Positions 1-64,000 of a stretch of DNA of 64,000 bases are shown piece after piece (within the stretch, counting starts at the first letter, position 1; each line of letters begins with the position of its first letter). Origin of the DNA: Isoetes taiwanensis (Eukaryota; Streptophyta; Lycopodiopsida; Isoetales; Isoetaceae); NCBI GenBank assembly GCA_021234155.1, contig JAJEKV010000028.1, positions 15,439,976-15,503,975 of the forward strand, in the 5' to 3' direction. The notes beneath the pieces were generated by a model, which searched no databases, was not told the origin of the DNA, and worked only from the letters and a program-made list of their open reading frames with translations. Position numbers and translations under genes: made by a program.

Positions 1-658
1 TCTCTTTCTCATGGAGGTCTGTGGGGTTTTTTGGGATTTGTTTCGATTCTTTTTCTGTTTTCGCCTTGGTTGTCGATGGTGTGTTTCTTTTGTTGGTTGT
101 CTTTTTCTTTCCTATGTTTTTCCGGTGTTGTTTTCCGTCTTTGTGCATGTGGTTTTCACTCCCTTTTTTCTTTCGGCGTATCCACCCAGAGCCTTGTTCC
201 AACTTATTTTCTCCAGTCTGTACCATGTACACCCTTATTTCTATCCATGTATGAATCTTATGTTTAAAGCAGGTCGGCACTGGATTTGTTGCCTGCGCAT
301 AGCTTGATCGACGTTTATCTCTCTTTCTGACTGAACATCCTTATTTGTCTTCTTCGTCAGTTTACGTCCATTTACACTCATACTAAATAGAATGTTGAAT
401 TTAGATTGCAGCATCCTCTTTGTTACATAACTTCATATTATGCAGAAGCCCAGAAAGAAGTTACGGTTTCAAATAAACTTTTGGAACGTTATGATTACAT
501 ATTGTTAGAAAATCATTTTGTTGTGTAGGTGGTTTGTTGTCATAGAGGCTAGAGTTCAAAACCTCATCAAAGCGGTCTCACAACTTCTATCTTGAGTAAC
601 CATCCTCAGGAAAGCAATGGGTAAGGTTTGTGAAAGTTTTTACCTTGTTTGCCTCACC

Positions 659-775
659 AAAAGCAAAAGATTGCCTTGCGTGCCTCATCATGGACCGTAT
701 GGTATCTGGATCATATACAAAAGCTAAAGATTGCCTTGCGTGCCTCATCATGCACCGTATGGTATCTGGATCATT
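659..775 (+). repeat. Tandem repeat, two 60-bp units
   Basis: Two units with a 60-bp period are almost identical. Each contains the segment 'attgccttgcgtgcctcatc' followed by a shared 'accgtatggtatctggatca'. Only a few substitutions separate them, so the duplication is recent compared with the surrounding sequence. Confidence 0.85.
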
Positions 776-1066
776 TTGCCTTGCTTGCTTGTCTTGTTCT
801 TGCTTCTAAAATGTTTATATTTCATATGTGCAAGTTTTTTGTTTCTAGTTCCAGTTCCAAAGTGGTTTGTCTGGATTTCACATCCTTAAAGCAGTGTGTA
901 GCGTTGGATCATAGCAAAAGCTTTTTCTCGCTCTGTTTGTCTTGTTCTTAGCCTTTATAAAGTTTTCTTTCCAGGTGCGAAGGTTTCTTCGCTTGAATGT
1001 GCTAGGGCCTCGGTCAAGTTATGCTTCTTTTCTTGTAGGTTGATGCATGGGGGGTTGGTTCTGTTC

Positions 1067-1137
1067 GAGGTCTTAAAAGGATGAATTACGAGGTCTTAAA
1101 AGGATGTTAAAGGGATGATTACGAGGTCTTAAAAGGA
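1067..1137 (+). repeat. Short tandem repeat 'cgaggtcttaaaaggatg', three copies
   Basis: The word 'gaggtcttaaaaggatg' occurs three times in about 70 bp, spaced by variable short linkers that include 'aattac' and 'attac'. No coding meaning is apparent. Confidence 0.8.
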
Positions 1138-1255
1138 TGGTTACAATAGTTTCTATGTTGAGATTGATTACTCTCGTCCTTGCCTCCTTTTTTATCGGTT
1201 TTGTGTCGAGATTGGTCCTTCTTGTCCTTGCCTCATCATTCCCTTGGTTTGACGC

Positions 1256-1690
1256 CATGCATAGGTCAATTGTGCCCCCTTTTTATAACATTAAACCTTA
1301 TGATAAGGGATCCTTGTGCATAATATTATTAAACATTAAGAACCAAAAGTCTTGGTGCATATTGTTAGACATTAATAACAAAGGTCCTGGTGCATAGGTT
1401 GGTTATGCCTAGGTTGAGTTTGATCCGTCTAATCGACGCCTCCTCTTTCCCTTGTTGTTTTGATGCCCATTGTGCCCCTTTTATTTTATTTTTTGTTATC
1501 AACGTTAAACCTTTTTTGTTATAAACTTTATAATCAGGGGTCCTTGTGCATAATATTATTGAAAACAAGAAGTCCGCGTGCATATTTTTTTCGGGCTGGT
1601 GGTGTACAAAAAAACAAAATTCAAACACTAAATTTCATGGATAACATAGCCAGCCATTACTAACACAAAGGTCTTGTTGCATAGGTTGGT
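1256..1690 (+). repeat. Diverged direct repeat of about 200-230 bp
   Basis: Two related units follow each other. Both run from an 'attgtgcccc' word through 'gttaaacc'-like and 'tccttgtgcataatattatt' words and end in 'tgcataggttggtt'. The second unit holds extra sequence around 1590-1650. They look like an old tandem duplication inside the T-rich block. Confidence 0.6.
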
Positions 1691-3570
1691 TGTACTTGGG
1701 TCCGTTGTTAAGCTATCCACCCCCCACCACCAAAAAAGCATTTTCTTGTTTGTGTTGTCTTTTTTGTTGGTTGCCTTGGATGTGCTTGAGCTTGGTATCT
1801 AGAGTCAGTCCTTGTTTGTTTCGTTGCTTTCTTGGTTGTCTGGTTCTTGCATGGGTCGTATTAGGTAATGGTATGTGCTTTCTTTGTTCTTTCTTTCAGC
1901 TTTTTGGGTTGGTCGGTTTATGGTGTCCATCTTCATTGTCTCTATTTTTCCGTATCTAGATTAACTATCTTACGTGTCAAATCATTTTTTGGCTTTCTTA
2001 CTTGCGTGTATTTGTAAATGTATAAATTATGGGTTATTGCTCATTTTTGCAGAGTCGTCTGGTTCTTTTCTTGGGTCGGTTTGCATTTAGCTTTGTATAA
2101 TTGTCGTGGTGGCTTATCTATCTTCTTGTCGCCTATCTTATTTCTTGTTTACCTTCATTTTGAAATTGACTAGTCCTTCTAGTTTTTAGTGGTGATTGGC
2201 ATATTTGATTTAGTAGGTTCGTCCTAGTGATAGTTTCTCTCTTTGGTGGTCTATTTTATGTCTTTTTTGCTCTCTCTTTCGGATTTGAAGGTTTGAAACC
2301 CCGTCTTGTTTTGTAAGTTACGTAGTGGGTAAAAGTAGGGTTGTTAGATGTTGGTTGTATCAGGTTCCCTTGGGCCAGTTGCTGTTTACATTAGTATATT
2401 TGTCAGAGTTGATGGTTTTTTCCTTTGGTGGCCTGACCATGTATGGTTCCCTCCTTTGTGCAAATGTTGCGTTTACAGCCTTCGTTGGTTTTAGTTGCAA
2501 GGTTCTTGGTGTGGAAAAGCTTCGTGCTATGGTTCGGTTGGGGATGGGATCTCGAGTAGATGCGGATAAGAATCATTTTTTGACTTGGCGACTAGAGGGG
2601 TCAATGTCGGACTGACTTCTTGGTAGTTTTCCTCGTCTTGTCATTATGAAGGGGTGGTGCCATCTCTAGTCAACATTGATGGGGATCGTTGTCAAAACTT
2701 TGTCCACAGAGTTCAACAAGGGACTAACTACTTTGTATGTTGCTTTTTTACGCCAAGTCAGTTTTGCATTTAGTTGCTTCATTGCATTTTGGGCAATTCC
2801 TCACTATATCCTGTATTTAATCAACACATGCCGGTTGCCCCCTTTTCTTGACATTTTGGCACTTGACCTATGGACTTTAGCACGAGTTGTCGGGCGAGTC
2901 AAGTATTTCCAGTATCTTGAAGAACTTTCCCTTAGCTGCATTCGTCATGAGTTGGTGATTCATGTTAGTTCATGCCATGTTGCTTTTGGTTATTCTCGAC
3001 ACTTTCAAATCTTGTAGACATGGTTGTGGTCCATAACGTCTCTGTTTTCTTCCACAATTAGTCCTTTTGTTGCGCTTTGCTTCCATACTTAGATGTGGTC
3101 TTTTTTTTTTGCTTGGGATCTCATGTTTCTCCGTCGTTGGTCTATTGGTACCATTTGTGGTGGTCGTCTTATATTTTGGTCGTTTTGCAGGAGTTTTACA
3201 ATTGGTGGTATTTACTAGAATCATTTGGCTCATTTATACATGGCTTTTGCCAGTGCCATATCTCAGTTGGCATTTTGTGTGGGTTGAGCTATTGCATTCT
3301 TGCAGCATTGGTGCTTGTGACATTTGGTTGCAAATCTTCTTTTATATTCCTTTATGTGGCTAGTTCCATGTACTTGTGTTGACCACCTAGCCAGGTGCCC
3401 CATGCAATTCTTTTGGTTCATTGGCTTCTTTCCATTGCCTTTACTCGTTCCCTTTACTACATGACGTCCATTATTCCCTATTCCCTTTTGTCGACTGTTG
3501 TTCCATTTGTCTCGTTGAGCTCTTATGGTGTCCCTTGAGTCCTAACTCTTGCAGTCCGGGTTGTGCTTGA

Positions 3571-3599
3571 GGGTGAAAGTATGCTGGTGGGTAGCAAAA
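3571..3599 (+). repeat. Left terminal inverted repeat of the 7.7-kb transposon
   Basis: This 29-bp arm starts gggtgaaagtatgctggtgg and ends in AAAA. It is a perfect reverse complement of 11257-11285. The host word TTGA precedes it at 3567-3570. Confidence 0.9.
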
Positions 3600-3621
3600 G
3601 CATGCGTCCGGACGCATGCTT
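3598..3621. repeat. Subterminal 24-bp perfect palindrome
   Basis: A perfect palindrome centred on the tccgga core (agcatgcgtcc followed by ggacgcatgct) directly follows the left terminal repeat. No counterpart is present inside the right end. Palindromes in such a place often serve as transposase-binding or cruciform sites, but that role is inference here. Confidence 0.85.
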
Positions 3622-3886
3622 ATAGCAGGGTTTTAGCCCGCTATCAAGACACCCCCTTTTTTTTTAATCTTGGTGCCGATGGGCGAATCGCCATCATTTC
3701 TTTTTTACGCCCTTCATGTACTTTCGCCGCCCACCTCAATAAACGAGCCGTTAGGAAAATGATTGTGGGCTTTTGGCTGGATTTTCGCGCGAGTGGTGTG
3801 GTAGTACGTTGCAAATTGGATTACTTCGTCATGGCCCGCGAAATTTCTCCCTCCAATTCACTTATCCTCCCTCTCTCAGGAATTTC

Positions 3887-6800
3887 ATGGCGCTCCCTGA
3901 TACCGGCCTGGAGGCAATCACACGTTTAGCATTGGATTTTCGGCCTGATGAATCCCAATACAGTGTTCCAGATTTGTTGGATGTCAATGCAACACAGGAA
4001 ATATCACGTGAAGATCCAGTTTCCTCTGCAATTTACAAGAAATTGGATGCAAAGAAAAAGAGAATACTGATTACTTTAATAAGATGAGAAAAGCAAATAC
4101 TGAATGGGAGGATCTCGAGCATGAGACGCAGGCAAGAAATAGCCAAGCAAGTAGTTGATTACTTCAATAAGCTCACCAAAAAGCATTCACCCGAACTCAA
4201 GGCCGATGTGATGAAGAGGGTGGTTCATCACCACGAAATGGAAATCTCAGAACCTGGAATTTTGCCAAATCCAAAGGAGTGCAAGGCAGCGGGGGTGCTG
4301 CTCAACAACTTGAAACAGACAATGGCAGCCACAAAGAGGCAAAGGAACCATGATGTTTGGAGAGCCAGAACCTCGACACTGGTGATGGCTTCTTCCACAA
4401 AATCGAGATGCAATTCCACTATGGCAGGGCTGTTAGGTGCATCTAATTCTTGCTTTCATGCCTGTGCTTCTTTGTGCTTTTAAGTGCTTTTAAGTGCTTG
4501 TATCTGCTGAGTGATGCTGGATGAGATATGTTCATTGATTAATGTGCAATATTTCTTATGATAGGTTGCATGAGGTCAACAATTGCAACTGCTGCATTAA
4601 GAAAATCGGAAGCCGTCCTTGGAAATGGTCCGTGGTCTAGCTTCCAAAGGAGGTTGAGGTGCGATTCTCTCTCCCCTCGCAAAGCAAAGCATAACGTAAT
4701 TGGAAACAAAATAGCAGAGTCTCTCCTTGCAAGAAAGATGTTGTGAACACCGTTGGAGAGTCAAGCTTCAATTTTCTTATCCCTTGCACCTTATGGAGGT
4801 CACACAGTGTATAAGTTTCCATACAAATTTTTCTTCGCTATTGTTGCATAAATATTTCTAACCAACGGCCACCATTCAAATTTGAGCTATTTCAACAATA
4901 CAAAAAGGCACATCCTGAACACCTGTTTGCATAAAGGCTTTCGAAGTTGAAGCCTATTTATGTAAAGAAAGTATCGTAAAAATATGCTTGAGGAAACCCT
5001 TGATGTTGCATATACCATATGAAGTTGGAGTATGCCGACATTGAGTTAGCCCCCCGAATGCATTAAGGTCGTACCAAAAAACCGGATTTCATGGTGAAGA
5101 GTGCAAGTGCACCTGCGAGGTCTGGTGGACTGGTGAGACGGTCCGCCAGCCAATATATGTATGACTCAACCAATGAGCCGAGACGGTTCACGGAGGGTCA
5201 GTGGTTTGCAACAAGAGCGAGGGTGAAGAATGGCATAAACATGATCGCTTGATGCGCATATGTCGGCGTGGGCATAAAAACTCTTCCTATATGTCCAAGA
5301 GAGAGAGAGAATCATGAGTTCTTGCTTGAATGGAAGACGCTTGAAAAGGTAATACTCTTTTATTGCATCTTTCGCAACATGCCGATATGTCTTTGCCATC
5401 CGGCCGAAAACCGCTTTTGTGCTTTCAACTTGCGCTAATCTTCTGTTTTATGCTACAGACCTTGTTACAGATTCCAGTGGAGACAGAAGAGGCTGGTGGA
5501 GTTGCAGCCTGCGTTACCAAGGAGGTGCCAGGTGGCAGCAGAAAGAAAAGAGCCAATGCCACCAAGAAGGGAAACAAAAGTAAGAAATCCAAGGTAGTTT
5601 GGTGGGACCTGGCTGAAGCAGACAAGTTGAGAAGAAGGGAAACAAAAGTAAGAAATCCAAGCAAGCTGGTGGGACACAGACTGAAGCTGCAGCACAAGAC
5701 GAGACCTCAAATGGCAAGGGGAAAAAAAAAGAAAGGACCAAAGCCAGTTCCTCGATTGTCTTACAAGAGAACGGCAGTGAAGGATTTCATTTCATATATG
5801 TGTTCCACATTGAAGATATTCGTGCCACACAATTCTGTGGGCTAGATGGCGTGCCATGCAATTCGTGAGTTGCCCGACAATATCCAAGATGACACCATTG
5901 TTTCGTAATTGATTTTGCAGAGAATTACAAAGATAAAAATACAAAGGAGGTTCAAAGCCAGCATTGGCACAATGACCAGATAACAATTCTCGTCCACATC
6001 ACGTATAGGATGGACATCAGTTCTGGGATCAGAAAGCTATTGAAGGAAACCCATTTTTACTTGAGTGATGACAAGCTTCATGACACTCTTTTGTGCAAAG
6101 ACTGCCTTAGAAAGCACAATTCATGGCTTGTATCAAATGGTGTAGATTTCTCCGGGCATATAGTTTGGTCGATGGTTGTTCTAGCCAATTCAAATCTGCC
6201 CGCCATTCTATTTCCTACCAAGATATCACCATGAGCTAGGGAAGGAAATAGTATGGAATTTCATTGGGACAGCCCATGGTAAGGGAGAGCACGATGGGCA
6301 AGGGGCGGTCCTTAAAGGGGCATTCACTAGAGAGCAGCTCAAGTATGATGGGGTGAGATTTAGGGGTGTTGCTGATGCATGTGAATTCGCAACTCACCGG
6401 AATGAAGGTACCAACAACGGGGACATCAAAAGGTATTATGCTTTCATCTGGCGTGATTCTGTTGGTAGTCTTTGTAAACTGGCTGTAATGTCTTTGAATA
6501 GTGCTTTCATCCGCTTTAAAGTCTTTATCTGTGAACTGTTGTCTTGTGATGAGTAGTCTTTGATTATGCGCCCGTGAGATGCAATACTTGTTGTTTCCTT
6601 GCGTGTACTTCGGTAATTGGAAGGATGATGTTGATAGGACGCAACCACCGGATCGCGTGCCGTGGTGGAAGGGACCAAGCAAATACACAAAGATCCTGAC
6701 ATACTTGGCCAAATCAAGCACAAGGGTGGCTCATAGAGGTTTAAGTTGTTTCGTGGTAACTGCTTTGAAAGGAAATCGGGTCATCTTGTGTGAACAAGCA

Positions 6801-7265
6801 CAGATTGAAGAATTGGAAATATGTTACACTAAAGCCAGATAAGTCTACTGGTGAAGGTACTGAAGACGAAATCGATGAGGCATTTTTTGAAGGTGATGGA
6901 GAATGGCTATCCGGAAACGTAGAGGAAGGTGATAACTTTGTCGTTGTTGTGGAAAGGAAAATCAGGAGAATGCAGATTTCTATGTGGTTAAATGTGTTAA
7001 GCCGAGGCATATCCTTGACAGAATTGTCAAGGATAGCTGGGGTCAGACCTTCAATGTGGATGAACATATATTGGCTAGTTTGTACTATGCTGCCCAGCCA
7101 GATGGTAGTTGGGAGCTACTTGAAGACAGAGGCCTGACTTTCCAGTACAGTCATCACGTATCAGCTATCAAGTTTGAGATGAATCAGATTCCTGGCACCA
7201 ACAGATTTTCCCTTGAACAGGCTACTCACCAGATGATCCTTGACAGTCTGCCATATGAAGGTTGA
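3887..7265 (+). pseudogene. Transposase-like gene remnant (SDGC..QFK / HGKGEHDG type)
   Basis: This is a chain of + strand coding pieces in different frames. An N-terminal piece starts at ATG 3887 (MALPDTGLEAIT...) and another spans 4121-4483. A Lys-rich stretch covers about 5460-5845 and includes a duplicated 28-bp segment. Then come HWHNDQITILVHI (near 5960-6005), SDDKLHDTL (near 6065), DGCSSQFKSA (near 6171) and NFIGTAHGKGEHDG (6255-6297), followed by GAVLKGAFTREQLK. A C-terminal domain (6790-7265) ends in SWGQTFNVDEHILASLYY and the stop after LDSLPYEG. I recall these motifs from repetitive transposase-like proteins of seedless plants and other eukaryotes, but I cannot name the family with certainty. 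Several frameshifts and in-frame stops separate the pieces. Some gaps may be introns, such as 4490-4560, but the break in the DGC..QFK segment is a true frameshift as read. It lies in the left half of the TIR element and is probably its transposase. Confidence 0.6.
5566..5661 (+). repeat. 28-bp direct repeat inside the Lys-rich transposase segment
   Basis: The words 'gaagggaaacaaaagtaaga' plus 'aatccaag' occur near 5567 and again near 5634. Each encodes a Lys-rich tract. The second copy is read in a different frame, which shows a local duplication that may itself have shifted the frame. Confidence 0.7.
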
Positions 7266-7560
7266 ATATGCTTGGCCTAGTTGTTTTATCATTGTAACAA
7301 ATCTGTAGTTGTGTACTTGTCTCAAATTTTGATCATTGTATTGGAGACAATGCCTCTAAGACAATGTTTGTAGTATTGGTTTGAATTATTGGAGTATTTT
7401 AGTATTGGAAACAATGCTTGTAGTATTGGAGAGTAAGCTTGATATATATTACAGAAAATTGTACACTCAAGATTAGAACATCACTCAAGATCACTCAATC
7501 ATCAAGATAAGACAAAGTAATCATACATATATATTACAAAAAGTACTTGTACAATGGTTA
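7266..7560. other. Intergenic convergence zone of the transposon, AT-rich with short repeats
   Basis: This lies between the 3' ends of the two convergent transposon genes. It contains repeated words such as tagtattgga and acaatg and no ORF I recognise. It would hold both polyadenylation regions, but no clear AATAAA signal was assigned. Confidence 0.5.
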
Positions 7561-8334
7561 CTTCATGAGTCATCGGTCTTGAGTCATCTTTGCCGGTCGC
7601 CAGAAGGGTGCCCAAAGAAATGCCTTTGTTGTACTCTAATGGAGAATTGAGGATATAGTAGGCGAGACAAGATAGTTGTTGAGGCAAAGAATCCAAAGAC
7701 TACAACCTGTCTCCTCTTCCAACCATGCATCGCTGATGTCAACCTTGTGAGATCGTTTCCTTTTCCTGACAAAAGATGAGAAGACAAGTATTCCAAAGTT
7801 GGACACACAAACTTCTCGCAAAAAGTTGTCCTCTTCTTGTCCCTTGAAAGGCATAATGGGAAGGGTTGTGTGTGCGGGGTTTAGAAACCCTTTGTGTAGG
7901 TCATCATCAACCAAGAAAATCATACCATGATTTTGAGGAAAATCCTCAAGTACAACCTTCAACTCCTTGAAAAAAATGCTTTTTTCTGGTCTGTTTGGAT
8001 GCTTGCATGCATAGCAATGCTCTTGACCATAAACCTTCAAGAATCTGGTCTCGCAAATCGGGAACAATGCATCCACCATATCCCTTGTATTCAAGTAGAG
8101 AAGCACTCCAAATAACAATATCAAACCTCTGCGAGTGCCCACTCCACAAACTCATGATACCAGGTCCGCAAATGAGGTACTTATTTGCGTTTCTTTACAA
8201 CATGCTTGGTTTGTGGTGGAGGCAAGATTTTCCCGCTCATTCTCCTCTGTTGTAGTATGCATGCCGATTACACCATTTACGTCCAGCACCATCAACTTCC
8301 GTCTGGGTGTCCATCCTTGGATGTTTGCAACCAC
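7560..8334 (-). pseudogene. FCP1/NIF-type HAD phosphatase-like domain, frameshifted
   Basis: Reading the - strand gives RRKLMVLDVNGVI (8265-8298), then HEFVEW near 8140, RFDIVIWSAS (near 8115), NTRDMVDALFP, KVYGQEHCYA, SIFFKELKVVLEDFP (near 7980-7935), MIFLVDDDLHKGFLNP (near 7920-7875) and FKGQEEDNFL. Order and spacing match the FCP1-homology (NLI-interacting factor) HAD fold: nucleophile motif, WSA segment, then the VDD motif IV. In motif I the usual DxDGT reads DVNGV, so the second Asp (general acid/base) is Asn and phosphatase activity is doubtful even if the gene were intact. At least two frameshifts occur between the WSA segment and what follows. It is the C-terminal part of the - strand gene in the TIR element. 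Host capture or a long-standing element gene are both possible. Confidence 0.6.
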
Positions 8335-10420
8335 TGTCGATGTGTCTTTGCATCGTGCTTGTCTGTCTTTGCAATGTGTCTTTGGACTCTGGAAGTGCTA
8401 TCGGGAGGTGTCTTTGGACGATGTTGCAACCTCTTTGGACTCTGCTTTATCTTTGCTACCAGATGATGGAGAGTGCTGATAGCCATAGTCAGATTCATCC
8501 TTATTGGTATCTCCCCGCCCCAATGTATGGGTGTTTCCCCTGGCCATCGGTAACCCTTGCTTTGCCTTTGTCCTCGGTTTCTTCATTCACGACTGCCTTG
8601 TTCTCTTGCATGCAAGGATGAGCTGCAATTAACAACCCAAATTCTCAAAACACATTCTGAAATATAACAGGGATAACGTGCATCTTTTGTATGTTAGAGT
8701 TTGTCTTTGGCACTTCTTTATCTCAGATTGTCTTCTTCATCGATTCACTAAGTATAACCATTGGTGCCTTCTTTTCCTGCCGGATAAGTTTTTGAAGCCT
8801 AAGTTGAATAATCCAAACCAAAATTTGCACATTAAAGGTGGAATAAAACAGGGATCAAATATATTAATTGTTTGAACAAAAACCTTTTGGTGATGGTTTA
8901 GGGTTGTCTTGCAAAATCAAGGTTTGCTTGCACGAAATACATAAGGCAAAATTACATTAGCCATGTTTTTCTTTCCAAATGCTACTTCTATGGGGACGCC
9001 CTCATCAAGGTCATTTTCCTCGACTCACCCTCACTTTCTTCTTCCACAACCTTCCTGCCCTTGACCGTGTCAACTTGTTCACCGCTTAACGATCGCCTCG
9101 AACTGGACGTCCGACATCTTCGCCATCGTTTTCCTTCCCCGCAAAGAACAAGCGGTGTTAGAGGAGGCCTTTGTAAGAGGCAAAATGCGGCAGAATTTGG
9201 AACTATACTATAATTGTTGGCACCATCACTACTACTTGAATCTCCCTTGGATTCAAAGATGCTTTAGTGTCTCCAAAGACCTTTGCCTTTGCCAAGTCTT
9301 TGCAGGCCAAGAGGCCGGTAGTTTGTCGTCAATGTCTACAAAGACCTTCCGATCTTTGTCAATTCAAAATCGAGCACGAAAATAGGCATGTACCTTTTTC
9401 CCATGTCTTGGCGTGGAGTGTGAACCCTTGTGGACTTGTGCTTGGCTGATCCCGGGTCCTTTTACTTTTTGTGTGATTTGTTTGTTTTCCTTTTCCTGCG
9501 CCGCTACCGTGAGTTGTGTCTACATGCTCATCAACATCAATTATCTTCTTCTCGGTTTTGTGAGTTGTTCCAAAGATGCAACACTTCCTGCTTCTTGTAT
9601 TAAGCTTACCTATTTCCTGCACTAAGCCGGTAGGAATGGTCTCTGCACTTTCGGCAAAGATCCTTTTTCCATGAGCAACCGGTGCGGCTAACGTGATAAT
9701 GATGTCCACATTTCATCCGCAGTCGAGGGTGTAATCATCCCGAATGCAAGACCACGGTGGAGCATCTCTCCTCATTTCCAATTGGCAATCGGAATGGTAT
9801 TGGAGTGATCTTGACCACCGATCATTTCTCTTGGTCATCTCCCTCGGCTGGCGACATTCTCAAGTGTCTTCTTTGGGCTTTTGCAAGGAGGGACTCGTTG
9901 TTGGCAATCTCGCCAGCTTAGTGCAGCCACCTTTTCTACACAGGTTTGATCTATTGGCCCGCCCCCATTTCAAGTAGGGACTTCAACATATATTCTCGCC
10001 ATATCTTTCTCCCTCTCCAAAGAATGAATCTCGTGAGACACCGCATTAGGATCCGGCAAAGGCTTGAAGACGTGCAATATTATCCTTTATGGTCTTCAAC
10101 TTCCCCTCTGCGGTAGAAGAAGCTTCCCTTTGCCTCAGTTATGCAGCTGTTCCTTCTTTGACACTAGGTCATTCTCGCTTTGCAATTTTAGGGCTTCCCG
10201 TGATATCTTGGATCATGCTTTCCGTGACGGGAAATATTTTCCCCATAAGCCGAGAATGTTCTTTGGACACATTGAAGTACTCTGAATGACAACCTCCTTC
10301 TAATTTTACAGCGATTACTGGCGAGGCCGGCTTTTCTGCAATGCTTTCGTGTGTCGTTGTTCTCCGTGATTTGCTTTGGGCTCTCTTTGTGTTCACGTGG
10401 CCACTTGGCTTTGGGGTTCA
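8335..10420 (-). pseudogene. Lys/Ser-rich N-terminal part of the transposon's HAD-domain gene
   Basis: Upstream of the HAD domain the - strand reads as hydrophilic pieces. One is a segment with VIAVKLEGGCHSEYFNVSKE and IQDITGSPKIAKRE (about 10396-10169). Another is a Lys/His/Thr-rich tract (about 9709-9359: KTEKKIIDVDEHVDTTHG, KGKQTNHTKSKRTRDQPS). The last is a Ser/Lys/Glu-rich linker (about 8586-8398: SSGSKDKAESKEVATSSKDT) leading into the HAD domain. Frames change between pieces and I recognise no named domain. They may form one gene with introns or a decayed reading frame. The order suggests a long, possibly partly disordered or coiled N-terminus. Confidence 0.4.
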
Positions 10421-11256
10421 CTCTTGACCTTGCTCGAATAGGCTCTCTTTTTTTGCCACCACCTGCCCAATTGACCTTGAAATTTTCTCGATCCCGCTTG
10501 GCCCTCTTGCGCTTGTTGAATGCAAATAAAAAGGAAACCGTCTTCCTTACTTCTCTTTCTTCAATCCTTCGGGTATATCTTGCTCAACGGCTCAATTAGA
10601 GCTTCTCAAGGTGCTCTGGCCTTATTTTGTCGATGGATGTCTTGTTCGAATGACACCATTGGTGTCCCAAACCTCATTATATTCTCTCATGCGGATATCA
10701 CATCCGTTCGAAATTGAGAGGGATGCACACCCTCGCTTGATAGACCCGCGTAGGCATGGAAGTCCTCCTCGGCTTCGACAATCAGCCCGCCGGGTCTTAG
10801 GGGCACGCTCATCCGGGCTGAAAGAAATCAAGAAAAACAAATTAACAGGCACCATAAGCCATCAAAATTGGATTTGCATTTTGCTTACCCCTGCGATGGC
10901 ATCCATTGGAATTGCCGGCCGAGCCCGATTAACAACCTTCACCACCATAGTTTTTTTGGCGTTTGAGTTTTGGAATACTAAGCTTGGAGTGAATCCGAAA
11001 TTCTAGAGCTTCTTCTCCATGGGCTATTTGGCCGAGTAGCAAAAGGTGGGGAGCACGGTTCGAAATTACAAATTCAAAGTTCAAGCTACCCTTCGGGTCA
11101 CAAATCATTAGTTACGGTGGGGCGGTAAGAAGGTTATGATTGAAACGGTACGCCCCCTATGTGAAGTGACGGGCATAGCATAGGTTACACTTCAATTGGT
11201 GAAGGGTGGAAAAAATAGTATGAAGGGTGCTGGTGCTGGGTGCTGGGGTCGCGTTT
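10421..11256. other. Right subterminal region of the transposon
   Basis: I saw no convincing gene. Candidate frames on both strands lack recognisable motifs. It would contain the promoter and 5' end of the - strand gene. A short GGTGCTGG-type repeat (gaagggtgctggtgctgggtgctggg, read in pieces) lies at 11222-11248, just inside the right terminal repeat. Confidence 0.45.
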
Positions 11257-11285
11257 TTTTGCTACCCACCAGCATACTTTCACCC
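11257..11285 (-). repeat. Right terminal inverted repeat of the 7.7-kb transposon
   Basis: This is a perfect reverse complement of 3571-3599. The sequence TTGAG follows immediately and matches the left flank. Confidence 0.9.
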
Positions 11286-11641
11286 TTGAGTTGCTTCCAT
11301 ACGTCATTATGCTGCTCTGCTTGTCCGAGTTGTCCTGAGTTGTCCCATCTGTCTGATTGCTCGTAGCATTCTTGTCTCATGATTTCTCAGCAGTAGTTTG
11401 TTCACTTGCGTATACATGATTTGTTCCTCTCACTCGTGCTTTTTCCCTGGTCTTTGCAGTGGTAGTTTGTTCGATTGCCCAATTTATTTCCCTCGCCTTT
11501 CCATTTCGCAGCGATTTTCTAGTGCCTCTTTTCTTTATCCCAGTTCTCCATCCATTTCATTTGTTTTGCTTCCCTTTTTTGCTATAAGATTCTTGAGCTT
11601 TGTTTCTAGGTGTATGTATAGGTAGATAAGTGCATGCTTGT

Positions 11642-12547
11642 TTCTCATATATTCTCAATTGTTCTTTTGGATGCCCTTATGAGGGCCTATACTCTTCTCT
11701 TTTATCATTGATTCTTAGTTTCTCGTGAATGCCTTCGAGGGCTTTATTTGCATTGGTGGCCTTAGCTCCTTTGTCCCAATTTGCTCTGTTCCTCTATTCC
11801 TAATCCCTTATTCCATCCATTTCATTATAATCTCGCATTCCTTTCCTTTTTCATTTTGCATTTTATCCCTTTCCTCTTTGTTTGTTCATTTTATCTCTTG
11901 AAACGTCTTTGCTCTTCTATTGTCTTGACTTCCTCCTTTGCCCGCCTCTTGACTCATCATAGTGCTTTTTTGCCCTGGTGGTGTACATTCATTATGTTGT
12001 TTTACTATGTTGACCCCAGTTGTTTCATCCACCTTGCTTGGCCTTTTTTATTCTTGTTGGTCTCAGTGACTGGTTTGCCCTCGTCAACCAAATTTGCAAG
12101 TTGTTCACCGAGTTGTTCTCTTAACTCTGCTTCTTCCGACGAGGTCATATAGCACCCATCTTTCCCCATCTTTCTCTCGCCATAATGGGTTCTTTGGTCC
12201 AGTCCTCTAGATTGTTCTTGAGTCTCAAGGTCCCTATCGTTGTTTCTACGTTGAAAATTCGCTTGGATCGGTTATGCATGTGGGTATACATTCATGAATT
12301 TTAGTCCTTGCCATTTCTTGTTGTTGCTCTATTTGTTTTTTTACTCCAATCTTCTCATATGTTCTCAGTGGTTCTCATGGATGCCCTTATGAGGGCCTAT
12401 ACTCGCTCTTGGTCATGGATTCTTAATGTCTCATTAGTGCCTTTGCGGGCCTTTAGTTATTTCCATTTTGTGTCCTCGGCCATTTTTGTCTCGTTTGCTT
12501 TGTTTCTCTATTCTCGATCCCTTTTTCTATCCATTTCATTCTGGTCT
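11642..12547 (+). repeat. Diverged direct repeat, period about 710 bp
   Basis: The segments 11642-11830 and 12352-12547 share 'ttctcatat', 'tggatgcccttatgagggcc', 'tatact', 'tggccttagct/cggcc' and 'ccatccatttcatt' words in the same order. Both are followed by related 'tatcccttgaga' type text. It is a decayed tandem duplication with no coding content. Confidence 0.65.
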
Positions 12548-13633
12548 CCTGTTGTCTTTTTTCACCCTATATTTGTTCCTTTCCTCTTGTTTCCATTTTA
12601 TCCCTTGAGATACATCTTTGCTCTGCTATTGTCTTGATTCCCTCCTTTGTTTGCCCCTTGATTTGACGTAGTTCTTCTTGCCTTGTTGGTCCAGTCGTCA
12701 TGCCTTTTCTATGTTGATCTCTTAAAAACTAAAGGAGTTGTTTGATGTTCCCTTTTTCCCGCGACATTCTCCCTTTTGGCCTGCATTTTAAATTTCGAAA
12801 TGCAGTTACATCTTCTCAAATTCGTGCGTGTTGGAGTGGTTCTTGTGGTCCGTTGTCTTGCATTCTTATATGGTATTTGTTCTTGTTTCAGGTTGCACTC
12901 AGTTTTCTTCATCCATTCTTTTTCTTAGCCTTGATCCCATCCTTGCTGGCTCTGTGGCATCGTCTACCGGTGTTCTCAATTGCATAATTGTCCTACCACC
13001 TTATGAAACCTTTTTGTTCGTGTGTCTCGGGGTCCCTATCGTCTTGTTCCCATAGGTTATGTTGTTTCTGTTTTTGAAGGTTTGTTTGAACTAGTTATAC
13101 ATGTAGCGTATATGTTTAGGTTTTAGTCCTTGTTTGTTGTAGTGTTTTGTCATTATAGTATTCACTGTGGTTCACTGTTGGTACGTTGATTCTTGAATTT
13201 TAGTTCCACGTGCTCTTTGTTAGCTTGTTGACTATGTCCAGTCTTGATGTGTTCTCTTTTTATGCATTCCACGATGCATAGTTTTTGGTCTTTCTTATTA
13301 TGGGGTTTGCATTGTCTTCATGAAAGTTCGCTTGAGTCTGTTCACTGTAGTTCTTACTTCCTCGTTAGGTTTTTTCTTTATTTTGTTGGTACGTTGGTTC
13401 TACAATTTGATTTCATGTGCTTTGGTGGTGGCCATTGATCTTGTTTGTGTTCGATTTTCATGCCTTCTTTGCCTTATGCGGTCCAGTTGTCTTAGGGTTT
13501 CTTGCGCCCCTTCCGGCATCCCACCTCATCTCATGATTATTACACTTTCCTAGCAGTGTGCCTTACAATCTCTCGTGGTCTCAATGTATGATGGGGTTTG
13601 AGGGAGGTTCCTCTTTGTGTCGGATGTTGATAT

Positions 13634-14437
13634 TTGTGCATAAGGACCTTTCCCTAGAATGCTATGGTTCTCTTCTTATATAGAAGAGAACCATCATTCT
13701 GGGGAAAGGGACGTCTGTTTTGGCGTCACGCTATTTTGGACGTAGGAGTCATCTTTAGCCTGAGCTTTCTTTGGCACATGATTTCTTTAGCTCTGTCTGC
13801 TATATATCCTTGTAGTTTCCAAGCAATTCTCATCGGCGTTTCCTTTGAGCTGAATTCTCCTTGTTCCAGTGTTTCCCTCCCTCCCTCCTCTATATATGGC
13901 TGGTCGCATGGTTGGTTCGCTTGGCTTCTGTTTGGTTTCTGTGCATCCCCCCTTGTGAGGGCGGATTCTACTCTTCTCTTCTGTCTCATTGAGGGTTGGT
14001 GGCCTCTGCAATTTCCCAGCGTAGCACTTATCGCTTCTGGAGGGCACTTCAGGGATGACCCCCAGGGTCGGGCCTAGTCTATCTTACTCTCTCTCTTTCT
14101 CGGTGTAGCTATGGGCTTCCGAGTGGACCAATTTCTCTCGATTTCCATTCATCTTTTTGTTCTTTCTTACATAAAATGTTTGTTGATGCTTGGCCTGTCA
14201 GGCTTCTAACTCATTGTCTTGCCTTGACTTTCCATGAGGTCGGTTGTGTGCAGTGACTGGACGGTCCTCTTTCTTGGCTGTTCCCGAGCAGTCTCTACGT
14301 GTTTGGGGTCGAGTTGGGGTCTTGGATTCGATGGGGCGGCGGAAAACGATGCTGGTCTGGTGGAGTTATCGAGGGATTTTTGCAGTCACGTATGCTTTGA
14401 GATGAAGCAGTTGTGCATAAGAACCTTTCCCTAGAAT
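13634..14437 (+). repeat. Direct repeat pair of 27 bp at 777-bp spacing
   Basis: The words 'ttgtgcataaggacctttcc' and 'ttgtgcataagaacctttcc', each continued by 'ctagaat', lie at 13634-13660 and 14411-14437. The first copy forms the left arm of the hairpin and the second marks the end of the T-rich block. They may bound an internal unit or be terminal parts of an element. Confidence 0.7.
13647..13709. repeat. Long imperfect hairpin
   Basis: The left arm 'cctttccctagaatg' plus 'atggttctcttct' pairs with the right arm 'agaagagaaccat' plus 'cattctggggaaagg'. The inner 13 bp pair perfectly around a tatat loop, and the outer part has one mismatch and a 2-base bulge. Confidence 0.85.
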
Positions 14438-14440
14438 TTT

Positions 14441-15112
14441 ATTAGACTAATATTTATCCACGCCATAACCAAGTTTCAAAAGCTCCTATAAGCTCCTATG
14501 GCCCAATTTAGCCCAAAGTTCTACCCATCTTATTTATCTTAAACACTTTTAGCTAAGCATTTAATAACTCATAATTAAAATCCACTTTCCATACCTTGTG
14601 ATTTAAATGATATAAGTATTACCGCATCTTCGGAGTTGCTAAAGTATTATAATTCTTTCATCAATAATTATTCCTTTAGGAATTTACTTATTCAAACCAT
14701 GTATTTCCACTTTGAATGATTTCACCCAGACCGTCTGAAACCAATTTGCTAACGCCTACTCCTTGAGCTAGAGACATGGCTCTTCTTATTTAGTTATTAG
14801 AAAATTGACATGACAACAATGTAACAAAAGCACAACAAAACAATGGCTAAAATAAATATAAATAAACCAAAAGGCACAAAAGATGTCCAAATTCGGCACC
14901 ACCGTGGCAGTTCCCAGAAGGTCTTGATTCATCAGACTAAAGTCTCTTCAAGGCAAATCGACACTTTAAAGTAATTTCAACATTTCTAACCATATCCAAT
15001 CCATGCCAGAGGAACTATATCCTCAAACTCAGTTTTTCCTACTCAAATATCATCGTGGCTGTTCTTGGGTCAAAATTTCATCCCTCATCACAATTCCAAT
15101 CCTTCTTCGTAG
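14441..15112. other. AT-rich intergenic DNA, no gene seen
   Basis: The composition is ordinary AT-rich plant intergenic DNA. I found no ORF with recognisable motifs and no repeat of note. Confidence 0.5.
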
Positions 15113-15632
15113 ATCCATTGCCTCTATCCGCACAGGTGCACACCATCTCCGGATTGAGACAGGGAGATGGGTTGGGGAGCCGAGGCAGGAGAGGCTTTGT
15201 CAACGCTGCCAGGTTGGAGCCGTGGAAGATGAATGCCACACCCTTCAGAGTTGCCCAGTATATGATGACATTCGGACACACTATGCTGAGCTGGTTCATC
15301 CTGATCAGCCTCTACATGAGATACTGAGCACCAGCTCGGTACGGAGGTTGGGCTCATACATTCAAGAGATCATGGATCGCAGAGATCAGCTTGGCCCTTA
15401 GCCACTCACCTGATGCATGTACATATTTCTGTCTATATTTATATTTGTTTTTGTATCTGTACAGTTTGACAGCAAACCTATTCCTGTCACAGTTTTTCCC
15501 CCAAACAACCCTTTAGGGCGGGGAGGGGGTTTTTTAACCCGGGCAGTAATACGCTTTTTGCGCCTCTTCTTGGGTCCCATAGGCCAATTGGTCTCCGTGG
15601 ATGATAAAAATTCTATTCTATTCTATTCTTAT
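15113..15632 (+). mobile_element. 5'-truncated LINE 3' end (family A), (ATTCT)n tail
   Basis: It encodes the last part of an ORF2 protein: IASIRTGAHHLRIETGRW, then the zinc-finger segment LCQRCQ...ECHTLQSC (C-x2-C ... H-x4-C), ending in RRDQLGP and a stop near 15401. The 3' UTR has a G-rich/T-run segment (ggggttttttaacccgggca) and the family signature 'ggccaattggtctccgtgga' at about 15583-15602, then an ATTCT microsatellite tail (15611-15630). The same C-terminus and signature recur at 44700-45179 and, on -, at 51378-52112. The truncated 5' end is typical of LINE insertion. Confidence 0.8.
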
Positions 15633-15878
15633 CAGATCATGCATAAATCTAATCATGGCAGCCCATTTATCTCGGAATTGATCAATGGAAAATCCCCACC
15701 TGTAAGAAGAAGACTGATGCAGTGCTTTGCAAGCTCTAGCCTCCTTGATCGCCTTGATGCAATTTGAATGCAATCTCCCAAGCTCTTGCCTCCTCAGTGT
15801 TCCTCTGTCGTCATGCTCTGCCAAAGCCCTCCACAAAGGAGGCAAGATTCTTGCTTTTGTACTCTCCACGCATGCACA

Positions 15879-15915
15879 CATGCATGCATGCATGCATGCA
15901 TGCATGCATGCATGC
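15879..15915. repeat. (CATG)n microsatellite
   Basis: This is a run of nine or so CATG units. It produces spurious Met-His-Ala-Cys repeats in translated frames and is self-complementary, so it could extrude as a cruciform. Confidence 0.95.
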
Positions 15916-16359
15916 CAAGCATGTGTACATGCGTCCATAATTACATATACTTTTCCATCAAGTGGCCAGGTCCATTATAGACTTTTAAGTGGATCCATTT
16001 TCCAAAGAATTATGCTGAATGGATGTTCTCCATTGGACTCAAAAAAGATCAAGGGACAATCTATAAGGCTATAGCATCTACTACAAAGGGTTTTGTTGAT
16101 GCTGACTTAGCAAATAGTTCTCCCAGCATGTTGTGCATGCGGTTCTCTCAGAGTTGCTTATGGAGATTGTGAAGCAGAAAGGCAACTGCAGGCATTATGT
16201 GGTCTAGAGTAGCTACATATCAAGTTAGTTCATTTAAAATGCTTCATGAAAGATTTGATAAGCATGATTCTAGCTTTTGATTTGTTGACTAATTGGCCTA
16301 GAGTGGGTCTCTTCTGTTGGCTTTTTTGCTAAGTTTATTTTCTAGGCTTTTGTTCATTC

Positions 16360-16749
16360 ATGACTAAAACGCCTCAATTGAAGAAAATGAAGGAAGCAAC
16401 AATGGTGGAAATTTTAGTCCCTTACCTTGAAAGGGAGGCAAAGGATTGTTTAGAAGCTAGAAGATATTGCGATATAAGATTATGCATATGTGGGATGCTT
16501 TTATTTACTTTTTTGTTGGAAGATTCAGCTTTCATTAAGTCGTCAATGACTGCAATCGATGTAGGAGCTTTTCTCTTGTCCTTGGTACCATTTACATCAT
16601 CCCATGTCTCGCCTCTCCTTCAAATGCGATGTAGACATCTTTGTGATTGTCTTAAAGCTGTGATTGACAAAAAGTGGATTGGCGATCTTTGCCACGATAA
16701 AAATACCTTCCTTCCTACCTGTTTTAATCTAGCAACTAGTTGCTTTTGA
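16360..16749 (+). CDS. 129-aa ORF of unknown function, copy 1
   Basis: An uninterrupted ATG-to-stop frame encodes MTKTPQLKKMKEATMVEILV... with a charged N-terminus (LVPYLEREAKDCLEARRYC), a hydrophobic middle (LCICGMLLFTFLLED, possibly membrane-inserting or a buried helix) and a Cys-rich C-terminus (MRCRHLCDCLK...CHDK...CF). I recognise no family. It lies near the left edge of the duplicated unit and is encoded identically in both copies, but much of the unit is also identical, so this is weak evidence of selection. It could be a chance frame or an exon of a larger gene. Confidence 0.3.
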   Translation: MTKTPQLKKMKEATMVEILVPYLEREAKDCLEARRYCDIRLCICGMLLFTFLLEDSAFIKSSMTAIDVGAFLLSLVPFTSSHVSPLLQMRCRHLCDCLKAVIDKKWIGDLCHDKNTFLPTCFNLATSCF

Positions 16750-17634
16750 TTTTTTGGCTGAAATGTTATGTAATGGTAAGATGTGGCAAGTTTCCAATGT
16801 TTAACTTAACAAATTCTTGAACATAGACATTGTGCACTGCTGCTTTAGTCATATGCCTTATAATTACAATAAAATTTATTGCTGCAGCCAAAGCCACCGC
16901 GAAGATTTCTTTAGTTCAAACCTATACAGTTAGACCCACTATTAATGTCCAACATTTGCAATGCAATGTTGTTTTCCAAAAAAAAAGGGGGAGTCAAATA
17001 GATCAAATAGATCAAAGTACAGATCGATCATCTAAGGATTAATTTATGGTTCGGCCAGAGAGCTCACCCATTTTATGTCAAAAGAAGGGGATGATTTCGG
17101 GAGAAAACACACTTGAGAAATTTCTATTTATCAATGTTTATTAAGGATGCAACATTTGCTGGATTGATGTTTGAATGACTACTTTGTAAAGAAAAATTCA
17201 ACATTATTCGAGAGCCACATTAATTTCTAACGTGGAACTTTCCACACAGAGATCCATAAAGTTTAAAGACCCACAAATCCAATGTAATATCACATTTTTT
17301 TCCATCAATTACTATATTGCAATGTAATATCCCAATGCAATACAACTATTTTTTGCATATTATCCATTCAAATATTTATTCCGATACACTATCAACAACA
17401 CATCCAACCTTTAGACTCAAATATGGTATAGGTTATTATACCCTAAATAATTGCATTTTGCATGATATAATTGTACAGAAAATAGGAAAATAGGAACGTT
17501 AAATAAATGCAATGATTATTGCCAGATAAAGAACAAACTTGACAAAATATCAAAAAGGCAATTTCAGAAGTCCCAGGTTATGCATTTGTGATGTCAATGT
17601 TAGACAACCCAACTCCTTGGACTGCATGGTTGAT

Positions 17635-17852
17635 ACCATTTGATTATGAGTATATCAATGAATTAAGCTTCTTTAATGCTCAAGTAAAGTCATGTCGCAA
17701 CTGCCACAACATATTTGATCATTTAGTGCACGAATTGAGTTTACACCATTTGATTGGGAGTGTATCAAATTAAGCTTCTTTAATGCTCAAGTAAAGCCAT
17801 GTCTCAACTGCCACAACCATATTGGATCATTTAGTGCACGAATTGAGTTTAC
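17635..17852 (+). repeat. Tandem dimer, 110 + 108 bp, copy 1
   Basis: Two units both run from accatttgatt to cacgaattgagtttac and share 'ttaagcttctttaatgctca'. They differ by a few substitutions and small indels. Confidence 0.85.
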
Positions 17853-18246
17853 ACAAACAACTAAAGTTCACCTTCATGAAGCAACACCTGCAACAAGAAA
17901 ACAATGATAAGATATGCAAAGGCTCAAATGGGTATCGTTATCATCAAGACCATCATACTGTAGAAAACAATTGGTTGGTTGTCATCAAAGATCCTCCTAG
18001 TGTACAAAACAATTGGATTTTTCACTGCATATTAATACGACCATTATTGCTTCCTGGGGACTTCAAGATAATACGCTTTCAAAGGCACAACTATTGCTTC
18101 CTGAGGACTTCAAGATAGTACGCTTACAAAGGCACAACTTTCATTTGCCTGAATAACTGAAGGTCCAACTCCCTTATGAGAAATTCAAAATCAAATGGAG
18201 CATTGCATTCTTCCACTTTAAGGTCAAGCATTCTTGGAAATAGGTA

Positions 18247-18703
18247 TATAACAACCAACATAACTACTATTAACATAAATTAACACAAACCATTACATTC
18301 AACATGTTTAAAATTAAATTCCCCCTTAAACCCCCTTTTGTTTGGGTGCATATTCACACGGGGGTGACTCCGGGCAACGAGAGCTGTTGGATAGGCATAT
18401 TCACCCCTTATTCCTTAATCTATACCGTACAAAGTTCCTCGTTTGTGGGGTATGGATGTATAGAATTTGTTATACTGTATAACAAGATTTGCAAAATACT
18501 ATAAGATTTCAGGCAATATACTATATGGTGTTGATTTTATACGTGCAAAACATGATTACAGGGGCTCTCGCTGCCCTACGTCACCCCCCGTGTGAATATG
18601 CACCCAAACAAAAGGGGGTTTAAGGGGTAATTTAATTTTAAACATGTTGAATGCAATAGTTTGTGTTAATTTATGTTAATAGTAGTTATGTTGGTTGTTA
18701 TAT
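18247..18703. mobile_element. MITE with long terminal inverted repeats, copy 1
   Basis: The left arm begins tataacaaccaacataacta and runs about 140 bp through 'ccttaaacccccttttgttt' and 'catattcacacgggggtgac'. The right arm (about 18560-18703) is its near-perfect reverse complement. Between them is about 150 bp without coding capacity. Both outer ends abut TA, which suggests a TA-type target duplication. Size, long arms and no ORF fit a MITE. Confidence 0.85.
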
Positions 18704-19873
18704 TAGAAAAAATTTTAGGCCCTTTGGGCCCCAAAAGAAACAAACATAGATAAACTCTGAGGTAAACAAGAAAATAAAAATCAAAATAAAATAAAAGTAC
18801 AAAATGAATGATGTGTTATTGCAAACCATATATTTAAAATTGCATAATTTAAAGGCTCCAAATTTAGACTTTGAGTCTGAGACTCCGAATACCCTACTTT
18901 GATTAATGGAGGTACTAAAAATCCTGCTAATCAATGCTTTTTAAGATGTTTGGAGAAGATCTGGTAGACAAAGCGGTGTCAAAAGCAGTGAATCATTTGC
19001 TGGAGGCCATATCCTTTACCAATACTATGTACCTAAGAACATAACATCAAATTTCTGAATACACTTGAACTTTGAACTTTTCAACATTTGAAATGTCAAC
19101 AATGTGTTTCTAAAAACACTGTAACTCATGGAATAGCACATCTTTCTTTATGGAATAAGCAACACTTATAAACAATAAAGAATATGCAAACCAAGCATGC
19201 ATGTAGTCAACTTACTCAAAATTTAAGGAACTTGGTAGCCAGAACTAAGCAGTAATAGATATGATAAAATAAGTGCATAGCACGACATCATCGCAGAACA
19301 TGGCAGTTACACCTGAAGATATATTTTGCAGCAACCAAGATATCTTCTCTCCATTCTCAAGTTTCCTCTAATGAAGCACCGACACTATAGCTTCCAAATA
19401 TACAAGCTTCCAAATTTTGCTATAAATGCTCTCATTATTCCAGTTACATAGGCCTCAAAATTCATATATTTGTGCCAGTTGAATATGATAAACTGGAGGA
19501 GCGGCTTCTTGCGTGTTCCTAAAATGCATGAAAGACCTGTTTCTGAAACAAAGAAACTGGATGAACACATACATGATGGAAAACAATTTTCGGTGATGGC
19601 AAGAATTGTCCTTCCTTGCTTGTGCACGCTCTCGCTTTTACAGTGCAATATAATCTGCAAGCCAGTAACAATGACATATTAGATGAGCAATAAAGGAAAA
19701 GATAGAATGTGTCTTTCAAAACCTGAATATGAGCTTCATAGTTGTTTGAATTCTGAGATAATGTAAGTTGTTTTCAATATCCCAAATGGGCAAAGCTGAA
19801 TGTGCGAAATGCGTCTATGGAATACCTATAGCACTGAAGCACTGAATACCTGTAGAACATGGCATACAGAAAA

Positions 19874-20762
19874 TCAGTTGAGATGTGCGCCATTTTCTAG
19901 AAAGACAGCCCCTGTGTTGGAATGCACTTCGTACTTTACAGCTTCTCTAAATAGATTTTCTAGACTTTGTCCCTCATTAGCCAAGTGTATAATCCAGAAC
20001 CAGGCGCGTTGAGGCATCTTAGATATATCGATGTCAACCTCAAGGCCACATTGCTGCATTGCCACTGCGGCAGTTTTACATTCCTCAGTGTTCTTAACTA
20101 ACTCAAACAATTTACGCACGTCATTTTCTCTGCCCATCAATATGTATCCAGAAATCATAAGGTCCCAAAGTTCAACATTTCTACCCCATATTCTATCAAA
20201 CACAGAAAAGTGCATCATCGACTGCGCCTATGTCTGTATACATCTGAACAAGCAAATTGCCTAACAACTTGCCAAAGCCAGAACCAGACTTATTAATTTG
20301 AGCATGCACGCGCTTACCTTCATAGTAATTCTTGCTCTCAATGCATTGCTTCACACACAGGTCCAAACGTATGCCAAGTCCAGTTCCAGTACTCTCCAAA
20401 ACCTTCTTCCATGCTTCGCTGTCTATGTCAATCGACTGAAATTTCTACCTTTGCATATTCATACGTCTTGAATATTCTGGCACAGATGGTCTGGGACGAG
20501 GAGGAGGCGGAGGGGGCACAGAAATATTGGATTCAGGTGGTGTTGGAACCTCATTCTGCCCGACTGCTTCAGCCGCTGTATTATACAATGCCGACCCATG
20601 CCAGAATAAAATGTGGCTTCCTATACATCTCTGGTTATGCAAAAGTTCGCCTTTAAGGCCAGAAAAGAAGGTTTTAGCCATAGTTGGATTTGTAAAAGAA
20701 AGAATACGTCCAGAAGCCTGACCTGATTGGAATATAAGAGTAGTTTGCTTAGAGGTGGGCAT
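19874..20762 (-). pseudogene. PPR protein pseudogene, copy 1
   Basis: Reading - from ATG 20762 gives an N-terminus resembling an organelle transit peptide (MPTSKQTTLIFQSGQASGRI..., rich in Ser/Thr/Lys) and then a Pro/Arg linker (VPPPPPPRPRP). After an in-frame TAG comes SEAWKKVLESTG...LCVKQCIESKNYYEGKRVHAQ, then LLGNLLVQMYTDIGAVDDA and, after a one-base shift in a T run near 20200, VFDRIWGRNVELWDLMISGY. The 'EGKRVHAQ', 'LGNLLVQMY' and 'VELWDLMISGY' words are typical of plant PLS-type pentatricopeptide repeats, which bind organelle RNA. Only about two repeats are present before the stop at 19874, far fewer than a working PPR protein has. The stop and frameshift make it a pseudogene or a mis-sequenced fragment. 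Confidence 0.7.
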
Positions 20763-21258
20763 TCAGGCGTCCACCATGGACTGATACTAAATCACGACAA
20801 CCAGAAGACCACGACCTGAAGGCCTCCCGCGAATCTAATCCATAGAGCATAGACCAGACCCTAGACAACCCTAAAAAAGAACCCTAAAATAAAAATAATG
20901 GGAGGATATTCCCCCACCACAGGATTTGCCCCCTTTTCTAAAATCAACTAGAAAAAGTGCCCAGCGTTGCTGGGCTTTTCGTCAGGCATATTCAAATACA
21001 GTGGATTTTGAGAGCATCTAATATTGGATTATTTGATTTAGAAGTCTCATGGACATGCAGGATGGAAGTTTAATTTAACCTTCTACTTTATTGATTTCGA
21101 TCTTGAAACGCAATTGCATACATTTAAGTCAAACGCTTAAGGTAGTACACATCTTCCACAATTTGTTCAGACTTCCACACTAAACAACATAGTGCATAAT
21201 AATTTCAATTCTCTACAAATGGCAAAATAAATCACATATAATTGTTGACCATACATAT

Positions 21259-21354
21259 CTTGTACTTTTTTTATAACAATATTGTCATATTTGATTGAGT
21301 TGGTGATCTTATACTTTTTTTATAACAATATTGTCATATTTGATCGAGTTGGTG
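21259..21354 (+). repeat. Tandem dimer of 49 bp, copy 1
   Basis: Two units of 'tactttttttataacaatat' plus 'tgtcatatttgat(t/c)gagttggtgat' lie side by side. Confidence 0.85.
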
Positions 21355-23085
21355 ATAATTTGGTTGAATTTGGTGATCTCAGATTATTGTGGCAGGATGA
21401 CAAATTGGTAAGAATATAAAAGAATCTATTTGCAACATTGCTACCTTATCATGCATCCAGACTAATGCAAGTTACTCGATTCTAGATTCTGCACTCTATC
21501 TACGCATGATCTACATGCATAATCTCATATAATGCATTTTGTACATCATTCCAATTGTTTAGATACTCAGATATGCATAAACTTTGAAGCCAAAATTTGT
21601 TGTTACTTGCAAACCATCCCAGATAGCATAGAGCAGATCAAGCAACTTCATGTATTTCAAACGGATTCAACCCTAGAGCATCAATAGATTTCCTGCTTCT
21701 TGCTACAATATCCAACCAAAATTTGTGCAAAATGGACGTACATTATCTTGTTTTTTATTTTTGATTTTCAAAATTTGTACAAAATCCTCGCCCAATTGTT
21801 GTGATCTTGGTCTAATGCCAGAGATCAATCATTCAGACATCTACCACACGAATCCAAAAGATGCTAATACACTTATCTGCCATGCTTAGAACGCTGCAGG
21901 TGAAATATTCTTACATAAATATATGGAAACGACTGCAATCCATGAAGCATCATATCTGCAAGGCATTTTGTTAAAATACTCTCTCCATAATACTGTGCAT
22001 CCAGGTCATTATATGCAACAATTAAAATGTTCCATGATACATACAAAAACTGTCTAGAACAACTTTTCTAGCAGTTAGTGGGTTTAATTTATGCAACAAA
22101 TTTAGCATATATGTAGATCATTTAACTTTCAAGTGTATTGTTTAGCCCTATTTTCGTTTTTTCCGTACTTAATGGGATGTTTGTATCTTGTTTTCTGGAC
22201 AAATCACATGTCCCAGTAGACAAACAAACACAGATTTCTCACCAATTTGATTTGAGAATATGTACTTATGCTTGAAAGGAGAATATGACAATGATCTGGA
22301 GGGCTGTTGGGTGTGCTGCATAATCTTCAAAGCACTGATTAAAGTACATCTGAGATAAAATCTGCAACTCATAAGAACTATTGCAACAAAAAGGCCCAAA
22401 TCGCAGAAAGAAATACAGTAACACATCTTGCACAAGTCAGACTCGTTACAATCTAAACCATGTGAATCCATCGTTGTACAAAATCCATTAATTTACTTAA
22501 GCTCTGATCTTCCTTCTTCCCTCAATAATACTTAATAGTGATAATCTTAAACCTATAGTCATTGGCTAAAGGGGAAGACTGACACATGCAAGTCTAAAAT
22601 GGACTTGATCTTCTCAAGATAGAAACGTTTGGTTAAAGAAAAGCATTAAAAGTGCAGAAGACTATTCACAAGTTTAAATAAGAACATTACTTCCAAATAT
22701 GAGGTATATCCGTAGAAGTCTATATTGATGTTCATTAAAGCAGTCAACTATACACACAAGGCTCAGATATGAGCAATCACCATAAGAAATGTGTGCTTAG
22801 AGATAAATTGGTCAAAACCTATATGGGCAGACTCTCTACCAATTTCTTATTTATATTGCTAGGTTCAAAATACTTGTTGCACAGCATATCATTTTTGGCA
22901 TTAACTGGCTGGAATGATGGGCAAACATTTGCCTGCTCATTTCATTCATGTTATTCATCTCTAGAAGTCAGGGCCTTGTCAAAATACTATGTGATTCTTA
23001 GGGTGGGCTACATTCTTGTTGAAGGACAATAGTTCAATTCAACAAAGTAATGTCTATAGTCCAAACAAAATATGCAACTCATAAC

Positions 23086-23652
23086 CTGAGGTAAAGGAAT
23101 TGATCCCAGAAAGTCCATCACTGCAAGGACAAAACAAAGATATGGAAGAAAGAAGCACAAAACTGCACAGATAAATTCTCTTGTAGCTAATGGCAAAATC
23201 TTTTAGAAATGCATCTTGAAGTTTAGTAATCACAATTAGTTACTAATAATTTCTTATCAGGTATTAGGAAGCCATATCTCTTATAAAAAGGTAAGGGCTC
23301 TAGATTGTACAGAGCCTCACCATTGTGAAGCTACAGGCTAGAAAAGTACTTGGGAAATTAGAAATATGCAAACTGTTTTAGTCCATCAGTTTGAACTGTC
23401 AAAACATTACAGACCTTTCTACATACTCCCTGATCAAATAGCAGTAAATATAGAGGTGCTAAATGCAGCGATTCCAACTAATGTCACTGTATTGTACAGA
23501 TTGTTAAAACCCCAAAACAAGGGCAATTCTATGTTGCATTTAAATAGAAAATACTTCAGGCTAAACTCATCCACTAAGAAACGAAAGAATTGCATAAGGA
23601 AAGATAGATGTTTACCTTCATGAAGACGATCTATGGGGGCGCGGCTAGCCAT
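23086..23652 (-). CDS. Possible two-exon gene start, copy 1 (speculative)
   Basis: On -, an ATG at 23652 opens MASRAPIDRLHE. It is followed by a GTAAAC donor after 23616. A TTGCAG acceptor then gives a second piece (23120-23086) that continues in phase as MDFLGSIPLPQ and ends at a GTTATG donor. Splicing 23652-23616 to 23120-23086 yields 24 codons with no stop. I do not recognise the protein and found no further exon with confidence. Short exons like this occur by chance, so this is only a candidate 5' end. Confidence 0.2.
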
Positions 23653-24666
23653 GTCTGATATTTCTGTAAGAGCTAAGTCGGATCAATCTTCTATTTAGCT
23701 GGCCACGCAATGATTGGAATCTTAAGGATTCCTGAGTGTGAGGCAAATTCCGGGGTTCGATCACGTTTTGCATAAGTCATCTATTTTAAGGAAGGATGAA
23801 GAAACTTTGGAAAGTACGAACTTAAAATCCAGAAATCAAAAGCTAAACCAAAGGTCTCGAATTGTTGTTGATGTGACAGGCGCTTCAGGAGAGGCTTCGG
23901 ATGGGTGGCCGCTGCTTCAACCGCCATAGCCAAACCTATCAAAGCGAACGGGAAAAGGATAAAACAAAAAGCCGAATAACCCAATGTGCGCCCTTTCGAA
24001 CCTTCGAACCTTTCCAACTACTTTTCTGACGGCCTCAAATGAAAGTTGCGAAAACAAAATCTACGGCCGAGATGCTGTGCACACACTACATTTTGCTTTT
24101 ATTACTATATATAGATATAGATGGCTAACAAAAGGTTGCTCTCTAGAAATACTCTTTAGTACACCTGGATGAATACGGCCACCAAATCATATGAAAACCT
24201 TAGAGAAAACAGTACAAAAACATAAAAAAAGCCCCATGTTATAATGCTAGATATTGAAAGTCTATGACATCTAACTGGTCTCAATGAGGATATTATGGAG
24301 ATAACATGTGGACAGAATAGCAGCAAAGCTCTGTCTCTAAAGTATGATTTAAAAAACCAAAAACTATTATCACGAAGTCCGCATATAATATTTTAAAGGT
24401 TGATTATCATTTTTCCTGAATAAACTTCGCACATGCTTTTTTAGATGATCTCATATACAGAAACATCAGGGTTCGAAATTAGGGGGGTTCGACCCTGAAA
24501 ATTTTAAATATAAGCAGGCATTTTTACTTGTCATGATACTTTCTAATTTTGGACCCTTTACAGAAGGCCTTATGCAGGCAATCTCATAGAAGAGAAACTT
24601 CATAAGAAATAAATATATATTTCCTAGTTGGTTTTGCTGTGCAATTGAGTAGTACAAAACACTTTG

Positions 24667-25264
24667 CACTTTAACCAAAGATCAATCATTGATGCTGGCA
24701 CTGGCAAACTTTGGTGTGATGTGAAAATGCAGGCTACTACTAATTTAAGAAGGGACGTTAATATCAAACATCTGATAACATGACTTTTTAAGCTCTGATC
24801 TACTATCTGCTACAATTCCTCTAGGGCTATTTCAAGGAGTCCGAGTTGACCATTTACTCCTCCTTATTTAGGAAGCAATCTCTCTATTCTATCTAATCTC
24901 GTTGGTAAAGCACAAAGTACGCACAATCTTCGGCAGAACAGATAACAGATTGTTGCATTACACTCTAACCAAAGATCAGTTGCTGATGTTGTCACTGACA
25001 AACTTTGGTATGATGTGAAAATGCAGGCTACTACTGATTTAAGAAGTGCCGTTAATATCAAACACCTAATAATAGGATTTTGAGCTCTGGTATATTATAT
25101 ACCACAATTTCTCTAGGGTTATTTCGAGGAGTCTGAGTTAATCATTTACTCCTTAGTTAGAAAGCAGACTTTATATTGTGTTTAATCTTGTTGGTGAAGC
25201 ACAAATTATGCACAAGCTTAGACTTGCGCACTCCAGGCAGAACAGATAACAGATTATTGCATTG
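24667..25264 (+). repeat. Diverged tandem dimer, about 294 bp units, copy 1
   Basis: Both units share 'taaccaaagatca', 'gatgtgaaaatgcaggctac', 'agggctatttcaaggagtcc'-like text, 'catttactcc' and 'cagaacagataacagatt'. They have diverged by many substitutions, so this dimer is much older than the 10-kb duplication. Confidence 0.8.
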
Positions 25265-25493
25265 ACAATTTTATATTTATTTAAAAGCAACATAAGTGTA
25301 CAGATATATAGATTTATTTTAGAAAATATAGCGGTCATGAATAGATTAAAGAAAAGGATCTTGAGGTAAACCTAATTAAACTCATGAAATCAGAAACCAC
25401 AATAAGCAATAAAAATGGTAGTATTAAGGCATTCAAGCATACCTCTAAAGCATGCCGTCAGTATAAAAACTACTGCTCATTCGTATATTGTAC

Positions 25494-25714
25494 CTGTGCA
25501 GATGGGCGCTCTTCATCTCTAGTAAAGCTTGTATTGCTATTTGGAATATGAAAGCTTAATTCCATCAATGTATCTTTTTCATTTACATTCGTTGTATCGT
25601 CGACATGAAACTCCATCATCACATCATTTTTTCCTTGCACTTGTGTCTGTGCAACATCGACTACTGAAATCACAAATCCCTGCTTTCCCCCAACTATAAA
25701 TGCTAATGTATTGC
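25494..25714 (-). pseudogene. SSRP1: Orphan SSRP1 (FACT subunit) exon, copy 1
   Basis: A 221-bp exon lies between a CAACAG acceptor and a GTACAA donor. It encodes [36 protein letters not shown] and [19 protein letters not shown], then [16 protein letters not shown]. This matches the SSRP1 middle-domain region of the plant FACT histone chaperone closely ([36 protein letters not shown]). Reading frame and splice sites are intact. I found no neighbouring SSRP1 exon on either side within the window. It could be one exon of a gene with very long introns or a stray duplicated exon. Confidence 0.8.
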
Positions 25715-26510
25715 CTGTTGACACATTTCACGGTCATTTGCCAACCATGTAAATAGCATATATCATTGCAAAAAAGAATAAGTCGTCATTTTTGCTCAAT
25801 TTCACCCTCAATTCCGGCCACTCAATGCAAGTGGCCGCAGTTTAAAGAAACAAAGCTAGTTATAGTGGAGACATCCTGCATGCAATAGTTCAACCTGTTA
25901 CCTAGGCAACAAAGCTAGACTGTGACACATTCACATCCACCAAAAAAACTCAGAAGAAGAGTATGATGAGAATGCTGCAAAACAACATCACAAAATCTGA
26001 CAATGCCAAAACACCTGCTTCGCCTCTAAAATGGCCGCCTCTGTTTAGAAGAATCTTATTTATACATGCAAGCAGCTGCCACCATCCATTCCCACAAATG
26101 GTCGTAACTAGGAGCCACCCCCACGAATGGTCGTAACTAGGAGTCAGCAAAAAACAGATAGTCCCGATACTTGTCCCAGTGACACGAATATTCCAAGAGA
26201 ATCGTTATATAGCAATTATACATGTCTAGAAAATTAGATAGAATGTTGTAGAAGGGAAAGCAAGATAGTTCTCCCAGCATGTTGTGCATGCGGTTTTCTC
26301 AGAGTTGCTTATGGAGATTGTGAAGCAGAAAGGCAACTGCAGGCATTATGTGGTCTAGAGTAGCTACATATCAAGTTAGTTCATTTAAAATGCTTCATGA
26401 AAGATTTGATAAGCATGATTCTAGCTTTTGATTTGTTGACTAATTGGCCTAGAGTGGGTCTCTTCTGTTGGCTTTTTTGCTAAGTTTATTTTCTAGGCTT
26501 TTGTTCATTC

Positions 26511-26900
26511 ATGACTAAAACGCCTCAATTGAAGAAAATGAAGGAAGCAACAATGGTGGAAATTTTAGTCCCTTACCTTGAAAGGGAGGCAAAGGATTGT
26601 TTAGAAGCTAGAAGATATTGCGATATAAGATTATGCATATGTGGGATGCTTTTATTTACTTTTTTGTTGGAAGATTCAGCTTTCATTAAGTCGTCAATGA
26701 CTGCAATCGATGTAGGAGCTTTTCTCTTGTCCTTGGTACCATTTACATCATCCCATGTCTCGCCTCTCCTTCAAATGCGATGTAGACATCTTTGTGATTG
26801 TCTTAAAGCTGTGATTGACAAAAAGTGGATTGGCGATCTTTGCCACGATAAAAATACCTTCCTTCCTACCTGTTTTAATCTAGCAACTAGTTGCTTTTGA
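26511..26900 (+). CDS. 129-aa ORF of unknown function, copy 2
   Basis: This is the duplicate of the ORF at 16360-16749 and encodes the same 129 residues. The flanks are also identical until about 27040, where the copies start to differ. The function is unknown, and a chance frame or an exon of a larger gene remain possible. Confidence 0.3.
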   Translation: MTKTPQLKKMKEATMVEILVPYLEREAKDCLEARRYCDIRLCICGMLLFTFLLEDSAFIKSSMTAIDVGAFLLSLVPFTSSHVSPLLQMRCRHLCDCLKAVIDKKWIGDLCHDKNTFLPTCFNLATSCF

Positions 26901-27777
26901 TTTTTTGGCTGAAATGTTATGTAATGGTAAGATGTGGCAAGTTTCCAATGTTTAACTTAACAAATTCTTGAACATAGACATTGTGCACTGCTGCTTTAGT
27001 CATATGCCTTATAATTACAATAAAATTTATTGCTGCAGCCAAAGCCGCCGCGAATATTTCTTTAGTTCAAACCTATTTGGACCCACTATTAATGTCCAAC
27101 GTTTTGACAATGCAATGTTGTTAAAAATCAAAGGAGTTAAATAAAATAAATAGATCAAAGTAGAGATCGACCATCTAAGAATCAATTTATAGTTCAGCCA
27201 GAGAGCTCAACCACTTTATATCAGAAGAAGAGGATGATTTTGGGAGACAACACACTTGAGAAATTTCTATTTATCAATGTTTATTAAGGATGCAACATTT
27301 GCTGGATTGATGTTTGAATGACTACTTTGTAAAGAAAAATTCAACATTATTCGAGAGCCACATTAATTTCTAACGTGGAACTTTCCACACAGAGATCCAT
27401 AAAGTTTAAAGACCCACAAATCCAATGTAATATCACATTTTTTTCCATCAATTACTATATTGCAATGTAATATCCCAATGCAATACAACTATTTTTTGCA
27501 TATTATCCATTCAAATATTTATTCCGATACACTATCAACAACACATCCAACCTTTAGACTCAAATATGGTATAGGTTATTATACCCTAAATAATTGCATT
27601 TTGCATGATATAATTGTACAGAAAATAGGAAAATAGGAACGTTAAATAAATGCAATGATTATTGCCAGATAAAGAACAAACTTGACAAAATATCAAAAAG
27701 GCAATTTCAGAAGTCCCAGGTTATGCATTTGTGATGTCAATGTTAGACAACCCAACTCCTTGGACTGCATGGTTGAT

Positions 27778-27996
27778 ACCATTTGATTATGAGTATATCA
27801 ATGAATTAAGCTTCTTTAATGCTCAAGTAAAGTCATGTCGCAACTGCCACAACATATTTTGATCATTTAGTGCACGAATTGAGTTTACACCATTTGATTG
27901 GGAGTGTATCAAATTAAGCTTCTTTAATGCTCAAGTAAAGTCATGTCTCAACTGCCACAACCATATTGGATCATTTAGTGCACGAATTGAGTTTAC
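27778..27996 (+). repeat. Tandem dimer, about 110 bp units, copy 2
   Basis: This is the counterpart of the dimer at 17635-17852 in the second duplication unit. It has one extra T and one substitution. Confidence 0.85.
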
Positions 27997-28390
27997 ACAA
28001 ACAACTAAAGTTCACCTTCATGAAGCAACACCTGCAACAAGAAAACAATGATAAGATATGCAAAGGCTCAAATGGGTATCGTTATCATCAAGACCATCAT
28101 ACTGTAGAAAACAATTGGTTGGTTGTCATCAAAGATCCTCCTAGTGTACAAAACAATTGGATTTTTCACTGCATATTAATACGACCATTATTGCTTCCTG
28201 GGGACTTCAAGATAATACGCTTTCAAAGGCACAACTATTGCTTCCTGAGGACTTCAAGATAGTACACTTACAAAGGCACAACTTTCATTTGCCTGAATAA
28301 CTGAAGGTCCAACTCCCTTATGAGAAATTCAAAATCAAATGGAGCATTGCATTCTTCCACTTTAAGGTCAAGCATTCTTGGAAATAGGTA

Positions 28391-28845
28391 TATAACAACC
28401 AACATAACTACTATTAACATAAATTAACACAAACCATTACATTCAACATGTTTAAAATTAAATTCCCCCTTAAACCCCCTTTTGTTTGGGTGCATATTCA
28501 CACGGGGGTGACTCCGGGCAACGAGAGCTGTTGGATAGGCATATTCACCCCTTATTCCTTAATCTATACCGTACAAAGTTCCTCGTTTGTGGGGTATGGA
28601 TGTATAGAATTTGTTATACTGTATAACAAGATTTGCAAAATACTATAAGATTTCGTGCAATATACTATATGTTGTTGATTTTATAATGCAAAACATGATT
28701 CTGGGGGCTCTCGCTGCCCCTACGTCACCCCCTCGTGAATATGCACCCAAACAAAAGGGGGTTTAAGGGGTAATTTAATTTTAAACATGTTGAATGTAAT
28801 AGTTTGTGTTAATTTATGTTAATAGTAGTTATGTTGGTTGTTATA
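28391..28845. mobile_element. MITE with long terminal inverted repeats, copy 2
   Basis: This is the same element in the second unit. Its right arm carries changes (ccccctcgtgaatatg instead of ccccccgtgtgaatatg) that break pairing with its own left arm. Copy 1 therefore keeps the ancestral arm at those bases. Confidence 0.85.
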
Positions 28846-30015
28846 TTAGAAAAAATTTTAGGCCCTTTGGGCCCCAAAAGAAACAAACATAGATAAACTC
28901 GAGGTAAAACAAGAAAATAAAAATCAAAATAAAATAAAAGTACAAAATGAATGATGTGTTATTGCAAACCATATATTTAAAATTGCATAATTTAAAGGCT
29001 CCAAATTTAGACTTTGAGTCCGAGACTCAATACCCTACTTTGATTAATGGAGGTACTAAAAATCCCGCTAATCAATGCTTTTTAAGATGTTTGGAGAAGA
29101 TCCGGTAGACAAAGAGGTGTCAAAAGCGTTGAATCATTTGTTTGGAGGCCATATCCTTTACCAATACTATGTACCTAAGAACATAACATCAAATTTCTGA
29201 ATACACTTGAACTTTGAACTTTTCAACATTTGAAATGTCAACAATATGTTTCTAAAAACACTGTAACTCATGGAATAGCACATCTTTCTTTATGGAATAA
29301 GCAACACTTATAAACAATAAAGAATATGCAAACCAAGCATGCATGTAGTCAACTTACTCAAAATTTAAGGAACTTGGTAGCCAGAACTAAGCAGTAATAG
29401 ATATGATAAAATAAGTGCATAGCACGACATCATCGCAGAACATGGCAGTTACACCTGAAGATATATTTTGCAGCAACCAAGATATCTTCTCTCCATTCTC
29501 AAGTTTCCTCTAATGAAGCACCGACACTACAGCTTCCAAATATACAAGCTTCCAAATTTTGCTATAAATGCTCTCATTATTCCAGTTACATAGGCCTCAA
29601 AATTCATATATTTGTGCCAGTTGAATATGATAAACTGGAGGAGCGGCTTCTTGCGTGTTCCTAAAATGCACGAAAGACCTGTTTCTGAAACAAAGAAACT
29701 GGATGAACACATACATGATGGAAAACAATTTTCGGTGATGGCAAGAATTGTCCTTCCTTGCTTGTGCACGCTCTCGCTTTTACAGTGCAATATAATCTGC
29801 AAGCCAGTAACAATGACATATTAGATGAGCAATAAAGGAAAAGATAGAATGTGTCTTTCAAAACCTGAATATGAGCTTCATAGTTGTTTGAATTCTGAGA
29901 TAATGTAAGTTGTTTTCAATATCCCAAATGGGCAAAGCTGAATGTGCGAAATGCGTCTATGGAATACCTATAGCACTGAAGCACTGAATACCTGTAGAAC
30001 ATGGCATACAGAAAA

Positions 30016-30900
30016 TCAGTTGAGATGTGCGCCATTTTCTAGAAAGACAGCCCCTGTGTTGGAATGCACTTCGTACTTTACAGCTTCTCTAAATAGATTT
30101 TCTAGACTTTGTCCCTCATTAGCCAAGTGTATAATCCATAACCAGGCGCGTTGAGGCATCTTAGATATATCGACGTCAACCTCAAGGCCACATTCTTTGC
30201 ATTGCCACCGCTGCGGCTTTTACATTCCTCGTGTTTTTAACTAACTCAAACAATTTACGCACATCATTTTCTCTCGCCCATCAATATGTATCCGAAAAAT
30301 CATAAGGTCCCAAAGTTCAACATTTCTACCCCATATTCTATCAAACACGTAGTGCATCATCGATTGCGCCTTATGTCGTATACATCTAAACAAGCAAATT
30401 GCCTAACAACTTGCCAAAGCCGAAACCGGACTTATTAATTTGAGCATGCACGCTTACCTTCATAGTAATTCTTGCTCTCAATGCATTGCTTCACACACAG
30501 TCCAAACGTATGCCAAGTCCGGTTCGAAGATTCTCCAAAACCTTCTTCCATGCTTCATTTGTCTATGTCAATCGACCAAATTTCTACCTTTGCATATTCA
30601 TACGTCTTCAATATTACGCGCACGATGGTCCGGGGACGAGGAGGAGGCGGGGGGCACGAAAATATTGGATTCGGTGGTGTTGGAACCTCATTCCGCCCCG
30701 ACGCTTCTTCAACCGTGTATATACAATGCCGACCCATGCCGGAATAAAATGTGGCTTCCTATACATCTCTGGTTATGCAAAAGTTCGCCTTTAAGGCCAG
30801 AAAAGAAGGTTTTAGCCATAGTTGGATTTGTAAAAGAAAGAATACGCCCAGAAGCCTGACCTGATTGGAATATAAGAGTAGTTTGCTTAGAGGTGGGCAT
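30016..30900 (-). pseudogene. PPR protein pseudogene, copy 2
   Basis: This is the duplicate of the PPR remnant in unit 1. It starts identically (MPTSKQTTLIFQSG...) but diverges heavily at 30190-30760, where nearly every CAG/CTG triplet of copy 1 is altered (for example tctgggac to tccggggac and cacagatgg to cacgatgg). This adds several frameshifts. At the junction where copy 1 has an extra T, copy 2 reads ALRV followed by TGA, so it is also out of frame. Confidence 0.65.
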
Positions 30901-31393
30901 TCAAAGGCCCACCATGGACCCGATACTAAATCCGACAAACCAGACCACGACACAAGGCCTCCCCGAATCTAATCCATAGAGCATAGACCAGACCCTAGAC
31001 AACCCTAAAAAAGAACCCTAAAATAAAAATAATGGGAGGATATTCCCCCACCACAGGATTTGCCCCCTTTTCTAAAATCAACTAGAAAAAGTGCCCAAAT
31101 TCTTTGGGCTTTTAAATCGAGCATATTCAAATACAGTGGATTTTGAGAGCATCTAATATTGGATTATTTGATTTAGAAGTCTCATGGACATGCAGGATGG
31201 AAGTTTAATTTAACCTTCTACTTTATTGATTTCGATCTTGAAACGCAATTGCATACATTTAAGTCAAACGCTTAAGGTAGTACACATCTTCCACAATTTG
31301 TTCAGACTTCCACACTAAACAACATAGTGCATAATAATTTCAATTCTCTACAAATGGCAAAAAAAATCACATATAATTGTTGACCATACATAT

Positions 31394-31489
31394 CTTGTAC
31401 TTTTTTTATAACAATATTGTCATATTTGATTGAGTTGGTGATCTTATACCTTTTTTATAACAATATTGTCATATTTGATCGAGTTGGTG
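31394..31489 (+). repeat. Tandem dimer of 49 bp, copy 2
   Basis: This is the counterpart of 21259-21354 in the second duplication unit, with one T-to-C change. Confidence 0.85.
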
Positions 31490-33218
31490 ATAATTTGGTT
31501 GAATTTGGTGATCTCAGATTATTGTGGCAGGATGACAAATTGGTAAGAATATAAAAGAATCTATTTGCAACATTGCTACCTTATCATGCATCCAGACTAA
31601 TGCAAGTTACTCGATTCTAGATTCTGCACTCTATCTACGCATGATCTACATGCATAATCTCATATAATGCATTTTGTACATCATTCCAATTGTTTAGATA
31701 CTCAGATATGCATAAACTTTGAAGCCAAAATTTGTTGTTACTTGCAAACCATCCCAGATAGCATAGAGCAGATCAAGCAACTTCATGTATTTCAAACGGA
31801 TTCAACCCTAGAGCATCAATAGATTTCCTGCTTCTTGCTACAATATCCAACCAAAATTTGTGCAAAATGGACGTACATTATCTTGATTTTTATTTTTGAT
31901 TTTCAAAATTTGTACAAAATCCTCGCTCAATTGTTGTGATCTTGGTCTAATGCCAGAGATCAATCATTCAGACATCTACCACACGAATCCAAAAGATGCT
32001 AATACACTTATCTGCCATGCTTAGAACGTTGCAGGTGAAATATTCTTACATAAATATATGGAAACGACTGCAATCCATGAAGCATCATATCTGCAAGGCA
32101 TTTTGTTAAAATACTCTCTCCATAATACTGTGCATCCAGGTCATTATATGCAACAATTAAAATGTTCCATGATACATACAAAAACTGTCTAGAACAACTT
32201 TTCTAGCAGTTAGTGGGTTTAATTTATGCAACAAATTTAGCATATATGTAGATCATTTAACTTTCAAGTGTATTGTTTAGCCCTATTTTCGTTTTTTCCG
32301 TACTTAATGGGATGTTTGTATCTTGTTTTCTGGACAAATCACATGTCCCAGTAGACAAACAAACACAGATTTCTCACCAATTTGATTTGAGAATATGTAC
32401 TTATGCTTGAAAGGAGAATATGACAATGATCCGAGGGTTGGGTGTCTTTGCATAATCTTCAAAGCACCGATTAAAGTACATCCGAGATAAAATCTGCAAC
32501 TCATAAGAACTATTGCAACAAAAAGGCCCAAATCGCGGGAAAGAAATACAGTAACACATCTTGCACAAGTCAGACTCGTTACAATCTAAACCATGTGAAT
32601 CCATCGTTGTACAAAATCCATTAATTTACTTAAGCTCTGATCTTCCTTCTTCCCTCAATAATACTTAATAGTGATAATCTTAAACCTATAGTCATTGGCT
32701 AAAGGGGAAGACTGACACATGCAAGTCTAAAATGGACTTGATCTTCTCAAGATAGAAACGTTTGGTTAAAGAAAAGCATTAAAAGTGCAGAAGACTATTC
32801 ACAAGTTTAAATAAGAACATTACTTCCAAATATGAGGTATATCCGTAGAAGTCTATATTGATGTTCATTAAAGCAGTCAACTATACACACAAGGCTCAGA
32901 TATGAGCAATCACCATAAGAAATGTGTGCTTAGAGATAAATTGGTCAAAACCTATATGGGCAGACTCTCTACCAATTTCTTATTTATATTGCTAGGTTCA
33001 AAATACTTGTTGCACAGCATATCATTTTTGGCATTAACTGGCTGGAATGATGGGCAAACATTTGCCTGCTCATTTCATTCATGTTATTCATCTCTAGAAG
33101 TCAGGGCCTTGTCAAAATACTATGTGATTCTTAGGGTGGGCTACATTCTTGTTGAAGGACAATAGTTCAATTCAACAAAGTAATGTCTATAGTCCAAACA
33201 AAATATGCAACTCATAAC

Positions 33219-33790
33219 CCGAGGTAAAGGAATTGATCCCAGAAAGTCCATCACTGCAAGGACAAAACAAAGATATGGAAGAAAGAAGCACAAAACTGCA
33301 CAGATAAATTCTCTTGTAGCTAATGGCAAAATCTTTTAGAAATGCATCTTGAAGTTTAGTAATCACAATTAGTTACTAATAATTTCTTATCAGGTATTAG
33401 GAAGCCATATCTCTTATAAAAAGGTAAGGGCTCTAGATTGTGCAGAGCCTCACCATTGTGAAGCTACAAAGCTAGAAAAGTACTTGGGAAATTAGGAATA
33501 TGCAAACCGTTTTAGTCCATCGGTTTGAACTGTCCAAAACATTACGCACCTTTCTACATACTCCCCGATCAAATAGCAAGAAATATAGAGGTGCTAAATG
33601 CAAATGATTCCAACTAATGTCACTTTGTATTGTACGATTGTTAAAAACCCCAAAACAAGGGCAATTCTATGTTGCATTTAAATAGAAAATACTTCAGGCT
33701 AAACTCATGCACTAAGAAACGAAAGAATTGCATAAGGAAAGATAGATGTTTACCTTCATGAAGACGATCTATGGGGGCGCGGCTAGCCAT
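33219..33790 (-). CDS. Possible two-exon gene start, copy 2 (speculative)
   Basis: This is the counterpart in the second unit: exon pieces 33790-33754 and 33253-33219. The second exon's donor edge reads CTCGG instead of CTCAG, one more case of a CTG/CAG change specific to copy 2. Confidence 0.2.
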
Positions 33791-34806
33791 GTCTGATATT
33801 TCTGTAAGAGCTAAGTCGGATCAATCTTCTATTTAGCTGGCCACGCAATGATTGGAATCTTAAGGATTCCTGAGTGTGAGGCAAATTCCGGGGTTCGATC
33901 ACGTTTTGCATAAGTCATCTATTTTAAGGAAGGATGAAGAAACTTTGGAAAGTACACGAACTTAAAATCCGTAAATCAAAAGCTAAACCAAAGGTCTCGA
34001 ATTGTTGTTGATGTGACAGGCGCTTCAGGAGAGGCTTCAGATGGGTGGCCGCTGCTTCAACCGCCATAGCCAAACCTATCAAAGCGAACGGGAAGAGGAT
34101 AAAACAAAAAGCCGAATAACCCAATGTGCGCCCTTTCGAACCTTCGAACCTTTCCAACTACTTTTCTGACGGCCTCAAATGAAAGTTGCGAAAACAAAAT
34201 CTACGGCCGAGATGCTGTGCACACACTACATTTTGCTTTTATTACTATATATAGATATAGATGGCTAACAAAAGGTTGCTCTCTAGAAATACTCTTTAGT
34301 ACACCTGGATGAATACGGCCACCAAATCATATGAAAACCTTAGAGAAAACAGTACAAAAACATAAAAAAAGCCCCATGTTATAATGCTAGATATTGAAAG
34401 TCTATGACATCTAACTGGTCTCAATGAGGATATTATGGAGATAACATGTGGACAGAATAGCAGCAAAGCTCTGTCTCTAAAGTATGATTTAAAAAACCAA
34501 AAACTATTATCACGAAGTCCGCATATAATATTTTAAAGGTTGATTATCATTTTTCCTGAATAAACTTTGCACATGCTTTTTTAGATGATCTCATATACAG
34601 AAACATCAGGGTTCGAAATTAGGGGGGTTCGACCCTGAAAAATTTAAATATAAGCAGGCATTTTTACTTGTCATGATACTTTCTAATTTTGGACCCTTTA
34701 CAGAAGGCCTTATGCAGGCAATCTCATAGAAGAGAAACTTCATAAGAAATAAATATATATTTCCTAGTTGGTTTTGCTGTGCAATTGAGTAGTACAAAAC
34801 ACTTTG

Positions 34807-35398
34807 CACTTTAACCAAAGATCAATCATTGATGCTGGCACTGGCAAACTTTGGTGTGATGTGAAAATGCAGGCTACTACTAATTTAAGAAGGGACGTTA
34901 ATATCAAACATCTGATAACATGACTTTTTAAGCTCTGATCTACTATCTGCTACAATTCCTCTAGGGCTATTTCAAGGAGTCCGAGTTGACCATTTACTCC
35001 TCCTTATTTAGGAAGCAATCTCTCTATTCTATCTAATCTCGTTGGTAAAGCACAAAGTACGCACAATCTTCGGCAGAACAGATAACAGATTGTTGCATTA
35101 CACTCTAACCAAAGATCAGTTGCTGATGTTGTCACTGACAAACTTTGGTATGATGTGAAAATGCAAAGCTACTAACATTTAAGAAGTGCCGTTAATATCA
35201 AACACCTAATAATAGGATTTTGAGCTCGGTATATTATATACCACAATTTCTCTAGGGTTATTTCGAGGAGTCCGAAAGTTAATCATTTACTCCTTAGTTA
35301 GAAAGGACTTTATATTGTGTTTAATCTTGTTGGTGAAGACAAATTATGCACAAGCTTAGACTTGCGCACTCCGGTGTAATGGATAACGATTATTGCAT
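34807..35398 (+). repeat. Diverged tandem dimer, about 294 bp units, copy 2
   Basis: This is the counterpart in unit 2. The first subunit is unchanged. The second subunit (35160-35400) is altered at its CAG/CTG sites, for example atgcaggctac to atgcaaagctac and ccaggcagaacag to ccggtgtaatgg. Confidence 0.8.
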
Positions 35399-35629
35399 TG
35401 ACAATTTTATATTTATTTAAAAGCAACATAAGTGTACAGATATATAGATTTATTTTAGAAAATATAGCGGTCATGAATAGATTAAAGAAAAGGATCTTGA
35501 GGTAAACCTAATTAAACTCATGAAATCAGAAACCACAATAAGCAATAAAAATGGTAGTATTAAGGCATTCAAGCATACCTCTAAAGCATGCCGTCAGTAT
35601 AAAAACTGCTGCTCATTCGTATATTGTAC

Positions 35630-35850
35630 CTGTGCAGATGGGCGCTCTTCATCTCTAGTAAAGCTTGTATTGCTATTTGGAATATGAAAGCTTAATTCCA
35701 TCAATGTATCTTTTTCATTTACATTCGTTGTATCGTCGACATGAAACTCCATCATCACATCATTTTTTCCTTGCACTTGTGTCTGTGCAACATCGACTAC
35801 TGAAATCACAAATCCCTGCCTTCCCCCAACTATAAATGCTAATGTATTGC
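35630..35850 (-). pseudogene. SSRP1: Orphan SSRP1 (FACT subunit) exon, copy 2
   Basis: This is the second copy of the exon, 10,136 bp downstream, with acceptor, donor and frame preserved. One residue differs near the start (GGR instead of GGK). Two tandem copies of the same exon within one gene would give a duplicated segment in the protein, unless one is skipped. Confidence 0.8.
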
Positions 35851-36404
35851 CTGTTGACACATTTCACGGTCATTTGCCAACCATGTAAATAGCATATATC
35901 ATTGCAAAAAAGAATAAGTCGTCATTTTTGCTCAATTTCACCCTCAATTCCGGCCACTCAATGCAAGTGGCCGCAGTTTAAAGAAACAAAGCTAGTTATA
36001 GTGGAGACATCCTGCATGCAATAGTTCAACCTGTTACCTAGGCAACAAAGCTAGACTGTGACACATTCACATCCACCAAAAAAACTCAGAAGAAGAGTAT
36101 GATGAGAATGCTGCAAAACAACATCACAAAATCTGACAATGCCAAAACACCTGCTTCGCCTCTAAAATGGCCGCCTCTGTTTAGAAGAATCTTATTTATA
36201 CATGCAAGCAGCTGCCACCATCCATTCCCACAAATGGTCGTAACGAGGAGCCACCCCCACGAATGGTCGTAACTAGGAGTCAGCAAAAAACAGATAGTCC
36301 CGATACTTGTCCCAGTGACACGAATATTCCAAGAGAATCGTTATATAGCAATTATACATGTCTAGAAAATTAGATAGAATGTTGTAGAAGGGAAAGCAAG
36401 ATAG

Positions 36405-37582
36405 CGTTTCTTTTATTTGAATAGGTTAACTTGGACTTTTGATAAATAGACTGTTCTAAAGACTATCTAAATTAAGCAGATTGTTGGATGTACTGGGACA
36501 ATAGGCAGACCAGTAGATTAAATTGCAGACATTCATTGAAAAAATTTATACACTTGCACCAGTGAGGTTACTGTTAGGTGTTAATCTTCACCATAGGATA
36601 TTGAATATATCCCTTCGGGTTTGTTCAGTCCTGCTTATGTGATCACTATGTATAAGTTATTAACATAAATCCCTTGCAAGTCACTTCTGCCTACTCATGC
36701 CAGTTTCTAGGGTGTTAGATCTTACTTTAAGTACTAATTTAGATATCATTATTCATGATTCTAATATTATTTATCTAATCTAGAACCTGCTACTAAAAGC
36801 TGTCAATGAAACTGCTATGTCACCCTTTATTTGCAGTATGTAAATTTTGATGCAGATTGATGTTATATCATTGCCAAATTACATATTGCATACCAACAGA
36901 TCTGTTTGATTTTGAAAATTATAAGGAAAAAAATATTAACATAGGGTAAATCCATGGAATTACATCTCCAAAAGGATACAATCAGAACACAACCTGTTTC
37001 ACCCTATCTGCAAATTGTGCATAGGAGGGGCGGATGGAGTGGACTAACCCAGACAAAGTTCTATGCTCGCCAATGTCGTTATTATGATTTCATCTGTTGT
37101 TATCTGAAGGCCTTGATCGTCAGTCAATCCCCTATGAGTCTGAACCCGAGGTAGGAACCCTTATTTCTGTTGCATTATACATGTTTATGTTTATGTCACA
37201 TGTTGATAGATGAGTCACCCTTCGTGGTGGCATATTATTTATATGTACGCTTCTGCAGTATAGGATGTCCCAGAGGACGAATGGGCCAATGACACCTACA
37301 TATCCTTTGCGCGGATACTTGGCCATTAAGTGGTTTGAGTCAGATGGAGGATCTTTCTTGGTGATCGTTGTCATTATGAAAGGGGATGTTCCTTATCTAT
37401 ACGATGGAAGGATCGTATAGAATATGTAGCACAATCACAGGGGTGGGGAATTTGATATGGATGCATATCATCATTCTTGAGACCATAGACCATACCCCTA
37501 ACACAATTGAATGTGTTATTATAAAAAAAAAAAAAGGAAAAAAGGAAAAAAAAAAATCAATAGAAAAAATAAATGAGTCCGC
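36405..37582. other. Intergenic DNA after the duplication, no gene recognised
   Basis: Only short frames occur. One (36954-37154, WSGLTQTKFYARQCRYYDFI) has no known motif. A poly-A/G run lies at 37520-37557 and could be the tail of a retro-inserted sequence. Confidence 0.4.
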
Positions 37583-38346
37583 ATTTCATGTTCAAAAACC
37601 TTAGGTGAACACGTATAGAGATGAGTCCTCATATTTTATATTCCAAAACGTTAGACGAACCTGTATTTCATATTTCAAAATCATACCCATCCCCAATCAT
37701 AAAGGAGGTGCTCCCGGGACTGCCACAGTCGTCGGATCCGTCGATCCTACAGCCTATATCGTATGTTGGAGCCTCTGGGCACCTGTAGGTGCCCTTTCGC
37801 TTATGGTCATTTATGATTAGGGGCTCCTATGATTTTGAAATATGAAATATGTATTCGCCTAAGGTTTTTTTTTTTTTTTGAAGGACGACAAACTTTATTG
37901 AAACTCCAAGCCAAAAAGCAAAATACAAATGCAGAGGCGGGAATAAAGTCTCAGAGGATAATCATGATCCACTGAGTAAAACCACCAGCCTATGCATAAG
38001 ACAACACACTCAAATAGGACTCAAATATCAACTGTCGCGTGGCAGGAGCAAGCGAAGAGCAATGGTAAGCCTTAACAATTCTAGCTTGTGCGTCTTGGAG
38101 GACAACTGCAGGAGGAATATCCAAACCCTGAAAGATAGACAGTCTTCTGCGCTTCCAGATGGACCATAACAACCATCCTGATGCTAAATGAAATGCTTGG
38201 CTCCGCAACTTATTCCAAGTATCCGGATAGACAGCCAGAAGCACTTGCTGACTTGTCAATGTCACATGAAAAAGAGAAAGCAGCCTAAGGTTTTGATGAA
38301 TATCGAGTCTTTATACGGCTTTACCTAAGGTTTTTGAACATGAAAT
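37583..38346. mobile_element. Foldback element split by a nested LINE fragment
   Basis: The left arm, starting atttcatgttcaaaaacctt, reappears inverted at the far end (ending aaggtttttgaacatgaaat). A second pair, 'tttcatatttcaaaatcata' near 37666 and its complement near 37830-37847, pairs further in. Without the inserted LINE (37869-38283) the element is about 350 bp with arms of roughly 130 bp. Because the right end continues into a tRNA-like SINE head, two inverted SINE copies are an alternative to a true foldback transposon. Confidence 0.65.
37869..38283 (-). mobile_element. 5'-truncated L1-type LINE (family B) 3' end, nested
   Basis: On - the fragment encodes the C-terminus of a plant L1-type ORF2: SQQVLLAVYPDTWNKLRSQA, FHLASGWLLWSIWKRRRLSI and ARIVKAYHCSS. 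This closely resembles 57060-57260 of the LINE on +. It ends with an AATAAAG-like signal and an A-rich tail, seen as a T run at 37865-37880. The 11-bp word cctaaggtttt occurs at 37858-37868 and 38284-38294 as a target site duplication, so the insertion boundaries are precise. Confidence 0.85.
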
Positions 38347-38347
38347 A

Positions 38348-38425
38348 CGGGGATTCGAACCTCTACCAAAATAACTCAATGTCCTAATAAAACTACTTTG
38401 ACCAATATAACCAGTGAGCTAATGT
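38348..38425 (-). mobile_element. tRNA-derived SINE head (box A and box B)
   Basis: On - a box A (TAGCTCACTGG, 38421-38411) is followed about 50 bp later by a perfect box B (GGTTCGAATCC, 38361-38351). The spacing fits an RNA polymerase III promoter, but arm pairing is too poor for a working tRNA. The body runs into the right arm of the foldback. Confidence 0.55.
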
Positions 38426-40139
38426 TATTATATTTTATCTTAAATCTATGTTTTTTTTATATAACAACCCATTAAATTGTTTATCCCCTGGGACCCCCTG
38501 TTATTGTGCTACATATTCGAAACGAGAGGTGGTGCCTAGAGGCCCTAACATAAGGTCTGGGCCGTAGGTTGGAGGGATCCAATGATCAATGTTGCCTAGG
38601 GCGCACCTCGTTTAGGTTCGGGGACATCACAAAATACTATTTTTCTTATAGAGTGATGAAGATACTCAATTTCTTCTTCAATTCCTGTTTATGCTGCTCA
38701 TACTAGAATGATATTTGTTGGTTATCTTGCTTGGACATAGCTGAGTCTACTTTTGTTGCTTGGAATAGGTTCACTCGATACTGCTATGTCGAGATGCTTC
38801 GAATTTAATGCTATATTGATGCAGTTATACAGAAATCTGGAGCTCAACATCGAGCAATGCCATGTAACTTTCTCCACTTCTTATTTCTGGATTTTCTGCT
38901 GTGAGTCTTCAGACATTGAAAGATTTTTCGGGAGCCTTCTTTCCTAGCACCATCTTGGCTACTCTGGTTACCATATGGGAGGATTTTATGCGCTTAATAT
39001 GTATCAGCTTATAGAGTAGAATAAGTTTGGTGCACATAAAGGACGAAGATGTTGAGATTACTCCTATAGTAATCCTTTATGTGTTTCTAAAACAATGTAC
39101 TTCTTATTTCATATAATACAAAAAATTCTCGCTCTCTCTCAAAAAAAAAAAAAAAAAACTTTTGTTGTACTATGCATTTTATGGCCTTTCTTGTTGCCCA
39201 TGTGGTAGGGGATTCACATTTCCTGGCTTGCTTCCATATAGTATTGATATAGTTATAGCATGTTTATTATTGTTCGTGATGCTATTGTATCAACCAAAGT
39301 TGCTACTTGGTTTTGCTTATAAAAGATTTTTAAAAGGCATCAAGAATCTACATAGCCTTCCTTTCTTTGTTTGGGTCCCATGGACCTTTTGGTCTCCATG
39401 GATGATAAACTTTACATAAATTCCTATCATTATGAATTCCAGCCAAAATATATATAATTACACATAGAATTAATTATACAAGGAATTTATCACGGCGGCC
39501 AAGGCCGCCACGAACATTTCTCTTGCCCAACTCACGACAAAGTAGATTTTTGTATCAAGTCAAAAAGGATCTCAGTTATGGGCTTGTAGAATTGAACTAA
39601 ATGTGTCTAAGTTGGAGAACAGTAATCTCCAAATTATTTCCCAAAAAATGCAAAAGCCATGCCTTTGGCCACCGCAAACATTTCTTTTGTTCTATTCCAC
39701 TTGCAAACGAAAAATGACAGTACATAAGATATTTTAGATAATACTAGCCCTGGATACAATAACGGGACTTCAACTAAATCAATAAAAAAAAAAAGGAGTT
39801 GAACCTGTATTCTTGCCATATGTTTCAGTGCTCATGGGGTTAAAAAATTGTTGCTTTTAATTATGGAGCCCCCACTTGCTTGCTCTAAATGACAACTTAA
39901 AGATCCTTTGAGAACATTATAAGGTAACAGAGTTACACCCTTTATCTAGGCAGTGATAACAATCTTTGGAGACATGATGCCCCATGTTTCACTATCATAC
40001 CTTGAATATCTAAAAACAATATGAGTTCAAAGCATGGTAGGCCCTTAAAAGTATTTTATCATGGAAAAAAGCCCTTACTTATCTTCTCTTCTAACTTGGC
40101 TAAAGCTCAAACATTAAACATTTCTCTTGGACCGCTTCA
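38426..40139. other. Intergenic DNA with a poly-A run and a degraded LINE 3' end
   Basis: No intact gene was seen. An A18-type run at 39139-39157 follows Ct-rich text and resembles the tail of a retro-inserted sequence. At about 39350-39420 a decayed family A LINE signature appears (gggtcccatggaccttttgg, then tctccatggatgataaa). Confidence 0.5.
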
Positions 40140-40376
40140 TACCTTCCCTTCAGCGCCCTTAGCAGACTCTCTAGCGCCCTCACTCTCTCTCTAGCGCCCT
40201 CACTGCCCTTGCATAGAGCCCCCTTGATTTGCCCCTTTCTGGCTTTCTCTCTCTAGCCCCAAAACCCCTAAACCCCCAAAAGGTGCTCTGACAGCGATTT
40301 TGGATTACCAAATTGGATTCTGAGCACACTTTTTACAGCCAGAGACCCCATAGCCTTTGGAAGTCAGCGCACAAGG

Positions 40377-41491
40377 ATGGAGGGGAATCTGCATGCGCTA
40401 AAGAAGCAGGCACGTAATGCCGAGGGCTCCTCCCCCTCGGAATTCATCACACAGACAGAGGCAATACATGTCCTGGAGGGAAAGCTGAACGCCATTCATG
40501 ACAAGCTGGCAGGCGTGGAGATGCAAAGGGATACCCACCAAACCTGCCTATTCTCAAGAAACAGCCCGAAAAGAGAAAGAACGATATCTCGACGCCGAAA
40601 GAGCGATCGTGCCAATGGATGACCGCTTTGGCCTTTACCGACTTTGAGCGCAAACAAGCACGCGGATACCGCCGCCCAGCCTAAGAAGTGAAGTGACAAA
40701 TATGTCCCGCGACTCGGCCGATGCAACCCGACGCCTAGAGCAGCTCCAACGGCAAATGTCCGAGGATGTGGTACACCGCAAAACGAGCTCGACAGGCAAA
40801 GGGCGCAGTTGCACGCTTTGTTGCCCTAGAACGGCCGGTTAGCGCACCGTGAGGCTACAATGTCTCTGATGCGTAAGGGTGGACACCTTGGAGAAGAGAC
40901 AAACTGAAAGTCAAGAGGCAAATACCAAAGCTTTCGGCCCTTGAGAAGAGGGGATGGCCGAAGTTCCAAAGTGGAAGATGTATGATCTGCGCGATGCGAT
41001 GAAGCGCATAAGTACCACTACGAGGGCAGCACCACCACCATGCCCAATACCTGAGGCAGAGGTTGCACAGGGAATTAGACGCGTCCTTCGCGAGGAGAAG
41101 GACCGCCAGTCTCGTCGACTGAACATTGTCGTTTGCGGCTTGCCTGAAGAATAGGGGGGAGATCTCCCAGATAAGCTCCATGCCCTAGTTTTGGCAAGGC
41201 TCCAATTGCAAAGACTTGACAAGAAGAAACCCCACCGTAGGAGGGGCCAAGCATGAGATCCCGACTAGTTAAACTCACAGTGCTCGATCAAGCGTCGAAG
41301 ACGTTGATGCTGCAGCGCGCTAGTCGCTTGAAGGGGACATCGGTGTACTTAGACACGGATCTGACCCCGGTTCAACAGATGGAGAGGCAGGAGGAGTTCG
41401 CAAAGATTAGACAGGTCAGGCAGGCAGGGGGATTGGCAGGCGTGAATGGCAAGATGAAGGTATTTGTGCCTCCACGGCCAACAAGGGCGTA
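40377..41491 (+). pseudogene. LINE ORF1 (RNA-binding chaperone-like), frameshifted
   Basis: Piece 1 (from 40377) holds a heptad-like segment (EAIHVLEGKLNAIHDKLAGV) that fits an ORF1 coiled coil. Piece 2 (40954-41154) ends in EEKDRQSRRLNIVVCGLPEE, the entry strand of the RRM-like domain seen in L1-type ORF1 proteins. Piece 3 (41253-41491) gives RLVKLTVLDQASKTLMLQRA and then DLTPVQQMERQEEFAKIR, matching the ORF1 C-terminal domain. ORF1p binds the element's RNA. Frameshifts and a stop separate the pieces, so no full protein is made as read. Confidence 0.65.
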
Positions 41492-41699
41492 AGCGGCGAA
41501 CGGGGGACCAAGCACTTCTGGATCCCCCACTTCCAGAATGGTGGATCGCATTACGCCAGCCCGGACCAAAGTACCCGAGCACCACCCACGCCAGCCAGAG
41601 CGGACTTGAGAGCCCCAAAGACTCGCCAATGGCCCAACTCCCCGCAGCCTCCATGGGGGATCGGGGCAGGCACACCACGCACAAAGATAGGAAGAGTGC

Positions 41700-43091
41700 C
41701 TTCGAATTGTGTCGTGGAACTATAGGGGATTTCCCTGGAAGCACGGCGACGGCATTGCTGAAATTGCTGCAGGCATGGACGTCATCTTCTTGCAAGAGAC
41801 ATGGGAATATAGTGGTCATCTGTTGCCGGACATCCCAGGGTACCATCATTTCTCACTGGCCAATGAGCGCAATGGCAAGCGAGGGTATGGAGGGATCGCG
41901 TGCTACTTCAAAGATACTATAGCATCCACAGTCTCGCTCCACAAGGCTGATAGACTCAACCGCTACCTGTGGATACGAGTGTTGCAGCCTCACCATCGCC
42001 CACTGTTTATCGCAGGATCATGTTATATACCCCATGAAACTTCTAAGTTCTACAGAGTGCATCAGACAGACACAGATGTGCATATGCCCTGTAGGGAATT
42101 GTATGATGACATAGAGCAGTATCGCCAGGAGGGTCATGTGTTTTTATTGGGAGATTTCAATGCACGTACGGCACATTGCCAGTCGGTCACCTTTCAGAAA
42201 AATGCTGACTCCAACCCATTTTGGTTAGAAACGGAGGCTTTCCAGCATGCAAGCTCCCAGGATACAGTCTCCGGAGCCTTTGGAAGAGAGTTGGTCCAGC
42301 TATGTCAGATCTTTGACATGGTGATCTATAATGGTATGCTCAGGTGGCCGCGATCAAAGGGCTTCACTTGCAGAAGCGACGAGGGTGATGGTGGAGCCAG
42401 TGTGGTGGACTATCTCCTAGCTCCAGTGCCAGAACTTGATATCATTCGTGATTTCGCGACAGGCACAGGAACAAGAGATGAAGACCACTATCCACTTTAT
42501 GTCACTTTGAATTGGAGGCACTCAGTGGCGTGGCCACAGGACAGGCACCCCCGGGGTTTGGGATACAACCCGAACTATAGGAAGCAAGCAGGATATGAGG
42601 TGGAGCTTGAACGTGAGCTACAGTGGATTGATGCCCTCTATACATTGCATGATAAGTGTGAATGGTTGGTGAAGGCTTTACTCGCAGCAGCCAGTAAATG
42701 CTTTGCAGCAAGAAAGCTCCCGCGCAGGGACACTGTGCAATTCCCTCAAAGCCCCTGGTTTGACGCGGAATGTAAGGCTCTAAAGAGTCAGCTACGCACC
42801 ATCTTAGATCCACAGGCCATTAGGGACTATAAGGCATTCTTGAAATCCAAAAAGCATGGCTACATTGCAGAAAATCAGCAACGCATGTTTGATCTACTGA
42901 TGACTGAGCCAAAAGCCTTTTGGCGTGAGTCTTTGATAAGAGGCATCAACCACACGAAATGTTACGCAAACCCGGTGGAGACAGCCCGGTTGGAGGAGTT
43001 GTATGACCCCCCCAGGAGCAATTGCCGACGCGCGGATCAACTAGGAGAAACACTACAGCTCTCAGAGGCGGACATCCACCGGGGGTCTTAG
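41700..43091 (+). pseudogene. LINE ORF2 N-terminal part: APE endonuclease and RT entry
   Basis: A single frame of about 460 codons reads RIVSWNYRGF (Asn of motif I), DVIFLQETW (catalytic Glu), YGGIACYF, LFIAGSCYIPHE, VFLLGDFNARTAH (Asp/Asn motif), GASVVDYLLAP and EDHYPLYVTL (His motif). These are in the order of AP-endonuclease-like domains that nick target DNA for target-primed reverse transcription. After this the frame runs through KCFAARKLPRRDTVQFP and AFWRESLIRG linker motifs and stops at 43091, well before the RT active site. The endonuclease motifs are all present. The frame stops where RT should begin, so the protein is truncated. Confidence 0.85.
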
Positions 43092-43133
43092 GCATCTTGC
43101 TAATGGTAAAGCAAAGGACTTGCGAGACTTCAG

Positions 43134-44830
43134 GTGGTCGAGCCGTTGAAATGGGGTGGGCCAGCTTTGCTGCTCCGGACCTTTGACAGGGATAATCAAT
43201 CGTGCCATCGAGAGGGCCTCCCCGCAGAATGGATGGTTAGCAAGGTCACCCCTATTCATAAGACGGGAAGCAGGGATGACTCCACCAACTACCGTATGAT
43301 CATGGTGAGCCCGTTACTCGCAAAACTTCTAGCAGGGGTGCTGGAGAAGAAGTTAACGCAATGGGCGGAGGAAATCGAGTGCGTGTAGTTGGCCGGCGAA
43401 GTTTCCGCCTCGCCCACTCCACGAAAGTGATCATATTTTTACTCGAGAATCCTTATGGAAGCTAGCCGCAATGCACGACGTGACTGTATTATTGTCGTTT
43501 CATGGATTTTAAGATTCGGCATATGATCACGGTCCCTCGGGACTGTTGTGGCAACACTTGCGGAGCTACATGTCCCACGTGGATTTGCGTAATGCCATCT
43601 ACCTACCGTATGACCGTAATATATACTTTGCCTCTGCGTCGGACCAATCGGATGAACAGCACCATAGGTGTTAAACAGGAATGCCCGTTATCTCCAATGC
43701 TTTTTGGACTCTATATTGACAAGTTGGAGACCTGGATACAAGAACATGGAGGTGGTGGCCCGCAGTTGTTAGAGGCATATCTGAAAAAAGCGGTTGCTCT
43801 ATCGCACGATCCGGGCTTATTATCCCATACGGCCCGAGAGTATGCGAGGAACATTTGGATGCTCTCGGCCAATTATGTGACATAGCAGGAATGATGATCA
43901 ACCAAATGAGAAAACCAAGTCATTGCCAATCACATGCAAAGATGATATCCCGAGTTCTATTACAGAGGACAAAGGATGGAAGTTGTAAGGACCTTTAAGT
44001 ATCTGGGAATCGATTTCTCTGCTAACATGCTATGGGATGACTGTGTAGAAAGAAGGGTCAGCGCAGGATGGAAAGCCCTGTATGCAATGCAGAATAGCCA
44101 TCCTGAGAATCATTGCGATTAGACGCATAAAGCACACCAAGCATCGCCGTATGGGGTAGAGGTATGGGGGCCAGCGATTAGCAAGGGTACTTGGGATAAG
44201 CTAGAGAGGGTGCAGAAGGCTTTCCTGACATACAGCCTAGGTGTCAAGGACATGATGCCTTATCCAATTTTGTTTGTATGAGATCGGCTTTTGGCCCTAC
44301 GCGATACGCTATCTTGCGAGCACCTTGCGTATTTCCATAAGGTTGATGAAATGGATGCACAACGTCTTCCTCCCCGCGCTCTGTTATTGGCACAAGGGCC
44401 GCAACGTCTGAAGAGAGTATGGCAAGAGCATTGTAGGGGATGGTTCGCACAATGGTCCATAGACTATCAACACATTGTGGATATGTCGGATATCGCAGAA
44501 AGCGGGGAGAGCATTTTGAATCGGCGCTTTCTTTGCCTCTCCGTGGGATCGCCCACTCTTGCAAAGCCCAAAAGCGAGCACTACCACACACAGGTCAATC
44601 CGTCGCTTGAACACGGCCCCCACCAGTATCTAAAAGCACACATTTCCACCAAGAAACGAAGAGCTATAGTTGCAATAAGGACAGGGTCCCACCATCTCAG
44701 AATTGAGACAGGCCGCTGGGGTACGGATGGAAGGCAGGGAATCCCCCGGCATGAGAGATTATACCAGTCTTTGTCACATGCGAGATAGTAGAAGATGAAC
44801 ACCATGCTCTGACAGAATGCCCAAAGATAT
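43134..44830 (+). pseudogene. LINE ORF2 RT and C-terminal domain, multiply frameshifted
   Basis: The pieces are EGLPAEWMVSKVTPIHKTGS with NYRMIMVSPLLAKLL (RT blocks 1-2, 43134-43388), GVKQECPLSPMLFGLYIDKL (block 4, near 43665; Glu replaces the usual Gly in KQGCPLSP), and a shifted continuation with FKYLGIDFSANM and GWKALYAMQNS near 44000-44100. The C-terminal region (44291-44788) contains AIVAIRTGSHHLRIETGRW, with zinc-finger residues visible only after a frame change (HHALTECP, near 44800). The FADD-box catalytic segment is not readable in one frame. Confidence 0.75.
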
Positions 44831-45339
44831 GCACACATCCGAAAGCAGCTCATGCCGATCTCGGATGTTCTCGAGATAGCAATTCACCAACCGCCGGCCG
44901 CCAATGGTGGCACGCCTTGCGTCCTACATTCTACAAGTCTCCACTTTGTCGGGAGTCCCTCACAAAGACGAGGAATTTGAGCTTAAATAGGGCCTCTCAA
45001 CGCCTACTACAAGGGTTTTTCCTCTCACACGGGGTTTTTTCATCCCGATGGTAGAGACACATTGTCTGGGGTTTTACGTGGTTTTATTTTGTGTTTGGAA
45101 ACTTTCCGCTATACTGTAAAACCGTCTCATAGGCCAGTTGGTCTCCGTGGACGTTAAAATATACTTCCTTCCTTCCTTCTCAAAGTCCTTGTGAGAGTTA
45201 TAGTGCAACTTTTTAACTTCATTTTCGAAGTGGGCTTCATTGGCCCCCTATAGAATGACGAGCTTGAATTCAAATCTGCATTAGACATTCTGCGCGTTTT
45301 TTTGTGATCGATAGCTTCGGATATAGAAGCTTCAAAGGA

Positions 45340-45930
45340 AACGGTTATATCCTGGGTTCGGGGTAGTCTTTTGGGTGCTGGGTCTTTTGGGAAGGTCAAT
45401 TTGGCGATGAATGCAGAGAATGGAGGTCTGTTTGCTGTGAAATCTGTTGAATGCACCGATAAGAATAGGGCCCAATTAATGACGCTGGAGAATGAGCTAG
45501 AAATTTTACAGATATTAGATTCCGATCATGTGGTTAAGTGCCTAGGAGGAGATTGGTCTGACGAAAACGGCAAAAGGATGAGGAAAGTGTTCTTAGAATA
45601 TGTTCGGGAGGAAGTCCGGCCGATCGGACAAAAATAATTTGGGGAAAATTGGAGGAGCAAATTTGTTAGATCGCTCACGAGAGGGATTTTACAGGGAATT
45701 GAATACCGCACGTAAGAGGGATTGTTCATGGGGATATAAAAGGGAAAAAATGTTCGGTTGGATTATCGGGGTGAAATTGGCGATTTTGGGGCTGCAACGA
45801 TCCGAGAATGTCTTAGGTCCGTAAATGAAGGGCACTCCTCCGTGGATGGCGCGAAGTGGCCAGCGTAAATGCAGAGGCTCGCTTCGATATATGGTCCGGT
45901 GGGGTTGCACAAGAATCGAAATGTTTACAA
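45340..45930 (+). pseudogene. MAPKKK-like protein kinase pseudogene
   Basis: The first frame reads SWVRGSLLGAGSFGKVNLAM (Gly-rich loop), LFAVKSVEC (VAIK-like Lys), LENELEILQILDSDHVVKCL and VFLEYV (hinge). After shifts come RGIVHGDIKGK (catalytic loop, HGD in place of HRD as in plant MAPKKK15-21-type kinases), a one-base-short DFG region (45775-45800), KGTPPWMA (activation segment end) and GCTRIEM (subdomain IX). Order and spacing match subdomains I-IX. At least three frameshifts break it, and the C-lobe after IX is not found. It begins about 160 bp beyond the LINE tail. MAPKKK17/18-type genes are often single-exon, which would fit either a decayed copy or a retro-duplicated one. Confidence 0.75.
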
Positions 45931-47820
45931 AGTGAGCTCGCCAAAATTTAGGCTTCCCAAGCAGAAATTTTGATGGCAAGGGCGTAATCACCTGGTGTTG
46001 CTTCGGATCCAAGAGATTTTCAAAAGCTTGGCCAGAGAATTGAAGTGGGTGTTATGCTTCATTCCTAAATTTGGGAAAACGAGACACCCCAGCACAGTTT
46101 ACATCCTTGATTTTTGTAGATTATTGTAAAACCTTGAGATGAACTCAGCAAACTTCCGCTTCCTTGAAACCATTCCATCGAACCAACTGCTGGCAGCCGA
46201 AATATATAGGAGCATCGGGCAGCTCCTTAAATTGCTCGGAATCTCTCATCAATGCCAAATATTTCAAGATTGGCCCCAGTTATGACCTCGGGGCGTGTAC
46301 TACCTGCCTAGCATAGCAGGTCCGCAGGGTCGCAATCTTTCCATAGATCCGGGCAATCCTTCCAGCCAATTTCAGAAGCCGTCACTCCCTTTTTTTTTTT
46401 TTTTTTTTTTTTTCAAAGACACGTGTCTCTCTCAGGTTTTTTTTGCATCAAAGAAAATAGAAAGAAGCAAAAAAGGAACATGCTTTATATATGAGTGATG
46501 AGTGATAGTTGACAACACTAATATTTTATATTAAGATACAAAACTTTTGAGTCTTTTCTAAATAGCATATGCGTGATGAAATTAAACAATAATTGCAAGG
46601 CAAAACTCGAGGAGAATAGTGAAGAGAGATATTACTACGGCTTTATGCTTTATGCTAGTTGCATCGCTCTTCTCTGCTTAAAAAAGAAGAAATCAACGTT
46701 AGAAACATATAACTACCAAAATTATGTAATGAAATTTTTTATACGACTTCTAATACTAGGGAACATCAAACTTCTCGTTCGGTATTTGTACAAAGATGAT
46801 GTATTTACGGTCATGCATTATGGAAACTTGAGTGTGTGGTCCATGACATAGATTACCTCGGTATCCTCTTAATAATTTTCTCATTCATAGCAGCTAACTA
46901 TATCAATGCAAAGGTAATACGCTGCACTAGGTTTCTATAATTTTAGAACTTCAATAAAAAATTCTAAACCACGTTGCTGCATGTTTGCTTTCATTCAATA
47001 CATATTGCTCCATGTTTCATTAGTGAAAGGGACAGGATGCAAAATGCAAGGATAACTATAATTTTGATTGAGGAGGTTTGTACATTACATTTATCAATGT
47101 TGTGAATCTTTTAAACTCAATTCATTTGCTACAATTTCGCTCAAAGAATTCTACAAGGTGGCATTGATAGTCTTACCTTGAACGGAAATAATTGACCCAA
47201 TAGCACCGAGCCAAATATGGATTGAAATGCCCTTGGAGTGAAGCCGAGCTACACATGGGAATTCTGGTCCCAAACTATGTAATAAGCCATTAAATGTGCA
47301 ATTGCCTCTGAGTATCCTAGAGGAGAATAAAAGTCCCTCTAGAATCCCCCAATTCAAGGTAAGACTATCCCACACTGAGATTTTGCAACTTTGCACTATT
47401 TGGATTATATGACCTAATCCCTATTTCCTACTTGTACCTTTGCTTGGTCAATTAAACCCACATACCTTTACCTAATGCAAGAGACCTTGGCTCACAAAGA
47501 GAGGAGATGAATGTTAAAGAGGAGAGTTAGGGATTCTTCACTTCCAATATAGGCACCAACTATCTTTTGTCAGATTTAAGTATAGAGTTGTTAGTTATGT
47601 AAGTTGTTAGTTATCTATATGGTTATGTGTACATTGGTTCTTAGGGTTAGACCAAAATCTCATATGTGATATGTGTGCATTAGTTCTTAGGCCTTATTTT
47701 GAAGCTGGAATTAAGTAATAGCAGCTGGATCTAGAATTCTAGGATAAGCCTTTAAGAGTATGGCATGTATTGGATCCCCTAGACAATGAGATTTCTTTTT
47801 GTTAGTTTTGATAATTAGGA
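45931..47820. other. Intergenic DNA, no gene recognised; T tract at 46388-46412
   Basis: A pure T run of about 24 bases lies at 46388-46412. Small AT-rich frames (for example 46573-46851) show no motif. A - strand frame at 47396-47151 ends at a plausible GTAAGA donor but has no recognisable domain. It cannot be tied to the malectin-like exons. Confidence 0.4.
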
Positions 47821-47832
47821 ATGGTTGATGGG

Positions 47833-47930
47833 AAGGCTAACAAGGAGCCTATTCCTGGCCTGGCAGGGGAGCAGCTGCTGCAGGTAGCCTGCTCCCCTGC
47901 CAGGCCAGGAATAGGCGACTTGTTCGCCTT
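47833..47930. repeat. Long hairpin with 42-bp arms, inner 28 bp perfect
   Basis: The segment 47847-47874 (gcctattcctggcctggcag...) is a perfect reverse complement of 47889-47916, with a 14-base loop. Pairing extends outwards to 47833/47930 with three mismatches. The stem is GC-rich in an AT-rich setting, and it lies about 200 bp beyond the last recognised malectin-like exon. It could be a foldback insertion, an inverted-duplicated hairpin locus or a small-RNA precursor. Confidence 0.9.
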
Positions 47931-48135
47931 CCACGACGTCAAGCAAAGAACAGCGATGAAGAAAAGAACAGCGATGAAGATGCAACTACCGGATCTGGCA
48001 GGTTGCCTCAAGAATGATGAGCCATTTGCTATTCTTGAAAAGAATGGCAGCCACATGGCAGCTTTGCATTGGATCATAGCCAAGAATGCACACCTACTTT
48101 GCTTGACGTAAAAGAGAAAAGAGCTTGTGACTTAC

Positions 48136-49584
48136 TTGGAGGAGGAGATGACGAAGTTGGGGAAGTAGAATTGATAGAGCTTCCAACACTGTAGACCTCA
48201 ACCGCACTTAACACAGGCGCTAATGTTGAATTGGAAGTAGGAAGAATCGATACATCTAATATCTGAGATGATCCTTCCTCTCCATATGGAACCCAGGCTG
48301 TGTAAAATGCAGCGCTCTGTTTCTCCAGCACTGTAGAATCGTTTAGGCTGTACCCATTCAGTTTCACAAACACAGTGAACATGCATATATCTTTGGAACT
48401 CCTTGATGATCTGAAATCTGAGAAGTATAGATTTATGTAGTATGTTGATTGAGAAGACCCCAAATCGAGACTATAATTTAGCGCAGATTTATCACTTGCT
48501 CCTTCGAATCCTGTTTCTAAGACTTTTATTGGAGGATCATCTCCTATTCCTCCCAATGCAATCTTTACTTTGTTTGCTGAGAAGGTTACAGCGGTGGTTT
48601 TGGCTGGTGGATTTGGCTGGGCATACCAGATCCGATCATATGGATCATCTGAGTATCTGCAAAAACAGGGGAAAAATTTCAAGTTCCATAGAAGATTGAA
48701 AATTCAGAGCTTGTTAGAACTGAAAAAAACGTACAGAAAAGATGAAAACCCAAATCAGAAACCGCAAAAAACCCAAAACAGAGAACTATTAAAATGAGAA
48801 GTGCAGAAATTCTTTCTTAGGTAAAAAACCTTTACCTCACGTTAGATTGTGCACCCAGATCCTGCCGATATTTCAAATATAAAGGATTATTTCCAGTCTC
48901 ATTATAGGAATAATTCCCTGCAGGAAGGAGTCTTGATTCTAGAGCAGAAATGAAGGGCACATTAGATGGATTAGAGCTGCTAAGACACACGCTAATATTG
49001 CTTCCTTGAGAGCTGACAATTGCTTCATAAACAGAGTAGCTGCTACTATTTTCCTGCAGACTGCCAGACACATTTTGCCAAAAAACCCCGTCGATTTGGA
49101 GCTCGAAAGAGGGCCACAAAGATTTGTTATCATAATTGCCGTAGTAAAAGGATGCCCTCAATAGATGCCTTCTGTTTACGGTAGCATTTAGAGTATAACA
49201 ATGCGATCCATTGGCTGTGAAATATCGCAGAGTTTTTAAATATTTAGGAAGGGATGAATCCTTGAGAGTTGCATTCGTTCCTGATGATATTAAGCCCTCA
49301 TCTGATATCCAAGAAATGCCCTTTTCTTTGTAGCTGCTACTGCCGCCACAATCAAGGCTTGTGAATCCTAAAATCGGCCAAAAAAATGTTGAAAGGAAAT
49401 CTCGGATCATATATTGAAGATCATTTTAGGGTAGCCTAATGCAGCAGAGTTGAAACTTTTAACATATTTAGCTACATTGCAAAGGAAAAAGGGAAGACAG
49501 AAACAGAGACATACCTTCTTGCGAGAAAACTAAGAGAAAGAAGGCGCAGAGAGTGAGGAGGAGGAGCTGGAGGGATGCCGCCAT
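48136..49584 (-). CDS. Malectin-like domain receptor N-terminus, three exons
   Basis: Exon 1 (49584-49515) encodes a clean signal peptide, MAASLQLLLLTLCAFFLLVF followed by SQE, with a GTATGT donor. Exon 2 (49367-48836) follows a TTTTAG acceptor and encodes FTSLDCGG, YLKTLRYFTANGSHCYTLN, LLRASFYYGNYDN, FELQIDGVFWQNV, NISVCL and PFISALESRLLPAGNY, with a GTAAAG donor. Exon 3 (48656-48136) follows TTGCAG and encodes YSDDPYDRIWYAQPN, YYINLYFSDF and FTVFVKLNGYSLND, then a Ser/Pro linker (STSPTSSSPPPS) before a GTAAGT donor. All junctions keep frame, giving about 374 codons. This is the complete extracellular malectin-like domain of plant receptor kinases or RLP4-type proteins, secreted and probably binding cell-wall carbohydrate or peptide. 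Many N-x-S/T glycosylation sites fit. No LRR, membrane or kinase exon was found downstream in the window, so the gene is truncated or has a very long intron. Confidence 0.85.
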
Positions 49585-50158
49585 AGCCAGAGCTTCAAGA
49601 AATGCTCTGTTTTTGCATTATTCAAGAGTCGAGTTTGACAGCAGGATATTTAATTTTGTAGGCAAGATTGCAAAGACTTTCAACACTCTTTTGCAGTAAC
49701 ACATGGTGGATGACATAAGCTATTCCCACTATGCTATTTTGCCAGCTAACAACATTATCCACAATGCTAAACTAATCTAATAAACAAAAGTTACTCTAAG
49801 CCTTGACATTTAGAGTGGAACGTTTGGTTCTTGCGTTCAAATGTGATATGAATAAATGCAGGACCTCACAATCAACCAAGAGAAAATGCGTTCTTTATTT
49901 ATAAATTACCATCTTTTATAATCCCAATGGCACTTGGAAATCTCACTCGACTTCTAGTACTACATGTTGCTAATATCCTTAACAACGTGATCCTCACATT
50001 TATAGGCTGAGATCAGATCTCAGCCGCTGGATCAAATTCTGTTATCAGTTATAACACATTATCAACTATAACACACTAGGATGTTATGCCATCGCAGCTG
50101 TTGCAGAGCCCGCATCCTTTTTCGGATCTGAAATAAACACTTGGATCACGTTGTTAAG
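49585..50158. promoter_or_regulatory. Upstream region of the malectin-like gene
   Basis: This 570-bp AT-rich interval precedes the start codon of the - strand malectin-like gene and should hold its promoter and 5' UTR. I see no unambiguous TATA box at a fixed distance. No ORF was seen. Confidence 0.3.
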
Positions 50159-50318
50159 GCGGATAACCCCCTGATCCCTTGGGTATTATGCAAAAAAAAT
50201 TGAGGGCCATTTTATGTATGGCCAAAATGTCTCGGGCCTCCGCCCTCGACATTTTGGCCATACACAAAATGGCCCTCAATTTTTTTTTTGCATAATACCC
50301 TCGGTCAGGGCGTTATCC
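50159..50318. mobile_element. Foldback/MITE-like inverted repeat, 160 bp
   Basis: Arms of about 78 bp (50159-50236 and 50241-50318) are near-perfect reverse complements around a 4-base centre. They share ggtattatgcaaaaaaaa, ttgagggccattttatgtat and ggccaaaatgtc. There is no coding capacity. Near-terminal 'ggataac'/'gttatcc' words mark the ends, and the target duplication is unclear. Confidence 0.85.
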
Positions 50319-51377
50319 CTCTCATGTCTGTTAAGTCGTAAATTGTATTGATCAAGCCATTTAGGTTCCCAGGCCTTTATGGCAAAAGTATACAAGACTG
50401 GTATGCACTCACTCTAGAGCATTAGTAGATTCATACTCTTCCATAAGATTGAATGGACCAATCATGTCTTCTCTTTCTTTCTACACTTCCCTAACATATG
50501 AACTCAATCTAGGAGCAGGAAGATCAAACAATTCCTTCAAGGTACACATGTGAAATCCATGCTTGGCTCTCATATATTCATAGGGTTAGCATTCTAGTAG
50601 AGCATGTTTTTCTGTCTGCAGCTTTGGGTCCAAAGAACCAAGAAAAAATCTCTTTTCTTGAACTAACCCATGCATTCTATCGGTCTCGATATGTGAAGTA
50701 TGAGATGACAATCTTAGCTGATCAGTATAAATCCTTAGGTCATTTATTTCTTCTAAGTAAAATCTTTTCGTCTGGATTTAGCTGCCACATTTTTTAACGG
50801 CTATACCTCTTACCTGTTCAAGGACCTCCTTAAACTTTGTTGATGTTGGCCATATCCCATGTCCAAGCCATATAGCTTCTCATCTTCTTATCTTGACTGT
50901 TTTAATGCTAACCTAGGACATCTATCCGAAACCATAGCAAAAGCCCTATCCATGTTGATGATGGTTCTGCAAAGCACCTCTGCTTCCAGGGCAGTAAACC
51001 TGCCAGCAAGGAACATGCAATCTGATGTCTAAGATTTCACATTGAATTCCTAGAAAAAAAAATCGCTTTTGAATTTTTTCAATCTCTTGCCAACATTTTT
51101 TGGAGAGACCAGGCTCTTCATGTTGGCCTGCCATATAATATTACCGACTAAATCTAGTTTTGCTCCAAGTCCATCAAGTCTAGCTAACACCCTTCCAAAT
51201 CATCTCTAAAAAGATCGAAAAGTGCCAGGAAACAAGAACATCCTAGTTTAACCCCAATAGTATTATCTATGCAATTAGGCTATGCAATTAGGCTTTATAA
51301 AGGAAAGGAGAGTTCAACCATGACTGTGTTGTAGAGACAAGTAACTACTTGTCTAAGTTTCATGGTTCTTATGTCTA
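50319..51377. other. Intergenic DNA with a possible coding trace on -
   Basis: No repeat dominates here. Near 51000-50900 on - a piece reads LEAEVLCRTIINMDRAFAMV followed by SDRCPRLALKQS and a stop. It looks exon-like but I cannot match it to a family, so I do not call a gene. Confidence 0.35.
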
Positions 51378-52780
51378 TAAAGAAAGAAAGAAAGAAAGAA
51401 TGAATGATTTTTATCGTCCACTGAGACCAATCGGCCTATGGGGAAGGAGCGTAGCAAACTTATTACTGTCCGGGTTAAAAAAGCCCCCGTCCCGAAGGGT
51501 TTTCGAGGGAAAAACCGTGGCAGTATTAAGGAATGCTGTCAAACTGTACAAGTATACATCATCATGAAATACATGTATATATACATGTCAAGTGTGTGCC
51601 CGAGGACATAGCTGATCTCGCATGTCCATAACCTCTTGAAGGTATGATCCCAGCACCCGCACGGAAGCCATGCTTAATGTCACATGTAGCGGCTGGCCAG
51701 ACCTACCTAACTCAGCATAGCGCATCCGGATTTGATCATATGCTGGGCAGCTTTGAAGGGTATGATATTCATCCTCAATGACTCCCATTTGGCAGCATTG
51801 ACAGAGCCTATCCTGGCATGGCTCACTAATCCATCTGCCCGTCTCAATTCGAAGATAGTGTGCCCCTGTGTGAATGGAGGCAATGAGTCTGTGCCTTTTC
51901 ATAGGGTAGTGGGTACGCAGGTAGCATTGCAGGCCTCGTTCCAATGTGGGATTTATGTGGCGCTGGTAGTGTGCTGTCTTGACCTGTTCAAGGGCACTGG
52001 CATCCCAAAGCTTGCTGAGGAAGCAAGCGTCAAGATATTGCCTCAAGCTATGGCGATATGTCTCTATTTGCACATGTATGCACCTGTGCTCCTGCACATT
52101 CCATCTAGCCAACCATTGAGCTCTCTTTTCCCTCAGCAGGCCTTGAGGCGCTGCGGCTCCATTCCTATGATATAAGCAAGGTTAGGGAGACAAGCATCGT
52201 CCATATTGATCACCTTCTGAAAATAGACAATGTGGCGATCAAGGGCCACCCTCTGAAGAGGCAAGAATCCCGTCTCCTGCAGTAGAATTTGATATGGGAC
52301 TGTTTGCTCATACCAAGAAGGCTTTCTGCACCTGCTCCAAGTCATTCCAGGTAGCGAGGGATACTACTGGGCTCTATACTTCAACCCCATATAAAAGGAC
52401 AGGCTCCACTAAGACCTTGAACAGGTGTGACTAATGGGCCCAATCATACAACTCTGCTCTATGACTATTATTTTGCATTGCATATAGTGCCTTCCAGCCC
52501 GCCGTCACTCGTAGCCGTATGGATGTGTCCCAGTGCATAGTAGAAGGAAACTTCACTCCCAAATATTTGTATGTGGATGCCACTTCCACATTCTGCCCTC
52601 GGTAACTGAAGGAGGGGATCCTCGGCTGATGTGAGGATGATATGAGAACCACCTTATTCTTGGCTAGGTTAACGTGCATATCAGTCGCTTGGCTGAATGT
52701 GTCCCGGGCATCGAGATGTCATTGAATGTCTGCTGCTGTGTAAGCTAGATGGTTAGTATCCTCATGATCATGCTCAAACA
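51378..52780 (-). mobile_element. 5'-truncated LINE (family A) on -, (TTTC)n tail
   Basis: Reading - from about 52780: DARDTFSQATDMHVNLAKNK and VASTYKYLGVKFPSTMHWDT (RT thumb region, 52679-52431), then FLPLQRVALDRHIVYFQKVI (52345-52133), then an uninterrupted 174-codon frame (52112-51588) with LIASIHTGAHYLRIETGRW, LCQCCQ...EYHTLQSC (C-x2-C ... H-x4-C) and VMDMRDQLCP. The 3' UTR carries 'ggccgattggtctcagtgga' (complement of about 51417-51436) and a TTTC-type tail seen as aaagaaagaaagaaagaa at 51381-51400. Frameshifts separate the RT pieces. Confidence 0.85.
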
Positions 52781-53271
52781 TTAAGACTATTGAAATTAAT
52801 GCAGATATATGGCTTCTAATTCTCCCACATTAAGTATTTCTTTCACACTCTGAAACCTATTCAATCTTAGTTACTTGTAAGTAATTACCAAGAGCTTATA
52901 AATTATCACAATCTTTATATATTTATTATGTTCAGATGGTCATTGTATTCTTGAACTGATAGCTATAATGTTAAGATGGCCAATGTATTCTTGAACTGAT
53001 ACCTGTGTTATATATATAGATTCGATGCAAATCTCGATCTATATGGCTTGCAAATTCACCGCAATTATGAGATATTGTCATTAGCTCCCACTCCTTATGT
53101 TCCAATTGTAGATTGATATGGTTCTTATGTCATTAAAGGAAATGGTTCCAACTTTGTATACTAAACAGACCTTATGTTTAATGGTAAGTAAATGACACAT
53201 AATATACAAATGGACTATAGATGACCATATAAAAACAAGGGATATCTCTGTACTTTTTGTTCTCCATAGAT

Positions 53272-53360
53272 GGTAAAACTTATCCTATCATATTCTATTC
53301 TATTCTAAAATTATTCTATCATATTCTATTTAGTATATTGTTCTATTTAGTATATTGTTC
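53272..53360 (+). repeat. (ATTCT)-type microsatellite tract
   Basis: Imperfect attctattctattcta and 'ctatttagtatattgttcta' repeats follow a degraded 'ccatagatggtaaaa' word. This resembles the tail end of a decayed family A LINE. Confidence 0.6.
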
Positions 53361-53372
53361 GAGGCAGGGGTT

Positions 53373-53514
53373 TTTTAATCCTAGTAGTAACGATTGTACT
53401 AGCCCATTGTATGGTCCCATGACAACAAGTTTGGCAACAAGCTTTTTAATTCTAGTAGTAACGATTGTACTAGCCCATTGTATGGGTCCCATGACAACAA
53501 GTTTGGCAACAAGC
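53373..53514 (+). repeat. Tandem dimer, about 71 bp
   Basis: Two units (53373-53442 and 53443-53514) are nearly identical. Both contain 'ctagtagtaacgattgtact', 'agcccattgtatgg' and 'acaacaagtttggcaacaag'. The text resembles the LINE family A 3' UTR (ttttttaa...gggtcccat). Confidence 0.85.
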
Positions 53515-53533
53515 AGAGGCTGTCACATTTAAG

Positions 53534-53600
53534 GGTTTGAACGGGACTTGAACCCACTACCTCTGGAGTGGTAGCTATGCATCCTAACCAAAAAGGCCAC
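53534..53600 (-). mobile_element. tRNA-like SINE head
   Basis: On - the order is a D-arm-like TGGCCTTTTTGGTTAGGATG, an anticodon-arm-like CTACC...GGTAG stem, then a T arm GGGTTCAAGTCCC that contains a good box B (GGTTCAAGTCC). The acceptor stem does not pair and there is no discriminator or terminator pattern, so this is a tRNA-derived SINE head or tRNA pseudogene rather than a working tRNA. Confidence 0.5.
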
Positions 53601-53839
53601 GATGATTTGGATGAAACCGAATCATACGCCCCAGACCTGATGGTTAATCGTCACAGAGGCGTCCACAAATACATTCAACAAGAAGTACAAAATCACAAAA
53701 TCTTTTTTGCAATAAGTTCTCTTTCCACTCAAAGCTAGCATACCATAGTTATTCAAGCACTAGACTGTTTCCTTTCTATGGTGATCTGTCATATACTGCA
53801 AATGACCTTATTAAAAACTCGATGCCTCAAATGAGAGGG

Positions 53840-54945
53840 ACATAATTATGTCAGGAATGTTTGGCACTATGTACAGACTTTGTAATGGATGATGGGAGCA
53901 TGTTTGTTGCTAATAGGATTGGCAAGGGCGGTGCATGTACAAACATCGATTTGAAAGAAAAGTGGAAATTTTTTGAAATTTTTGGCTACATAAAGCATCA
54001 CAATCTGGTTAACTTAAGAGGGTACTGCGATTCACTTTTTTCAAGATTGCTGGTTTATGACTTCTTTTGACTCACTTGCATTGTAGCTCCATAAGCTATA
54101 AACTGAATGCTCTTCTAGATAACAAACTTGCAGGATAACCATCTTTGAATTGGTCACGCCGACTACGAGCTGTTGTTGGAGCAGCAAGGGGATTATTATA
54201 TTTGCTCCATGATTGTTGTTCACAAAGAATTGCGCATTGTCACTATGATATAAAGTCAAGCAATATTCTTTGTCTTCGACAATTTATGCCTACATGTTTT
54301 TTTACTTTGGACTAGCCAAAATACTAGAAGATTATGATTCTCATGTTACAACCATTGTTCTTGAACTTTTGGATCCCTTGCACTGGTAGGTAAATAAGTC
54401 TGCTTTCATATTTGTCTACTAATATTTGTCATTAACTTTGCAATTTGTGACAAAATACATGCAGTGGTAGAGTAACTAAAGAGGGTGAAATGTATAGCTA
54501 TAAGAGTAGTTTTGCTAGAGCTTCGTAATGGAAGAAGAACGATGGATCTTTCATTTGTGGCGAGTGGACTAAATATAATTGGGTAGGTAAGATTTAAGAG
54601 TAGCTCTCTGATTAAATTAAAGCAAGTTTTTTTTTAGGGATTTTTCTGTAATTAATCAAATGGAGATATCTTTTTGATGTGTACTAAATATTAGAATATG
54701 TGTGCAGATAAACAAATTGATGAAGCAAAACAAGCAAAAAGAGATATTTGATCTAGAATGTGAGGATTGTACCATAGAGAGCATGGAGGCAATGTTCCAA
54801 GTTACGGCATTGTGCATATAGAGAGCATGGAAGCAACGCTCCAAGTTGCTGCACTGTGCATAATTCTAGTGCCAGAAGATCGACTTTCAATGGAAGATGT
54901 TGAAGATGCTAGACAGAGAGATCATGCTGCCTTGCTAGAGTGATT
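53840..54945 (+). pseudogene. FEI-like LRR receptor kinase pseudogene (kinase domain)
   Basis: The pieces run in kinase order. First are a Gly-loop trace (GMFGTMYR), [32 protein letters not shown] and RLLVYDFF (53858-54068). Then come [31 protein letters not shown] (HRDIKSSN loop, His-Tyr in place of His-Arg), [17 protein letters not shown] (activation loop), GRVTKEGEMYSYKSSFA (equals GRATEKGDVYSYGVV), DGSFICGEW and KEIFDLECED, ending in PEDRLSMEDVEDARQRD. This matches the FEI1/FEI2 subfamily of plant LRR-RLKs. The lysine of AVKR is lost (VANR), and frameshifts, a lost GTFGYLAPEY segment and stops make it dead. Gaps between pieces may be former introns. Confidence 0.75.
54773..54874 (+). repeat. 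Tandem duplication of about 50 bp inside the kinase pseudogene
   Basis: The words 'atagagagcatgga' and 'ttccaagtt(a/g)c' followed by 'ttgtgcat' occur twice in a row with a few changes. They duplicate the segment that encodes the SMEAMFQVTALCI region of the C-lobe. Confidence 0.75.
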
Positions 54946-55117
54946 ATTATGATTCCAGCTTTGAATGATTTTGAGATATGAATATGTTATTTTGTGTATA
55001 AAAAATCATCGTTTGATCCTTGGGAATCCCAAATCATTCTTTATTCTTTCAGGCTCGCAGCCAAGCTTAACATGGTAGCAAGAAAAACTAAATCTATGAA
55101 AAAATTATGGATTGAGT

Positions 55118-57485
55118 AATATTAGACTGGCACCCCATTACCTTGTTGTCCTCAGTGTACAAGATCTTTGCTAAAGCTTTTGCTCAGAAGCTCTGTGGCG
55201 TGCTTACTAAGTCCATCTCTTCCACATAGTCAGGTTTCTTGCCTCGCCGGTGTATCTTGAATAATGTGGCAGCAGCATATAAGGGTCTCTATTGGGCTAG
55301 AATGCATGGTTATCCCATTGTATACTTGAAGCTGGACTTTATAAAAGCATATGACAGTGTTGACTGGAGTTTCCTGGAGCAGTGCCTCCTACGTCTTGGT
55401 TTGATATCCAGTTCGCAAGAGACGTTATGAAACTTCATTATTCTGTTTATTCTTCAGTTCTTTTTCAAGGGGAACCATCGTCATTTTTTCAGGTGGGACG
55501 TGGGATTCGCCAGGGCTGTCCTTTGGCACCGCTGCTTTTTACAATTGTGGCAGAGATTCTTTCTCAGGTATTCTCTCTTGCAGTGCAGGAAGGCATCTTG
55601 CATGGTCTTCCCATGAATGGTGGGTCGCAGGATATTTATAATTAGTACGCAGATGACACTTTCCTGTTCTTAATGGTTGATGAGCAGAATTTGTAGAATG
55701 CCATTTCCTTGTTGAACAATTTCTCTTTGGGTTCTGGTATCTTTGTGGGATGGCAAAAGTGTACTGCCTTGTGGGCCCTAGACTCTCCAGTGCCGTCTTC
55801 TGTGGTTGCATTTCCATGGAAGGTTCTTCCTCATGGGAAGGCAACTAGGCTTCTGGACATTCCAGTTAATATACATCTTTCATCTGAGACGCGTGGGATG
55901 TTATTATTAAGGGGTTGGAAAGGCATTTGTTCTGGTAGTCCACGGCTATGTTATCCATGGCTGGCCGCGTAACTGTGGCAAAGTCAGTTCTGAGTAATAC
56001 ACATGTCTATATGGCATCCATCTTGTTGGCACCACAGACAAAGATGCAGCTCATTGTTCGTACTGTCAGGAACTTTGTCTGGGGTGGCACTGAAGAAGGA
56101 GCTGATGTTAAAATTAGTTGGGCGAAGTGTGTTATGCCTAAACTTTGTGGGGGCTGGGGATGATTCACTTTCTTCTCCAGAGCAAGGTGTTGATTTCTAA
56201 GTTCATATGGCGGATTCTAAATAATATTGATAATTCCCCAGGACTGCGTCTCATTCACTAGTCTTTATAGATGTGCATTTCCTTTGGCTCTCCATCCATT
56301 AAGGCACTCCTCCCATGGGCATTATTCTATCCACTTTTTCCATATCCTAATGCCTCTCCTTTCCTCAAGGGGTTGTTAGCTGCTTAAGAGACTGTCCGCA
56401 CTTTGTTTCAGTTCCATCCGATGGCCCACACAGATCCTACAGCCAGTTGCTGATGGATCCCTTTGGGTGACAGCCAGGCAGATTGTCCCCTGGTCTCTTC
56501 TGTCCATCCATCGATGCAGCGTCGATGGCAAGCAGCGGGTGTGCTCACAGTATCTGCATGGTATAATGAGACAAGATTGTTGACATGGAATGAGTTCAGA
56601 TTGAAGTTCCTCCTCCTTCGTTGGGATCGTGGCATTTGGGAAAAAGTAGCTGCTACTCTTCCTCCACATCCACAAGACGTGGCTCCCCAGCTCTGGGTGG
56701 TTCATGGCAATGTTAAGGAGGAGCACCTGGTGCACTCGATGTATGTGGTCCTTCTGCATCCTGAAGTGTTGCCTCCATCGCCAATGTGGCCTTTAGTTAT
56801 CCCTGAGCCTCATCGGAAAGCAGTCTGGTGATGGGTATGAGATAAATTGCTCCATCCTAAGCTACCTATCTTTTGGTGGCAGATCATTCATAGATGCGTG
56901 CGGGTAAACACTATTGTTCATAGATTTCGTCCACAAGTCTCTGTGATCTGCCCTCTTTGCATGCAGAGGAATAAGACAATTGAGCACTGCTTTTTCTTGT
57001 GTCATAATGTTCGACTTGCTTGGCAGTGGCTTTTGAGCCTTTTCCATTGTGACTTGAATAGTCAGCAGGTCCTATTGTCAGTCTATCCTAGTTCTTGGGA
57101 CAAGTTTGCAAAGAGGCCTTTCCACTTAGCATCTGCCTGGATCATCTGGTCCATCTGGAAGAGACGAAATCTACTCATCTTCAAGGGACAGGTCTTTTCA
57201 GATACGCAAGTGCTTAGTGATGCTCGTAGTCGCATTGTAAAGGCATATAAGTGTTCTTCCTTAAAGGATGACGTCAAGAGTGTCATGGGAGCGATATCTT
57301 CAGATTCAGACTTACTCATAGCAAACAATAGTGCTCGTGGTGATATGTATTCTCTGCTTTTCTGTGTTATGTATGTGGTGGGTAGTGTTGCTCTAGAGGA
57401 CATCTTCTCCATTAGGTTTTGAGTCCCCCATGTACTCTTTGTATTCTTTTGAGTAATAAAGATCTACGTTCATCAAAAACAAAAA
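55118..57485 (+). mobile_element. 5'-truncated L1-type LINE (family B), RT to 3' end
   Basis: It begins inside RT: DWHPITLLSSVYKIFAKAFA, SGFLPRRCILNNV, YLKLDFIKAYDSVDWSFLE (block A), GRGIRQGCPLAPLLFTIVAE (block B), then YADDTFLFL after a TAG (YADD catalytic box, near 55645). MLSMAGRVTVAKSVLSNTHV and NFVWGG follow. A zf-RVT domain (56847-57422) has PIFWWQIIHRC, CPLCMQRNKTIEHCFFLC and AWIIWSIWKRRNLLIF. The 3' end has an AATAAA (near 57455) and an A-rich tail. Stops and frameshifts interrupt RT, but the zf-RVT frame is open for 191 codons. The family is the same as the nested fragment at 37869-38283. Confidence 0.85.
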
Positions 57486-58629
57486 ATGTATTATGCATTC
57501 CTAACAATACTAATATCTAGCATAATAAGAGGGGGTTTTTCTGTATTTTTATACATTTTTTAATATTGTTTTCATGATTTTGGAAGTGTATTCCATAATA
57601 TGTACTAATCAATACATCTAGAGTGCACATTATTAGTACTACAAAATGGACGATTTGCGATATCATTACCGACGTCCTATCGACATTCCAATGACATCAA
57701 ATGTCGCATGCACATGCCTTAATAACATTGTGACTGGTCCGGATTGCCATATGGCGCCCATTTTATTCTAATGGGGATGCACTCTAAAACAGATAGATAG
57801 TAATCTGAATGGCAATTTTTTGGTCCAGGGTTCCGGGATTGCTACGTGGCATGCATATTTTGCTCTAATGGGAATGCACCCTCAAGCAATTGCTAAATAT
57901 GGGGATTCTCTACTTTCTAAAAAGTTTTTGATGTTTCCCTCCACATTAGTAACACCTTTTTCGGCATTAGCATTGCCTAAAAAAAAAGGCTTTTTGCATT
58001 TCTTGGTGAAATGCTTTTTTTTTTTTAACAAATAATTTTTGGGGCATTTTTGGACATTGTTGGGCATTTTTAGGTGAGATATTCTCGCCATCTCTGCTGA
58101 TCCTTAGGTAAGCATTCGATTTGTTCTCATAACTTAAGAATTTTCCTTAATGCGAGTTAACCTTTATCTGGGAAAAGACTGAATCCATTTCTTTTTCCTT
58201 TTTCTTTTTGCATGTAAGAAAATTATCCAAAGGTTTAAGGTTTATAGAGCTTCATTGCTTGCTTATCAAGTCGGCCAAAAGAGTTTTGGACCATCAAAGA
58301 TATTTTGTAGGTTAGTTTGTTGCTTGGGATTCCACTATTATTGCATTTGGACTTTTGATACAAAGGAGTTTGCATACTTATCTTCTTAATCCAATGCGAA
58401 CTCTATTCAACCAGCACATTAAACTTCGGGTTTGGCTTTGATGCTGAGGAACTGAATATGCATATCAATTGGGTCACAATCTATAGAGCCCCTTCTTTAC
58501 TCGTGTTTAAAGTTATAATTTTACAGGGTGACAACCTTTCCATTTTTGTTGAGGAGGTATTTTCTCTCAAGAAATAAGATTATTATTGCCAGATAGTGCA
58601 AGAGAAACATAGTGTTCATCATTTATACT
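57486..58629. other. AT-rich intergenic DNA, no gene recognised
   Basis: There are only short frames without motifs. T/A runs occur near 58012-58026. I see no structural RNA or repeat boundary I can support. Confidence 0.4.
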
Positions 58630-59006
58630 AGTATCCATCCTCCAGCGGTGCCCAGCATATGCCCATGTCCGAGCAGCGCACACTGATCTTAGATGCTCTG
58701 ACACGCTGCTACATCAGTTACTCGCATCACCTATGGTAGCGCGACTGGGAGCTTACATCCTGCAGATTTCGGCCGTCAGACTTGCTCTTCAGGGGCATGG
58801 TATTTGAGAGCCTACTGTTAGGGTTTTTCCTCCCAAGTGGGGGTTTTTTCATCCCGGTAGTAGGGTTCTACTGTACAGTTACATTATTTGTTTTTGATGT
58901 TGGGGTTTTTGGCTTTTTTGCCTGTTCTCTGCATGTACCGTCTCATAGGCCTCTAGCCTCCATGGACGTTAAAATAAACTTCCTTCCTTCCTTCCTTCCT
59001 TCCTTC
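58630..59006 (+). mobile_element. Very short LINE (family A) 3' end, (TTCC)n tail
   Basis: It starts within the C-terminal finger region (cagcggtgcccagcatatgc resembles the end of ORF2). It continues through a 3' UTR (gtttttcctcccaagtgggg, tttttcatcccggta) that closely parallels 45010-45050, then 'ctcataggcctctagcctcc' and 'atggacgttaaaat'. It ends in a (CTTC)n tail at 58979-59006. The tail type and 3' UTR match the full-length copy at 40140-45179. Confidence 0.8.
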
Positions 59007-59192
59007 TTCTGAGATTCCTATAGGTTCTTCTAGAAAATCCATTCGACATTTAATTACATAAGATATGTTATGTTAATTTTGCAGATGAGGATCAAGAAGC
59101 TATTGTAGCTTAAAGCCATTTTGTGCAAAGAGGAGGCAAAGGGATACCACGTAATTTTGCAAAAGATTGCATCAATGAGAAGGTGACAAATT

Positions 59193-59246
59193 CAATTTTC
59201 TTTTTCTTTTTCTTTTTCTTTTTCTTTTTCTTTTTCTTTTTCTTTT
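59193..59246. repeat. (TTTTTC)n microsatellite
   Basis: This is a run of about nine TTTTTC units, pyrimidine-only on +. Confidence 0.95.
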
Positions 59247-60039
59247 CTATTCCTTTTTGCAAGTGAAATTTACATACATAAAGGTGGAAGAAGGATCATA
59301 GCTTATATGTGACAAAATTGTTGTGTCCTTTTACAAACAAGAGGAGTAATAGATGAAGAAGCATGTGTTACACCAAGAGCACGTGTGACAGAAGATGAGA
59401 TGTACTCCTCGACACGCACATGAGCAAGAACTAAAGGTTGAACATGAATAGAAGATTTTGGAGCATCTATATGAATCTAGACTAGACATCACGTCAAAAG
59501 GAAGCAAAAGCCTCATGTTTAGGAAACGAAGGAGCCATTCTGGATCATTCAGCAGTTTGAGGCTAGCTTTTTATACATAGTTATGGACAATACAATCTGG
59601 CAATGGTGAGCCATATGGTAAAGATACAAATTCTAGGGCCATTCATAATGGAATGAAAAATATGTGTTCCAAGCCCATTTGCAATGAAATCAAGATGAGC
59701 CATTAAATCAGGAAGTAGACTAGGAATTGAAAACTAGCAAGGCATTTTCACTGCACTAACTATACCAGGAGAAAGCCTAGGACACATCACGTAAGCACCG
59801 CCAAGTGGATCAATCTCTCTAGATACCAAACTATCCACTACATCACCGCTCTCAAACATAATTAAAACTATATTTTTTGTCAATAACTTGATAGATTGGA
59901 AAGGAGAGAGCTAAAGATGCTGTAATAAACGAGCCAATCAGATATGAAATTGCATAAAATCTAGATTATCACTAGTAAAGTATCCAATCACTACACGCAA
60001 AGATAAGTCCTAAGCACATCTAACATGCGCCTGATGATC
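59247..60039. other. Degraded repeat sequence, no gene called
   Basis: It could be the decayed 3' part of the hAT-like gene that lies upstream on -, but no motif is readable. I list it as unassigned. Confidence 0.35.
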
Positions 60040-60148
60040 CACCCGCATGGCAGTAATACGCCTGATGCGCTCATGTATTGGGTCTTATAGATCGATTGGT
60101 CTTCGTGGACGATAAAAAAAAACATTCAATCCAATTCAATTCAATTCT
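60040..60148 (+). mobile_element. Minimal LINE (family A) 3' end, (AATTC)n tail
   Basis: About 100 bp remain: 'ggcagtaatacgcctgatgc', then 'gggtcttatagatcgattgg' and 'tcttcgtggacgataaaa', then an imperfect caattcaattcaattc tail. It sits at the 3' side of the hAT-like remnant and may have inserted into it. Confidence 0.65.
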
Positions 60149-60987
60149 AACTTTGTGCATGCCACTTTCCTAGCAATAGTATATTCAAATATAATCACTA
60201 TATAGTCTTGTGCCTGTCGCATCAAAAAAATATGCTCCTTAAGAAAAGGTAGAAGAGCATATACCGTTAGCATCGTTTCTGAAAGCAACGTGACCAATTC
60301 AATTGCTTTGTCCTCATCCTCTAAATTCAGTATATGCTCCTTCAGTAGATATGTACTCATCACACAATCTACGTACTGATAATGTAATTGAAATCCAACG
60401 TGTGTCCACGTCTTTTACCATTTTTCGTCCCTCTATCAAACCTATAGCAAAGTATTGAAAATATGCAAGCCCTTGTGGGCTGCGGTAATAAAACTGATTC
60501 ATTATCTTTATCAAATATTCTACCTTCTGCACACACCTAAATTCATTGACAATCTTGAAGGCTTGATTGGTCTGATGTTCCATGCAATGGATGGAGCGGG
60601 AAAATGGCACAAAGCTCGTCTGAAGTCTGACTCTAGTCCAGTTCTACAACCAGCCATGACTGTGCACCATCTACATCAAAGCATATTAGGTTTTATGCAC
60701 GATCATGTATGTTCAACTATGCATCAACCAATTGTTCATCTACCATGGCATACAAACTTTCAACAGTAGAATCTCCATTCAACTTTTTCATGCTCAGGAA
60801 ATAGGACTGGTAGCACAGAATGCTTGGCTGCCAATTTATCATTGCTATTGGCACATTTTACCTCCTGGAGAGAATCTTGAATATTAAAGAACATAGAATT
60901 TCTTACTACTGCCTCTGAAGGTTTGCCTATAATTGGCTCAAAGAAGAAATTCAGCCCTTTGTCCTGCAATACATGAGAAGCAAGCAA
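60136..60987 (-). pseudogene. hAT-like transposase remnant
   Basis: On -, pieces in changing frames read DKLAAKHSVLPVLFPEHEKV (60987-60760), SRSIHCMEHQTNQAFKIVN, YFQYFAIGLIEGRKMVKDVD, TRWISITLSVRRLCDEYI (60610-60314) and ILNLEDEDKAIELVTLLSET, with EHIFLMRQAQDYIVIIFE (60363-60136). The C-x2-H-x2-N segment followed later by DTRW is typical of hAT-superfamily proteins of the KIAA1586/ZNF862-like type. The N-terminal catalytic part and the C-terminal dimerisation region are not recognisable. Frameshifts and stops show that it is inactive. Confidence 0.5.
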
Positions 60988-61342
60988 ATTTCTTTGATTT
61001 GGTCTTAAAGAGCTAGTTGATTTTGTTATTGTATTTGCACACCTATTAAGCTTTAATCTGATATGCCTTGTAGTTTAGTTTAACTCCTTGATTTAGCTAA
61101 CTCAGTAATTTCTTCCATTGGAATCACTTTTGCTTGCAAATTTTGATTCATCTGTCCTCTCCTCTTTTCCATGTTCGATGAATTTTTGAGTGGGAACAGA
61201 GCAGAAAGAACGGACATAATTATGGAATCTTTCTGATAATGGCCTAATGATAAATCAGTTAGGTCAGTGTAATTTCCACAGATAACATGATGGGTCTAGA
61301 GTCCTTAACTTCCCCTGGAGTGTCTGCACCCTCCATGGATGA
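60988..61342. other. Intergenic DNA, no gene recognised
   Basis: There is no ORF with motifs. It lies between the hAT-like remnant and the AT-rich inverted-repeat element. Confidence 0.4.
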
Positions 61343-62079
61343 CATATTCAACAAAACTTAGACTTATTTAGATTTAATAGATAACACTTCAATGACTCCA
61401 TTATAAGAATATATATATTATTTAATTCTTCTTGATTGTTATAATTTTTATGAGTTTTAATTATATAAGTTTATCTTTAAGTTAAGACCTTAATGGTTAT
61501 AAAAATGCAAAATTATTTTTCAGACTAATTTTCACTTGAACTTATTTAGAATTAAACATTTCCAGAATATAAAATTTTAATTTTTAATGATTTAACAAAT
61601 TTAAAATTTGGCAATCCTGATAATTTGCAAATGAAATCTGATGGTTCAATAAGCGATTGACTTAAAACTATTATAAGAATTTCTCAATTTACAAACTTTT
61701 ATACTTTTAAAAACACGTTTAAGAAAGTTTTTACGTCGAAATCAATTAAATTATAAAGTTAATATCTTAATAATAACTATTGAATATTTTATTATTAATG
61801 AAATAAAATATATTGAAACTTAATTAATAATAAATTATACAATGTCTTTACAGATAAATATAATCCTTTAATTACTTCCAAATCTAAAACTTTCTTTACC
61901 TATTTTGAAAAAAATAATATTTCAATTATATAGCATCTATTTTAGATCATTCTAAATAAATCAAAGTGAAAATTAAATGGTTAAAATCAATAAGAGTTAA
62001 AAATACTGTTGATCTTATTATGACAACCTTGAAGTATATATCTATTAGATTTGAACAAGTCTAAATTTTGTTAAATATG
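61343..62079. mobile_element. AT-rich element with imperfect terminal inverted repeats, about 740 bp
   Basis: The left end 'catattcaacaaaacttaga' plus 'cttatttagatttaatagat' is mirrored at the right end by the complement of 'atctattagatttgaacaag' plus 'tctaaattttgttaaatatg'. Pairing continues inwards for at least 70 bp with mismatches (cacttcaatgactccattataag). The interior is about 80% AT with no ORF. It is an old MITE-like element by structure. The composition could also suit a matrix-attachment role, which I cannot test. Confidence 0.65.
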
Positions 62080-62169
62080 CCATAAAGCACAATTTCATTA
62101 ATTATGGACAATACCTGAATTTATGGACCATTTTTTAGTACACCTGGATGAATGACTCATTTTCATACA

Positions 62170-64000
62170 CTAGTTGACATCCTCTGCGAGTGCTGCATAT
62201 GCCTCAGCAGCATGCACGGGTATCTTAATAGTATTAGGTATCTTCTTCTTGTTTGATGGCTCCCAAGCGTAGTCGATAGTCTCCACTTCTATGCGGTCAC
62301 TTGCAGTCGTTGGCCTCCATCTCTTCTTCCAGCAATTGGCATAATTAGCTGGGTAGACTTGGTTCCTCACTGGGATTGGCTCCCACCAAGTCACCAGAAT
62401 AGTCTCAAAGTTCTCCTTCTTATCATCCATTTGTGGGTCCTCAGTAGCTAGGCCCACCCAAGTTGGGCACAACACATCATTAGGGCGTGCCATAATAAAC
62501 ATACCTTTCTTCAAATCTTTGTATGGGTTGAATTCCAAGCAGGTTTGTCCTTCCAGGGCCGACATAAGGAGGAGTGATAGTAGCAATTGGCTCCACCACT
62601 ACAGCCTACATGAGGTGGAGCTTGTGCTTGCCTAGTATGTGGCCGAAGTCATTATAAGTGCCTTCATCACTGCTGATGTTCCCAAGTTCTTGCAAGAGTT
62701 TCATCCAATATTCAATCGTGGACGGAACTCGTGCCGAGTACTTGGCGCTTCGAGCACCCTTTGTTACTAGTTGAACAAGCAACCCAATGCAATATATGCT
62801 TGTGGATATTGTTTGCAAAGAAAGCCAAGGTCCTTCACCGATTTCTTGGGAGGAAGCGACTTAGATATCCAACCGCATCATGGGCTTCCCGCCCTCTTTT
62901 TCTTTCCACATCTTTATTCCACCAGCAGAAAACAACCAATCCAAGTAAGTGGGTCTAGTTTTGTAATACATGATCGCCAATCACCATTCATAGCGAATCT
63001 GAAAGTTAGAGGGGTGGTATGACTGGTCAATCTATCATCCCCATCCGTATGTAGCCTTCTATAAAACCCTTCCAATCCGGAACTTTGTCAACAACATAGG
63101 GCACAGTGTATTCAAGTTGCATTTGTGGAATTCATACAAAGAGTTCTCGCATTGTGAGCACCTCAGCCTTCTTTAAAGATGTAGAGAAGTTACCAAACAA
63201 GGCATCGATATCATCATGTGTGTGACCGGCATCATGAACCCTAGCTCAATCTCTTCAAACACACCAAGATATACTAGGTAAGAAAGATAGGAGAAGACGC
63301 ACCTATTCTTGTTCTCGTCGGATGCGTTGTCCAAATTGCAAATATAGTATCTTGGGCAGAGGCTTCAATGATGGTCCCTCCGCTTTTGGGCAAATTAGCG
63401 TGTATGCTGGTATTGATAGTGACAACTTTGACTCCAAGGCCGCCGTGGTCTCGCAATGAGGAGACCCATTTTGGAGCAGATGATTCAGGCACCGACAGTG
63501 GCCTCCCATACTCGCGTGCCCCATCTCTAATCTCTTCAAGATGCTATTCAAAGAACCTACATGGAAGTTAAAGTCATCCGCCATAAGTCCAGGCAAAGTT
63601 TCCATAGGATCCATTCCCATGACCATGAGTCAATGCACCACCAATGTCCATTTTGTCGTGAATAATACAAAGAATCATTGGCGGGATCCATTTTGGAATA
63701 TAATATCCACCGATACACGAGTATAATCTCCACGTGTGCGACACGAGGCCCGCTCCAGCCTATGCGCTCTTCTTTCATCATGCAACATCCTCCTCTCTCC
63801 TTCATCTTTGGTCTTCAAGAACTTGCACGGATCACCTCACATGTATCGCATTTGAGAATGCAATTTTCTTTTATGATATCGACGTCCCTAAGCTCCGCCT
63901 CACGCTCTATGAAAACCCATGCGGTGATACCTTCTTGCCACCAATGCCACAACCTCCGCGATTAACCTCTTCTAGAATGCCGGACTTCAGAAACATTGCG
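62170..64000 (-). pseudogene. Transposase-like gene remnant (GHTHDDID type), runs off the window
   Basis: Reading - from the window end: KMDPANDSLYY (near 63700), the HGHGNGSYG and FNFHVGSLNSILKRLEMGHA region (near 63610-63540), CRCLNHLLQNGS with SAPKWVSSL, then AGHTHDDIDALFGNFSTSLK (near 63225-63165). PDWKGFIEGYIRMG follows, then a C-terminal domain (62586-62170) with ARPNDVLCPTWVGLATEDPQ, VTWWEPI and CWKKRWRP, and the stop after AALAEDVN. The 'GHTHDDID..F' word and its setting match a transposase-like family I remember as DUF7869-related, common in seedless plants and protists. Frames change many times, so it is a pseudogene. Its order resembles the + strand transposase at 3887-7265, but the core motifs differ, so it is a separate family. 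Confidence 0.55.

Follow-up and report, generated by a model that had tools for sequence, protein, structure and literature searches.

The 64,000-nucleotide stretch of the Isoetes taiwanensis genome analysed here (the window) raises the question of whether a phosphatase-like HAD gene of the NIF type can belong to a DNA transposon, and what it might do there. Positions 3571-11285 of the window are a single decayed copy, 7,715 bp in length, of a multi-copy TIR transposon (Table 1). Its terminal inverted repeats (TIRs), described as perfect over 29 bp in the original prediction, agree at 29 of 29 positions and are nested in a 40-nt inverted pair with 90% complementarity. Of the two flank words proposed at the same time, TTGA is the target-site duplication (TSD); the longer CTTGAG takes in one extra base per side, a left-hand C and a right-hand G, both outside the duplication. 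Identical 4-bp TSDs on both sides are present in all 14 TIR-paired copies examined, and also in L015, L023, L024 and L026, whose flanks were read by eye. If the flanks of the window copy are fused at a single TTGA, the join is crossed at 91-95% identity in 40 of the 40 candidates scored (154 candidates at first look); because the joined flanks match across the TTGA in all of these, the element is nested in another repeat of which empty copies exist. In the 1.658-Gb genome there are 206 + 197 matches to a 30-nt end pattern with at most two mismatches, compared to 0 + 0 for the reversed pattern used as a control, so the terminal repeats cannot be due to chance. The palindrome next to the left TIR is a possible, putative transposase-binding site.

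Table 1. Features of the transposon copy in the window (positions of the window; strand as read)
Feature	Position	Strand	Basis
Left target-site duplication (TTGA)	3567..3570		TSD identical on both sides in 14/14 copies; empty sites
Left TIR, 29 bp, starts GGGTG	3571..3599	+	Self-comparison; genome-wide end-pattern search
20-bp subterminal palindrome adjoining left TIR	3600..3619		Same 20-bp word after the TIR at this end in 10/14 copies (by reading)
Transposase N-terminal exons, remnant (HTH-like and Cys-rich parts), several frames	3755..5269	+	tblastn
Transposase catalytic core, remnant, broken; motifs DFAENY, WSDGC, HGKGEHDG	5447..6433	+	52% to L022 over 360 aa
Transposase C-terminal exon, remnant	6543..7262	+	57% to L022 over 247 aa
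HAD exon of second gene, NIF-type, motif I LDVNGVI, frameshifted, ends approximate	7604..8604	-	tblastn, aligned acceptor
Predicted small linker exon S2, ends approximate; following donor reads AT here	8684..8776	-	9-copy alignment
Predicted small linker exon S1, ends approximate; preceding acceptor damaged here	8884..8931	-	9-copy alignment
Conserved 5' splice donor GAGG^GTGAGTC, end of RING exon	9022..9032	-	Alignments
RING-like zinc-finger part of second gene, decayed	9378..9818	-	tblastn with L022
N-terminal part of second gene, decayed	10369..10834	-	tblastn with L022 exon
Right TIR, 29 bp	11257..11285	-	Self-comparison
Right target-site duplication (TTGA)	11286..11289		TSDs across copies; empty sites

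The transposase-like remnant expected on the plus strand is present, spread over several frames between 3755 and 7262: the N-terminal exon of L022 matches 3755-4498 at 88%, exons of L023 match 4112-4819 and 4878-5269 (tblastn), and the catalytic core is split into several ORFs. By its sequence this gene has features of a DDE/D-type transposase. In an alignment of 14 sequences D181 is invariant and D76, E220 and D222 are at least 90% conserved (the first site is E in L015), and a low-confidence model (pTM 0.52) has the order b-b-b-a-b-a-b with a final helix after the third motif, the RNase H order of structural elements around three conserved acidic residues. The HTH gave a weak Pfam match below the cut-off in L023, and dN/dS of the transposase is 0.21 between L026 and L018. 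Compared with PDB structures, the same weak model finds a designed protein first (Z 8.3), then Argonaute (Z 8.0) and retroviral integrases (Z about 7), with ribosomal proteins at similar Z, so that RNase H-like enzymes are mixed with unrelated folds, the matches point to no particular superfamily and no known transposase is prominent. Pfam and NCBIfam returned no transposase family for this gene, only weak unrelated matches, a PDB sequence search gave 0 matches, and none of the 7 pattern matches in IMG/VR and 34 in GTDB genomes was confirmed as a relative.

The minus-strand HAD gene had been taken for a gene of the element, provided that other copies share the layout, and the layout is indeed shared. 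The HAD is found in 12 of the 14 TIR-paired copies (in L003 as a partial stretch of 59 residues); the two of the 14 that have none, L010 and L011, are both shortened by internal deletion. Rough first-look counts amount to 9,340 candidate sites for the transposase and 2,102 for the HAD. Among the best-scored candidates of the window's clade (150 HAD matches and 150 of 153 transposase matches), 58 of 61 pairs at most 6 kb apart are convergent, whereas about 0.16 pairs are expected by chance, and the gap measures 1.0-1.4 kb in 47 of the 58. In two other clades all 66 pairs within this distance among the best-scored matches are convergent, four of them in clade c' and 62 in clade b or its relatives; this comparison drew on 150 of 152, 150 of 151 and 140 of 175 matches and on 64 NIF matches picked by hand because neither a host nor a clade-a origin was clear for them, with second pieces of the same place and unlisted matches dropped. 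In these best-scored sets 89 of 150 HAD matches of the window's clade and 84 of 150 of the other-clade set have no listed transposase within 6 kb, and the same is true of 51 of the 64 picked NIF matches and of 14 of the 24 short HAD loci in the alignment, L064 included; such loci were placed in the element by similarity alone. Four transposase clades were seen, three of which bear the HAD (a, the window's own, b and c'), and in the fourth none of seven loci has a significant HAD match; HAD-bearing and HAD-less clades split at 100/99 in a transposase tree of 14 sequences. Taken together, the HAD almost certainly belongs to the element as one of its genes.

The ordered HAD motifs predicted on the minus strand are real, though split over frames in the window copy: positions derived from the ORFs are about 8286-8266 for LDVNGVI, 8116-8099 for VIWSAS, 7974-7948 for FFKELKVVL and 7914-7876 for LVDDDLHKGFLNP. 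Since VIWSAS is out of frame with the other three and a stop lies between LDVNGVI and FFKELK, this copy of the HAD gene is broken, and the window copy as a whole is a dead pseudogene. Its C-terminal ORF alone scores 21.3 bits against PF03031 (NIF), just below the gathering score of 21.8; in the same profile check, as proposed, the less decayed copy L013 reaches 71.2 bits (E 1e-19) and L018 75.4 bits. The catalytic motif I of NIF/SCP-type HADs reads DxDx(T/V), the second Asp acting as the acid/base. Of 31 aligned element HADs, by comparison, 29 read DxN, one DxY, one DxK and none DxD; the alignment covers neither the window copy nor the HADs of L001-L012, L020 and L021, and L049, L059 and L066 were set aside from it for having no motif I in their longest frame. 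The altered motif I noted in the window (DVNGV) is thus common to the element HADs, and damage to one copy is ruled out as its cause. DxD is present in 8 of 8 presumed host NIF genes, a sample hand-picked from high scorers that leans to the canonical motif. In L034, motif I reads DMDQ.

The modelled HAD fold (pTM 0.65) matches SCP1, Tim50 and FCP1: the nearest PDB structures are SCP1 (Z 17.7, 2.4 Å over 161 aligned residues), CTDNEP1 (16.6), Tim50 (15.5), UBLCP1 (15.2) and FCP1 (14.7), with general HAD structures at Z of about 11-12. In element HADs the nucleophile Asp is retained, as are Ser of motif II, Lys of motif III and Asp of motif IV, and Asn stands in place of the acid/base Asp. Because Asn replaces this one residue while the other motif residues are kept, the domain may bind a phosphorylated partner, or slowly turn it over, a reading we would set above that of an ordinary phosphatase with about as much doubt as confidence. 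The strongest competitor is that the HAD is an active phosphatase of the element, acting on a host or an element protein despite the Asn in motif I. Retention of the nucleophile and of the Lys and Asp of motifs III and IV, respectively, speaks in its favour, as does the nearest fold being that of SCP1 and CTDNEP1, both phosphatases. On the other hand, Asn occupies the second DxD position in 29 of the 31 element HADs and Asp in 0 of 31, for which reason we do not file them as active CTD phosphatases, and the first among the tied top fold matches is the D98A mutant of SCP1 (3l0y). We therefore regard an active enzyme as rather unlikely.

The HAD had further been placed at the C-terminus of the gene converging on the transposase, which proved apt: splice-site analysis of three HAD-bearing copies predicts it as the C-terminal exon of a second gene, very probably joined to a RING-like part by splicing. 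The HAD of L022 matches the window at 8520-7663 and 8188-7604 (tblastn), and the start of the exon was placed by the aligned acceptor. For the RING-like finger, the Cys/His spacing is visible and all Pfam matches are below the cut-off (best PF13639, 21.4 of 27.3 bits in L010; 16.0 in L024); weak profile matches and the make-up of the ORFs make a coiled coil in the same gene probable. The donor GTGAGT is kept in 7/7 and 9/9 clade-a copies in two alignments. Predicted joins, read from sequence in which GT and AG dinucleotides are common, give a single frame of 677 aa in L022 across three GT-AG introns (96, 100 and 110 nt; phases 1, 2, 2), a frame of 647 aa in L023 across two (103 and 97 nt; phases 1, 2), and a frame of 305 aa in L026 from the RING tail onward across three (98, 80 and 82 nt; phases 1, 2, 2), the RING frame of L026 being broken upstream of the tail. 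Every predicted join keeps the frame, and the intron phases agree among these three copies from three clades. Acceptors or donors are damaged in several decayed copies, among them the one in the window. Read-through of intron 1 is predicted to yield a form without the HAD.

Alternatively, the HAD could be a separate third gene with a promoter and first exon of its own. In L022, L023 and L026 the RING frame runs past the donor to a stop of its own, the RING tails of clades b and c' look similar by eye, and the HAD frame of L023 extends far upstream. The first two of these observations also make it probable that the short RING form is coding. Continuous joined frames with the same phase pattern in all three copies, and a HAD frame that opens at an acceptor-like AG in each, argue against a third gene, which we consider unlikely, and for the HAD as an exon of the RING gene.

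A further possibility is Pack-type capture: an ancestral element would have picked up a piece of a host gene a single time, and the HAD would since have been carried from copy to copy as a functionless, passive passenger. It would fit the HAD-less transposase clade (0/7 loci), in which lineage the HAD is dispensable, the absence of the HAD from two TIR-paired copies and the frameshifts in many copies. Selection tells otherwise: in clade b, dN/dS of the HAD is 0.13-0.31 in 17 pairs with dS >0.5 (median 0.25 over 19 pairs), and clade-a pairs with L064 give 0.13-0.24 (n=19, dS 0.8-1.2). The HAD-bearing part thus appears to have been kept under purifying selection over long evolutionary time in related elements. 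Median values within clade a (0.49, 188 pairs) and within c' (0.48, 6 pairs) are as expected for decaying copies. A HAD placed and oriented alike in all three clades, the predicted in-frame joins with matching phases and the conserved residues of motifs III and IV likewise speak against a passenger, an explanation we hold to be improbable. The histories of the two genes are imperfectly matched, with dS between L018 and L026 of 0.67 in the HAD and 0.28 in the transposase.

In a HAD tree computed without six clade-a sequences, element HADs and the eight sampled presumed host NIF genes separate at 100/100; group b does not come out as a single clade, and another repeat family (L016 type) lies among the element HADs. 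This L016-type NIF repeat was not adopted as part of the element, its other ORFs matching neither the transposase nor the RING proteins. That the repeats are coincidental and the HAD an ordinary, single-copy host gene finds some room in the many other NIF genes of the genome, presumably the host's (top matches up to 196 bits), and is ruled out for practical purposes by TIRs in about 400 places, TSDs in 14/14 copies, empty sites, the multi-copy HAD and its separation from host genes in the tree.

We therefore favour, as a likely account overall, a TIR element with a convergent transposase and a RING-HAD accessory gene whose HAD may have a binding or trap role. The transposase would cut and paste the element via its TIRs; joined exons would produce a long RING-HAD protein, and reading through intron 1 a short RING-only one. 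This second protein would serve as an accessory factor, in which the HAD, probably a pseudo-phosphatase of the docking or trap type, would bind or slowly turn over a phosphorylated partner that may be the host transcription machinery or the transposase. A more far-reaching version is offered tentatively, and we would sooner expect it to fail than to hold: that a deep plant DNA transposon lineage built a phospho-dependent accessory factor, in which an alternatively spliced RING/coiled-coil protein with an SCP-like pseudo-phosphatase docks element proteins on a phosphorylated partner such as the RNA polymerase II tail and thereby ties transposition, or an escape from silencing, to transcription of the host.

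A transposase is usually all that TIR transposons need, in some cases along with a single DNA-binding helper. Host-like accessory genes are also known from ULP1-bearing Mutator and TET/JBP-bearing fungal KDZ elements, in which, as here, an element lineage retains a protein- or DNA-modifying domain of host type beside its transposase; the present case differs in that the domain is a NIF-type HAD and the association extends across several clades that have diverged within a single transposase family. With SCP/CTDSP, CTDNEP1, UBLCP1 and FCP1 the element HAD shares the domain (PF03031, 71-75 bits for L013 and L018), the fold (Z 14-18) and three motif residues, namely the nucleophile Asp, Lys of motif III and Asp of motif IV. 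It differs from them in that motif I reads DxN and not DxD, in its apparent fusion to the end of a RING-like protein and in being transposon-borne. Tim50, of the mitochondrial presequence translocase, is a precedent for the NIF fold in binding (Z 15.5 to the element HAD), although it is a cellular gene with another context and motif set. Our literature search found no precedent for a transposon carrying such a RING-HAD/NIF-type gene. Compared by description only, the Sola superfamily has 4-bp TSDs, TIRs, a size of several kb and a DDD-type transposase in common with the present element; the parts of the Sola account consulted place it in a moss and seemingly not commonly in flowering plants, and mention no second gene of the RING-HAD kind such as the present element has (PMC10741241).

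A transposon lineage with thousands of candidate sites thus appears to keep a helper related to RNA-polymerase-tail phosphatases, with an active-site change fixed. Since a sister clade lacks the HAD, the effect of gaining or losing a domain of signalling type can be studied by comparison within a single genome, and HAD genes of such elements could be mis-annotated as host phosphatases.

The NIF/SCP-type HAD domain (PF03031) encoded on the minus strand belongs to the element itself, as the original prediction had proposed. Across a genome of 1,658,258,908 bases (1,110 contigs), 206 forward and 197 reverse matches to the 30-nt end pattern were counted, against 0 and 0 for its reversed-letter control. 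Among the first 100 listed places, 13 were fetched with two facing ends 5-8 kb apart, and together with the window copy they form a set of 14 copies with paired terminal inverted repeats (TIRs), 5.25-8.0 kb long. Identical 4-bp direct repeats stand outside the TIRs in 14/14, in line with the matching flank words originally noted. The uninterrupted insertion site, represented by the window flanks fused at one TTGA, was matched by 40 of 40 scored candidates at 91-95% identity; the window element has exact ends and was inserted into a different repeat.

The HAD is present in 12 of these 14 copies, once partially (59 residues in L003). The same terminal repeats do occur without it, a possibility raised against the claim, in two copies (L010 and L011), both shortened by internal deletion. 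Of 150 HAD matches listed genome-wide, 61 have a listed transposase match within 6 kb, compared with 0.16 pairs expected by chance; 58 of the 61 pairs are convergent, 47 of these with gaps of 1.0-1.4 kb, and the other 89 matches have no transposase among those listed within 6 kb. When the distant HAD of L018 (29% identical) served as query, 66 of 150 listed HAD matches had a transposase of their own kind less than 6 kb away, convergent in 66/66 at a median of 1.46 kb; 62 of these pairs come from clade b or relatives of it and 4 from clade c'. These two clades and clade a, which includes the window copy, all bear the HAD. In c' (L023, L024) the HAD, likewise convergent, shares 36-37% identity with the clade-b HAD; the TIRs also begin with GGGTG, and the target site duplications (TSDs) are TCTT and AATA.

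A fourth transposase clade (L014, L015, L025) is devoid of the HAD; L015 has 27-bp TIRs beginning with GGGTC. HAD profiles gave no significant match in 7/7 loci of this clade; in four of these the sequence downstream of the transposase extends for just about 5 kb. The two chance matches had E values of 22 and 28. Of 140 transposase matches listed for a query from this clade, 3 have any listed HAD at a distance of 6 kb or less: two are members of HAD-bearing clades caught by the query and one is non-convergent. In the transposase tree the 11 HAD-bearing and 3 HAD-less rows fall on opposite sides of a branch supported at 100/99; for a sample this small, a single gain or a single loss of the HAD would be enough.

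Features of the element and of the loci compared with it
Sequence	Coordinates	Strand	Feature
Window	3571-11285		Element with perfect 29-bp inverted repeats at both ends
Window	3755-7262	+	Transposase remnant, broken
Window	5564-5619, 5632-5687		Tandem Lys-rich repeat (KKGNKSKKSK type), upstream of transposase core
L025	5103-5355		253-bp inverted-repeat element inside the HAD-less element
L023	106-1080, 8400-9377	-	Apparent halves of a longer open frame (another repeat or gene) flanking the HAD-bearing element
L016	3516-7488	-	Another repeated family with NIF domain
L045	2112-6170		Same family as L016
L017	3963-5267	-	435-aa NIF + BRCT protein, motif DxD

Compared with window 3511-11345, six copies (L001-L004, L010, L013) are 81-90% identical in their left halves and match in the right half only in scattered pieces, many at 72-80%, so that clade a contains mosaic subfamilies, perhaps through recombination between elements. 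The small element in L025, whose ends resemble the TIR and subterminal sequence of the window family, is probably a MITE derivative, and in L023 the longer open frame seems to be split by the HAD-bearing element.

An N-terminal part opens the second, minus-strand gene; it is followed by a probable coiled coil, a RING-like finger that scores under the Pfam cut-off, and the HAD. In L022 the RING frame, two small exons and the HAD exon join into one predicted frame of 677 aa across three GT-AG introns (96, 100 and 110 nt; phases 1, 2, 2); the predicted joins yield 647 aa in L023 (103 and 97 nt; phases 1 and 2) and 305 aa from RING tail to HAD in L026 (98, 80 and 82 nt; phases 1, 2, 2). Since isolated GT and AG dinucleotides are frequent, the principal evidence for reading RING and HAD as one predicted gene, not two, is that the intron phases match across these joins in three clades. 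The donor GTGAGT is kept in 7/7 aligned copies of one clade-a subfamily and 9/9 of the window's subfamily; in decayed copies some splice sites, acceptors as well as donors, have been damaged. With intron 1 unspliced, all three models predict a RING-only protein ending before the first small exon. The acidic tail of HAD-less L025 looks, by eye, like the short tail of clade a, so it may be that the HAD exons were appended downstream of a stop codon that already existed.

Better transposase copies show an N-terminal part, where an HTH is weakly matched, a core whose acidic residues D76, D181 and E220/D222 (L023 numbering) are invariant or nearly so, and a C-terminal part. A low-confidence AlphaFold2 model (mean pLDDT 52.7, pTM 0.52) suggests the secondary-structure order of RNase H-like enzymes; its PDB matches are weak and mixed, and profile searches matched no Pfam or NCBIfam transposase family. 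The Lys-rich repeat varies in unit number among copies.

The PF03031 assignment was confirmed (71.2 bits in L013). The HAD model (pTM 0.65) best matches SCP1 (Z 17.7, 2.4 A, 161 residues), followed by CTDNEP1, Tim50 (15.5), UBLCP1 and FCP1 (14.7); general HAD proteins score around Z 11-12. The altered motif I is not peculiar to the window copy: DxN occurs in 29/31 aligned element HADs (DxY in L040, DxK in L024), whereas the presumed host NIF genes selected for comparison have DxD in 8/8. The alignment includes 24 short HAD loci, of which 10 lie within 6 kb of a listed transposase; the others were assigned by similarity. The motif III Lys and first motif IV Asp are invariant in 9/9 rows of alignment A3.

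Host and element HADs separate at 100/100. The family of L016, two copies of which are 93-95% identical over their main parts, has DxN (DMNGVL) in 5/5 rows and falls among element HADs on a long branch; a constraint grouping all element HADs together was not rejected (p-AU 0.286). Its other ORFs do not match the transposase or RING proteins of the present element, and it could represent a second mobile element, unrelated to this one, that also carries a DxN-type HAD. The FCP1/CPL-like protein of L017 probably represents a host gene family with several copies.

HAD dN/dS has a median of 0.25 over 19 clade-b pairs (range 0.13-0.31 for the 17 whose dS exceeds 0.5) and spans 0.13-0.24 in 19 clade-a pairs with L064 (dS 0.8-1.2), compared with medians of 0.49 in clade a overall (188 pairs) and 0.48 in c' (6 pairs), some dS values being near saturation (up to 3.0). 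Ratios that are low at high divergence and higher between recent copies are consistent with selection while the element was active and decay afterwards. For L018/L026 the ratios are 0.21 (transposase) and 0.31 (HAD), and the differing dS (0.28 versus 0.67) suggests exchange between elements.

In TSD length, size and DDD/E core the element fits a review's description of Sola (PMC10741241), which makes Sola a candidate group for it. A literature search for transposons with a NIF, FCP1 or HAD-phosphatase gene returned no relevant precedent; this TIR transposon would have an accessory protein carrying a domain for which the search gave no precedent in transposons. Beyond the established ends, TSD, gene order, domain identity and conservation, a DDE/D transposase would cut and paste the element via its ends, accompanied by a RING/coiled-coil accessory protein in two putative splice forms. 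With its acid/base Asp replaced and the remaining motifs retained, the HAD may bind or trap a phosphorylated partner, for which the RNA polymerase II tail, the transposase or a silencing factor would be candidates.
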